From Bryopsis sp. KO-2023 (taxonomy: Eukaryota > Chlorophyta > Ulvophyceae > Bryopsidales > Bryopsidaceae), in assembly GCA_030272585.1 (NCBI GenBank), contig BSYQ01000009.1:4960001-5024000 (forward strand): a stretch of DNA of 64,000 bases. The letters run 5' to 3'. Under the pieces are notes generated by a model. That model saw nothing but the letters and a program-made list of their open reading frames with translations, was not told the origin of the DNA and ran no database searches. A program made the position numbers and the translations under genes. This document shows, piece by piece, positions 1 through 64,000 of the stretch (position 1 is its first letter; every line of letters begins with the position of its first letter).

Positions 1-138
1 CTTTTTCTTAGTGAAAAAAAAAAGACACCGATGCAATCACATGGGTAGATACGTCTAATTACACAAGAAAGATATAAATATATATATGTATATAACCAAT
101 GCTCCTACAAACAATTTTCAAAGCAGTCCAGAATCACT

Positions 139-201
139 TCAGGGAACAGAAAATACAGCCAACCCAAGCACCCCAATAATCGACACACCAATAATGGCCT
201 C
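139..201 (-). CDS. Possible terminal exon with hydrophobic tail
   Basis: On the minus strand a short frame reads TNLEAIIGVSIIGVLGLAVF and then SVP before a TGA stop. This resembles a single C-terminal membrane helix, as in tail-anchored proteins. An AG that could serve as 3' splice site lies just before it. A second minus-strand frame at about 357-414 (AYDLCREFLAEKRRNSQRK, followed by a GTAAAA donor) could be the preceding exon, but the phase was not proven. No family was recognised, and the call rests only on composition and splice-like signals. Confidence 0.2.
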   Translation of the reverse strand, partial: EAIIGVSIIGVLGLAVFSVP

Positions 202-1222
202 CAAATTTGTCTTTTCCCAGATACTCATGCGTAACATTTTTCATAAATTCAACACTAACAAATACGAAATAAGATCATGTATTGCAAAAAAAAAAACCTT
301 TCTAAGAAAACAGTCATGTGATAATATCCTTGCAAAGTTCAACGAGCTTCCCTTTTTTACTTTTCTTTGGGAGTTTCTTCGTTTTTCAGCTAAAAATTCG
401 CGACAGAGGTCATAAGCCCGATTAAAGTTTTCAATAAAAAAAAGGCCAAAAAAAAACGAACCCCACAGGTATTGGTTTTAATAGATTGACCACCCGTTGC
501 ATTGAAATTCCCCCCCAAAAAAAGCGAAATTTTAAAAATGTTCCATCCCAGCCTATCTTCTCAACCACTCCCGGATATTAAAAAAAAAAAAAAAAGTGAC
601 AAAAGCCAGAATAAAATAAAGGGTACAGGGGGAAAAGAGTTCGTTTTTTTTTTTTTGGTCTTTCAGAAAAAAAAGGGGATGAAAGCACCAGTCGCATGAA
701 GCCAAATTAAAATCGAAAAAAAGATTTAAAAAAACACAATATATTGTATGTATGGATGCTTGATATTGCCCTGCTGCTTTTTTTTCCAGTCGAATGTATT
801 TTTTTTTCTTTTTTTCTTTCTTTTTAATCTTTTCTTTTTTGAATAACTTTACGGAGTTGAAAATAGCCTGCAAAATTCTTACAACAGAAAAAAAAAAGAC
901 AGAAGAGAATGAAAAAATCCCCTCCTTAAAATCTGCTAGCCGTCGATGCCTCTGGAAAAATCACAAAAACAGAAAAAAAAACAATCAATTCATTATTTCG
1001 ATATTTTTCAAATTTTTATTTTTATTTAATAATATGCGCTCCGCAGCAAAACAGTTCTTGAGAAAATGCTGGATTTAACAGCAAGTGGTGGTGTTTTTTT
1101 ACTGACCAGCCATTGAAAACCCCATCTTGTCAGAAATTTTAAAACTGTATTTTTCTCAGAAATGCACTCAGGCAAAAAACATCTTGTTCGGCCCGCTTGA
1201 GTGGATCGTTGCAAAAACTTGA

Positions 1223-1380
1223 AGTCAACTTTTCAATTGCTACTAAAACACTTGATAAAAAAGTCCAGCTTCATGTCAATTTTTCAATTGCTGCTGAAAC
1301 ACTTGATAAAAAAAAACCCAGCTTCATGTTAATTCTTCAATATCCACTGAAACACTTGATAAAAACAATCCAGCTTCGTG
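1223..1380 (+). repeat. Three-copy tandem repeat, about 52-bp unit
   Basis: Three successive copies begin near 1223, 1274 and 1328. Each contains the shared core AAACACTTGATAAAAA followed by TCCAGCTTC or a close variant. Copies differ by point changes and A-tract length, so the array is old or polymorphic. It lies in spacer DNA with no gene assigned. Confidence 0.8.
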
Positions 1381-3796
1381 TCGCAGGAAAAACCCAACAG
1401 CAATTCCATTCCCAACTTGCTTTCTACATTCACTCAGTGATCCCAGCCAAATGCAGTGAAAAAGCATCGGCCAAACTTCGAATTTCCGACCCCTCGTTTT
1501 CACTTTTGAAACTGATATTGGAGAAAACAAAATGACAAACAGGCACGGTGACTTCCAGACATATTCATCGGTTTTTTTTTCTGCACGTGTTAGGATTACC
1601 CAGTTAGGGAGGGGCAGCTTCCTTCGCTGAACGACCTGAAAGCTGTGGGCTCCGTTTTCCTGACGTCTGGTTTCCGTAGGTCAGACCTCTCATTCTTCAG
1701 CAAAGCTGCAGCAAACGGGGATTGCGATTCCTGGCTCAACAGCTGCACATGCAAAAAAGAATCGATCACTAAATTATATATACATCATGGGAAATCCAGA
1801 CACAATTTAAATAGGATATGTTAAGTCAGCGATAGCTTGTCTTGGGATTTTCAAATTTTATTCTCTTTTGTTTCTCAGGTGTGCCCAGTTGTCTTCCTTT
1901 TCTTTTTTTTAATTATATTATTATTTATTTATTTTTTGCTGTATTATTTGACAGCAAAACGTTGCAATGGGAGCTGCGAATTTTTGACCAACACACTTTA
2001 CCAGGCTTTTTGTTTCACTCAGTTTCTGAGCATAAGGGAGGGGGAAGAGGGGGAAATGACATGAATCCCCTGTCGAGAATGGCCGCGAGAAAAGTCAAAA
2101 AATACAGTTATAAAAATAAGCGAAAAGAAAGCACGTGTCAGTGCAGGAGGCATTTTGCTATAACACTTGAGCAAACATTGACCAAAATGTATCATTCGAT
2201 TTTACGTTATTCCCTCCTTCCTTATTTTGAAAGCAACATTTTCAGTGGGAAGAAAGCGTAATGGAGAATGGAGTTGAAGTTCGGCAATTAAATAGGAAGG
2301 CGCCAAATTGGAAAGCATTTTTTGTCACTTTCTTGCCGAAAAAAGGGTACATCGTAACAAAGATCTATTCGTTTTTGATTTCTGGGTCAGTCCATTTCGA
2401 CATATCTTTGTGTGGAGGTGTTGCATGTCTTGCATATGGAAGAGTTTTGAAATAGCTCATATTTAACCAGTGGAGTGTGTGTATGCGTTGTGGATAGTGA
2501 ATAATGTGTGTGTGTGTGTGCAAAACGCGGTGTTTGTTTGTTGGAGATGTCTTAAATAAGTTTAAACTTAAGGGACACCACAACAGTACAGCCCCATTTT
2601 ATCCCCTCTTTGTTTAAACACAAGGTTTTTCCCCTCCCAACCACACTTATATTAAAACCAAAAAAAAAAAGCTCTCGACAGCTTTCTTTTGTGTGTGCGT
2701 TTCGAATGACAAACTCCACCCAAAAAACCACCTGATTTTTTCTTTCTAATCATCTTCATTTGTTGTTGTGTTATTTCCGTTATCAAGTAGTTGGTTTTGT
2801 TTTTTTTTTCCTCTTCATTGCCAAAAACTACCCCCCCCCCCCCAACCTCTCCCCCTTCCCAAAAAAAATAATTAAAAAAAAAAATGGAAACCTAATCCAT
2901 ATGTGTATTGTGTGGTTTTATTTCAACACCACGTTTTTTTTGGGCTTTTTTTAATGGGGGTTTAAATAAAAATCACGGCCGACTCCTTTTCTCAAGAAGC
3001 TGGTCAAAGAGAAAAAAAAGGGATAAAAGGAAAATAAAACCAGGGGGTATGTACCAGAGAAACATGCTTTTCCAGCATATTTCTGTAAAAAAAAAAAAAA
3101 AAGGTTTGCGCAGCAAGCCGTTTCGACCTTGTGCAAGAACGTCAATGGTAATTAATGTTTTTAAATTGTTTTTTTTTATCAAAGGAAAAAAAAAAAAGAA
3201 AAAAACCACGAGAAAACTATTTTTTTTATCCTACCCCATTGCTCTGCACAGAAACACTATTCTCCGCTCTTTCACGTCGATTGTCGTAAATATTCGTTTG
3301 CCAAACATGCACATCAGATTTCTGCGATTTCAAAAAAATAAATATCTATAAGTAAAAAGAAAAAAGAAAACAAGAATGTCTCATCAACAGAAAACACACC
3401 AATCACCATTCACCCCTGGTTGCTCATTGAAAAAAAAAACTGTCCTTGAATGAACTATTTCTATTTCTATTTTATTATTTTTGGAGGGGTAGCTATAGGG
3501 GGAGGGGGAGGGAGTTCATCAATTAACTTGAAAATAAATAAATAAATAAACTAAACATAATAAAATAAAATGCCAGAAGTGAGAATACCCCTTCACGAAC
3601 CAACAACCTATATATAGCACAACAGATCCTGGTCGCTTCTCAGGAAACCTTCTCCGGCACATCAACACCACAAGCACAAGACTAACTCCAACACACATAC
3701 ATATATATACATATATGAAACCGACGTAACACACCCAACTGCTACAACAAGCCGCCTTCCAAACAACCAAACAAAAACTGGATGACAGACAGACAG

Positions 3797-3819
3797 CACA
3801 CACACACACACACACACAC
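3797..3819. repeat. CA dinucleotide microsatellite
   Basis: A run of about eleven CA units lies near the 3' side of the IPC synthase gene. On the minus strand it reads as a Cys-Val repeat, which explains the low-complexity frame there. Confidence 0.9.
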
Positions 3820-3918
3820 GCTTCCCACCCCCCCCTCCGATATGAAACGAACCTGCACATCTTATAAACCTTACGCGTATTTTACCGATGCCTCCAGTGT
3901 TGAAGATTTTTTTTTTCC

Positions 3919-6900
3919 TCAGCAAATACATATACGTGGAGGGGAGCTCTTATCAGCTCTTACCTGAGTTCGAGAGTCATACTGCACCACCACTTCCAAT
4001 TCCGTGTCCATTTCCCCCTTCGTGGAATCCTCATCCCGCATGTCTCTGTGAGTGGTCCATCTTCTATGCATGGTGTAAAACACCAACGGAACGGTATACC
4101 AAGCCACCACGATGTCGACGGTGTAATGCTTCCTCGAGGCGATAATTAACAGGGAAAGAATGCCAGCCAGGATCCACCCCAGCACTTTAACCGCAAAGAG
4201 CCCCCCGTAAGTTTGGTAGGTCAACACCCCCACTAGGATGAAAGTGGTGTGGGAGGAAAACACCAAATCCCCGCAGCCCCCGGTGGCTTGCCTGGTCGGG
4301 TTCATGAGGATATGCTCCCACCTGAGCAGCCAGGGAAAAAGCCAGGGGTTGAAAATATATATAACACATTATTCATTATATGTATAACATATATATGTCA
4401 GCGTTTTTTTTCTGGAGATTTTTGAATCAGTTTCTTCTTTGTTTGTTTTTGGGGTAGAGAGCTAGATATGGACATTGTGATGATACGGTGGCTTTTTTTC
4501 TGAGTCAGACTATAACACATTTCCGTGACGGGCTGCACTCAGCTGTTCGGCCTTGTGTAAAATACTTTCAACTCAATTCAATTCAATATAACATATATGT
4601 ATATATATACTTACTCTGTCCGGAAATAACTGTCCACTTATGTTTGGGGTTACAGTTCACGAGTGCGACATCCAATTGATGTGAAATTTTGTGGCCAGCA
4701 TCTCTGATACACGTAGATAAAGCCCACAAAGTTTCAGATCCATTGGTTCAGAGGCTGCGATGCAGTGGCTCCGAAACCAGAAACGAAGCAAAACCTCGAT
4801 TTTCACTTCGACGACTTTTACAATTTGCATACTAAAATTGATTCAAAATTGTAAGATACTGTTATAAAGCAACAATATAGACTTCGTATAGTGTATCCCC
4901 AAAATTTGCTCTGAAAATTCCACCTGGCCTCTAGTGTAATGCGCTTGGCATTCCGTATCATAATCCCATTTTCTAGGCAGCTTGGTCACTTTCGCTCCTA
5001 TTTTCAAGCGAACTGGCGCGAAAAGGTCTCTTGAGTTGCGTTCATGACGTTTGCGAGGTCGAGGTGGAGTTCGCGCGTTGCGCCGCTATTTTCGGTTTCA
5101 GAGGTCGACTTTCCCTCGGTTTTATAGTCGTCACGATTACTGAACGACGACATCGTGCTTTACTCACTAGTTCAATTACGACGAAATTTTGTGAGCTCGC
5201 CACAGAACATCTAAAAAATGTGTTCACAAAAGTTTGTGGCAAACGATGAACGTTTGACGTGTCAAAACGTTCACAGGAAGGTGAAAATCGAGGTTTTGCT
5301 TCGTTTCTGGTTTCGGAGCCACTGCATCGCAGCCTCTGAACCAATGGATCTGAAACTTTGTGGGCTTCATCTACGTGTATCAGAGATGCTGGCCACAAAA
5401 TTTCACATCAATTGGATGTCGCACTCGTGAACTGTAACCCCAAACATAAGTGGACAGTTATTTCCGGACAGAGTAAGTATATATATAGATAAAAGGGGTT
5501 GAGCGCCATTCTCATTGAAAAAATAGTCCCAAGACATGACGCCCAAAAGACAGGCAATTGGTTGAACACAAATGCTCAATATTTCAATATTTCTTTTTCA
5601 AATTGTATTCAGAAATATCATGAGTCATCAAAAGGGCGCCAGCGTAAACGTACCAGTGGTCAGCAGCAGGCCTCACCGCCGTAGGTTCTCCTTTTCTGCA
5701 ATGGTAGTGTGGAGCCGGTAGTTGCGTCGAAAGAAATGAAACTATCCTCAATGCTTGGCACACTGCAGCATTTCACACACGGAAAAAAATAGTTTTTAAT
5801 TTTAGTTTTTTCCTTTTTGGAAAATTCCAATGAGACTGACATGAAACCTGATGCTGCTGTGTACACAAAATTTCCAAGCCTCTGTGTGTTCTGGATTCTT
5901 TTCTTTTTTTTTCTTTTTTTTAAATATATATGCAAAATTCGAGGCCAGGTGTTGTACCCAACAGAAATATATGTCTTGTTTTGTTTTGTTATTTTATGTT
6001 TTGTTTGTTTTTTTTTCTGCACCTCATACAGCACTTGCTCGAACAAAAGAGTGTGTGGTCATTTAAAAAAAAAAATCGTTTTTTGTTAAATGTGTTTTTC
6101 AAAAACTCACCAACCAGTACCATGAGGAGGCGGGAAAACAGCACAGCTGTGTAAAACCTCTTTCGTGCCACCACGAAAGGAGAAAATGTCCAAATCAAAA
6201 AGCTTGCAAACATGAGAAAAAATACCGTTTCGCTGACCCATGTTTTGCTGTTATCGAGCTCCTGCCATCAGGGAAAAAAAAAGAAACTGAAAAAAATAAA
6301 TCAAATATATATAATATGTACATATTTAGAAAAAACTCTTAAGGTAAGCTCAAAAAGTTCATTTAGCCGGTACCATAACGAACAGCGAATTGGGAAGAAG
6401 CAGGAAAGTTTTTGCAGACAGACAGACTAGATCGTTTGGAGTGTACCATTCGAAAAACTGTGTCATGACAGACTGGATGGTTCGAAATGCATCATTTGAA
6501 AAACATATGCATCATGACAGACTAAATGGTTCAAAATGCATCAATAGAAAAACATATGCATCATGAATTTTCTTCTTTTTTTTTTACCGGCAGCAGATCG
6601 AAGCCTAGGTCTCCTAGAGGAACTTCTTGAGGTTGGTGCAGCCTGTGTTCCAGTTGAGTGAAAATTCCATGGATGTACTGGAAAAACGCTCCAAATAAAA
6701 TAGGCTTCCATCGGCTCTTCAGCATCGGCAACTGAAACAAATTTAGAATGAATGTGTGTCAGTCTGAAAACCTCCCAACCTTCCCTTGAGAGTAAGGTTT
6801 CTCAGGAATATATATATATAAATATATATGTATGTACTTAGCCAGGTAATATCTGCAGAAACGTCCTAAAGAGCAGTAGGAAAAAACAAAAAAATCTGAT

Positions 6901-7030
6901 ACCGCACCTCCACAACGATTTCCATCTGGACCCTGCGCCATAACTCCCGCAAAAAAGGCGAGCAAGGGAAACAGCATCCTTCCTCCTCTGTTCCATTTCG
7001 GTTTTCCGTTTGCAATTGGACCACGCTCAT
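3919..7030 (-). CDS. IPCS: Inositol phosphorylceramide synthase (plant-type, PAP2/SMS family)
   Basis: The enzyme transfers phosphoinositol from phosphatidylinositol to ceramide in Golgi-type membranes. Exons from 5' to 3' are 7030-6908, 6731-6588, 6261-6111, 5762-5654 and 4321-3919, giving 309 residues with all phases consistent. Exon 2 contains QYIHG and DLGFDLLP. The exon 3/4 junction gives CQALRIVSFLSTQLPAPHYH, the plant IPCS signature. The last exon carries the sphingomyelin-synthase-type catalytic motifs CGDLVFSSH and SRKHYTVD, supplying the two His and one Asp of the active site. About six membrane helices are visible. The start at 7030 (MSVVQLQTE) could instead be 7078 in the same frame. 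A donor (ACTCAG|GTAAGA) at 3965 means the last 15 residues may be replaced by a further exon. The 1.3-kb last intron holds a MITE. Confidence 0.9.
4614..5473. mobile_element. MITE with ~195-bp terminal inverted repeats (Tc1/mariner, Stowaway-like)
   Basis: Left end CTCTGTCCGGAAATAACTGT and right end ACAGTTATTTCCGGACAGAG are exact inverted complements. The inversion continues inward for about 195 bp, roughly 4614-4815 and 5276-5473, with few mismatches. TA lies at both outer edges (4612-4613 and 5474-5475), matching the TA target duplication of Tc1/mariner elements. The end resembles the plant Stowaway/mariner terminus by memory only. The ~460-bp centre has no recognised transposase, so the element is probably non-autonomous. 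It sits in the last intron of the IPC synthase gene. Confidence 0.85.
6420..6565. repeat. Three-copy tandem repeat in IPCS intron
   Basis: Three copies of a ~49-bp unit begin with GACAGACT at about 6420, 6467 and 6516. The last two end with AACATATGCATCAT; the first is more diverged. The array lies in the intron between exons 2 and 3 of the IPC synthase gene. Confidence 0.75.
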
Positions 7031-7078
7031 TCTTTCTTGATTTTTTTTTTTCCCTCTCTTTTCGTTCAACTTGTCCAA

Positions 7079-8718
7079 CGGAGAGTTGAAAAAAACTGGC
7101 CCCTTCCGTAACTATATAGCTTCTCGTCTCAAAGGGAACGCAAAAAAAAAAAAAAAAAACACCGGACTGACACTTCCGCGCAGGTGTTGGGCTCCGGTGT
7201 GACTCGGGGGTTACGTTTTTTTCCCTCTCTCTCCTTGGACGTTGTTTTCGATTTCTTCCCTGTTGCTCGACTGGTCGCGCGCTTTTTTTTTCTCGCAGGC
7301 GTTCCTTGAACCTTGTGCGTTCCCCCAGCAGGAGACAGTACGAGTGACGGACGGTGGGGTCGAGAGGGGGCGTTTTTTTCCTGCAGGAGGTGGTATGATT
7401 CGCACGCACCTTGGATTTTCTATGAGGTGGGAGTGATCAATGAGTGAGAGAGAGGATCCATCAGCAATTGGCGACGACCCTCTGATATCCCCCCGAGGGT
7501 CGTTGCGGTCGCTGACGGTTTTTCGCTCAACTCCGCTGCGAACCATATTTTCGTCTCAACCTCCCCCCCCCAAGGTCAACGCTGCCTCGCAAACGACATT
7601 AACAGCTCGATTTGCCAGCAGTTTCTCAGGAAAGTGTGGGAGCCGATCGGGGTATCGCCACCACCTCTCTTGATGAGGTTTGGGCTATGATTTCCACTGC
7701 AGAGTGGAATGCAACGGCACCCCTCCCTGCAGTTTTTCCTCAGGGTTCCAAAACACCCAGCGCCAGACACCCCAAATCACCTCCCTTTCCAAAACCATCC
7801 AGGGCCATTCATTCCCCCCCAAAAAACTCTCTCCAACCAATCGCAATTGCAAATTGAAACAATTGCAGCATTTCCCGTTGTCCAAATGGACAGTGATATT
7901 CCTGGTCAGGCTATTTTTTTACACCAACACAACACAGTCCCCCACATTCCCAGTGGTATTGACCATGATGCAGCATTCAAATTCCCCACCACTTGCTGGG
8001 CAAAAGCCCCCCCCTCCTCAAAACAAACTCTACCTGGCACATTTCCTCAAACGACCCCCCCCCCCCCACTTTTCCCAACCATTTCGGCAACTATCCTTCG
8101 ATTACAGTCAGACTAAAAAAAAACTCACCTCATTCGTGGCTTGGCGTTCCTTTTTCACCTCTGATTCTAAAGAAAACCCCGCAAGACATCCCAAAAAGCA
8201 CGCAGGTCTCGCATTTAAACAAAAACACTTTTTCTTTAATGTGAAAGAAATATCCCCCCTTTTGGCGTCACATTTTTTCCCCCCCTCTCTTTTGTTTGTG
8301 GCATCCTCACTCTGAATCCCATCCAAGTTCATTCAGCAACTGCTGCCAAAAGCAACCCATCTACCCCATGAAAAAGCCTTCTTTGAATTCGTCGCAAAAT
8401 CAACCCCAACCTCACATTTCCGGTCAAAAAAGAAGGAAAAAAAGATTCCTCAGCCGTAATAACATGCTGTAATTCTCTCCTCAAAAAAAACATTACCCCC
8501 GTTTTTCAGCAACAAAAAGAGCATCTATTATCAAAAAATAATCCTTTTACACTATCCGATGAGTCATCACATTTTTCGAGTCTGACCTCTTCGAGAAACA
8601 GACCAGCTCCAGACTTTCGTTTTTCTGTTCGAATTGAATCTTTAGTCACACCCTCCCTGCCCCCCTTTTTTTTCTCTTAAGCCCCACCCCGATCGAATTC
8701 CCCTGGCTTGCAGGTTTT
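7079..8718. other. Upstream region of IPCS, no firm gene
   Basis: This stretch holds the probable promoter and 5' leader of the minus-strand IPC synthase gene. A plus-strand frame at 7440-7673 starts MSEREDPSAIGDDPLISPRG and could be the first exon of a divergent gene, with a possible GTCAAC donor near 7576. No continuation or homology was found. From 7700 to 8700 the plus strand is unusually C-rich with many CCCC runs, giving long Pro/Ser/Thr frames that look compositional. Confidence 0.4.
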
Positions 8719-9114
8719 TCACTCGGGGTTTATTTCTGATGTGCTTCCGCTGGTGACCAGTCTGGCAGAGCAGTTTTCGAATTCCATCATTTCCAGCTCC
8801 AGAACCCTTGGTGGGGACATCAAGGAGGAGCTTTCCTCCATTTCCTCTGAGGTCTCAGAGGTGGAGGCTGCATTGCTTGGACTTCCGCCAACCCCATCCA
8901 TGCAGGAGTCATTCTCCATCTCCTCTGGCCCGAGCAACGAGGTCTGTTGTGCCTCGATCAAGGACGCTCCCGCCAATTGCATAGCTTTGGTCGTTGCGGT
9001 TCGGAGGAATGCGAAAATTTTTGGAGCGATCGGTTCCACCTCTTTCTCTGAATCGGTGGAGTAGCAGTCACACAGCCATTCGAAAACCATATTTTTTTTT
9101 CCCCGAAAAAACAC
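8719..9114 (-). CDS. Small acidic Ser-rich orphan ORF, possibly a first exon
   Basis: This minus-strand frame could start at an internal Met (MVFEWLCDCYSTDSEKEVE) about eight codons in, at 9090. It runs through KIFAFLRTATTKAMQLAGAS into an acidic, Ser- and Met-rich tail. Local GC is higher than the flanks, as in real exons here. A GTGAAA near 8724 may be a donor, in which case the stop at 8719 is intronic. No domain was recognised. A plus-strand frame over the same bases (8708-9064) is also open, so strand choice is a judgement from composition. Confidence 0.35.
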   Translation of the reverse strand: MFFRGKKNMVFEWLCDCYSTDSEKEVEPIAPKIFAFLRTATTKAMQLAGASLIEAQQTSLLGPEEMENDSCMDGVGGSPSNAASTSETSEEMEESSSLMSPPRVLELEMMEFENCSARLVTSGSTSEINPE

Positions 9115-10584
9115 GTTTGCGCTCGTTGGATTAGCTCGACTTCACCCTCTCTTCACGAGCGCTCGCTTTCGTTTTTTTTTTTGCCTGGGGGTTGATATAA
9201 AAAAAAACAGAAGCAATCGTTCAAGATGGGGTCGGACAGGCAAGCCAAACCAGCAACATTCAGAAAAGGACGCACTCCGTTTGCCCAACACCACGACAGG
9301 GATGGAAGCCCAGATTCGAGACGAAAGGAATCTTTGTCCGAATAAAGCACGGATAAAGCATCTCGATGGAAGTTAAGCAGACGACCAACGGAAAAACGAA
9401 AAAGAAAAAAAAAAAACACCCACCTGGCTAATCGTAAATCGTTACGGGGAGGCGGCGGGGTGTTGATCATACCTCCGTGTTTGGTTATTCAAGAAAACTG
9501 ACTAGTTGAAGCGCATGGGCTCGCGTGTGGGGACTTGCGGCGTCTCAAAGCCGCAAAAAATTTCGCGAAAATACGTACCGCACGGAAAAAAAACGCCCCC
9601 CGCTGTTGAACGCTGTGAAAAAGAGGGTGTATTTTATGTGGAAATTCATTGCTGGATGCCAGTGTGTATTTAAATGCATGGTCCTTCAGTTGTGTGACCC
9701 AACCTTTTTTCCGATTCTGGGAGAGGGCCCGCGCTTTTTCACTGCGCGCGTGTAATGTTTTGGTTTTGGTTCAGTGAGCCAGACACATAATCGACACAAA
9801 TTTGGCTGCTGGCTTGCCTTCCACATATTAAAAAAAAAACATTTAACCTTTTCCACGCATTAACGTCAGGTTTGGTAACTAACACACTCCCAAGCTGGCA
9901 CCCACCCTATTCAGATTGCCTCCTCCATTCAAAAAACATGTTGTAGTCACAATCATCAGCAGGCCCCAGGTGTACAACCATAGTGGCCTACTCAAGTGTA
10001 AACTGATTCTTGATTCCTGACAATCATCGTACAGAAAAAGGCCAAGACACGACGACAAGCATTCCTTTATCTTCCTCCCATTCTGTGTCAGTTGTGTAAC
10101 GAACTTTTGACAATTTATGGGATTCTTGTTGTGAACTAAAATGTTTCACACGACGAGTTTTTTTCATAGACATCATAACTTCCGTTATATGCCTCCCCCA
10201 GTTTCTGTCAAGCATGTAAAACGCCACACGAAATCGACCAATTTGATCCACTTCCCAACAATTCCAACAATGCTTTAAAAATGCACGACTAGATTTTTGT
10301 CCAGAACACTAACAAAGCAAAAAGACAACAAAGGGAGAAAAAGTCAGACTCCCAAAAGAGTGAACAAGAAAGGACATATGGGAAGAAGAGGGTTTCCTGG
10401 GAGGGGCCAATTCCATTTTGCTTTTCTTCAATTCGATTTCGCACCCCCCTCAACCGTTTTGCACACCAAGCCTGTGCGATTCCGTGTCTCCTTGCTGTCC
10501 CTATCAATCATCCTCACCAGCTCGTATCTCAACCAACCATAAAAGCATCAAGCCGAGCAAACCCAGCGGAGGATTCTTTAAGCA
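9115..10584. other. Spacer upstream of the FAS1 gene
   Basis: No supported gene is visible. Open frames on both strands are short, rich in Phe, Lys or Pro from homopolymer runs, and lack recognisable motifs. The right end should contain the promoter and 5' leader of the FAS1 gene starting at 10585. Confidence 0.5.
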
Positions 10585-12553
10585 ATGGCCAGGGGTATCG
10601 TTGTTTTGATCGCTCTGGTGGCGGCTGCCGTCACGTTTCCTTGCGTCTCAGGTGAAAATCCCGCCCCAGCCTCCAGCATCTCCAACGCACATTTTATTCA
10701 ATCAGCTTTTTGGGCCCCCGCACTCTTGTTTGCCTATCCTTTACCCGGCCCGGGTTTGTTCTGTTTGTAAGAGAGTCTGATTCTCATCGGCGTTTTGCAA
10801 TGATGATCGTGAGGGGTATGTGGCGTAACGCATTACTGTAATGCTGATGCAGGATGTGAAACGCTTGCTGAGAGCATCTCCAAAATCCCCAACCTGTCCA
10901 CCCTGCATAAAATAATAATGGTAGGTGCATATCCCTTCAACAACTCACCACACTGTCCGCCATTTATTCCATGTATATAGATATAGTTGAAAGGAAATCT
11001 TATCACCCAGCCGATCGAGTCTTTCAATTGGTTATGCGTTGTGGATGGCCAGGTTGTTGGAGATGATCAATTTTTTTCCAGCCCCACGTTTGATGGGCTG
11101 TTATTGGCTCCTGTGGATACGGCTTTTGAGAAGCTGTTGTCAGACATGAACACGACTTTGTCAGCATTTATGGCCGATCGAGCCAGACTGGAAAAGGTGG
11201 GGCGCTGAGAAAAAAAAAACAGAATTGAAAAACGCTGGTGCAGGCCTCTGCATTCACCATCTTTGTTGCTTCTTCTTTCCAATTAACAATTAAAAACAAT
11301 AACACAAAAATACTTATAATAATATTATTATATTATCATAATTAGTACAGTTGTTTTTTTGCATACGATCGACTCCACAACACTGGAGCCATGTTTTGGC
11401 ACACACTCGGACGGTTCATTTTCGGCACACTTTGCTGCAAGTGGCAATCTCTTTTGAAAGTATGCAGTCATCAGGGTGTTTTTTTTTGTTTTTTTTTTTA
11501 TGTATACATCAGATCTTGGAGGACCACCTGATACCATCACCACCCCCAGAGCTGGAAGATGGCACCAAACTGAGTGCACAAAGCGGGATTCCCATCTCCG
11601 TAACAGCCGAATCCTCATGGTTGGTGTTCGTGTACCCAGACACCGTGGCCTCGGTGGTCATCCCCAAGATTGCAGCATGTGATGCAGTCTTCTATGTGGT
11701 GGACAGAGTTTTCTCCCCTGAGACGTCCGATTCCAGTTCAAAATCCACAGCCCCAGCTTCTCCCACCCCCGAGCCGACTTCTGAGTTCCTCTTTAGTGAT
11801 TCCCAACAGCCTGAGGTCAACGTCACTCGATTGACCACCTCTGGGCCAGTCATTCCCCAGGAGCCTTTCTCAACACCCGGTGTGGAATCCAACGTGTCGA
11901 CTGGGACGACCCTTTCCCCGGAAGCACTACTACCTCCCGTCTCAGAACTGGCCACCCAACCCCCTCCAGCACTTTCTGGCTTCTTCCCTCCCTCCCAGAA
12001 CGTCACCACCACACCGTTTCCAACTCCGGATGCCCTGCCTGCCCCTGCTCCTGAGCCTTTCGTTGAGTTCAACACCACCACCACATCCTCAGTTCCCTCA
12101 ACTGCACCGCAGACATCTTCCCTTCTCAATGCCAACGCATCTGAGCCTACCCCTATCCCTGAGCCGGTCCTGACTGACATGGATGCAGCCGTGATTTCAA
12201 GAGAGCCAGTGCCAACTGCTGAACTCATCCCAGCACCTGGACTGGCCCCATCCTCCAACTCATCCACACCTTTGCAGCCCAGGGAATTGCCACTAGAATC
12301 TCCTCCAGCTAGTTCATCCCGAACTAGTGCCCTACAAGAGGAGCCCGCCCCAGTGTTGGAAAAGAAATCGGAGCAGTTTATCGGAACACTTCCAGGGGAG
12401 GTTACAGAGGATGGAGAATCAGGGGGCAGTTCTGAGGTGGAACCTGAACAAGCCACAAGAGCACCAAAGCCCAATTCAGCTAGATCGCCATCTCCATCAA
12501 CAAATTCCGGAAGGTATTATTATTCCCCAAAATGTGTTTTAATTCTGATGTAA
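10585..12553 (+). CDS. Secreted fasciclin (FAS1) protein with Pro/Ser/Thr-rich tail
   Basis: Exons are 10585-10651, 10853-10920, 10987-11196 and 11513-12553, giving 461 residues. It begins with a signal peptide (MARGIVVLIALVAAAVTF). One FAS1 adhesion domain follows, at about residues 25-185: ISKIPNLSTLHKII, LLLAPVDTAFEKLL (the FAS1 H1-like box), DHLIPSPPPELEDGTKL and VFYVVDRVFSP (the H2-like end). The rest, about 270 residues, is rich in Pro, Ser, Thr and Glu with many SP, TP, PAP and PEP pairs, like an arabinogalactan-type extension. It is therefore likely an extracellular or wall protein. No clear GPI signal is visible; a donor-like AAG|GTATTA near 12512 leaves the final residues uncertain. 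Confidence 0.8.
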
Positions 12554-14227
12554 AACGAAAAAAAAGGTTTTTGTCGATCAAATGTTCCGTAGTTTTTACA
12601 CTTGAACTGTCATGATTGTTTTGTGGGAAGGAAGGTGGATAATGATTATGATCGAAAATTTTCACCAAGGTTTTCATCAAGGAAAAAAATTGGAGTGGGA
12701 GCATTACTTCACTTTATTTTCTTATATATATAAAATGAATTAAAAATAAATATAAAATAATAATAATAAAAATAAAATAATGATAATAATAACTATATAT
12801 ATATAGTTTTATCTTATTATTATTATTATTATTTATTTATTTATTTTGGGGGGGGTACTGTGGAAAGATTTTTACTTTCTTTTAATTGTCATGTACACAG
12901 GTGAAGGAGGCGGGGGAACTGTTGGTGATGTACGGAAATATTAATAAAATCAGAGGAAGGATCATATTTGATGCCCCGAGTGATAAATCAATCCTGTTTC
13001 AAAAAAAATGAAATGATCTAAAAGTAAATAAATAAATGGGGTGATTGGTTTCAGAAAAGATTTGCTTAAGAACGTTGAAATTGAGTGTTTGACCTCTTCC
13101 AGATATGGCGGGCTTTTTCTTTTTTGGGGGAAGAAGGGGGGGAGGTGTAATTGCATTGTCATAAACTTTGGGCAATGTGGAGGTCGGGAATGGGGGACTT
13201 GAGATTTGTTATTGGACAGTGATGTAAAAGAGTGTTTTACAGAATGGCAAGAACACGTTGAAACAAATAAAAATGATATAATATATATGTTCTTTTTATA
13301 TTTTTTTTTAATATTTTTTTGCCTATCAAATTGAGTCTGTGGCTGGAAGCGGATTCATGGTGGTGGTTTTTTGCAGCTGGTTTGTGCAACAAAAAAGGCA
13401 TATATCAATCTGCCGGATATCAATATGTTATCAATGTTGGTAGAAGAAGTCTAGGGGGGGGAAAACAAGAATCAAGTGATTTTTGTCAGACTTCAGTTTG
13501 AGGTTCAATTATTTTGTTCCACAGGATTAGCACACCTGGACGCCATAACCACAGCGTGCATTGCCCTGTGAATGCTGTTACTATACACTTGAAGGGGACA
13601 TCCAAAGATCAATAAGAAATCTGTTTTGGGTTGAAAAAAGTCACAGGATACTGCGAGGCAAGCAGTTTTTTACAAATGCTTTCCCCCTAAAAAATTCATG
13701 CAAATAATACATCCCAGCAAAAACATTTCTGGGCCCTTTGATAAAAGATTTGACCCAATCCAGATCCCAAAAACTTCGAAAAGCTATTCCCAAAAGAGCC
13801 CATCACCGTCACCCTTCCAAACTTTTTACTCTATTTTTGGAGCCATCAATAATACACATTATCAACCTACACTATCTCATTTTTTTTTGTATACATCAAG
13901 TATTATAAAATCGATAAGTTGTTGAGTTCAACAAAAAAAATTCATCCCACACTGTCATCCATTGTTTAATCCTGCACACTGATTTTTTGGTGTTGGAAAT
14001 TTGAAATAAAAACTGTTTATAGCACTGTTTACCAACCTTCCGGGGCAAATGTGCTATCCCTAAGTTCTTCCCCAAGATAAATAGTAGCAATATTACTAAT
14101 TCGATAACAATTTAATACGTGGTGATTTTACCACCAACTGACCAGCAAAGCATTAACTGCCAGGGCATTATCCAAGAGCTATGCTTCAGGGATCCATTTT
14201 CCTTTTCGAAAATAGATGTGGATGAGG
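12554..14227. other. AT-rich intergenic stretch between convergent genes
   Basis: The stretch lies between the 3' ends of the FAS1 gene (+) and the helical-repeat gene (-). It holds a very AT-rich block at about 12720-12850 with ATA and TTA runs and a G8 tract. No supported coding frame was seen. Confidence 0.6.
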
Positions 14228-16204
14228 TTACTCATCCACCCCATTACCCCCCTCTTTCCCAGGCAGACATAACAGATCTGGCCTGTACACCCTAACCAGC
14301 CGCGAATAGCAACTCTCCACATCAACCAGTTTGCCTTTGCACCCCACAAAATCCTTCATAATTTCGTACTCTCTGAACTCCTCCATCGCAGGCTCCAAAT
14401 CTTCCAGCACTTTGCCCAACCCCAGCATCGTCAAGGCATCATTGCCGTTTTGATCCTTGGTCAGACATCGGGAAAGATGCAGGACAGCCTCCAACTGTTT
14501 CTTCAGCAAAGACCGCCTTTGAGCAACGCTCAAAATCCTGCTCTCAGCCACCCCGATGATCTGGCCGATCACCAGCTCGACTCCAGCTTTTTGCACAAAC
14601 AGTTTATCGATTTGTGTCTGACCCTGTGCGCCAGTGCTTGCAAGGTGAAAGAGGATGGCTGCCAATAACGTCAGGGACTCCTCCAAGATTCTTGCCCCCA
14701 GGCTTGCTAAATCCACAACCTTCACGGAGGAAAACAGTTCAGAATAGAGCCTGAGGCTGTCCAGAATCATTCCCACAACACCCAAGGCGATGCCTCGGGC
14801 CATGGTCTTGGGATGGTTGTGGAGAGCCAATGTGTAGAAGAAAATCATGTTACAGAAAATATAGATCGTGGCCTCTAATTCTGCCAGCTCAGCGTCAGGT
14901 TTAGCCAACGATTTCGCCCGTTGACGAATTTCTGGAAAGCAGACGTCAATGCATCTGTGGTAGACGTCGAACAAACCGGTTTGAAGGATCTCGTCCTGCA
15001 GAGAGGTGGTTTTCGAAAACTTGATCAATAACGGCGTCATAACTGCGCTGGAAATATGCGTGACGATGAGAAACCACCCCAAGTCGTGCGATGGATTTGC
15101 TTCGCCGAGAAACCAACGTATCCGCTTGAGAACCTCTCGACGGCTTACTGCGTCAAGGATGCGCTCCTTGCTCAGGTCCCGGCTCTGGCAGACAGCCACG
15201 CTCAATGAATTCATCCAAAACAAGCAGCTCACTGCGCTATCGGCGTTGTCTCCTTCGGGACTGTCGAGCATTATGCTTGCATCGAAGACCTTTTCCACAA
15301 GGTCTTCCGTCACAGACGGCTCCACCACGCAAACGTGTTGGAAAAGGTCGTTGCAAGTTAGCAACGAGATCGGACAGCGTGTTCCCAGTGCCACACGCAC
15401 CATTTCCATCACCAGCGACGGCACGTCCCCCGTAATTATGACAGAAGACAGCCCCGAAAAGAATTCCTCCCCCTCCTCGTCGCCCATCGCTGACCGGTTT
15501 TGATACAGCAAAATTGACAGTACGTTCATTATCCGTCTTGCAAGCGATACTCCAGGCAAACCCCAGTGCCCCACGCATCCCGAGAGGAGACCACACAGAG
15601 CTTTCACTGTGCTTTCCGTAACAAGGGTTTTTAATTCTGGCGAGGAACAATTTGGTGTTGCAGCGAGAGGGTCCTGAGCTGCCAAATCCACGACCGCACC
15701 ACAGCGACTGGGCCTCAGACCCAACCCAGACGTGAGCAAACGAATCAAAATCTGCACCCCGCTAACCGCAACAGGGCTAGGCACTGGCTGCGCTAGGAGT
15801 GTCTCAATTGCAAATCTCAGTTGAGGAACGGATAGCAACACATTCGGCGCCGACAGCCCGAAAAGAGATAGGAACTGGCAAGCGACGAACATCACCGCCT
15901 CGTCTTCATACTCCAGGACTTCGCATGCTCGGCCTGCCACACTCCTCAGCAGCACCGTCGAATCCTCCACAACACACCAACCTTCACGCAAGGACGAGCA
16001 CAATATACCGAACGCCTGGCGAACAACTCGGCTGTCTTCTTCAGACAACACGGATTGCCTCAAAACTCCATCAAGGAGGTCATCGACGACGGTCAAAGCT
16101 TGCATCACTCTTTGCTTGTCGCCTAGTGTCCCTTGCAACGCGGACAAAGCGCTGATCGCTTTGAGAAGGTGGGGCTGGCGAGGTTTAACAGCGAGCATCG
16201 CCAT
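14228..16204 (-). CDS. Single-exon alpha-helical (ARM/HEAT-like) protein, unknown family
   Basis: This 658-residue uninterrupted frame is the longest here without introns, and it is GC-rich like neighbouring exons. It starts MAMLAVKPRQPHLLKAISAL; a second Met at position 3 is an alternative start. The whole length is Leu-, Val- and Ala-rich amphipathic helix with regular ~40-residue spacing, for example AVMFVACQFLSLFGLSA, GVQILIRLLTSGLGL and ARILEESLTLLAAILFHLA, as in armadillo or HEAT solenoids. No signal peptide, catalytic motif or membrane segment stands out. Such solenoids usually act as protein-binding scaffolds, but the partner and role are unknown. The absence of introns is odd in this window. 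Confidence 0.75.
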   Translation of the reverse strand: MAMLAVKPRQPHLLKAISALSALQGTLGDKQRVMQALTVVDDLLDGVLRQSVLSEEDSRVVRQAFGILCSSLREGWCVVEDSTVLLRSVAGRACEVLEYEDEAVMFVACQFLSLFGLSAPNVLLSVPQLRFAIETLLAQPVPSPVAVSGVQILIRLLTSGLGLRPSRCGAVVDLAAQDPLAATPNCSSPELKTLVTESTVKALCGLLSGCVGHWGLPGVSLARRIMNVLSILLYQNRSAMGDEEGEEFFSGLSSVIITGDVPSLVMEMVRVALGTRCPISLLTCNDLFQHVCVVEPSVTEDLVEKVFDASIMLDSPEGDNADSAVSCLFWMNSLSVAVCQSRDLSKERILDAVSRREVLKRIRWFLGEANPSHDLGWFLIVTHISSAVMTPLLIKFSKTTSLQDEILQTGLFDVYHRCIDVCFPEIRQRAKSLAKPDAELAELEATIYIFCNMIFFYTLALHNHPKTMARGIALGVVGMILDSLRLYSELFSSVKVVDLASLGARILEESLTLLAAILFHLASTGAQGQTQIDKLFVQKAGVELVIGQIIGVAESRILSVAQRRSLLKKQLEAVLHLSRCLTKDQNGNDALTMLGLGKVLEDLEPAMEEFREYEIMKDFVGCKGKLVDVESCYSRLVRVYRPDLLCLPGKEGGNGVDE

Positions 16205-16793
16205 TGCGAACTCTGGAAAACGACCGGGTTTCCGCTGGAGCTTGCAACACCCGGGTTGACAGATTGCAGAAGTTTGTCACGAAAACCCTATCCAGTCAAC
16301 TATGCATTTACACGAACAAAACGATCCCTGCGCTTGATAGATTTTGTAATTTGTCAAATCTCTTTCTTCAATTGGAGTTGTGGCGACTGTGGGTGTCCCA
16401 GATGCACTGCACCTGCATGCTGGAGAGCCCAAACCTTGTGTTGCAGTTAATTGACTTCGTTCTGGGGGAGGATGCCTGAACAGTAGACTGTGATTTCAGT
16501 TATGGTTTTGTCAAAGGCAGTTGACTGAATCTAACAAGAGAAGGATTCCTTTTCGAAATGGAACACCTTCGTTCCCTGGCTTGACGTTGACGAGGTCCGT
16601 GCTGTCGCCAAGGCGTCTATCGTTTGCATTTCAGCCAATCTCCATTTGGGCACTCACCCGCTGTGCCTCAGTTCCCTTTCAAGGTGAATCAAGGCCACAA
16701 TGCGGATGTAGAACGCAACAGGGACGAATGAATGTTTTTGAACAATAAAAGCAATGTTCCCACTGTGGTGGTGTACACTTACAGATCATAACG
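16205..16793. other. Divergent spacer between helical-repeat gene and TTLL
   Basis: This is the region between the start codons of two divergent genes. A plus-strand frame ending at 16479 (LQLIDFVLGEDA then stop) has protein-like composition but no in-frame ATG or neighbouring exon that could be defended. The stretch presumably contains both promoters. Confidence 0.45.
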
Positions 16794-19700
16794 ATGCCCA
16801 TGAAATCAAAGCACAACTTGAGCGATTTCGGGAACTTTCGTGACGACGAGCGGGCAGCCTCCCTTTCTGAATCGGACGGTTCGCAATCCACCATTCAATC
16901 AATTTCGGCGTCGGAAACGCCACCCCAGTCACCCCGCACCACAATCACGCCGGATTCCTCTGACCATGATTCGTGTAGCGACGATTCAAGCGCTGTGGAA
17001 GAAGATATCAGTCTGGACAACTCAGATGATGACCTTAGTTTTGCTGGCTTGACGGAGTGTGAAGATGGACTTCCGCTGCTGTTCAGAGGAGCCAGAATCA
17101 GCAGGGATGGTCTGCAGTCCGAAGTTGGTTCACTCACAGACATTTCCACAGCGATCTCCGATGACGACAGCCAGTCCAGTTCCATATGGGAAGTGGTGGG
17201 AAGTAGAGAGAGTGCCGAATCCCTGAACAAGGTGCAAGTTCTCCCTTCTGACCCCACGTCCGCAGCATTGACGATAAGCCAATCGTGGGAGCCCAGGAAA
17301 CGAGCAGGGGAAGGCAACTGTGATTATGTCCAGAGCCATGCTGGTCGCAGGCGAAGCGATTCGTCCCTGTCTTCACAAGAAGCCACCAGCCAGGAGAACT
17401 CGACGAACCAAGCGAATTCCACAAAATTATCACAAGATGCGAAGGTTGCGCAGGGCAGGAACAACAGCGGCTTAAAACTCCCTCTTCCACCTGACCCCTT
17501 GCGCTCCATCCCTGTCACCCCACCGACTGTTCTTGGCACAAGGGCGCCAATCTCACATCGCGCAGGCTCACAAGAGAAGTACCCGGCAAAGCCGCCACGG
17601 TTCACAAAAAAACAGGGTCCAGTCAGGCCTTCGAACGCCCCCCATGATCGCAAGAGCGAGAACAGCAAGCGATTGTGCTCCGCCAAAAAAACTATCAGGA
17701 AAGATCAAACATCGCAAGGCGAGACTTCGGGGAGCAGCAGCAGCCAGAAGGCGTATGCTATTTCTAAAGCTGCGACTGCTCTGGCAGCCCTGCGTCTGGG
17801 TCCCGATCAGCCAAAGGTCACCGTGTCTATGGATAAAAAGCAGCGACCATATCCACACCTGCTCCCGTCGCCTGTCCCTAACATGCCAGCAACCATTTGC
17901 TTTAAGGGAACGCCAGAGGAGAAGCAAGCTGCGGGCCTTCATCCATTCACAAAAAGAAAAGTCTTTGTAAGATTCAACGGTATAGCTAATACGCCGGTTC
18001 GATTGGCATTCATGAAAGCAGGGGTGCGGTGCGGAAAATCAACAAATTCGTGTCGCTGGCATGTCCTTTGGGGTTGTCTTCCGCGGCCAGAGACTCTGAG
18101 GCGTTTGAACAGGTGCCAACTTGGCAGCAAGCGCTTCCTGGTATGCATGAATGAGAAACCAAGAACCCTCATCGCGAACAAATACTCACTAAGCACCCTG
18201 TTGGTCAATAAACGCAAGTCGCAGCTTTTTCGTCCTTCTCTTTATCAACATGGACCCTACCCAAAAGTTTCACCGACCTTTACTATTGCTTTCAGGCACC
18301 AGCGAGTCAACCACCTACCTGGAACTTGGGAGCTGGGGAGGAAAGATAGATTGTATCGAAACATCTCCCGGCTAAGAAGAGCCAAAGGTCTCGAGTTCGA
18401 CATAACCCCCCAATTCTTCATTCTCCCAAAAGACAGGTCAGAGCTAAAGCTGGATGCATCCCGCCACCCAAGCCGCTTGTACATTCGCAAGCCTGTTGCG
18501 TCGTCGAGAGGGAGAGGAGTGAGGATGGTGCAGAAACCATCAAATATCCCCAAAAGGAAAATATGCCTTGTGCAGCGATACATCCACAATCCATTGACGA
18601 TCCATGGATACAAGGTCGATGTGAGGTTGTATGTGGGGGTAACGTCTCTGGACCCTTTGCGAGTGTATCTTTTTGAAGATGGTTTGGTCCGATTCGCCAC
18701 GGAAGTATACACACGCGACAAGGTAGGGAACGATGCCTCCGAGTTTTTTTTTTTTGCGGAAGCGGGGGGGGAGGATAACGAAGTTCTCATAAACTTTACA
18801 ATACACTGGTGCCGCCACATGTTGAGCGGCTTTGTTTTTTTTATTTGGTCGCAGGCGACTTTGAGTCGAAGGTGCATGCATTTGACGAATTACAGTGTGA
18901 ATAAGCGTCAAGACAATTTTGTCAAAAACATGGACGCGGAAGATGATGGGGTGGGTTCGAAATGGAGCCTGAAAGCTTTGAGGCGCTTTCTTGAAACCAA
19001 CAGGGGAGTCGACTGGCGGAAAATACAGTTGCAGGTACAAATTGGCGTCCACAATTGTATCGCCACTGTGTGACCAAGGAATTGGATGCCCAAAAGTTCA
19101 TCAGCGAAAAAAATAGCAGAATGCCAAAGACTAAAGTCTTAACTGTTTTGGTGTGTTTTGACTCAGTTCCATGATATCGTTGCAAAGACGATGATCAGCG
19201 TGGAATCCAAAATGAACAACCAAGTGCACATGAGGCTTCCCAATGGGGCAACCTGCTTCGAAGTTTTGGGCTTCGATATTCTGCTGGACGATAACTACAA
19301 GGCCTGGCTGATTGAGGTCAATGCGTTCCCAGACTTGGGTGCATCCTCCCCTCTCGACCTTAAAATCAAGTTCGGGCTCATCGAAGATATGTTGAATATG
19401 ATCGGAATCGTGCCGTGCGACGTGGGTGCTATCCGCCGCAAGGCCCGGCTTGGAAGGCAGAAAAAGCTCCATATCGGACCAGAGAACAGCAAAAAGATCA
19501 AGGGCCCGAAAACTACCAAAGAAGCTTTTGGGATGCATTTTGAAGGTACCCAAGTCCCTGTGCTGTTGGTTGTGGAGCGCAACGTTTTCGTTTCAACGCT
19601 ACGGAACGGCATTCGTTCTCTTTCCCAGACGGTCGACGTATTGTTTGGCATGTGTAGGGCGATCGCTCGGGGATATGCCCGAAACCATCAAGCAATCCGA

Positions 19701-19875
19701 GGCTGAGATACACCGGCTGGGTGGGTGGGAGCCAGTGCTGCCTTGCCGCTCAGATCCACGCAGGTACCAGCGATTGTTCGAGTCGCTCAGGTATAACAAC
19801 ATCGTTCTGTGCCGATATATCGGCTACAAGATGGGTATGGATCTGACGCTCAACGATTTCGTGGGGGAGAAATAA
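16794..19875 (+). CDS. TTLL: Tubulin polyglutamylase, TTLL4-type
   Basis: Exons are 16794-18112, 18296-18722, 18855-19034, 19167-19545 and 19658-19875, giving 840 residues. The enzyme is an ATP-grasp ligase adding Glu chains to tubulin tails of axonemal or cytoplasmic microtubules. The first ~380 residues are Ser-rich and disordered. The TTL domain follows with RVNHLPGTWELGRKDRLYRN, LYIRKPVASSRGRGVRM (ATP lid), CLVQRYIHNPLTIHGYKVDV, DPLRVYLFEDGLVRFA, MHLTNYSVNK and GFDILLDDNYKAWLIEVNAF (metal-binding EVN). A C-terminal ERIF-like part (RYQRLFESLRYNNIVL) matches TTLL4 and TTLL5 rather than TTL. Motor or sensory flagella would be the expected site. The start is the first in-frame ATG after an AG that could also end an upstream intron. 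Confidence 0.9.
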
Positions 19876-20513
19876 AGGAAACTTGTGTTTGGTTGTTGGG
19901 GATTTCCTTGGCGGCAGTGCGGTAGAGTGGTGTGGGTAAAAGGGTTGCCAATAGCTAGCCGTGTAACGTGGTTGATGATTATTGCCAGGACATGCATGTG
20001 GTTTGTTGAAATCTTGAAGAATGGCTCAAACCCGCCGAAGAGAGTTCCAGATTTGTGCTGGGGCATTTTTTGGCTTTTCTTGTGATTGTGGATTTGGAGG
20101 AGCTTGCTTGTGTACCATTTGTTGCAAAAACAAGGGAAGGAAAAACAAGAGGGCTCTTCTGAATTTCTTGCAGAAAAAAGAAAAAGGAAAGAGGTTAGTT
20201 TTTCAGAGGGCCCAATGACCAGCCACCTTACACACCAAATTCTTAACAAAGTTTAATTAATCGAATGCTGATCCCAGAAAGTCAGGCGACCTCAACTTTT
20301 TATTGAATATTCAGAGAAAAAAGCTGAATCTGAGTTGTTCGGTTTTGATAGTTCTGTGCAGAGTGTGTGTCAGACAATTTTTTGTCTGAAACTATTTTAG
20401 GAAATCTGTGACCTGCCAATGGGGGTTGCCTGTATTTCACAAGGCTCGTTTCATGAATTCGAACTATGCAAAAATGGTGTTTAAAAAGAAACAAAAACAA
20501 GCATTGAGAATTG
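19876..20513. other. Convergent 3' spacer
   Basis: This short region separates the stop codons of TTLL (+) and the HO-fold gene (-). An AATAAA-like motif overlaps the TTLL stop at about 19869-19875. Nothing else is recognised. Confidence 0.55.
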
Positions 20514-23500
20514 CTAATCCTCCCGGGCTAGTGGTGTCAACATGATGGCTGTCTTTTTGAAAGAAGCTGCCAGTTCATCCAGAACGAACTCCTTCTCTGC
20601 GAATGACAGGTGCCCTCCACACTTGTTGATGCAAGAAACAAACTGTTTTAATGGATCGTCGACAAAATCCGGATAGGATTGGTACGCTTTGACAGCACCC
20701 CTTTGGAAAAGTTCCAACTTCTCGGTAGCTGTCGCTCCTGGAAAAAGAAAAACAACACTTCCAAAATTAGTACCCCTCCCAAAAAAAAGAAAAAAATAAA
20801 ATAAAAAATTGCATAAATTTCGAGAAAGCTAATTAAACAATAGCAGGGATCTGGTGTGTATTCACCACGGTTTCACCGCCAAATTTTGACTGGAAAAAAC
20901 CTCACACACATTTCTGAATTCTGAAAGGCAACCAGAGTATCATATACTTATGTATTCTTGAAACCCCATAAAACATCTTTTTGCAATATTCTTCCGTACG
21001 CCTCCAGCTCAAAAAAAAACAAAAACAGATATAAGAAATGATTTTCTTGTTTGCAGGCAATTTTCCTTTCCTTATTGTTTTTTCTTTTTTCTTTTTTTCC
21101 GACGTAAGGAAAAAAGAAGAAAAAAACAAACAAACGAGAAACGGAAATAACCGATGCCTTTTCATACTAAGGTGTTTTTTCTCTTCCCTTTTTTTTGAAA
21201 AGTCTCTCACCTACTCTACCACCACTTGTTAGGTGGTAAACCCTGACGCTGTAAATATGGGCGATCAATCTGCAAACCCCTTCGTTTTTTTCAGCATCCG
21301 TGTCCCCGCTGGAAGCCAACTTGAAGATTTGGGAAAGATACTTTCCATAAGCCGTCGTCTAAAGGTTTGCAAAATACCCAAAACAAAACAAAGAATTAAA
21401 AAAAAAATCAAAAAGACGCGTAAGTTGCAAAAGTTGTTTCACAAGAGGGTTGCATCTATCGGAGGTAAAAAGATTTCGTCCATTTATGCTTAAAAGTCCA
21501 ATCTTTCGAAGGTTAAAAGCCAAACCATACTGCAAGCGAAGAATGATACAAACAACGCTCAGTTAAGAAAGAGTGAAACTTCTCCCACCAAAAAAACTCA
21601 AGTCCAGATGTTCAAACGGCCGTGACGGGAAGCCACCGTAACACCACAGAACTTCTCTAAATATCCGGAAAAAAAAATCTGACTATCTGAATTTTTGAAA
21701 CATAATTTCCCCCACCCCTTAACCACCTCACAGAAAAGTTCAGCCCTAAAAAAGCCAGCAAGCATGTGTAACCCAGAGTCAATCCAAATGCACCTTTCGT
21801 TTCCACAAGAGGAGGATTTCTTACAGAGAGACTTGGCTGCATGTCCATCGGCTCCTCATTGGAGTCACTTTTCCGAGAACTGTCCATTGCTTGAATATCG
21901 TGTGCCAGCTCCACTCTTCTATCCAGCCCTTTCTTTGAGGAAAGCTCCGACAGCGCAACCAAGCCCATTCCACCTGCATTATGAAATAAAAACAAACATC
22001 GATATCCAAGCCACCCCCCCCCAAAAAAAAAACAACAACAACAAACAAACAAACAAACAAACATGTATAATGTCAAATCTGGAAGAAAAAAAATGTACAA
22101 TCAAACAACGGACATTTGCAATAAACCCCCCTCAATCCTAGCTTTTCAAGTTTAAGCGGAAGTCCATTTCTAACCGTCAAAATGATAACTAAAAACAGGT
22201 GGTGGTGCCTGACCTGTGAAAAAACATGTGGGCCGTCGATAATATTACCTCAGCTTTTAATTTTTTTTCCCAACATTTCCACTACGAACGAGGAAAATTT
22301 CAAAACAACTTTCTCAACTATGTCTCACCAACAGCTCCTCATAGGATCAACAATTTTTTTTAAAGTTAATTCTTCAAATTGTTTGTATCGATGGTAATGA
22401 TTTTTTTTTTCCCCAAAAACTCAGCATTGTCTTGTTTTGTTCAGATTTCACCTGTTGAGTCATCATTTTCTATCAGCAGCTTGGCCACACTCTCTTCCAG
22501 CACTCGGTGCACATGCAGCTGATCCACCAAGTATTGACGATATCTCTTCTCCTTGAAACTCCATTTTTTAAAGTCTGGCAGCTCCTCTTGCGCGATGTTC
22601 AACGCACCTTTCGCCTGAACAGAAAATCCCTCACTCAAGAACGGCCGACATAAAACATTAAATGTCTGACACCTCTTTTATCGGTTGACATTTGCATGCA
22701 TCTGAATGAATGAATGTTTAATTTACATCAGGCAAACTTGGCACCTGAATATTGCATGCACTATTGTCGATATTGTACAATAAAAATTTCGATACTGTAA
22801 GCGATTTCACACCGACATATACTGACACCACCTAGCTGCGGATACGGTTTGATTTGCTGATGAATATACCTCAGTTTTATTTTAAAAACGGATATATACA
22901 CACACACATCCACATGGGCGGGGAAAAAAAACAGGGAAGGGGTGGAAATCTGATGTCTCCACCTGGAGGAGCTCCAATTGCTTAGCCATCCTCTCGTAAA
23001 AAGGTTTGTTCGTGGCATCTGCATTTTCCGAGAAAGACTCCAGCTCCAAGCTGCCTAGATCGCTTGGCTCACCACTTCCCCAATCCTTTACCTGTTGCAA
23101 AAAACCATGGAAAAAACCCCCACTGGATACTTAAAAAAAAAAAAAACAGTTGAGAAAAATATGAAAAATGAGAAGAAGAAAAAACTGTCCAGATATCTTT
23201 CAGTCAAACAGCGATATTCATAGACTACAGTCCAGAAAACTCAATGAAACTAGGGATGGGGGGAAAAAAACTGAAAAAAAACTATTGCCTAACCTCCCAG
23301 CAGATCATATCATATCAGGTTCTTCGAAAAGCTCCGGGCCCATGTCAGTCGTTCGTACAGTGTATGGGTTGCCTGGGGACTCGATGCAGGAGATTAATAA
23401 ATAAATAAAAATAAATGAGATACCTTTGCAAAGTCGACTTTTCCTTTTGCAGCTTCCTTTGGATCGATGGGTCGAGCTTTTCTTTCTTTGCCCTCCACAA

Positions 23501-24473
23501 GTTGAAGTGCTTTATCCACAGCCTAAAAAAAAAAAACACACACTTTTAGATATAATAAAAATTAAAAAAACAACATGTACTTTGCCAAGCAAAACAAAAA
23601 ATGAATACGCGATTCGGGACATTGATGGCAAAATATCGAAGAAAATTTTTGATAGAAAAAGAAAACAACACTTTGAAAAAATGAAACCTCTCTTATCTTA
23701 TTTCTGGACAATAGGGGGGGGGGTTGCTCTCAAAGAGAAAAGCTGTTTTAGAAACTGGAGGGGTAAATCGTAAAATTTCATAGCATAGGTCGCAGAATTG
23801 ACGAATTTGGTCCATTTCACAGAAAATCCCTTTGACAACCCCCCCCCCCAAAAAAAAATAAAAAAATAAAAAAAAAATAACAAATAAATAAAATAAGATC
23901 GTTATGTAACGCGAAACAACTTATCAAATTTGTAAAGTGTTGAGAATGCATCAATATATTTTAATTTTTCTAATTTTAATTTTTTTCTTTCTCTGTGAAA
24001 GTTGTGGTGTTTTCCTATTGCCGAAAGATTGGTGCAAACATTTCAATAGGCCTGCTATTCGAATTCGAGAAGATTTTCAATATCTCCAGACTTCCACTTC
24101 CAACCCTGACCTTGGTGCCCCTCTTGATTTTATGGTTTTTCTTATTTTTCTTCGACGGCTTTTTGCTGGCCGATTGAGAACCGAATCCTGCCCCTGCTTT
24201 CACGATCAGCCTGAACCCACAGCAACCAGCCAAAAATTTCCTTTCAAAATTCCTTCCATTTCCAATAAATGAACAATTTATTTGGACATGAACTGGCAGA
24301 ATGCTTCAAACTCGAAACAAAGAAAGGCTGCAGGAATCAAGCTGATGATGTCGAAAAGAAAAAACAAATCAAGACACCCCTGCCTGATCAATTTCGAAAC
24401 CGACCAGCGACCTTTCTGATTTTTTGCAAGGGTGCGATTGGGCGTGCTGGATCGAGAAAGCCGAGGTATGCAT
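20514..24473 (-). CDS. Plastid-targeted heme-oxygenase-fold protein, probable non-canonical HO
   Basis: Exons from 5' to 3' are 24473-24412, 24210-24111, 23522-23424, 23091-22963, 22614-22452, 21973-21825, 21358-21211 and 20737-20514, giving 357 residues in phase throughout. The N-terminus (MHTSAFSIQHAQSHPCKKSE, then RLIVKAGAGFGS) looks like a chloroplast transit peptide followed by a Lys-rich linker. The core follows plant heme oxygenase: KPFYERMAKQLELLQ aligns with the proximal helix, RYRQYLVDQLHVHRVLEE with the next helix, YGKYLSQIF follows, and YSVRVYHLTSGGRVG matches the glycine-rich distal helix. The position of the proximal heme His appears to be Gln or Leu, so biliverdin synthesis is doubtful. 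Family call is by motif memory only. It shares a 251-bp divergent promoter with LIP5. Confidence 0.7.
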
Positions 24474-24724
24474 GATTGTACCAAAGAGAGGCCGCCTTTC
24501 CTTTCCCAAAACGCTTGACCAAAAGAGAATAATATTGTTGGAAGGGTGGTTCGAAATCTTGCCGTACGATCGGCTGCGTAATGTGCAGCACAAAAGTGTA
24601 TCAGAAAAACGTCACACCTTGTCGAAACCAGAAGGAAAGTGATCCATCCAGGGGCCAAAAAAAAAAACCGGAAAAACCAACGACAAGCAAAGCAAGGGGC
24701 AGTCGAGAAGCGTGGAGTTTTCCG
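24474..24724. promoter_or_regulatory. Bidirectional promoter interval, HO-fold gene / LIP5
   Basis: Only 251 bp separate the start codons of two divergent genes, so both 5' leaders and promoters must share this DNA unless upstream non-coding exons exist. No TATA box is obvious. A minus-strand frame crosses it (PIVRQDFEPPFQQYYSLLV) but lacks an in-frame start and is not annotated as a gene. Confidence 0.5.
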
Positions 24725-27700
24725 ATGAGCGACTGGGAAAAGCAAAAGCGAGTTATCCTGCCGTACCTGCAGGTCGGGGGAATCTTGGACAGGATTTCGT
24801 TTGTTTGTGTATTGTGTGTGGAGGTGCAGCGAAACTCTGAATGCTGTTCGATGCTGTGTGCAGAGGGCGGAGGAAATAGACAAGGTCGACGATAAGGTCG
24901 CGTACTACAGTCGACTTTATGCTGTTGATCAGGTGAGCATTTAGGTCCGGTTTGCCATGTCTTTTCTGCCCTTCTGGATGCTACTGCAGGAAAAAAAAAA
25001 ACAAAACAGGGAAAGTGCTCATGGCTGTGACGAGCTGTTTGCTGTTTTCGACTTCCGAAGGGGTCGCGTCGATACGCAGACACAACGAGAATTGTTTAAA
25101 GAGAAAAAAAACGCTTTTCGAAACTTGGAGGAGAGCTGCTTGTCCCTTTTGGGATGATGCTGACGAACCCTTGGTTGAAAAAACTGTGGTGGTGCTGTCA
25201 CCTGATGGAACGTTAAACAGAAACAAAAGACGAAAGCCGTGGTGTCCAGCATGTTCATATTCTTCATTTTGGAATGACACTTGAAATCCAACCTGACCTT
25301 TTTGTGGTGTTTGGAAAAAAAAAAACTGTAAGTTATTTAAAAAAATTTTGTCAGTTTTTCTTTCACTCAGGTTTGGTTGAATCCCCCTTCCATGCAACGA
25401 GACGTCATCATGTCTGACCTTAGCAACCAGCAGACTAAAAACGATTGCGCTCCAAAACATAGTTTTCAATCTGTTTTTTTATCGAGTTTCTTTTTCTTCG
25501 AAGTGGGTCCTGAAAAGTTTTTTTTTTTTTTTTCTCAAGAAGTGTGGATTTCAGAATTTCAAACATTTCAACTGTATATATATGTATATGTATATATAAC
25601 TCCGGTGTTCTGTTTTTGGTCAGGGTATAAATTTGGAAAACAGGCATCCCAAAGCCGATGAATTGTTGAGCGTTGTATTGACTCAATTGGAGAAACACAA
25701 ACCCTCTTCTGAGCTGAATCAAGATGAGGACAAAAAGCACTGTGAAAGGTTTGCCTTGAAAGTGTTTCGCAAAGCCCAGAAAAAAGACGTGCAAGGGGTG
25801 GTCGACAGAGACACCGCAAAGGCATATTACGCAGCTTTCAATTTTCTCGAGGTTTGTGTTTTTTGGTTTATACATGTTCCAATTTTTTCCTTTTTTTTTT
25901 TTTTTCTTGTCATCTCTCACACAACCTTGTCGTGTCTCACACAAGCACAGTGACTTCGCGATTTATAACTGTGCAATATATTGCGCTGTCGGTCGACATA
26001 TATTGCTGGTGATTTTTTTCGAGTGGATGAGGTGGTTTTCTCGGAGCCTGATGCCATGGTCGAAATCCATAAATTCAATCCTGGCTGAAAAAGTAACCTT
26101 TGCCTATTTAACTGGAGTTTTCCAACAAGAAATCAAGTCTGTTGCAAATTCGCCTGCAAATTCAAAGCGTGTTTTTTCATGCATTTCTTCAAACTTCGCT
26201 TAGGGATTCAGAAGGTCGCACGCCCAGGGGGGGGGGGGGGAACATAAATCGAATCAACAAAATTTGAAATATGCAACCTCAACAATCGCGATATCTGGTT
26301 GTGGCTGCGATATGCACTCAACCTTTTTGACGGCAATTATCCACACTTCTTTTTTTTTTTTAAAGACAGTTTGTTCATCTTTTTTTCCCCCAGATTCTGA
26401 AGCAGTTTGGAGATTTGGCAGCCGAAGTCGAACGGCTCCGTCGATTTGCTGTTTATCGTGCTTCCGAAATCAAGAAAGCCATCGACGAAGGGAAGGAACC
26501 CCCTCCCATCGGCATGCAGCAAGAAGAAAACGAGATGGCTTCGTCACAACCCCTCAGTATGTGTCGATTCACCACCTAAAAAATATATATTTTTTTGATA
26601 TGTTTTTGCATATCAACTTTTCAAAAACAGGCAAAATCTCCCATATTTGAATTTCACGAAGCCCCTAGTTGTGTGAAAACCTCCACCAAGGCGAAAAAGT
26701 TCAATAACGTTATTATGTTTATTTATTTCTTTTTTGAAAACGTTCGGATGTTGAGCTGGAGTATTGCCAGAAGCATTTGATCGAGTGACGAGGTTCTTTT
26801 CTTCTTTTTTTTCCAGTCGAATTCGACCCTGGCTACCAAGTCGGACTGAGAGTACTGTGTACGGAAGATGGGGTAACTCCGGGAGTGTCTGCCATCGTTC
26901 AGGCCGTGTCTGGAGAAGGTGAGAAGTCCCCTCCCCTCCTTTCATCTTTTTGGGAAAGAAACCCAACTGAACACAGTCGTATAAAGTTTGTTTGTTTGTT
27001 TTTTGGGGGGGCAGTTCTTTTTTTTCTTTTGGGGTCGGCTTATTGAAACCTTCGATAAGCTAAAAAGAGTGTCGATCGAAGTCTCATGGAGTTTCTTCCT
27101 GTTCAACTGTTTTGAAAATCTTGAATATCCTCCACTGAAAAACAAGGTTTTAATTAATTTTCTTTTTTTTTCAGGGCGGAAAAAAGATGATTTTTCTTTT
27201 TCTTTTTTTTTCCCTCTCCATGTTGTTCTTTTAATGCGTAATATTTTGATGTTTTTTCTTCTTCTTCTGTTTTGTTCATTTTCCTAGTTGGCGGTTGCTT
27301 CGATGTTGAATTGCTGCCGTCAGGAAAGGTTTTGGAAATGTCGACAACCTTTCTTGCACCCGAATTGCCTAAGGGAAGCCGAGTAACTTATTACTCACCC
27401 GAAGGCCTGCAATTCGAAGGAGAAGTTACGGAAATGAACAAAGAAGCATGGTGAGACAATAATGGTGCCCATTATTAACATAGCAAATCCTCGACACGAT
27501 TCAACATTTATTTTTTCACTGGTTTTTATTGCTATTGAAAACTGACACCCCCCCCAAAAAAATTCATTGTAAAAAAAGTTCGGAACGAAAAAAAAAAACA
27601 AAAAAAACAGGAACCAACTTTCCACTTTTTTTTTGTGAGCTTATCTGAAGAACAATATCTTTTTTTTTCTTTTCAAAATATGTTTTCAAAAATACATCTT

Positions 27701-29095
27701 TTTCTTTGCAGCAGACACCGAATTGAATTTTCAGTTGAAAGGTTGGGAAAAAAAAGCCTGATTGAATTTTTGCCCCTGAACGCTCCCCAGGCCTCCTGTT
27801 TACACTCTGCAATTGGAGAATGGCACCGTGGCCACCACCAAGCATTCGAATTTCACGCTGACTTATGTCCCCATAGTGTGCAACACATCGGGTTCGTGGC
27901 TTGTCCGAACAGAATCGCATGCTAAAGGTTTGCCTGCAACTGCAGCTATATGCAACACCCTTTTCCATAATTTAAAAAATAATAAAAAAATGTAAAAATA
28001 TATATATTTTTAAGAAAGGAAAACAAGCATGAACCTGCAGTTCATATATGTTTATATTATTATTATATTATTCATTAGCCCGCATATTTAGGCTTTGCTT
28101 TACGTTCGTCGATGTTAGACATCGGTGAAGGAACCTGTGTGGCTCTTGAGTTTGTGGATTTTTTTTGTGGAAAAAAAATGCTGATTCTTTTTTTGTTGCC
28201 AAAAAAAATGAAGGGAGGACTGCTTCACAAGAAACCAACAATTCAGCACCGGCTCCGCCCCAGCCTTTTCCAGGTGAGAATTTTCTGCTTTTCCTCTTGC
28301 AGAGAGTGAATATGTTTTTGGCAGGGGGCTGAAAACGAGCCTTTACAGCAAACCGAAATGCAATGGTGTGGATCCAGACATTTATTGCTTTCTACTTCCA
28401 AAAAACACGAAAATCGGTTTCAATATGCAGTATGTGTGTTCCATCTTGGTTAATGTATGAACTGGCTGAGCTCCGGTGGCCATTCCATGCCAGTTAACAG
28501 GATTTTTCCAAAAACTACAGGTCTTGCTGAAGCTGACTCATTTATTGTTCCTCCATCGCTCGAGCCAGCTGGCACGGACGACTTCAAGGCTTTATTACCC
28601 CACCCCGACGCCATCCCACCGGAGCCAGTCAACGGGGGGGACCACCACACCATGGACGTCACTTACCCCACCGAATCTGCCGATGCGCGGCCGCATCAGA
28701 ACGGGAATTACGACCGGGTGGATGTCCTGGCTGGTCTGACTTCATCCGGGCAGCAGCCCCATGAATCTCAGTTCGCCCCGCCTCCACCTGCACCGGTAGA
28801 TTCTCAGCCGCCGCCTCAGTTCCCTAACGTGGTCCCCAGTCAGCCTCCTGTTCAATATCCTGCACAGTATCCTGTGACTATGGTGGTTCCCCAAGAGTCT
28901 GCCCCTCAGCCAGCTCAGCCCCCCCCCTTGATGTTGAAGCGCCCCCCGAATTTCGAACCAGACCTGCAAGCCATCGAGGATGCAAAACGCTGTGCTAAAT
29001 ATGCCAACACCTCACTGAATTTCAGCGACGTCGATAATGCGATCGTATATCTTACGGATGCCTTGAAAATTCTCACCGGACAGACAGACAGGTAG
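24725..29095 (+). CDS. LIP5: LIP5/VTA1, ESCRT-III/VPS4 cofactor with inserted small-barrel repeats
   Basis: Exons are 24725-24772, 24864-24932, 25624-25851, 26394-26556, 26817-26918, 27288-27450, 27791-27927, 28214-28273 and 28521-29095, giving 514 residues. LIP5/VTA1 activates the VPS4 ATPase that disassembles ESCRT-III on endosomes. The N-terminal Vta1 domain (about residues 1-170) shows KRVILPYLQ, VAYYSRLYAV, FALKVFRKAQKKD, DTAKAYYAAFNFLE and ASEIKKAIDEGK. The C-terminal VPS4-binding helices are AIEDAKRCAKYANTSLNFSD and AIVYLTDALKILTG. The linker is Pro-rich as in plants. Residues about 185-320 (exons 5-7) are unusual: two copies of a Tudor-like barrel (YQVGLRVLCTEDG and LPKGSRVTYYSPEG ... 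YTLQLENG), not expected in LIP5. Confidence 0.92.
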
Positions 29096-30567
29096 CACTT
29101 ATGTCAGACATAGAGAAAGGGGACGGGGAAACGGGTGAGAAGGAGGGGGAATGGTGATGCGTTTTTTTGAAATGAGGTAAAAGAAATCAAGGTGTAAATT
29201 ATGTTGGGTTCTTCCTGTGGTGCATTGACTAATTGGAAGATTAGCCCCTGGAAACATATTAATATATGATCAAGCACGTTTTGGAATAGGCTTTAGGGAA
29301 AGTAAATAGTCGACAAAAAAAAAAATAGGGAAGGGCAGGATAGGGCTGGCTTAATTCTGCAAGTTTCATTATCACATCATGGGGGGTCGACAATTTTTTT
29401 TTTTTGTCGGAAAAGAAAACAGATAAAGCTAAAAAGACTTGAATGAATGACAGATTTTTGTGAGGAAATGAGGCGTTGTTGAATTCCAGTGGAGGGATTT
29501 GTAGTGTACTGTTTTGGGCCAGAGAAGCTGGTTATATTGGCATGGGTAGTTTTGGATGTGTTGGAGGGAAAAACCGGTTTTCCTTCTGTTTTTTTTTTCT
29601 CTTTTTTGTGGGACATTTTCTAGATGAACTGCTCAGTGCGTGTTTATTTAAAGGGAAGAGGCGTTTCCTGGAGTTATCTAAAACACAATTACTGGATTTT
29701 CTGCCTGACCTCTGCGCAAGGGGGTGGTTTCTTTGAATGTAAATGGATGCTTCATTTATACACCCAACAGGGATGCCAACCACAAAAAAAAACAACGGAG
29801 GAAGCTTTATCGAGTAGTCCTGTTCTGTTCTGTTCGATTGGAATTTTGTGACATTTCGGGGGGTGCTAAACTCCACCAGTCGTTATTTTCGGTACAGACC
29901 CCCCCCTTCATTGTTCAGAGTGAGAATTATTGAATTCACATTTCTACACTGTGAAAAGTATGCCCCCTGTTCCAACCAAAGTCCCTTCAAACACCACAAC
30001 CCAGAGTCCTAACTGCATAAACTGCCAGCAACTACCCAACCGAATTACTCATTTCCACAGAAGTGCAATGTTCCCCCCCAAAAAAAAATCAGTACACCCT
30101 TTGTTTGGGCAGCATTACACCTGCCATTGATTTTTTACTGTTACTCCTGTACTGTATGATTTTATGATTGGTTGGCGAGCAAGATGGAGAAACAGAACTA
30201 CTTCCAATATCGAATTCACCCCGCCCCCCTAAAAGAACAGAAAATGCACTCCTGCTGTGGGGGAAGTGGAGTGAGTTCAAAAAATAAAAATGAGACAAAA
30301 GAGACATGAAGGGTGTTGATATTCAGGCTTAGCATGTGTGCTGATCAGCACCTTCACTTAAACCAGGAAAAGGGAGCAAAAACGTACAAACTCCAGAAAA
30401 CAGAATGCCAATGAACAAGAAAGTACGTCTCCAGGTGGTAAAAAGATTCCAGATTCCAAATTGTTTGTCTCGTTGTACAAAAGATTGTTACACGGAGGGA
30501 GCGGCCTCCTCTTGCCCACATCAACAACAAACAAACAAAGCAGCTGCAACCATGAGAAAAAGATGAA
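29096..30567. other. Convergent spacer after LIP5
   Basis: The stretch lies between the 3' ends of LIP5 (+) and the NTPase gene (-). It contains one copy of a ~135-bp dispersed direct repeat (29926-30060) and homopolymer tracts. No coding frame is supported. Confidence 0.6.
29926..30060 (+). repeat. Dispersed direct repeat, copy 1
   Basis: The stretch is nearly identical to 41332-41467 in the same orientation. Shared blocks include ATTTCTACACTGT, TTCCAACCAAAGTCCCTT and CCAGAGTCCTAACTG. No terminal inverted repeats or coding frame are obvious. It lies in the 3' flank of LIP5. Confidence 0.85.
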
Positions 30568-31797
30568 TTAAACCTGTGCCAACATCTTCTGCAAGTCTGC
30601 CAACACTGGTGTGACCGCTGCATCTCGATTTTCCTTTGTGAGGGTGATTAATTTTACATCGGGCCGGTTTTTTATCATCGGGACCTGCACCACTCAGAAA
30701 ACAGAAAAATGCTGAAGTTGCAGAGGCCCTTTAATTTAGGAAATTCTGTGCAGATGACCTCAACATGGAAATTGAGAGGGCTGACTGTATCTTAAAGTTT
30801 TGGGTTTCTCTGTTGGTCCAATGGAAGTTGATGTTGAAATGGCGGGTGTCAGTTGAGTTACTGTAATATCTATATTCAGAAGAATTCATCCCAAAAATCG
30901 GGTATGCTGGATATTTTTACACTTATTCGGAACTGGAGCTCAGATTTTCCCAAACTCGGCTTTTTCTCACCAGCAAATTATTGGCCTTGACAGGAATGAC
31001 CCCGAAGACCAGCAACCCACTGTCCAAGGCACTTGAGACAGCAGTTATGAAGTGTTGTGAGAAGAGCTCCATTTTCCCTGTCAAAACGAACCCAAAAAAT
31101 TTCAAGAAAGGTGCATCAGTTGAAGTCTCAAACAGGTTCTTGCTCCAGATAGTCCACCATCAAATCTGAAATGGGATGCACCAGGATGAATTCCTTGAAT
31201 TCAACAGCAGCAACGGAGGCTCTGACAAATATTGACATGGAAGTGCGTTGGAATTTGAATTTGGAGGCCATGGACACTTAAATGAGCCAGAGAGTCAGAA
31301 TCAGCATAGTCTCACATTGAAAGAAAATCAAAATCAGTTAACCCACCAATTTCATCTATTACAATCATTTTAGTCTGGCCCCCAGGAATCAGCTCAGGCA
31401 ACGCGATGTGCTCAAAAGATGCTAGATCCACAGCATATCGGCCCACAGTTGGACCAACCTGCAATGAATTACAAATCAGAAAACAACAGTCCTCCAAAAA
31501 AAATGAGTCCCCAGAATGAATGCACAAGCCATGTATTGGATCCGTCACGTAGCGATACGTGATGGGTAACATCGTTACCGTGGAGGCGTTACGCAATCTC
31601 GCCAGAGGGGCTCTGCCGCCCGCAAGGGTGACCACATCGAAACCGATTCGTCCGTGCTCTCCCCGAACCTCCTCCGTGTAAAATCCGGTGGCGACTGACG
31701 AGATATCGTGATCTTTTCTCAACTGCTGCAACACCACCTTAACCAGCGTGGATTTGCCCACACCAGGCATGCCCGTCAGCATGAGATGCTTCGCCAT
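30568..31797 (-). CDS. NTPCR: THEP1/NTPCR-type nucleoside-triphosphatase
   Basis: Exons from 5' to 3' are 31797-31579, 31458-31347, 31077-30971 and 30684-30568, giving 184 residues, the usual family length. The start MAKHLMLTGMPGVGKSTLVK places the Walker A P-loop at residues 9-16 as in human NTPCR. Then come GFYTEEVR, GRIGFDVVTLAGG, VGRYAVDLASFE, MIVIDEIGKMELFS (Walker B) and VFGVIPV. The last exon holds KNRPDVKLITLTKENR. The family hydrolyses NTPs slowly in vitro; its cellular role is unsettled. An in-frame Met upstream (MSHLGILPRE, 32004) would add 69 residues without homology and is rejected. It lies head-to-tail downstream of DXR with 644 bp between coding regions. Confidence 0.92.
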
Positions 31798-32441
31798 TTC
31801 GTTCAGAATAATCAAGGTATCGAGGATGCCATTTTTGACTTGAGGGTTTTGTGCTGGAACAGTCTCACAGCCCCTCAATGTAGTACTGCGCTTGTTGGAC
31901 CAGGGCAGGTCCAAATGTATAAGGCAATAATCAGAAATGACAAAACTGAGGGGCCCCTTCTCAGGGGTCACTTCCTCCCTAGGAAGGATCCCCAAGTGCG
32001 ACATCTCATGCTGTGCAAATTTTTTCAGGGGGTGTCACTGAGAGCTGGAAATGGGTGGGGTGCTTTTTCCTATGTTCATGTGTTCGTATCGACACACATC
32101 GAACAGCACTTGCTGCTGAATGGATTCTCTTGTTCCTTTGAAAAACTTGAAGCAAGATGCCAAGTTGATCATTCTATTTTGTAAAGGTTCAGAGAGCATC
32201 GATGATTTGAACTGACAATGAAAACTGTTTCCTCCCAAGATGCACTGAAAACCGCAATGATTTTCCATCCCAGGGAAGAAAAAAAAACGAAGCAACAATA
32301 ATTCATCTGCCCTCCCCCCCCAAAATAAAAAATAAAAAAAATAGCAGAATGCAAGCTGTTTTTTCCATATCAAAATTTGAATCAATACGAATAGGACCCA
32401 GAATCAAGTTTTCTTTCCCATGCAAAACGAAATGCGGTGAC
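31798..32441. other. Spacer between NTPCR and DXR
   Basis: The stretch holds the 5' leader or promoter of the NTPase gene and the 3' flank of DXR, both on the minus strand. The first ~200 bp are open in the NTPase frame but show no conserved motif. Nothing else is recognised. Confidence 0.55.
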
Positions 32442-35400
32442 TCAGACAGCCAATGGTTGTTTCTTCTCAACGATCTCCTGGACATATCTCCTAGCCCAAA
32501 GGTCCGTGTTGATGATATCGTCCAGAGTGGGGGAGGCCACCAGGTCTGACTTGTGCGCTTCGCAGCAATCCTCCAGCACTCGGAAAATGTCCAAATAGGA
32601 CATCTTTTCGTCCAAAAACAGCTCCACTGCCTGGTCAAACGTTTCAACACAGCTTTCACGAAAGAAATGGACTGCGATTCAGTGTTTTGAGAAAAAAGAA
32701 AACAACCTACTCATGCGACCGCCTGGAACGGATGATCGTTCTAGTACTCCTCGACATTAAAAAGAAAAGCCCATCCTATCGATTCTCGAAAAAAAAAACT
32801 TCCAGCACCTTTTCGTTTGCTGCGCTGAGAACTCCAGTCATGGTGCCTCCAGCTCGCCCAGCTCCGAATGCCAAATCCAGTGAAGGGTATTTCTGACGAT
32901 CTGGGTTTTTGAACGTCAGGTCCCCCATTTTGACGAAATCCAATCGAGGCCAGGTCTCCTCCGAAGTCATCACACGCTCGGGCCACGACATCGTGTATAA
33001 AATAGGGAGCCTCATGTCTGGCCATCCCAACTGCAAAAAAACAACAACATCCAACACAGCCCAACTTGACTTCACTACACCCTTAAACCTATTTAGTGCG
33101 GCCATCACTACTTCCGTGAACGGCAGAAATTTGAGAAAACAGAAAACAGTGTGGGCCACACTATTTTTCGAAATCTACGCTTCTCCATAACGTTTCGGTT
33201 TTCCATGAATTAGTGTGGCCGGCCTGCACTACTACTGGGGTAACACTGTTAAAATATCCACACTGAATACGATTGAGGGTGTGCATGGGGGAGAAGGGTG
33301 TGTGTGCAAAAACCCAACAAACTGCACGGTGCTTGGCAGCCATTTGCTAATATCCCAGTGCAGTTATATATATATATTTGTATATATCGATGGTGATCAC
33401 TGGAGGTCAGAACACCCACTTGTGCCAAGACAGACGAGTCCGCGGTTTCCACCATGGAGTGGATGATGCTTTGGGGGTGAATGACCACGTCGATTTCGTC
33501 ATAAGAAGCTCCGAACAAGTAGTGGGCCTCGATCACTTCCAAACCCTTGTTCATGAGGGTTGCAGAATCCACGGTGATTTTCTTTCCCATTGACCAGTTG
33601 GGGTGCTTGATAGCATCGGCTGGGGTGACGGAGCTGAGTTTCTCGACGGGCCAATCACGGAACGCTCCTCCAGAAGCGGTCAGAATGATACGACGAAGGC
33701 CACCCTCAGGAATCCCTGTCGAGAAAAATCTCTTGTTTTTTCAGCAAAACATCTGGTTGATGTTGATAGGACAGGAGCATTCTAGGCACTTTCACAAGGG
33801 ATTTTTACTAGGTTTACTCTATTTTAGGTGCAACTGTGGAGGGTTTTTCTAGAACTGACTATATTGAGCTGGATTTTAACTAAGGACAGGGCTAAATCAC
33901 CTCGTTGTGGGCGGCCTTCGTTGGGCAAGTTTGCCCAATGTAAATTAAATATTCATTCATTACATATACATATACAATATATTTTCTTTCTGATAAGAAT
34001 CTTACGTCACTCTTGGAGGGGTGAAAATGTCACAAAATAGGAGCAGAAAGGAAATGAAAAATGCTGCAAGGTCAGGGGATATGATTTTTTCGAACCCCAC
34101 CTTGCAGGCATTGGAAAATTGCTGAATGCTCCGAATCTGCAGGCAAAATGTTGACTCCAAATTTCTCCGCCAGGGGCAAGATGTAGGGGCCTCCAGCAAT
34201 CAAGGTTTCTTTGTTCGCTAAACAAATCTCCTTCCCAGCTTCAATCGCAGACACAGTTGGTTGCAAGCCAGCACAGCCCACAATTCCAGTGACGACAGCA
34301 TCCACATCAGGGTGCCTGTAAACGCAGAAAACCCAGAAGAAAAACGGACGGTGAGGTCGATTAGAGAAAAATAAACACCACAACGGCTGGAAGCACCATC
34401 CTAGCCAGTCGCCCCGACCGCTCGAAGCCAGTCCCTTTTTTCTTTTTCTTTTTCAAATTTGGTTGCTATTTATGTAATTAACAAATTGATTTTGGTCTAC
34501 GTCAATCAATCCTGCATATTACTGTGTCTCAACTTCACTTCAAAAATTATTCAAAGTCACAAAAATTTTGATCAAATATGAAAAGAAATCAACAGCAAAT
34601 GCATCATTTCAAAGATAAACCATTTTTTTGGGGGGGAGGGGGGGTAAATGGAGAATGTAATCGAATTGGCTCAACACAACCCTCAATTTTCTGTTCGAGA
34701 TTGCTGGGGGCCACGTCCTTGATACTGGAAATTACAATCAAGAAAGAAAATTCAAATTAAAAAAAAAAAAGAAAGAAATAACAGGGAAATCGACACACAC
34801 CTTGCAACTTCTATTGCCCCCTCATCCCCAACGAGAATTTCTGGCTGCGGCTGGACATCAGAGATCAGCTCCTTCAGCTCGTCCAACTTGGATGCATCTC
34901 GAATGGCAACCATCTTGGGCTTGAATTGCTTGATCTAAGGGAAAACCCCACCAATCCAAAAACCGATTATCTTTCCATACTGGAGATTATGCTCCCATGA
35001 CAGACAGCGTTCAACACAATACCGCTGCTGCAAAAAGTTGTTGAAAAAAAAAAGGCAAACTGACGTATTTTCATGACTGCACCTGCTCTGCAAGAAGTTG
35101 AGTGTTTGAACCTGCTGCAATTGCCACCATTTCGAATTTTTCGGGGTGCTCCGCACAGATGTCCAAAGTCTGGGTCCCAATAGAGCCGGTGGATCCTAGG
35201 AGAGAGAATTTCTGAAGCCAACAAAAAAAACAAAAACAGAAACACCTTGAACATCTCAAGCCACCTTTCTCAGCAAACAAGCTGCACCAAGAACCCATTC
35301 TATCCCTTCCCATTTCTTTTCTTTTCTTTTCGAAAGTTAAAATCAGGGTAGCATTCACTGATGAAACGGCAAAGAGGAACGAATCGATTTATGTACGTAT

Positions 35401-35646
35401 ACATATCTATACATCAAAGGTTTAAATCTTTCACACCTTGGGACCAGAGGTGCTTGCGGTTTGCGCTGGAATGTCCACACGTCTTGGCCAGGCAGGAGGG
35501 ACGCTACCGTCGCCATTTCCTGCTGCGAACACCCGAGACGCATTGCGTCTCCCTCCAATGGACAGGCGCGTCGCTTGCGGCCTGAAGGCGCGACTGTTCG
35601 CCAGAGCTCCGCGTTGCAAACCCGTCGCTTTTGGCATAGTCGTCAT
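32442..35646 (-). CDS. DXR: 1-deoxy-D-xylulose 5-phosphate reductoisomerase, plastid
   Basis: DXR catalyses the committed step of plastid MEP isoprenoid synthesis, converting DXP to MEP with NADPH. Exons from 5' to 3' are 35646-35437, 35211-35083, 34934-34801, 34315-34101, 33715-33420, 33030-32809 and 32630-32442, giving 464 residues. Residues 1-55 form an Arg/Ala/Ser-rich transit peptide. VPPAWPRR follows, close to the plant-specific PPPAWPGRA element. The NADPH site is [14 protein letters not shown]. Catalytic and metal motifs are [33 protein letters not shown] and [13 protein letters not shown]. The tail includes [20 protein letters not shown] and [20 protein letters not shown]. Everything needed for activity appears present. 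The intron 33031-33419 carries a MITE. It is divergent from SNAP43. Confidence 0.97.
33076..33286 (+). mobile_element. MITE family B, copy 1, in DXR intron
   Basis: About 210 bp starting TACACCCTTAAA and ending GATTGAGGGTGTGCATG, so the tips are short imperfect inverted repeats (ACACCCTTAA / TTGAGGGTGT). It is closely similar to the complement of 55665-55878 over its whole length. Both copies hold a near-palindrome around AGTGTGGGCCACACT. No coding function is seen. It lies in the intron between the last two-hundred-base exons of DXR. Confidence 0.8.
33850..33960 (+). mobile_element. Possible 3' tail of a retroelement
   Basis: Within a DXR intron, a GGGCGGCC-containing segment is followed by the hairpin TTGGGCAAGTTTGCCCAA (33921-33938), then AATATTCATTCATTAC. 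A stem-loop followed by a short simple repeat is typical of SINE or LINE 3' ends. Only the tail is visible, no second copy was found in the window, and no target duplication could be fixed. Confidence 0.25.
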
Positions 35647-35850
35647 CCTGGTTGTGGAAAAGGAAACTGAAACGCAGGTATTCGGAGGATGGCAGAATTT
35701 TGTCTACCGCTCCCCAAATGGGTGTGTCCGCTCATCATTGAAAAACTTGGCGGAATTCCGCCAGGTTTTTTTTGGCCTGAAATCGTGTTGCTGGCAAGCC
35801 CCGGATCGAGTTTGAATGTCGGGGGCTGTTGGTCGACGGTGTGCGTTCCG
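35647..35850. promoter_or_regulatory. Bidirectional promoter interval, DXR / SNAP43
   Basis: Just 204 bp lie between the divergent start codons of DXR and SNAP43. The plus-strand frame is open back to an ATG at 35689, only 42 bp from the DXR start, but the conserved SNAP43 N-terminus begins at 35851. The interval is GC-rich and has no obvious TATA box. Confidence 0.5.
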
Positions 35851-38800
35851 ATGGATTTTCACTTGAGCAAAGAGGAGCTGAAGGGTTTCGAAGTCGACCT
35901 CAACAGCTTTATAGATGAATTCGTGTTGAAGGTCAGAGTTTGAGATTCGTTTCTGGTTTGAACGGGCATGCATCCCTCCGTCCTTCCACTGAAAAACCTG
36001 CAGTGTTACACTCAACGCCGCGCCCGTTTTCTCCAAGCTTTGATTCGTCGAGATTATTCAGAGAGTGGGGTCCCGTCTAGAGTGGATATCGTCGGGGATT
36101 GACGCTTTTTTTTGTCTATTTCGTGCTGTTTTGCTTGTTGCAGGTAGCAGATGGGGCTCCACTCACTTTCACGACCTTCAGAAAGATGTGGAAGGCGAGA
36201 AACATGTCTTTCGTCGTCGTTGTGAGTATATCTTCCGCCGAACGTCAAAGCCGTCGAGTCGTGGCGCATCAGAGTCTTACACTTTGAGGTTTAAATAAAG
36301 AGGTTTCTTTTTTACAATCCTTGGATATGTGGAGGTTTGGTTCATCCGACTGACGAACAGTGGTTTTTCACAAATATATTTCCTGTGGCATAGGGCAAAA
36401 TATCTTTTGGGTTTTTTCACAAATATTTTTTCTCTTGGCACAGGGCAAAATTTCTTTTGGGTTTTTCCACAAATATATTTCCTTTGGCACAGGGCAAAAT
36501 TTGTTGTGTGGTTATGTCAGACTCCTCAAGATGTAAAGAATATTCCTCGCTACATCCAATCGGTTTTCATGATAATCATGGACCGGATGGACCACCCCAG
36601 CCCTCTGAAGCACACCGTCAAGAAAAAGGGACGGCCAGTATTGAAAAACGCCAATGCTGGAAACCATGCATCCGGATGCACCGAAGAAGAGATCATAGCA
36701 AATTTGGTCCACGGGGATGCTTTTGGAAATTTCGAAGCTGGGGAAAGGGAGCCCGAGGCGTCGGTGGATATGGACACCCTCATGCAAGACACGGCTCAAG
36801 TGCTGGGTTTGGGAGCATTGGAAAACAGTGCGGGTGGAATGAGTGTCGACACGAATCAACGATCGGAAGAAGCTAGGGACATAGACAGATGGGGAAATAT
36901 GATCAACGATGTTTTGGTGTCAAACCCAGCGCCTGTGGAGCCGGGTGACTCGGTTGGGCGGGTGCAATCGGCTTCAGGAGGAGGAGCGAAGGCATCGGAT
37001 TTTTCCAGGGATATCAGCCGGGACCCCCGGCGAAGAACTGACAGACCCTGCAACAAACGGAAAAATCGTGCCGGGGATGCCAGCCCTTTTCATGAATGCC
37101 AACCAGAAGACTCAAGCATTGGTGGAGATTTGGGGCGGATGCGATCGGAAAGTGCCATGGCAAGTTCAGGAGCTGGGGAGGGTCCTGAACCAAGTGGTGA
37201 GAAATCGGACAGTCGTGGATGGATGAGGGATGATCAGTGTCGGCCCATGTCCGATCGGAAATCACCAGCTGTGTCAGGGGACGCTCGACCGAGCGGCAAA
37301 GTGTCGAATTCGAGTGCTGGAATTGAAAGCCTCCTGGCGAGAGGTGGAACGCCGGACATTTTCGCCAATTTGGACCAAGACTTTGATGCACACCTCAAGG
37401 AAATGGAATCCACTCTGGCCGATGCGTATCCGATGGTTAAAATGCAGCCTCTGGATGACTCAGAGGTCGGTCCGATCGATGAAGGGAATTGGACGGGTGG
37501 AATGAGTGATGCTGCTGGTGACAATTACCCTAGTGTCAAGGAGGATGAGGGGGTGCCAAATACGGTTGACCAGCCGTGTCCTTCCCTCAGCTCAGGGTCA
37601 TTGAATCTAAGCGAAGTTGCTCGGCAAGTGATGGGTGGGGGTCAAGAGGAGTTTCCGCACCGCCAGCCACATCCACCGACGTCAGATTTCCCAACTACTG
37701 GGGGGGAGCATGGGGATGGGTGTACGGAGATGGCTATGGATGATGGTTTCAGGATGCCGAATCCTGAGTTTGACAGGAATTTGGATGATTGGGTTCCTTT
37801 CGAAGCCAAGGTGGCGGCTGTGTTTGCCCTTTATGTTTGTTTCAAGGTCCAAGTTCTTCAGCCGAAGTCGATGATTCATATGCCCTACACGATTCTGGCT
37901 TGCATTGTGGAAATGCTTCCGGAGCTGCACTCCCGAGGAATGTGGGACTGCCTCAAGATTCTCAAAAGTCTTCTCATGGTGAGGAAGCTTCTTCCATCTC
38001 GATTTCAATTTTGCTGGTGAAAAAAAAAAACTAGTTTTTGCTCAGTTTTTTTTGTCTTTTTTCCGTTGCATGGGTGCTGAATAGAGAAAATGAGGAAAGA
38101 CGAGTTAAAAAAAAAGTCGAAAGGTCGAAAAAAAAAACCTGAGGGAGTGCAACACAGATAGTTTTGGAAGAAAGGGGGATTTGACCCAGATCAGCATTTT
38201 TCATTTGTATACAAAAATCCGGGAAGAATTCTGGTGGAAAGGCTAGTCTTTAATCGAGCCAACAATTCCTTGCTTCAAAGAGGTGTATATATTTCCATAG
38301 GCAATCCAAAACTGAATTAAAAAAGAAAGATAAAAGAAAGAAGAAAATAAAAATTTGTGAAAAATCCTGTACAGAATCGTACAGTGCATCCTCTGTCTGT
38401 TCGAAAAGACGGATAGTATATTGATTCAATGCAGAACCCTTTGTTCCACATTTTTGCCCTGGAAAAAAAAGTTAAGACAGCTTTTAGAATCAGCATCGGA
38501 AAGGTCTGTTGAGAATTATTGTTGTTAAAATATATTATTGTTTAAAAAAATATTGTTGGCTGCACAGGAAAATGCTTTCGTCTTCGGAATATATCGACGG
38601 CCGCCTCCAGGGAAAGGGGTTCCAACATCTTACGACCAAACTGAAATCGATATGGGGTGCGAATTGATACTGCACATGAAAACGACACTCAAGGTAAAAG
38701 CAGCAACTATCCGCCAAGAATATTCCTAAGATCTTTTCCCCTTAACTTCCATTGGTTCACCAAGAAACTCGACTAAAAAAACCAAAAAAAACATATATAT

Positions 38801-41058
38801 ATATATATATTTATTTATTTTTATGAAGTGCATAAACCAGGGAAAATAATTCAGGCATACTTTAAATGTTTTCTCTTTTTTATCCAGTTTTCCCGGAATA
38901 CAAATTTCCCTGGAGTTAACCATTAGTCGTCGTTTTTTTTTAATTTCGTGTTTTTGTTTTTGGCATCAGGGTGCATGCAACCCTAATGGAGTGCAACTTC
39001 ATTGCAAGAGGTACGATGAAGCTCGTTCGCTTCTATCCAAACTAGGCAATTGGACGGCTGGACTTATTGGAAGAGAGGGCACCACTGAGGTACATCATTT
39101 CAGCTTTTCTTTTTTTTTCTTTTTCCTGTATCAAAGAATACGTTGGATTCACATTCCAGAGGTTTCTGTTTCCTGACGTTTGAGGGCGTTGGTGAAATCC
39201 ACCGTTGCGATTCTTGAGGGAGCTTTTCACACACACACTTTCTCTAAAAGGAACCCAGAAAAAAATCTGTTGACTGCAGGAAAAAAAATTATTTCGTTTA
39301 TTTTTTTATTTTTTGAACCACAGCAAATTGCTTTTTGGATCCATCTCAAGCGATTCAAGCGATTGCCCCTGGCCTTGCTTGACAAATCATTGCCGGCACG
39401 ATGGAAACGTTAAAATTACGCACTCTCTCTGGATCGGTGCACTGATGCCAGTTTGGGGTGTTGCAGGGGCTGTTTGACTGTTCTTTGGGGACCAGGCTGG
39501 ATAAAATAATCAGCGAACAGCAGCACCTCATGCAAGAGTGCGTGGCCTCCAAGGAAATAAGGCATGGAAAACGGGGCTGCACGGAAATCAAAGGTGAAAT
39601 CGCAGCAAGTTTCAAACCTGTTTTTATTATTTTCGATCTTGTTCCTTGCTTGCCTGTTCGAAAGAATGATATTTTGGTTCAGTTTTTTCTTCTTTTTTTC
39701 TTTACATGCTTTTTCGAAAGTGCCCTAACAAAGCCTGCACTCTGTGCGTGATTTGGGCCAGTTGTATTTTATTAAACATATTAAAATAAAACAGTTTTTA
39801 CTTCTGTTTCCTGTATGTTCAATAATATGAGGACAGAACTGGTTGGAACTCTGTAGTGTTGAAAAAAAATAAAAATGAAAGCAAGCAATACATATTTTTT
39901 GTTTCGAAGACCTCCATCGGAAGAGTCTGGATAGGCTGCATGATATGGGGCCGTGGCAAAAAGATCTCGGGATCCACTTGGCCCCATCGAAAAAATGGAT
40001 GATACTGGAGCAACGCGCTAGGGAAACGGCCGCCGAGAAGCGGAAGAGAATAGAGGATAAGCAGAAAGAGAAAGATGATCGCCGGAAGAGCCAACAGACT
40101 GAAAGGACTCGAAGGGCAAGATGGAAGCTGACCGAAAGCGAGGTGTGGAAAACTTCTGTGTGTTTTTTTACTCTGATAGACTTCGTTCTTGATGCAACAC
40201 ACACAGGGAAGAATTTTGACACAGTGATGGATAGATGATGGAGCAATTCTGTCTGCTTTCGCCAGAATTTGACCTGCCAATTTATTATGTCAATCCTCAT
40301 GGCCATATTTATTTTTCATATCTATTTATATTTATTTACATTTTTTTTCATAGTTATTTGGTCGTATTCATTAGCACGGTGTGGGGGGAAATGGAGGGAG
40401 AGAATCGGGGTGGCTGGTGAATCTGTTGCACGTTTTGAATGTGTGTTTCTTGTGGCAGGCTGAAGAATTAGAGATGCTCAAGAGACTCCCAGGCAACGCA
40501 AGGAAAGTCTCGATGAGAGATTTCGAAAGACGGCATATGGCGAGACTGGGACTTCCGTACACACCTCCCTCTCCATTCAAAAGGAAACCCGCAGCCCCTA
40601 AACAACAACAACAACAACAGCGGCCCTCGACCGATCCTGGAAAATCCATCATGGTCAAGAGGAAGAAAATCGTACCATTTCCTGTCCAGAAGGCGGCGGC
40701 GGTTCTTGGCGATTCGAAACACCAGTTGGCCAGCGTTACTAGAACCCGACCGTTGGATGTTTCCATTGAGGAGTGCGACCTTTCTGGGGTGGATGGATTG
40801 GGGAAGGTGAAGAAACGAAGCCGCCGTGGAAAAAGAGGGGTTGTGAAGGCTGCTGACAATAATCTGAACTCGGTTTCGGACGAGGAGGGAAAGGGAGGGG
40901 AAGCTTCCGGAGAAGAGGGGGGGGGACCAGCTGGTGGTTCTTGTCAGGCGGGGCAGGGTGAGCCAGCACTGGAGGAAGGGGAGAAGCTGGAGAGGGATTT
41001 GGATAAGACTTTGCAAGACATCGATAGGATGTTGGACGAAGAAATGGCGCTGGGTTGA
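35851..41058 (+). CDS. SNAP43: SNAPc subunit SNAP43/SNAPC1-like with large acidic insertion
   Basis: SNAP43 is part of the snRNA-activating complex that binds the proximal sequence element of snRNA genes for Pol II and Pol III. Exons are 35851-35931, 36144-36221, 36521-37978, 38568-38693, 38970-39089, 39467-39593, 39910-40142 and 40459-41058, giving 940 residues. MDFHLSKEELKGFEVDLNSF and TFTTFRKMWKARNMSF match the SNAPC1 N-terminus, then YIQSVFMIIMDRM. The domain resumes at PFEAKVAAVFALYVCFKVQV and continues with ENAFVFGIYRRPP. Between the two lies a ~400-residue acidic, Gly/Ser-rich disordered insertion in one exon. The C-terminal half has basic coiled coil (RETAAEKRKRIEDKQKEKD), a poly-Gln stretch and Lys-rich motifs. 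AATAAA lies at 41247. The 36521 acceptor was chosen from phase among several AG sites. Confidence 0.85.
36363..36510 (+). repeat. Triplicated 3' splice-site region in SNAP43 intron 2
   Basis: Three tandem ~49-bp copies start at about 36363, 36411 and 36461. Each has a T-rich stretch, ACAAATAT, and then GGCA(C/T)AGGGCAAAAT. Two copies carry a CACAG acceptor-like site. The array ends 10 bp before the acceptor used in the SNAP43 model (36520). Confidence 0.85.
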
Positions 41059-42081
41059 TGCTGGGTTTCAGGTGTTCCGAGGTTCCGTGGAGAATTTTGT
41101 TTCAGCTGGGGGAAGTTTGGCAGGGAATCTGGCATGATGCTGTCTTCTAGATAGGCGATATGAGTCAGCGTTCAGCGATGTAGAGTAGACATGTAAAATT
41201 AGTGTGCCAGTTTTAAAAATGGTGATGTGATGTATCCGTTATGTACAATAAACGAATTTCCAGACATTTTCAAGCCCAAAGAACTCGAAGCAGGGGCCAA
41301 AGAAGTGCTTTTTCGTTTTGCCATTACATGAATATTGTTGAATTCATATTTCTACACTGTAAAAAGTAGGACCCCTATTCCAACCAAAGTCCCTTTAAAT
41401 ACCACAACCCAGAGTCCTAACTGTACAAACTGCCAGCAACTACCCAACTGAATTACTCCTTTTCACAATACATTCTTGAACATGTAATATCCAGATTGAT
41501 GCTGTTGGTATTTTTTCCTATCCCAATCAGCACAAGCGAAAGACTGAATGGTGGTGCACCATTCCTACAAAATAAGCATTGGCAAGACTTTTCAAAGAAT
41601 TCAATGAAGCACACAGAGGTTTCCACGAAGCTAGAAACACAAAAACTTTCCACGAGTTCCACTTTCCTATTTCCACAACCTTTCAACAGGGTTTCTACAG
41701 GCGTTACTCCAAACACCTGTCTTCAGTTCGCAGATTCAGATCTTCGGAAACCCAGGGGCCTCCACAAATTGGATTCGCGGCTAGCTTGGTGACTGAATTC
41801 AACGAAGCCTGCCCACGACGACAAAAACCTCGGCAGTATCGATCGATGTGGGCAGCCCCGTCGTTTCAATAACCTCACAGCACAGTCCCGTCTCAGAAGC
41901 CAACCTTTTTCCCGCCGCCACATCACCGATATAACGCACATCCCAAAGAAAAGGACGAGCAGGTGGTCCTTCCTCGGTGTCCCAAAAATCAACGCTGTTT
42001 CAAAAGGACTGAATTCCAAACTGCTGCTAGGCCGAGATCGTGCTTTCGTTCGTAGCTTCTCGCACTTCCCGTCTGGACATC
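41059..42081. other. Spacer between SNAP43 and CKS1
   Basis: The stretch includes the SNAP43 3' UTR with a putative poly(A) signal AATAAA at 41247-41252, then dispersed repeat copy 2 (41332-41467). From 41500 to 42080 frames are open on both strands but share no motif with known proteins. The last ~150 bp should contain the CKS1 promoter and leader. Confidence 0.5.
41332..41467 (+). repeat. Dispersed direct repeat, copy 2
   Basis: Same-strand partner of 29926-30060 with scattered substitutions. Both copies lie just downstream of plus-strand genes (LIP5 and SNAP43). Confidence 0.85.
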
Positions 42082-43296
42082 ATGGCAAGAATTGATCCCG
42101 CGGATGAATTCGACTACTCCTTCTACTACGCAGACGACAAATTTGAGTATCGGTGAGCACACCGCGACATGTTGCACAGCGAGAATAACACCAAAATTTT
42201 CGCGTCACCCCTCAAGGTTTTTCGGAAAGATTTTTTTTTCGAAGCAGTGGCGTGAAGGATGGTTTCTGAAAGGGTGTTGGCGGGTAAAACTGCAACAGGC
42301 ACGTCATCCTGCCAAGACGATTTGCAAGAGAAAACCACGTTGGGAATCGGCTGTTGCATGAGGTGGGCTTGGAAGTAAACACCTGCTATGTTGTTATAAT
42401 TGTTGTTGCATGTGTGGGAAGCTATTTTGGGGACAAGGCGTGGATATTACTTGAGTTGTGGTGTTTACTGCCAGTTTATCGAATATAATCCATTGGTGCA
42501 TGTCCTGCTGCTCTCCACTCTGTTTCCAGCATCCTTCACTAAGGGAAAAAAAGAAGAAAGAAAGAAAGAAAAAACGATCAAAAATTTTGATCGTTTGCTT
42601 CTGTCAAATGCTCTTCTGGTTCAAACCCAGTGTATTTCCAATTGGAGATATTGATTTTTTTTTGTGCATGTGTTTGTGGGGGTGCTTGTTGGTTGCAGAG
42701 TGAATGGAAAAGGCTTGGAGTGAGGATGTCGAGGGGCTGGACGAATTATGCCATTCATCCGCCCGAAAAACATATTTTGCTCTTCAAGTGAGTTTCTGCT
42801 CTTTTTTCTGAAAATCAGATAACCCTAACCCTTATACAACAATAAGATTTTGTCCCCAACAAACAGAAGAAAAAACAAAAGGAAGTAAAAGATAAAGAAA
42901 AGAAAAAAGTGTGCTGCAAGGGGGACCAGAGGTATTCAAAATTCTTCATTTCGACTTGAAAGTCGCTTATCGACTCGGTTTTCCCAAATCTTTCTTTGTT
43001 CTTTCAGTGGCATATTTCGATTACGTCTGGTCTTCTGTTTGGTTTAATTTTTATCCTCCAGAAATAGAAGGGAACAGACAAAGCAACGTCTCGGACGAAT
43101 TTGAAATAAAAATAAAAATCAGAAAAAATTCATGTGGTGTTTTTACAGGCGATTGAAAAACTTTCCATCCCTTCCTGCCCATGTGCAAGAGACTTACATG
43201 CAAACTTCCGAAGAAGACATTCGCACAAAAAATTATCAATATCAGCAACACTCGAGGGTGCCCCTGGGCGATATCACAGGGCGTACCGGATATTGA
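42082..43296 (+). CDS. CKS1: Cyclin-dependent kinase regulatory subunit CKS1/Suc1
   Basis: CKS proteins bind CDK and phosphorylated partners to promote cell-cycle transitions. Exons are 42082-42152, 42299-42362, 42699-42787 and 43149-43296, giving 123 residues. Motifs in order: [40 protein letters not shown] and [16 protein letters not shown]. The usual family core is all present. Two normally conserved positions differ: the QSxGWxHY motif reads MSRGWTNY. The tail after the core is about 45 residues longer than in plants and ends [18 protein letters not shown]. All four exons join in phase. Confidence 0.93.
42572..42596. repeat. 25-nt palindrome in CKS1 intron
   Basis: AAACGATCAAAA and TTTTGATCGTTT are perfect inverted complements either side of one central base, in the intron 42363-42698. 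A purine-rich GAAA run precedes it. No function is assigned. Confidence 0.6.
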
Positions 43297-44694
43297 TGTG
43301 AATTTGATTTTAACTTCGTGGTGGTCTTTCCCATAATTCGAGAGGGCAAAGCATGGAAAAAAAAGCTTGGAAGTGTAAGGATAGATCGGAGAACAGCAGC
43401 TCCAACAAATTAGTTATCGAGAGAAAAATATGTAGAATAGGTTTTATTATCTGCTGGAGTTTTTTTGAATCAGTTCTTGACCGCGAAGGTGAGGGGACCG
43501 AGGGGGGCTAGGTACTAAAAGTGAAGTTACAGGGAATGAAGTGAGGGCAAGAATGTGTTTCGTTTCGGGGCAAGATATTAATAGTTGGGAATGGTATTTT
43601 TGATTTATGGAACCTTTCATTTGATTGACACAGGATCGTGTGCGTGTGTGTCAATATTTGCACACAAATATTTCCAAAAACTATCTACACCTTCCCACTG
43701 AAAACCATAAACGATTTCTTTCATTTCTCATTCAACAACACAGGTTTGGGAAAGTCTCTATTGGAATCAGATGTTATCCACTCTTTCCACTCATACACGT
43801 GTAAGCAAATCAGATATTTTCTTGTAGCTTTGTTGGGAGCCCAGCAGGTGGTCGACTGATCGAACAGAGAAGACAGAAACCACGAGGAGGCAGTTTTTGG
43901 AAAGGTTTCTGTATGATGTGATATCGGGGGCAGCCAGGAACTACTGAGACAGCTAGCTTGCTGATGTGCATTTCCCCCCCTCCCCCTATAACCAACCCCC
44001 GACCCCTAGCCCCTATTCATTCATCGTTAGGATCTTTTGCCTGACGGGGAGGACTTCATTTTCCACCTGACCCCCTTTTTTTCCGTTTCACCGAACTTTA
44101 CATTTATCCATTCCCAGCCATATTGAGCCCCATCGCATCTGTTCTCTGACTGTGGTGGCTGACTTGTTCTTTTCTCGCGAGGAGAAGGAAAAAGGGCGGC
44201 ACATCCACCCAACTACATGTCCAGCTGTGCTGTGTTTTTTCCAACCTAACATCACCTACTGTGGAATCAAAACAGAAAAAAATGAACTAAACACCACGAA
44301 AGAAGGCGAAAAAAAGAAAAAAAAGAAAAAAAGGGGAAAAAATAGAGAAAAAGAAGGCAGAAGCAAAGTTTTTCGCCTGTCACCGCAAAACTCGGATCCA
44401 CGTCGGATTTTCCCTCCAGAAATTACTGTGGTGTTTTGTTGAGCTGGAAGGTTTTCATCCGTGTTCGTACTTTCGACCTGGCGGGATTCGACGTAGTGGG
44501 AAGACACCAGCTGGGATGCGACCACTCAGAAAGAACCAGAAAGCAGAAGGAAGCCACGTGACGGCGACGTAACTGCCTCTCAGCTTTGCAGCGTCTTCCA
44601 TCGAACTTTTTATAGGGATGGTACATAAATCACCAAAAACCCGCAGCCAAACACAAGCGCACTTGACCGGTCTACACAAACCGAAAGCGGAAAA
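43297..44694. other. Spacer between CKS1 and kinase gene
   Basis: No supported gene. Poly-purine GAAAAA runs near 44300-44360 give Lys-rich frames. The final ~250 bp, richer in GC, should hold the kinase promoter and 5' leader. Confidence 0.55.
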
Positions 44695-46165
<1,471 letters not shown>

Positions 46166-47465
46166 AGGATTTCCCTCAGGGGGAGCTGGTCGACTTGACA
46201 GTTTTCTTGATATTTAGACTGTATCAATAGTGGTGTTTGCAGAATGGGGGACGAATTTCAAAAATTTGGGAATGAGCAGTGAGGGTAGACCTTTACTTTA
46301 GGGGATAAGAATGCGCGGTCTGTTGTGTGATTTTGAAAAAAATAAAAAAATGAAAATCCTTTTTCGCGGGAGGAACTGCAGACATTTGGTACAATTATGG
46401 AATGGTGTAATTGATTTGTAGCAACTGGTAGGGCGGGTGGGTTCTCACTGGACTACTTTTCCGAAACAGTGTCCACCGCTGGCACGAAAGCAGGAAGATA
46501 TTATACATCTTTTCTTTCCTGGAATGATGGATTGATTGAGATATGAACAGGAAATTCTGGTGTTAGATGATTTGGAGAACGTTTGCAAAATCTTTATATT
46601 TCTTTTCCTTTGTAACGATATCTTTTTGGAAAAATCATGAATGGGTTGGGCTTTTCTTTGGTTCCAGAATAGATCAGCCAAAGCCACAAGGGATGAGACA
46701 GAGCATCAAATTGAGTCCACCTTTGAAAAACCATTGACGTTTTTTAAAGACATATTTAAAATGTATTTTTAGTAAGTAATTCTGCAATATAACACATGCA
46801 ACATCCAGCCAGCATCAAACTCACACTCCATTTTTTTCTTATTTATTGACCAGACTGTCACAATCTGTCACCCAGTAAATCTTCTTCTTGTATGCCTGGG
46901 ACTACTTTCTGTTTTTTTCGTTGATATGCCAAAACGAAACCTTGAAAGCTTGACTAAACGATTAAAAGCAAATGAAGGATAAATTCACGAGCAAATAACA
47001 AAGCCAACCCTGAACCTCGACCATTCAGATCATAGTTGAACTGCCAGAAATCCCCTCTCCCCCCCCCTTCCTGAAACAACCCCCCCAGCCCATCCCAAGG
47101 ATTTAATAGAAGTCCAAAGCTATTGCTCGGCACGATCCTAACTGCCAAACGAGTTGGCATATTTCAAGCTGGAAATTCCTCCTGGTAACACACCTCCACT
47201 AATTCATTGCACCATCCCCCATGTCAGCCTATTTATTTATTCTCCCATGGAAGCCTTGGCAGACTTTCCTTTTCTGCAGAGTGAAACATCAAAGTGCAGC
47301 CCTAATACCCCTTTTTTCACACGTAATAGAAACAATCAGATATATTTTTCTGATTTTTTCCCAACCATTTATTCACCAAGAGGAGGGCTCCTATTTTCAT
47401 GAGGAAAACAAATCTTCTTTTTTTTCCTCTCAAAAAAAACCTCCACCTGCTTGGCATTGATTATT

Positions 47466-47492
47466 GTATATATATATATATATATATATATA
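47466..47492. repeat. TA dinucleotide microsatellite
   Basis: A run of about thirteen TA units in spacer DNA, followed by TAAATATATC. Confidence 0.9.
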
Positions 47493-48632
47493 AATATATC
47501 AATTGTCAACTACTGCTAATCCCTGTATTTCTATCCAGCGAATTAACAAACCTTTTCCATGTCTGTTTTATCCTTTCATCCACAAAGTTTATATATTTTT
47601 TCTTTTTCTTTTCCTTTTCCTTTTTTTTTCTTTTCTTCTGGCCAACACTTTGGTGGTTAACCGTACCTGACATTGATCGGGATAATAAACTCATCCTCAA
47701 TAGTTTTATTTATCATTCTTTTTGTTTTTTTGTGTTTTTTTTTTTTTCCCCGCAGGTCAAACCACCTCCCAGCAACAACCCCAAAGCTCAATTCTCACAC
47801 CAAACTCCAAAACGCAATTCTAGTGACTGGCCCTACCGACGCTATCCTTTTTGCTAATATCAATATCAGACATGTAAAAAGCCCCAAAACGAAAAAAGAC
47901 CTACAATAGTTTTTCCAACAAATCAATTCATCAAATCAGTTTTTCCTCAGTTTTTTTTCTCTTTTTTTAAATCAATTTTCCGTCTTATTCTCGTCCCTGA
48001 ATTTTTGGGTGATGAAGTCTATGCAGGAAGGATCCCTAGAGAAAGCGCCGTTTTGATTTTTGAAACGAGTAAACAGGGCTTTTTCTATTTCCAAGCAGAC
48101 TGCTTTGCCCTAGTTTACCTGATCAATCCTGTTTTGTTTTTGTTTGTTTTCTTCCCCATAAAAAGTAAAACCATTTTTCCATTTATCTGTTTGTTTTTTT
48201 TGGTTTGTTTTTTTTTTCGCAATATTCAAATTCTAGTAAAATCTTTTAGTCATTTTCCCTTTCTCAATTATCAACGAAACAATCATATTCAGAAAAAAAA
48301 GGGAACAAGAAAAACACGCAAAATCATCTCACTCCATCATTAATTTTCCTTTTTTTTTTTTTCTCTCTCTTCCTTTTCCCTAAAAGGCTGAATTCCCCAT
48401 TTCTGGAGACGGTTCCAGTTTCCAGGGTTTTTTTTTTCCAGTTTCCTTTTCCATAGGGTATTTGCACCCTCAAATTTGCAACCCCTCCCCCACCTCTCCC
48501 AAAAATAAACCCCTCCAAAACTGTAAAAAAAAACAAATCAACCTTTGAAGACTGAAGCCTCTCTGTGAGACTTTTAATCTCATCGACAAAATGATATCAC
48601 TTGAGCAATGCAGAAATACCTCACAAACAAAA

Positions 48633-48800
48633 AAAAAGAAGATATCACACTCACTTTTTTTTTTCTCGAAAAGAAAAAAAGATATCACACTCACTTTTTT
48701 TCTCGAAAAGAAAAAAAGATATCACACTCACTTTTTTTTTCTCGAAAAGAAAAAAAAGATATCACGCTCACTGCTTTTCCACCACAAAACAAAAAAGATA
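48633..48800. repeat. Tandem repeat, 37-40-bp unit, at least four copies
   Basis: GATATCAC(A/G)CTCACT starts at 48641, 48681, 48718 and 48758, each followed in the first three by a T run and CTCGAAAAG plus an A run. A degenerate fifth start (GATATCGCC) follows near 48798. T and A tracts within each unit could pair into a hairpin. Confidence 0.85.
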
Positions 48801-49297
48801 TCGCCAGAGATGTGTATCACTGTTTTTTCTTTCTTTTTCCACACATTATTGAATTGGGCAGACATGTTACACCCATCAATCCCCCCCCCCTCCCCCAAGA
48901 AATCATACACAAGAAATACCTTCTCTTTCATATAATCCTGAAAACCAAATTTCCATCGTAATTTCTCGTCGTCTTTTTTTTTTTCCCACCCACAGTATTC
49001 TCTGAGGATGAACGCTGTGATTTTGGGATGACAAATCACGCAGTGGTTTTTTTTCCTTTTTCAATAAGGCCAATAAATATATACATATATAGATTTATAT
49101 ATATTTGAAAATAAAACACCTGAATACCCCAGCAATCAGTCTTTACGGAATCCTGTCACCACTGATTTATCCGTACTGTAATGTTTTCGTTTTTTTCCTT
49201 GTTATTTTTTTCTTGGCACAACTTTTTTCCATCCGTTTTTTTTTTTTTTTTTCTGGGGGGGGGGGTTCTTGTTGGGTTTTTGCGCAAGTGGTGATAT

Positions 49298-52200
49298 TCA
49301 TTTCGACCGGGGACTACGGTTGCGATATAGCAGTGTCTCCAGTTTAGTCATCTTAGAAGCAAGCTTCATGTTATGCTCCTTGGATCTGTATAAATCGCAT
49401 CGCATGATGGTGTTGGTTTCTTGCAATTCTGCCATGCGGATCTTTGCCATCACCAGCTCCTAAAAGAAAACAATGCAATATGTGCATGTGGAGCAGAAAT
49501 CGAAAAAAAAATAAATAAAAAAGAGAGAAAAAAAACACAAAGGGGTGAACCAGAGGGTGAAAGATCTGTCGACTCATTTTGTGAAGGTTTTTTTCTTTCA
49601 GAAATGTGTTTTTTTTGACATGTTTTATGTTTTATGTTATCGATATGTCTAAGGTGGAAGCTTCTGGAGGAAGCTTCTGGGTGTGATCTCATAATCTAGC
49701 CCTCACGCATGGCTGACTCACAAACTGAGAAAATGAATTTTCTTTTTTTGGGGAAACGCTCGAAATGTATAATGGCGAGCTATAGGGATCTCTAGCCCCT
49801 TTCGCTGGAAACCAGACAGAGAGCAAAAAAAAAAAAGAGAAACTGCGAAATGTGTAATTATATGTCACAAAATAAATCTGCGTTTAACAATGAAACCACG
49901 ACTCCCTCCTTCCAAAATGACAAAAATAAAAACTCATTTTTTTCTCTCTCTCTCTCTCTCTCTCTTTTATTTTTTTCCTTAGGAAAATGAAACTAACTGA
50001 AACAAAGAATTGACTGCTGAAGCAAGAGTTCCCCAAGCTTTTTTTTTTTTTTCCTTTTTTTTTTCTCTCTCTCTCTCTTCTTTTTTTTTTCTTTTTTTTT
50101 ATCCAATTGTCCATCAGCCCATGTACATCCGTCATCATATGAGAAAGCCAAATTAAACAGAAAAATGAAAAAAAAGCATATACAGAAAAATAAAACGACA
50201 ACAACAACAATGGCAAAAAGAAGTTTCCCAAAAAATACGTAGAAAAAAGGCGTTAAGTTTAGGTGTTTCCGAATTCAGCAAAATCGTCGAATTGAGAAAC
50301 CTGCATTATTTCGTCTGACTCCGTTGCTGTCCCTGTGGTGTTTTTTGATTCCGTTTTCAGCTTCTCGGTGGCTTCATGCAGCTCAGAAGTCAGTTGAGAA
50401 ATTGATTTGTCTGCGTATGCTAGTTTCAGTGCATGGTCCGCCAAGTCAGACTCCAATTGAGTTCTCAGCACCCCTTCTCGGTCCAGCCGCTCTTCCGTTT
50501 GCTTTCTGAGGCTGGCTTCCGAGCGAAGGGCTTCCTCCAAGGAATATTTTTCCTTGGACATTACGTCCCTGGGAAAAAAAAACAAACGAAAAAAAACACG
50601 AGAGTATTAATGGAAAATATGTCAAAAAAGACAAACCCCGAAAAAAACAGTCTCCAAGAATCGATTGCTGGAACGAAAGAGAAACGATTGTGAGTAGGGT
50701 TTTATTTCCACACTTTCTTTGCTCAGCTTTCCATTTTTTTTTCCTCCCAAAAATTGCATAGAAATCATTTTCTGTGTGGCCACAGTTTATACAATCAATA
50801 AAGCCTCAAAGCTCCTACCTCAATTGAGTGAGCTGGGCCAAATCAGACTTCATTTTGTCGAATTCCATCTGGAGACTGACTGCCGTCTCATCAACACATG
50901 GAGCCCCAATAGCATTACCCTTAAAAAAAAATCGGAAACACAATTCTATGGATCGACACACTTACAAAAAAAAAATGAACCAAAAAAACACAATAGCAAC
51001 AGTTCTCCGTTTCAAGGAAGAAAAATTGCACTTCCCACAACAGTGACTTTTTTAGATCAAATACCTTTGTCGATTCTTGCTCCTCTGAATGCTGTAGATG
51101 GAGATGCAAGCCGTTGATTTCCCCTTGTAAACTCTCGATGTCCTTTTTCTTCCTGGCAATACTCCGTTCCAGCCCCAGATTGGCTTTCTGAAGAGACTCC
51201 ACCAAAGCCTCCAGCTCAGGCACTCTAGCAACATGCCCAAGCTGCGCATCCCACTGATGATCTCGCTCTTCCTCCAGCCCAGCAACCTTCCCTCGCAGTT
51301 CAACCACTTCGGCTTCCAGCTTCTGAGCAGCATCCCACACTGTTGCAAGCTCACCCTCCAGCTCTGGCACCTTCGCACCCTCTCTTGAGGCGAATTTCAG
51401 TTCGGCTGTGACCTCCTTCAGCTTCCTTCCAGCTTCCTCGGCAGCTTCCAGGTCAGTTTCCAGCCTCTGGTTGGCTTCCTGAGCCAATGCCAGCTGCTGT
51501 TCGATTCCCACGTAGAATCCCAGCCGTTTCTCGACAATGGCAAGGTCGCTTTCAGTTTTCGTGAGCTTTTTCTGCAAGAGTTCGCAGTCAGACTCGGAAT
51601 CCTCGAGGGCAAGCTTCAGCTCAGAATTGGCAGTTTCCAATGCATGCAGACTTGCCTGCAATCGAAACACATATGCACGATGATTAAACCATCAAAATGG
51701 AAAGATCGGCCTACCTCTTTTCTTCTTGATTTTGGAAAAAGGAAAACCCAGAAGAAAAACAATGTGCAACTTTGTGCTGGCCAAGCAGAACCCCCCCCCC
51801 CCCCCCAAGAAAAAAACAAAAAAAAAACTGAAACTGAAAAACAAAAAAACTGAAACTGCTGGCCAGAAACAATGAAGATTCAGTCCCAACCTTGCGCTTC
51901 AATTTTTATTTTTTTTTCTTTTATTTTTTTGGTCGAAATACCTCATGCATTCTGGTTTCCATATTTGATGTTTGAATATCTGCGAGTCCGCCACAAGGAC
52001 GTGACGCTGATGTCCTCTCTGCTTCCAGTCTTTTGTTTTCGTGTTTCAGTTTTGAACAGTCCTCCTTCACTTGCATCATGCATGCCCTGATCGCATCGAT
52101 TTCTGCCAGCAAGGCATTTTTCTCTGCAGTCAGAGAGGAATTTATGCCTTGGAGTTCATCGACCTGGATTTTCAGCTTTTCCACAGCCTCTGTATTCTCC

Positions 52201-54176
52201 AAGTCATCATCCACCATCTCCAACTGAAAAAAATAAACACGGATCATAGATATAAGTCAGCTTATTTTTGGCTGGGGGTTTGCAACATTGCTAGAAACGT
52301 AGAAAACTGACTAGATGCATATCCGTACAGGTTTCAATATGTGTAACTATATACGTGTGTGTGTGTGTACATTTTGCACTAAAAATTCAAGCAAATGAAA
52401 CGCTAATAATAAATCCTAAAAGGACATTTTTGGATTTGAAAGTGATAAAGTTGCAGGTTGCAGGTAATTATCCCTTTGCTAAGTTGCTGCTAAAACAAAA
52501 GCTAAAAATAGCAGGAGGAGAGTATGGTATTTTTTCTTTATTTTTATTTTTTTGGAGGGGGGAAGGGTAGAAGGCATAAAGCATAGATGATACTTAGAGC
52601 AAGTTACAACTTTGGCATTCCGCCAGTACATTCAGGGATGTCCGACAAGCACCCGACGGAGTAGTGCCCTGACCTAAACGACAAAAGTCAAAAACAGCCA
52701 CCTCTGATGGCATGCTTTTGTCCTTTTCCTTTTCTGAAACCCTGATTGGGAGCGCCCTGATTGACATTTTTCCCTGATAAAACTGGATTTTCTCAGCAAA
52801 CCCCTCCCTCCCAGTGGAACCTAATATTTTGCAGTACACGTGTATGCTGTTAATTTTGCCGAGCTCTTGGTGCTGCACCTTCAGTTCGGCCTCCAGGCCA
52901 GCAAAGAAAGAATTCGTTACTTCAGGAACACGCTCTTTGCTTGAAAAATTGTTTCGGACTTCTTCCACCGCCCGTTGGAAATTCCCGGTGCTCAACTTTT
53001 TGGTCTGCAACAAAGGGAAAAAAAAAACAATAAAGAAAAACAACCAGCATGCTGGCTAATTCACAATTTCGCTTGGGGAAGCTGTGGACATGCTTCTTCT
53101 TCCCTTCTGGATAAAAGAAAAGTTTTTACATATATATTTAGACATATACATGTGTATATTCGGGGTGTATTGCAATATATATATATTCCAAGTATACATA
53201 AAGCTATTCAAGCTAAAAAAAACCAAATGAAAAGTACAAAAGTTACATGTACATATATACTTTGAAAAAACATATATTTATATATACATATACTTGGATG
53301 CGCTCGAGTGAGGACATTTTTTTTTCCTTGTTTCCTCTCTCTTCTCATCTTTCTTTAAGAAAAAAAAAAATGTTTCGATTTCTGAACAGAGGCTTTTTTC
53401 TTGAGGTGAAAAGTGGCATCACGAACCTTTCTCCCCTGTTTAGCCAGCAACTGCTCCATGGAGTCTCGATCCACCTTCATTTTATCGAAAGCGTTCTGAC
53501 ACTCCCTGAGCTTCCTCTTCGCCAGCTCCAACTCTTCCGTCAAAACCGTGGCCAGCTTGTTCAGCTCCCCTCGGAAATTCGACACCTTCTCCTCCAGCTT
53601 CGCGTTCCACTGGGAAATCCTTTTCCTCTCAGCGACCGCCTCCTCCATTTTTTCACCGTAGCGCTCCTTGAGCCGGACCTCCTCTTCCAGGCGTTGCAAC
53701 AAGTCCAGTTTATCTTCCTGGGCCCCAAGCAACTTCCCTTTGGCTTCCTCCAAACGAATCACGGTTGTTTCCAGCTTAACTTGCGTTTGCTCCAACTTGC
53801 TTTCCATTCCACAGAGCCGACTACCCAATTTGGAGTTATCACGACGCAGGGTGTCGATGCTCTTTACCATCTCATCCTTTCTACTAAAGTCAGTTTCCGA
53901 AAGCTGGGCCATAATTATTTTCTTTTCCATGGCCGCGCGGTCAGACTCCACCCTCAGCACCTCGAGGTCAGACTCCACTGACATAACGACTTCCTGGTGG
54001 TGCCGATTTTCAGACTCCAGCTCCCCAACACTTCCCTGCAATAAAGAAAATAGACCCCCGTTTCAACCCTGAGCTTGTAAAAACACAAAAACGTTGCAAA
54101 TGTCGAAAGTAGCAGGAAAAAACAATTGCACCCGCGTTTGATTCAGGAAATGGAAGGCTGATGGAGATGGCACAAA

Positions 54177-54207
<31 letters not shown>

Positions 54208-57200
54208 ATATTAAATAAATATTGGCTGCTGACCTGTCCAATGTGAAATTGTCTCGCCTCCTGCCGATGGCGCTGGTCAAGATTATTCAGTCGCCCATTA
54301 GCTATCACGAGCTGCCCCTTGAGCTCGTTGCGTTCTGCTTCCATCGCATGCAGCTTCTCTGCAGCTTCCCGGCAGCTTTGTTCCGCAAAATCTACACTTT
54401 GAAGGGATCCACGTAAACTGCCCCGCAAGCTTCTGACCTTCGCCTTATACTCAGAGAGCCGACTTCTCAGCTGGATTTCATCGGATTCGCCCTTTGAAAA
54501 TTCGAAGGAGCTTAGAGAGTCGTCATGGGAGCGTGGTGTGAGGCTGTATCCGGTAAAATCGCCGCCCGAGAGGTGCATCTGTGCATAATTGAATTGAATT
54601 GATATCAGGACTTTTTTTCTACGCTCTGTGCATAAAAAAGAAAACCAAACGCAAACCCTGAATAAGCTCATGTATGATCCAGAAATCAAGCAGGGTGGAT
54701 GTCAGACACGGTCCAGGAAAAAAACACCCTCCTCCCGAAATTACTTTTAATCTTGTCCAAGCCATCAAAATTCCACATGAAAAAAAAAACAGGCATAATT
54801 TCAGGAAAGTTGTTCAAAAACGGTGCCTTGCTCTTCTTCTTCTTCTTCTTCTTTTTTTTTTTCACATATTTTTCACCACTTTGTTACAAAAAATGACTGC
54901 CCACCTGAGTTTGTGGCGGGTCTGTCAGGTCCATCGAACCATTGTAGATATCGACCGAAAACTCTATTTGGCTGTCTGTGTCAAACCCTGAAAGAGAGGC
55001 CTTGGCTTCCGCCAACTCCAGCTCCATGGTCTGTCTCACTTGCCTCCAGTTTTGTTCGGCCATCACAAATTTTCGCCTCTCCGCATCCAGTGCATTTTTT
55101 TCGTAAAACAGCTGCTGGGACAGCTGAACCACGCCGACGCAGGAATAAGAATTACTAAATACGTGGATATCCATGTCGATGGCGCATTAAAAATGACTAA
55201 TTAATATCATACTGCCCTATGAGCATTAAAAAATTCGACACGCTTCCACCTGGAAACTTCACTCTGTAACACAAACCATCTGGTGGCAATACATTTTCAG
55301 CAGCCCTTCCACCCCCCCCACAAATTATGACTGTTGGTTTAGACAAGGTTTTCTTTCGCTTATGGTAAGGCAATGTCAGCTGAACCTGAGAGGTGTCTTC
55401 TTCAAGTAAGTTAACTCGATCTTGATGTTCTTTTCGCTCCTTTTCCAATTTCTTTTCCGCGTCGCGGATTTTACCCTCCGCCTCCTCCAGTGCCGCCATC
55501 GACATTTTCCTCAAATTTGCCAGCTCTTTGGAGTACTTGGCCTTCTGTTTATCGCCTTCCTTCTGGACCTGAGCTTGCAAACAGCAACCACCCTCAGCTC
55601 CCGCTCAAAATTATTTTTGATCACATATATTCATATATCCAAAATTGGTTTTTCCCCACCACTGCCATGCACACCCTCAATCATTTCCAGTGTGGGTCTT
55701 TTCATAGTGGATAATGTCCCCAGTAGCAGTGCAGGGCACACTAATTCATGGAAAACCGAAACGTTAACAAGAAGTGTAGATTTCGGAAAACAGTGTGGCC
55801 CACACTGTTTTCTGTTTTCTCAAATTTCTGCCGTTTACGAAAATAGTGATGGCTGCACTAGGCAGGATTAAGGGTGTACCTCTGAAACACGAGCTTTGAG
55901 CGTTTCGACCTCTTTTTTCCAGCCCTCCTCCGCCGAAGCCCTCAGGGTCAATTCTTGTTCCAGTTCCAGACGGGCATGCGACAGCTCCTCCTTATCAGCG
56001 TCCCAGCTCTTTTTTTCCCTCAAGAGCTTTCGGTTGGAGGTGGCCAGTCTTTCCTTCTCAGCTTCGACAGAATCCAGAGTGCTTTCCAGCTTCTTCTGTA
56101 TGCGGATCAAATCTTTCTTTTCAGAGGCTAGCGCCCTGATCTCCTCGTTCAGTTCCACGATTTCGGGTCCTTCCATTATTGTGTCGGACACCGAAGTGGA
56201 GGGCTGGAATGAACAATAAAATAAAAAACGGGTGAGATTTTGAGGTGGCTCTTTGGGGTGTTTTCTTTCTTCAGACCACAGGATTATGTAATGCACTTGG
56301 GCTTTGAAAACGAACCTGTACAGGAGGGCAAGATGCAGGCTCCGCAATACTTTTGGCTGCTGCAGATTCTGGGTCGAAACCTGAACAAATCGCAATGGTA
56401 CTTATTTTCCATAATGGCACCCACCATAACACATACCTCTCGAGTTATCCTTCCCGACATATTTTCATCTTTTTCTTTCCTTTCCTTCTCTTTTTTTCCT
56501 TTTCTTTCCTTTCCTTCTCTTTTTTTTCTTTTTTTTACCTGCTAGGTCCTGTTCGCTGACCTCTGTTACAGCTGTGAATCCAGACAGCCCAGAAACCTCA
56601 GTCATGCTGTCCCCTTGACTCAAGCCTTTGACAAGAGTGCTGTTCACCACCAGGTCCATCCCAGCCGTCATCTTCATGCTCCCGAACTTGAACTTGACGG
56701 GAGCCCTCACCTCGAACGTCTTGGGTTCAAGGGAGGCGAACTCCGCCAAATTCACAGTTGCCCGTCCGATGGTGACCATCAGATCAGGTCCAGAATTTTT
56801 GGATGGAGCTTGAACTTTGAAGGAGTAGTCCTGAACGCGGGAAGAAAAATATGTAAAAGAGAGGAATGCCGTGTGGAATTTGATGCAGGGAATAGGGTGG
56901 TTTTTATTATTTACATTTGTTTTGATCAAAAGAGTGGTTTGGACGATGAACAGGTAGGTTTCTTGGAGCTTACAGTCAGGTGCTTTCACCAGAATCACTG
57001 CTGAGAAGGGCAGATTTGCATTATTCCAAGGGGAGGAAAAAGCAAAAAAAAATGCAGTCGGGGGGAGTACCTTGGGTTCAAAATGTGTGGTTGCTCTGTA
57101 CATGGTGGCAACTTGAGACAAAACTTCGTCGAACTGTGCAGCTCCTGCAAAAAAAACACCAGCACACCGATGTATTTTCGTTTTCTGGATTTTCTCGAGT

Positions 57201-57619
57201 AGATTCTTTTTTTATAGATTTTTCAAAGAAAATATCACAGGTACACAAACATTTTCCAGCATCCGTCCAAAATCGATATCTGGAGATACCATTTCTATTT
57301 TTGCGTGCAGGATGCATTGACCTTGGAGCGATCCCGCCCCTCCAGAAACTGGCGTTCCCACCCTGCAGCTTTCCCGCACACCTTTCGACCCCCTGCGAAC
57401 AGTTTTGAATCTCATGTCCATCTTTCCCTTCCTCGTACCGTCTTTAGCACCCCTGACTCTCGTCATCTGAACCTTGGGACCTCTCGCCCACACGACCCGA
57501 CACTTATCCACTGTCACGGGCAAATCCGAGACGCCCACGACACGAACATCGAAGCGGAACTTCAGGGGTATTTTCCCGTCCCGCTTCCGTTCAATTTGGC
57601 GCTGGAGCTTCTTGAACAT
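49298..57619 (-). CDS. NT-C2 domain long coiled-coil protein (plant PMI1/EEIG1-EHBP1-like)
   Basis: Fifteen exons, 5' to 3': 57619-57382, 57144-57071, 56830-56539, 56380-56316, 56203-55880, 55568-55386, 55123-54905, 54578-54234, 54035-53427, 53004-52879, 52223-51942, 51655-51065, 50919-50819, 50568-50301 and 49459-49298. Every junction is in phase, giving 1292 residues. Residues 1-~180 form an NT-C2 domain: MFKKLQRQIERKRDGKIPLK, FDEVLSQVATMYR and VTIGRATVNLAEFASLEP. Almost all the rest is acidic heptad coiled coil (ELEQELTLRASAEE, LEEERDHQWDAQLG and similar). NT-C2 proteins tether membranes or organelles to the cytoskeleton; that role is inferred here. If the last donor (ATGCAG|GTTTCT) is not used, the frame ends at 50259 with a different tail (QFDDFAEFGNT). 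Confidence 0.88.
49943..49965. repeat. CT microsatellite in NT-C2 intron
   Basis: A run of CT units in the last intron of the NT-C2 gene; a second pyrimidine-rich block with TCTCTCTC follows near 50060-50080. Confidence 0.85.
54174..54219. repeat. AAAT tetranucleotide microsatellite in NT-C2 intron
   Basis: About ten AAAT-type units with one interruption near 54211, beside the donor of the exon ending at 54234. Confidence 0.9.
55665..55878 (-). mobile_element. MITE family B, copy 2, abutting an exon
   Basis: On the minus strand it reads TACACCCTTAAT ... GATTGAGGGTGTGCATG, matching copy 1 at 33076-33286 throughout, with the shared core CAGAAATTTGAGAAAACAG. Its first base follows the G of the minus-strand 5' splice site of the exon 56203-55880, so the GT is half host and half element. 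It fills about two thirds of the 311-bp intron. Confidence 0.8.
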
Positions 57620-58708
57620 CTTTACCCGCTCCCCGTACCTTCACGACACAGAACCCGTACGCTGGAAACCAACCTCGACACGAAAGAAACACCAATGCGC
57701 TTGAGGTGAGGCCTCCAACCAAAGCGCAATGGCGCTCGCATCATATACTCTCGAGCTAAGGAATGCAAGTGGGGTGTAACGGAGGGTTAAAGTTTCGAGG
57801 GTATCGTCCGCACGTAAAAACCTGCGCGACGTCCATATGATGTGCGATTTCGAGCGACTCTAGAAAGTCAACCACTAAAGAAGGGAGGACGCGCGCTAGG
57901 GATGCTTTCCTTCACACAGCTTTTTCAATTCTCGACGATACCACACACGAAACACCCTCCTCGCCTTTCCGTGTTCTAACTGACGCCTCTTGCAGTTTCG
58001 TAACGCGCCCAAACCTTGGAGTCACAAAGCATTTCACGATACTGCAAACAGGATCCGCGTTCACCCTCACGACTACGGCGAAAAAAAAACACACACGCAG
58101 TGGCCCTATAGCAAAACGTCGAAACAGGAAAAGCACTCGTGAAAGCGCACAGGACCGGAATCCAAGGTTTCGATTCGCACACCTTCAAAAATCTATCTAA
58201 AAGCCAGTTTTGCTTATCACGAGGGGTCCGTGCTAGGCACGCGGAGGGGAGCGGCGCGGGTTTGAAGCAAAGCAGCAAGAGAACCGCAGCACACCCCCGA
58301 GGCAAAAAATACTGCCCGATAGCTGGGGTCCCTTCATGACTCCAGATTCAAATCAACCCATTGCGTAAGCGCTGTACATGTTGCGCCGCATTCTGGTGGG
58401 ACAACTCAGTGCTCAGATCGCGACCAAATCGCGCATCGGTCCATTGCGCCGCACCATGGCCCGGAGCAAGATACGGAAACGAGTCGTTACCCCACGAGCT
58501 TCGGTCCGCCGTTTCCGGGGGCGCGTGGTCGCTGCGTATGTTTTGCCGTTCCGAAAGCCAGCAACGCCAGAAACTACACACATGGGCGCGTCCAATGAGA
58601 TCACCTAACCATAACGTCACGGAGGAGCCCCCCCAAAAACTACCATACATTGCACTCTCCTTTGGACTGCTTTGGACAATTCGAAAGGGCTTCCGTCGAC
58701 GCTTTATC
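57620..58708. other. Divergent spacer between NT-C2 and RCC1 genes
   Basis: This GC-rich stretch lies between two divergent start codons and should contain both promoters. Frames on both strands are open for up to 170 codons but are Arg-rich, overlap one another and show no motif. The plus-strand frame is continuous with RCC1 exon 1, yet the upstream part has no RCC1 signature. Confidence 0.5.
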
Positions 58709-60930
58709 ATGACGTTCTCGGTGCGACGTCTGCTGTTTTGCTGGGGAAATGGGGACTTTGGCCGTTTGGGGATGGGATCGGATCTGTCGAGCGTGTTGGT
58801 TCCGAAACTCTGCGACGCTTTGGCTGGGTTCAACATCAAGCAAGTGGCCTGTGGCGGAGCGCACACTGTTGCTCTTGCAGGTGCGCGAAAATCTTCTCCA
58901 CCAAATTCAGTCCGACGCTAGGCCTTTGAACCTGAAAAACGAAAAAGTTTATGCACCCTGTAGCAGACTTTTTAATTTTTGTTGTGTACAAGAGGAGAAA
59001 ATACAGTGACCATCAAACTCTCATCAGTTTGAGTTTTGAAATTTAATGGTTCACTGACACAATTCTGATCTTTTCAGATTCAGGGGAGGTTTGGACATTT
59101 GGGCTGAACGCTGATGGTCAGTTGGGCCACTCAGAAAAAGTCCAGCATGCATCCGTGAGTCAACTCCAATTCCCCCGCTATTCTTTTTCAACTACTTCAG
59201 AATTTGTCAAAAGCAAAACCCAACCCCCCCAAAACTTGTTTCCAGGATGTGTTATAACAACATGGATGCGTGGCAAAGGAAATTAAGCAACATATGGATA
59301 TGGAGTTGTTTTTCACAAGGTTTGACCAAGGTTTGCTCTTCACCCCTGACACTGGGATTGTATCGCTAGGAGCCTTTTTCTGCACCAATTCCGGAGCCTG
59401 TCGTTTCAATAGCAGCGGGCCACCACCACACATTGTGTCTAGGAGGTGAAAAACTAAAAACTTGAACGTCTGATATGAGGGCCCATGCGCAACAGAACGA
59501 TGCACGGAAGAAGGTCAATGAACCAGTTCATGTTGTTTTCTTCACAGAGAGTGGGAGCGTTTGGAGTTTCGGCCGGAATAACGAAGGGCAATTGGGGCTG
59601 GGGAAGTCGGTGCAGAGCAGTTGGATGCCAAGAATGGTGGATCAAGTAACAGGTGGAGAATTGAGGGTAAGCTCCAGAAGATCGGGTTTTTGAAAACGAT
59701 AGGTTGTGGTCAAGGATTATGATTTGTATTGGGCTGGGTTTTTTCTGCTGGTGAGCGAATTATTTGCTGTTATTATTTGTTATTTATTATTCGTTGTTTT
59801 TTCAGGTGTTGGAATCGCGGCTGGGGCTGCACACTCTGTGGTGGTAACGAAATCCGGTGAAGTTTTTTCGTGGGGAAGAGGGTCGTTTGGACAACTGGGG
59901 CATGAGCCTGGTAAGTTGTTTTCCTCTTTTTTTTGAACAGTTGGCTGCTGTTGCATCGGCGATGGATTTGGACAGTTTGATCCATTGAGAGAGTGAAAAC
60001 TGTCCACTTCTAGCAACCTCAACTTGATGTTTTTTGTTTCTTTTTCCCTCCATGGACAGCATCCAGAGGGAATTTTGGCAGAGCCAATTTGAGGGATGAG
60101 GCTTTCCCCAGAATGATTAGGGATCTCCGTGCGTACAATGTGGAGAAAGTCTATGCTGGGCATGACCATTCTGGAGCGATCGATGTGGAGGGCAGGGTGT
60201 TCATGTGGGGTCTTGGGCGTGCATGGCAACTCGGGCTGGGCCATAATCCTGAAGTGGTGCACTTGCCTACTATTGTGAGTCGTCGAATCTTACCAGTTAA
60301 GGTTCCCAGGACAGACTCAAACAAGTAGTGGAATGATAAAAAAACACAAAAAACACACACGGTGCTATTGACACACATTCTTCGTAGTCATGAGTGAGGA
60401 GCTTTGAAGTACGGATTGGACCTCCCTCTTTTCAATTTTTGGAGACGATTTGGAGTGCAGTTTTGACCTTGTGTGGAACATAGGTGGGTGAAATTCCTGG
60501 AGCTTCATCATTGGCACTCGGTTGCAGCCATTCCATTGCTGTACGCCATGAATCGACCTACATCTGGGGCACCAACGATTGCGGAGTTCTTGGATTGAAC
60601 GCAGAAGAGAAAGCCATGGTGCCGACCATCATCCCCAATCTAACGCTGAAACAAGTCAGTGGAGGCTGGAAACACTCGGGCGGCATTACGCCTACCGGCA
60701 AATTGTTCATGTGGGGCTCAGGGGGGTCTGTCGGCCACCCATCAGGATTGTATGAAATTGGGAAGCTGAGTTGTGGAGGCCAATTGGGGTTGGGGGATGA
60801 CTACGACCGTTTGGAACCGACCGAGGTTAAGAATGATTGGGCGGAGAAGGGGACGGCGTCTGCGTTTGCGCAGATTTCTTGTGGGTTCAATCACACAGCT
60901 GCATTGTTGGAGGTTCGGACTGAGGATTGA
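58709..60930 (+). CDS. RCC1-repeat beta-propeller protein (seven blades)
   Basis: Exons are 58709-58880, 59078-59154, 59370-59445, 59548-59652, 59806-59910, 60060-60274 and 60484-60930, giving 398 residues. Seven RCC1 blade motifs can be counted: CWGNGDFGRLGMG, TFGLNADGQLGHS, SFGRNNEGQLGLG, SWGRGSFGQLGHE, MWGLGRAWQLGLG, IWGTNDCGVLGLN and the last, MWGSGG ... GGQLGLGDD. Each is followed by an ACGGxHT-type strand, for example QVACGGAHTVALA and SIAAGHHHTLCLG. That makes one full propeller with no other domain, as in RCC1 itself or small UVR8-like proteins. The specific partner cannot be told. Blade seven contains a 45-nt in-frame stretch (60726-60770) that may be an unspliced mini-intron. Confidence 0.88.
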
Positions 60931-61745
60931 TCGGGATGGGGGTTTCCAGCGATGCATGAAAACTCTACCTTTCTCCCATGTTTTCCTGCCATGTTTGTGC
61001 AGTGACAAATCATGACATTTTGGAACCGTTATTCTGCACCTCTTGCAAACTGTGGAACAAGGAATATGGCAGAAACACCACGCGTTGGCCTGGATTCATT
61101 CGGTATCTCTTTGTAAAGGAAGTGTGTGTTTCAGCAAAATGAACCCTGCAACAGTGGAAAATTCCGCATCAACAAGAGAACTGACAAGAGTGATCAGTTT
61201 GACATGCACTGACGACCTAATGGACGTCCGTTTGAGATGACGACTTTGGATGGTGGTTTTCTTTTGATCCAAAGTCGTCAAAAGACGTATCATGGTTTCA
61301 GTTAGGTCTGTTGAGTGGGCGTTTTGCTGTTTGGGAAGTGGCGTTTCGTGTGCTGGTGGACAGAAACTGCGACGCTGTGCGGATCCCCCCCAAAGCACCA
61401 ATGTCTGGGCTATATCTCCTGCAAAGCAAAAGGCACTCGACGATCGAGTGTCCCCCCTTTCACGTTTCACCTTCATCTTTCTGAAAGATTATGGCCACTG
61501 CAGCAAAACGAAGGGGCAATCCCGAGCTTGTGAGTACGTAGGTCTGACTGTGGGCAACACAGAAAGAAAGGAATCCTGTGTGGAAAACTGGCAGAAAAAT
61601 GAGAAAAATGGAAGGAGTGCAAATTTGTGTGGCGTTGATGAGAGAATCGGGCCAGCAGCAGAAATCAAAAAGCAGAACACGCAGAAGCTGAGACAGAGTG
61701 TTTTGACTTCTTGTTTTGCAGCCCACCGGCATACGGGTCGGAGCG
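60931..61745. other. Spacer upstream of the rhamnose synthase gene
   Basis: The stretch holds the RCC1 3' flank and the probable UER/NRS-ER promoter and leader. A 14-bp inverted repeat (61238-61280) is present. A plus-strand frame from 61292 is open for 181 codons across the predicted start but has no conserved motif. Confidence 0.5.
61238..61280. repeat. Perfect 14-bp inverted repeat (hairpin)
   Basis: TGACGACTTTGGAT at 61238-61251 is exactly complementary to ATCCAAAGTCGTCA at 61267-61280, with a 15-nt T/G-rich loop. It could be a hairpin at the RCC1 3' side, a paired regulatory site, or a mobile-element remnant. Confidence 0.7.
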
Positions 61746-63966
61746 ATGGTCCAAAGCACACCCGTGAGTTTTGCACACTTTATCCCCGATTGTTTGGTGT
61801 GGAACTTCTAAAGGGGGTCGACTTTCGGCGAGACTGAACGTAACCCGTTGTTCTATGGTGTCAGATCTATTTGTTGTTCGGAAGCACTGGCTGGATTGGT
61901 GGCCTGGTCGCGGAAATCATCAGGCAGCAAGGAGAGAGGGTCGAGTACGCGACGGCCAGGCTTGAAGACCGTGCAGCGATAGTTCATGACCTCGACAGGG
62001 TGAGGTTGTTTGTCGATCACCGAACTGCAGAGGAGATCCTGTTTTACAGCTCCAAGTTCCGGACCTGAAAATGTCGACTTTTGGGGGGGTGTTCAGGTGA
62101 AGCCAACGCATGTGATCAACGCTGCTGGACTGACGGGACGACCGAACGTGGATTGGTGCGAAACGCACAAGGTACAGTTCGCGGGGATACACTGCGCGAA
62201 TGAGTTTCCGAAGTTTTCGACGTGATCCGTAGGGAGTTGCTTTTCTTCCCTTATCGTTCTGGAAATGGCATGACGCTTATGGGTGCCTGCTCCCTGACGA
62301 TGTCAATTCCCGCTGTTCGATGTGTGGGCTCTGTCCTTCTATCCGTGTCGGTCGAGAGTTTCGATGTTACTTCGCAGAGTGAAACCGTCCGGACCAACGT
62401 CGTCGGCTGCTTGAACCTGGCGGATCTTTGCGAGACACGTGGTATCCATTTGACGTACTATGGCACGGGATGCATATTCCACTACGACGACGACTTTCCA
62501 ATAGGCAGCGGAAAGGGGTTCAAGGAAAGCGACACGCCCAACTTCACGGGATCGTTCTATTCAGAAACCAAGGTGGGCAACCGTCGACATCTACATTGAC
62601 GTCTGAAAGCGCGCTATGTTCGTCATGAAACGCATTCGTTTGTATTGTTGAACGTGTGGGGGTACGTTAACGAGCAGCATCTTGATCCTCTGTGTTTTGG
62701 TGTTTTGGTGTTGTTGTATCTGATTTTTTGGGGGGACGTCGCAGGCTGCCGTGGAAAATCTGCTGAGGAATTATCCAAATGTATTGACACTGAGAGTGAG
62801 GATGCCAATAGTGGGGGATTTGTTCTACCCCAGGAATTTCATCACCAAAATCATGAAGTATGAGAAGGTGAGGGAAAATTCAATCCTGAATAGAAGGTTC
62901 CTGTTATCATCTTCACTTTTAAGTCTGGCTAATTTCTTTCGATTTCGTTTTTTTTTAAAGAAAAAGAAACGAAATCAGCCATTCTTTTTGGTGGGACGCG
63001 TGTAGCAGATTTTGTGATTTTATTTTGTTTTGAAATGTTTTATTTGAAGGGACAGCTGCTCTGTGATGCTGCTGTTTGATGTCCAATGAAGTCTTTTTTT
63101 TCACAGCTCAGGTGGTCAACATTCCCAACTCCATGACGGTGCTCCCTGAGTTGCTGCCCATGTCGGTGGAAATGGTGAGGGGATCTGCAAGCAGAGGAAG
63201 TAGAATAACAATACACAAGCAAGAATTGCATGTCAGTCCTGCAGATCAGCTTCGACAAAAGGAATCCAGATAGAATTTGATTTTTCTCAGCAAAAATATC
63301 CACACACACACTACCATTGATTTTTAAAAAAATCAATGGTAATGAATTTTTATTTTTATTTTTTCCAACAACTCAGCATTTTTTACTTTTGCGTCCCTTA
63401 AATCTAAACGAAATTGAATGTTCTAAAATTTTAAGACGTGCTAGGGTTTTTGTACTAAATTAGTCCAAAAAAGGAAATTGAACAATAATATTGTTTTATC
63501 AGGCCAGGCGTGGAGTTACTGGAATCATGAATTTCACCAATCCAGGAGCAATCAGTCATAATGAGGTGAGCAGATAGAAGCTGGTTTCTGTTTCATTTGT
63601 TGATTGTTGCAGCTCAACATGCTATGTTGAAATCATTTCAGGTGAATGATTGATTATGTTTTGTTGCGCAACAGATTCTTCAAATGTACAAAGATCATAT
63701 TGACCCAGAATTTACGTGGAAAAATTTTACTTTGGAGGAGCAAGCTAAGGTCATTGTTGCACCAAGATCGAACAACCTGCTTGACACAGAGAGGGTACGT
63801 AAAAAAAAATCTATATACAATGTATATTTATTTGCCTTTTTTTCCCCCCTTTCTTGGTTCATTCCCTGTATGCTTTTTTTTTTTGTCCTTCATCATCATT
63901 CTCTCAGCCCAGGAATTGTTTGGATTAGATCTTAAAGATATAATCCAGCAAGGTGGATGGAACTGA
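61746..63966 (+). CDS. UER1: UER/NRS-ER-type nucleotide-rhamnose synthase (epimerase/reductase)
   Basis: The enzyme converts the NDP-4-keto-6-deoxyglucose intermediate to NDP-rhamnose (3,5-epimerase and 4-keto-reductase) for cell-wall polysaccharides, in the cytosol. Exons are 61746-61763, 61865-61999, 62097-62171, 62378-62572, 62745-62867, 63112-63174, 63503-63565, 63675-63794 and 63913-63966, giving 281 residues. The Rossmann motif is LLFGSTGWIGG. Then come VINAAGLTGRPNVDWCETHK, NVVGCLNLADLCE, GTGCIFHYDD, GFKESDTPNFTGSFYSETK (Tyr and Lys of the SDR pair), TLRVRMPI, NFITKIMKYEKVVNIPNSMT, MNFTNPGAISHNE and FTWKNFTLEEQAKVIVAPRS. The first exon encodes only MVQSTP. The last acceptor was set at CAG/GAA (63913) because it alone keeps frame. 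Confidence 0.95.
63313..63340. repeat. Intronic hairpin in rhamnose synthase gene
   Basis: ACCATTGATTTTT and AAAAATCAATGGT form an almost uninterrupted palindrome in the intron 63175-63502, following a short CA run. No function is known. Confidence 0.55.
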
Positions 63967-64000
63967 GTTTTCAAAATTTAGACTTTGACTCAGATTCTTT

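What the first reader, a model, noticed from the sequence alone, without database searches (positions are those of the whole stretch)
26817..27927. LIP5/VTA1 carries two inserted Tudor-like barrel repeats
Exons 5-7 encode two similar ~55-residue units (YQVGLRVLCTEDG... and LPKGSRVTYYSPEG...YTLQLENG) between the N-terminal Vta1 domain and the Pro-rich linker. Plant, yeast and animal LIP5/VTA1 as I know them have only a disordered linker there. The units resemble small SH3/Tudor-like barrels that bind peptides or modified tails. This could give the ESCRT-III/VPS4 module a new recruitment function.
Basis: partly seen in the sequence, partly recalled or inferred. Interest (0 to 1): 0.75.

Follow-up and report, generated by a model that had tools for sequence, protein, structure and literature searches.

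The report
Green-algal LIP5 carries tandem Tudor-like barrels
A membrane-remodelling helper protein (LIP5/VTA1) of the seaweed Bryopsis has an extra module in its middle, predicted to fold as two small barrels; the green-algal relatives retrieved, Chlamydomonas included, share it, while the flowering-plant and fungal versions compared lack it, and its job is not yet known.

Summary

The scope changes: this is not a Bryopsis oddity. The insert is in 39 of 134 LIP5 proteins fetched: 23 of 23 named chlorophytes (Chlamydomonas, Chlorella, Chloropicon among them) and 16 unnamed; 0 of 78 named flowering plants, 0 of 8 fungal-type. Insert-bearing rows form one side of one branch (99/99). Literature listings showed no description of it.

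Most likely it is a third, peptide-docking module on the VPS4 cofactor; the ligand is unknown. Streptophyte algae and most prasinophytes were not seen (120 of 398 hits listed).

The parts
24725..29095 (+). LIP5/VTA1 gene, nine coding exons, 514 aa (GenBank BSKO_10726)
   Evidence: Splice model identical to the database protein; Vta1 and Vta1_C Pfam domains
24725..26556 (+). Exons 1-4: tandem-MIT (Vta1) domain, about residues 1-150, and a short linker
26817..27927 (+). Exons 5-7: in-frame cassette of 402 nt (134 codons) with a phase-1 intron on either side; encodes the tandem barrels
26817..26918 (+). Exon 5: first half of barrel 1, up to codon 204
27288..27450 (+). Exon 6: second half of barrel 1 and first half of barrel 2, up to codon 258 (the invariant Trp, split by the intron)
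27791..27927 (+). Exon 7: rest of the W258-P-P-x-Y motif and second half of barrel 2, then a low-confidence tail
28214..29095 (+). Exons 8-9: Pro-rich, low-confidence linker and C-terminal VSL (Vta1_C) helices
   Evidence: PF18097 E 1e-9; block pLDDT under 55 across 281-460, helices 472-490 and 494-509

Best explanation
This is the ordinary LIP5/VTA1 cofactor of VPS4 (the only Vta1 match found in the assembly), in its chlorophyte form. Shown at the level of sequence, clade and predicted fold: the flexible linker holds a pair of homologous Tudor/SH3-like barrels, and the LIP5s that carry it belong together. Inferred: an ancestor of the sampled green algae gained one small barrel that then duplicated (loss in the line to flowering plants is not excluded). 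Also inferred: the pair works as a third docking module. The N-terminal tandem MIT binds ESCRT-III tails, the C-terminal VSL helices dimerise and bind VPS4, and the barrel pair captures another protein, most likely near the invariant W258-P-P-x-Y loop of barrel 2, the ligand most likely being an unmodified peptide (a Pro-rich or other linear motif). Because LIP5 binds as dimers along the VPS4 hexamer, many copies of the module would surround each disassembly machine, so even a weak site could recruit or hold VPS4 at a particular membrane or partner.
Against: The barrels are much less conserved than the tMIT (0.54) and VSL (0.50) domains. Polytomella (P0022) keeps the region but has lost the Trp; P0037 (314 aa) ends before barrel 2; Myrmecia (P0028) lacks the start of barrel 1 (these may be poor gene models).
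Confidence: 0.55

Rival explanations
1. Structural spacer or internal regulator: the pair sets the distance between tMIT and VSL, or packs on the protein's own tMIT, MIT ligands or Pro-rich tail, with no outside ligand.
For: In Chloropicon only about 20 residues separate the last tMIT helix (122-143) from the first strand (164); modest conservation of the barrels; W258 could be structural.
Against: The stretch between tMIT and barrel 1 varies from that to over 100 residues in Chlamydomonas (P0025), which fits poorly with a fixed spacer or packing on the tMIT. The invariant Trp lies between strands 245-254 and 261-266 and has no aromatic counterpart in barrel 1, so it is not simply part of the shared barrel pattern.
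Confidence: 0.27
2. Reader of methylated lysine or arginine, as in the tandem Tudors of 53BP1, UHRF1 and KDM4A.
For: Foldseek lists 53BP1, UHRF1, SETDB1 and BAHCC1 Tudors; the best PDB sequence match is the KDM4A double Tudor, but at E 0.12, not significant.
Against: No column in the beta1-beta2 loops (185-193, 240-247) or beta3-beta4 turns (213-217, 267-271) reaches 30% aromatic in 33 rows; the neighbouring columns 184, 238 and 239 are aromatic in 22, 24 and 14 of 33. That cage residues sit in those loops is recalled, and no coordinates were examined. LIP5 acts in the cytosol (recalled).
Confidence: 0.08
3. Nucleic-acid or ribonucleoprotein-binding pair, as Spt5 KOW domains.
For: The arrangement of the two barrels is nearest Spt5 KOW2-KOW3.
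Against: No KOW Pfam match among 33 members at E up to 1; a shared fold shows no function.
Confidence: 0.05
4. Annotation artefact: exons of another gene joined to LIP5.
For: Intron 7 (27928-28213) has a poor pyrimidine tract at its 3' end; no Bryopsis RNA-seq could be read here.
Against: The insert follows the Vta1 domain in 38 further proteins, three with transcript-style source or name (P0022, P0038, P0099), and the carriers group together.
Confidence: 0.01

Closest known systems
LIP5/VTA1 of yeast, animals and flowering plants
   Same: tMIT domain, linker, VSL domain, in that order
   Different: Yeast Vta1 has a flexible linker of about 100 residues between them (PMC5413351 passages); no insert in 78 of 78 named flowering-plant proteins fetched
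Spt5/DSIF KOW2-KOW3 tandem
   Different: 19% and 17% identity in those alignments; no KOW sequence match; a transcription factor, not an ESCRT cofactor. Foldseek itself ranks this entry only 43rd (E 4.2e-4)
Tandem Tudor domains of 53BP1, UHRF1, KDM4A
   Same: Barrel fold; Foldseek E down to 2.7e-5 for named 53BP1 entries; weak sequence likeness to KDM4A (E 0.12)
   Different: The pair as a whole superposes poorly on 53BP1 (rmsd 9-10, TM-score by target about 0.42); no conserved aromatic cage

Membership tests
LIP5/VTA1 | N-terminal tandem-MIT (Vta1) domain | tested here: met
LIP5/VTA1 | C-terminal VSL (Vta1_C) domain | tested here: met
   PF18097 38.3 bits, cut-off 26.3; helices 472-490 and 494-509; F491 in the column list kept in 90% or more of 33 proteins
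LIP5/VTA1 | Binds VPS4 and ESCRT-III tails | not testable with these tools
   Candidate partners are encoded: Vps4_C, Snf7 and Ist1 family matches in the same genome
Tudor/SH3-like barrel fold | Five-stranded small barrel with a short helical turn before the last strand | tested here: met
   On predicted models only: strand order E-E-E-E-(H)-E twice; Foldseek and VIA matches to Tudor domains
Tudor, Agenet or KOW curated sequence families | Match to a Pfam model of such a family | tested here: not met
   None among the 10 families listed for 33 members at E up to 1; the only other match under 0.01 was TOBE_2 in one member, E 0.0045
Methyl-lysine/arginine reader Tudors | Aromatic cage in the beta1-beta2 loop and beta3-beta4 turn | tested here: not met
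   By sequence columns only: none in those loops reaches 30% aromatic in 33 rows; cage positions recalled, coordinates not available
Spt5 KOW domains | KOW sequence motif | tested here: not met
   No KOW Pfam match at E up to 1 in 33 members; fold and layout alike

The most novel reading that the evidence does not exclude
Chlorophyte green algae evolved a third interaction module on the VPS4 cofactor: a tandem Tudor/SH3-like reader with a W-P-P-x-Y hot spot that recruits the ESCRT-III disassembly machine to a lineage-specific partner or membrane (for example at cilia, cell division or wound repair). It would be a regulatory layer of ESCRT that yeast, animals and flowering plants lack.
Probability: 0.4. 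Interest if true: 0.7.

Novelty: new variant of a known kind. Interest (0 to 1): 0.5.

Why it matters
LIP5 is described as a two-ended connector: tMIT at one end, VSL at the other, flexible linker between (passages). A predicted folded module in that linker across the chlorophytes retrieved, including the model alga Chlamydomonas (CHLRE_03g145227v5), would be a part of the ESCRT machinery of green algae for which I found no study. It can be tested directly by deletion and pull-down in Chlamydomonas.

Tried and rejected
Bryopsis-specific novelty: rejected, the insert is in 38 other retrieved proteins. Gene fusion or mis-splicing: rejected. Methyl-reader reading: weakened by the lack of conserved aromatic loop residues.

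A profile search with seven full-length proteins returned 14 proteins, all seen before; only the 7991 candidates sharing most words were scored. The third and last protein search was therefore restricted to the Vta1 domain (398 hits, 120 listed). The other 278 were not seen, so streptophyte algae, bryophytes and most prasinophytes are untested. Relatives of the insert outside LIP5 could not be sought in the protein database; in the Bryopsis genome a single-sequence search found only the gene's own three exons, which does not exclude diverged or exon-split copies.

Literature searches for a description of the insert: and 59 (the locus name Cre03.g145227: 0 papers). I saw listings with titles and the starts of abstracts, up to 20 papers each, and these pointed to no such description. 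I looked inside three papers only, at passages; the others were not opened, and only open-licence papers are held. Searches (Bryopsis genome; ciliary ectosomes) were background.

Rows dropped. A2, used for the first fold, holds 33 of the 39 insert-bearing proteins (P0021, P0022, P0023, P0037, P0071, P0114 left out, judged by me to be odd or shortened gene models). A3, for the second fold, holds 27 of 39; A4, for the PDB sequence search, 18 segments of 39. The column counts use a different 33 (P0021, P0022, P0028, P0037, P0071, P0114 left out); of these P0022 lacks the Trp, P0037 ends before it, and the other four have it. Region identities use A2. The tree uses 30 of 39 insert-bearing, 14 of 78 plant and 5 of 8 fungal-type rows.

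Full report
What the sequence shows. The gene runs from 24725 to 29095 on the + strand in nine coding exons; the protein of 514 residues is identical over its whole length to BSKO_10726 of Bryopsis sp. KO-2023. Pfam finds the Vta1 domain (residues 11-146, E 1.4e-35) and the Vta1_C domain (474-509, E 1e-9); the insert alone gave only DUF3860 at E 0.2. A six-frame search of the assembly (91.1 Mb, 28 contigs) with the Vta1 model gave one place at E 0.001 or better, exon 3 of this gene. Exons 5-7 sum to 402 nt, exactly 134 codons, and the introns on both sides are phase 1, so they form an in-frame cassette; leaving them out keeps the frame open.

Two related units. Profiles of the two units, from 33 proteins, align with a score of 51.7 over 50-52 columns, against at most 12.9 in 40 column shuffles for each of two master sequences, and 15.6 and 16.6 for the reversed profile. 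I read them as a tandem duplication. Intron 5 falls in codon 204 (phase 1) and intron 6 in codon 258 (phase 2), at nearly the same place of the two units in the alignment (codon 204 pairs with 257). This suggests, but because the phases differ does not show, that the duplication carried an intron with it.

Distribution. A profile of the insert, applied to all 134 proteins fetched (15, and 119 new ones from the 120 of 398 hits listed), matches 39 at E 2e-14 or better; the next best is 0.63. The 39 are 23 named chlorophytes (Bryopsis, Ostreobium, three Chlamydomonas, two Volvox, Pleodorina, Edaphochlamys, Haematococcus, Polytomella, two Coccomyxa, Myrmecia, Parachlorella, three Trebouxia, Botryococcus, Symbiochloris, Chloropicon, two Chlorella) and 16 entries without an organism name. 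The 95 without it are 78 named flowering plants, 8 fungal-type proteins (six named fungi) and 9 unnamed. I counted these from the tables; which genera are chlorophytes, flowering plants or fungi is recalled, and Botryococcus is read from the tag Botrbrau1. A profile from six Bryopsidales-type sequences alone already reached 38 of the 39 at E 7e-4 or better; P0037 scored E 1.4, and the best protein outside the 39 scored 4. In a tree of the Vta1 domain alone, the 30 insert-bearing rows used are one side of one branch (99/99; 99% of 200 bootstrap trees); within them Chloropicon and its unnamed relative P0069 part from the other 28 (95/87) (the root is drawn at the midpoint, and plant rows are unresolved). 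One gain before the sampled chlorophytes split is the simplest reading; loss in the line to flowering plants is not excluded, because streptophyte algae were not sampled.

Conservation. Mean pairwise identity, gaps counted as mismatches: tMIT 0.54, VSL 0.50, barrels 0.29 and 0.28, linkers 0.12 and 0.135. Trp258 is invariant in 33 of 33, followed by Pro in 29 and Pro again at 260 in 30; Y262 is Y or F in 33 of 33. Columns with at least 30% aromatic (F, W, Y, H) are 176, 184, 208, 238, 239, 258 and 262 only. In my reading 184/238 and 208/262 are equivalent places of the two units, so more likely core; W258 has no aromatic counterpart in unit 1. The loops that carry the aromatic cage in methyl-reading Tudors (recalled) have no such column.

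Context. Likely partners of LIP5 are encoded in the same assembly: Vps4_C-type (best E 4.9e-20), Snf7-type (best 2.4e-33) and Ist1-type (2.7e-28) matches. In yeast, Vta1 has a tandem MIT joined to VSL by a flexible linker of about 100 residues, and VSL dimers bind adjacent Vps4 subunits (PMC5413351, passages). In the passages seen of a 2025 review of plant ESCRT proteins, LIP5 is given VSL and MIT domains only, and the words Tudor and linker occur 0 times in its main text (PMC12051064).

Mechanism. Shown: the module exists, its two units are alike, it is predicted to fold, and it is shared by the chlorophytes retrieved in a protein that has the LIP5 domains (Vta1 in 33 of 33 and Vta1_C in 30 of 33 scanned). 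Inferred: it is a protein-docking module on the VPS4 cofactor, with the W258 loop as the likeliest site. I put this at 0.55, a spacer or internal regulator at 0.27, and the methyl-reader and nucleic-acid readings under 0.1 each.

Verdict. The finding becomes larger in one way (a feature of a whole lineage as far as sampled, present in a model alga, for which I found no description) and smaller in another (not a Bryopsis oddity, and no evidence yet of function).

Noticed in passing
26919-27287 and 27451-27790: Introns 5 and 6 interrupt the two barrel units at nearly equivalent places (codon 204 phase 1; codon 258 phase 2), the second inside the codon of the invariant Trp.
   Followed up: partly
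27928-28213: Intron 7 ends in AAAAAAAATGAAG, a poor pyrimidine tract compared with most other introns of the gene, although the splice agrees with GenBank.
   Followed up: partly
16749-19073 (+): Long open frame with a tubulin-tyrosine ligase domain (PF03133, E 3.9e-51).
   Followed up: no
31312-32034 (-): NTPase_1 (PF03266) domain, E 2.1e-22.
   Followed up: no
44629-45249 (+): Protein kinase domain, E 2.1e-35.
   Followed up: no
58340-58921 (+): RCC1 repeat, E 5.6e-13.
   Followed up: no
14228-16276 (-): Open frame of 682 codons without any Pfam match at E 0.01.
   Followed up: no
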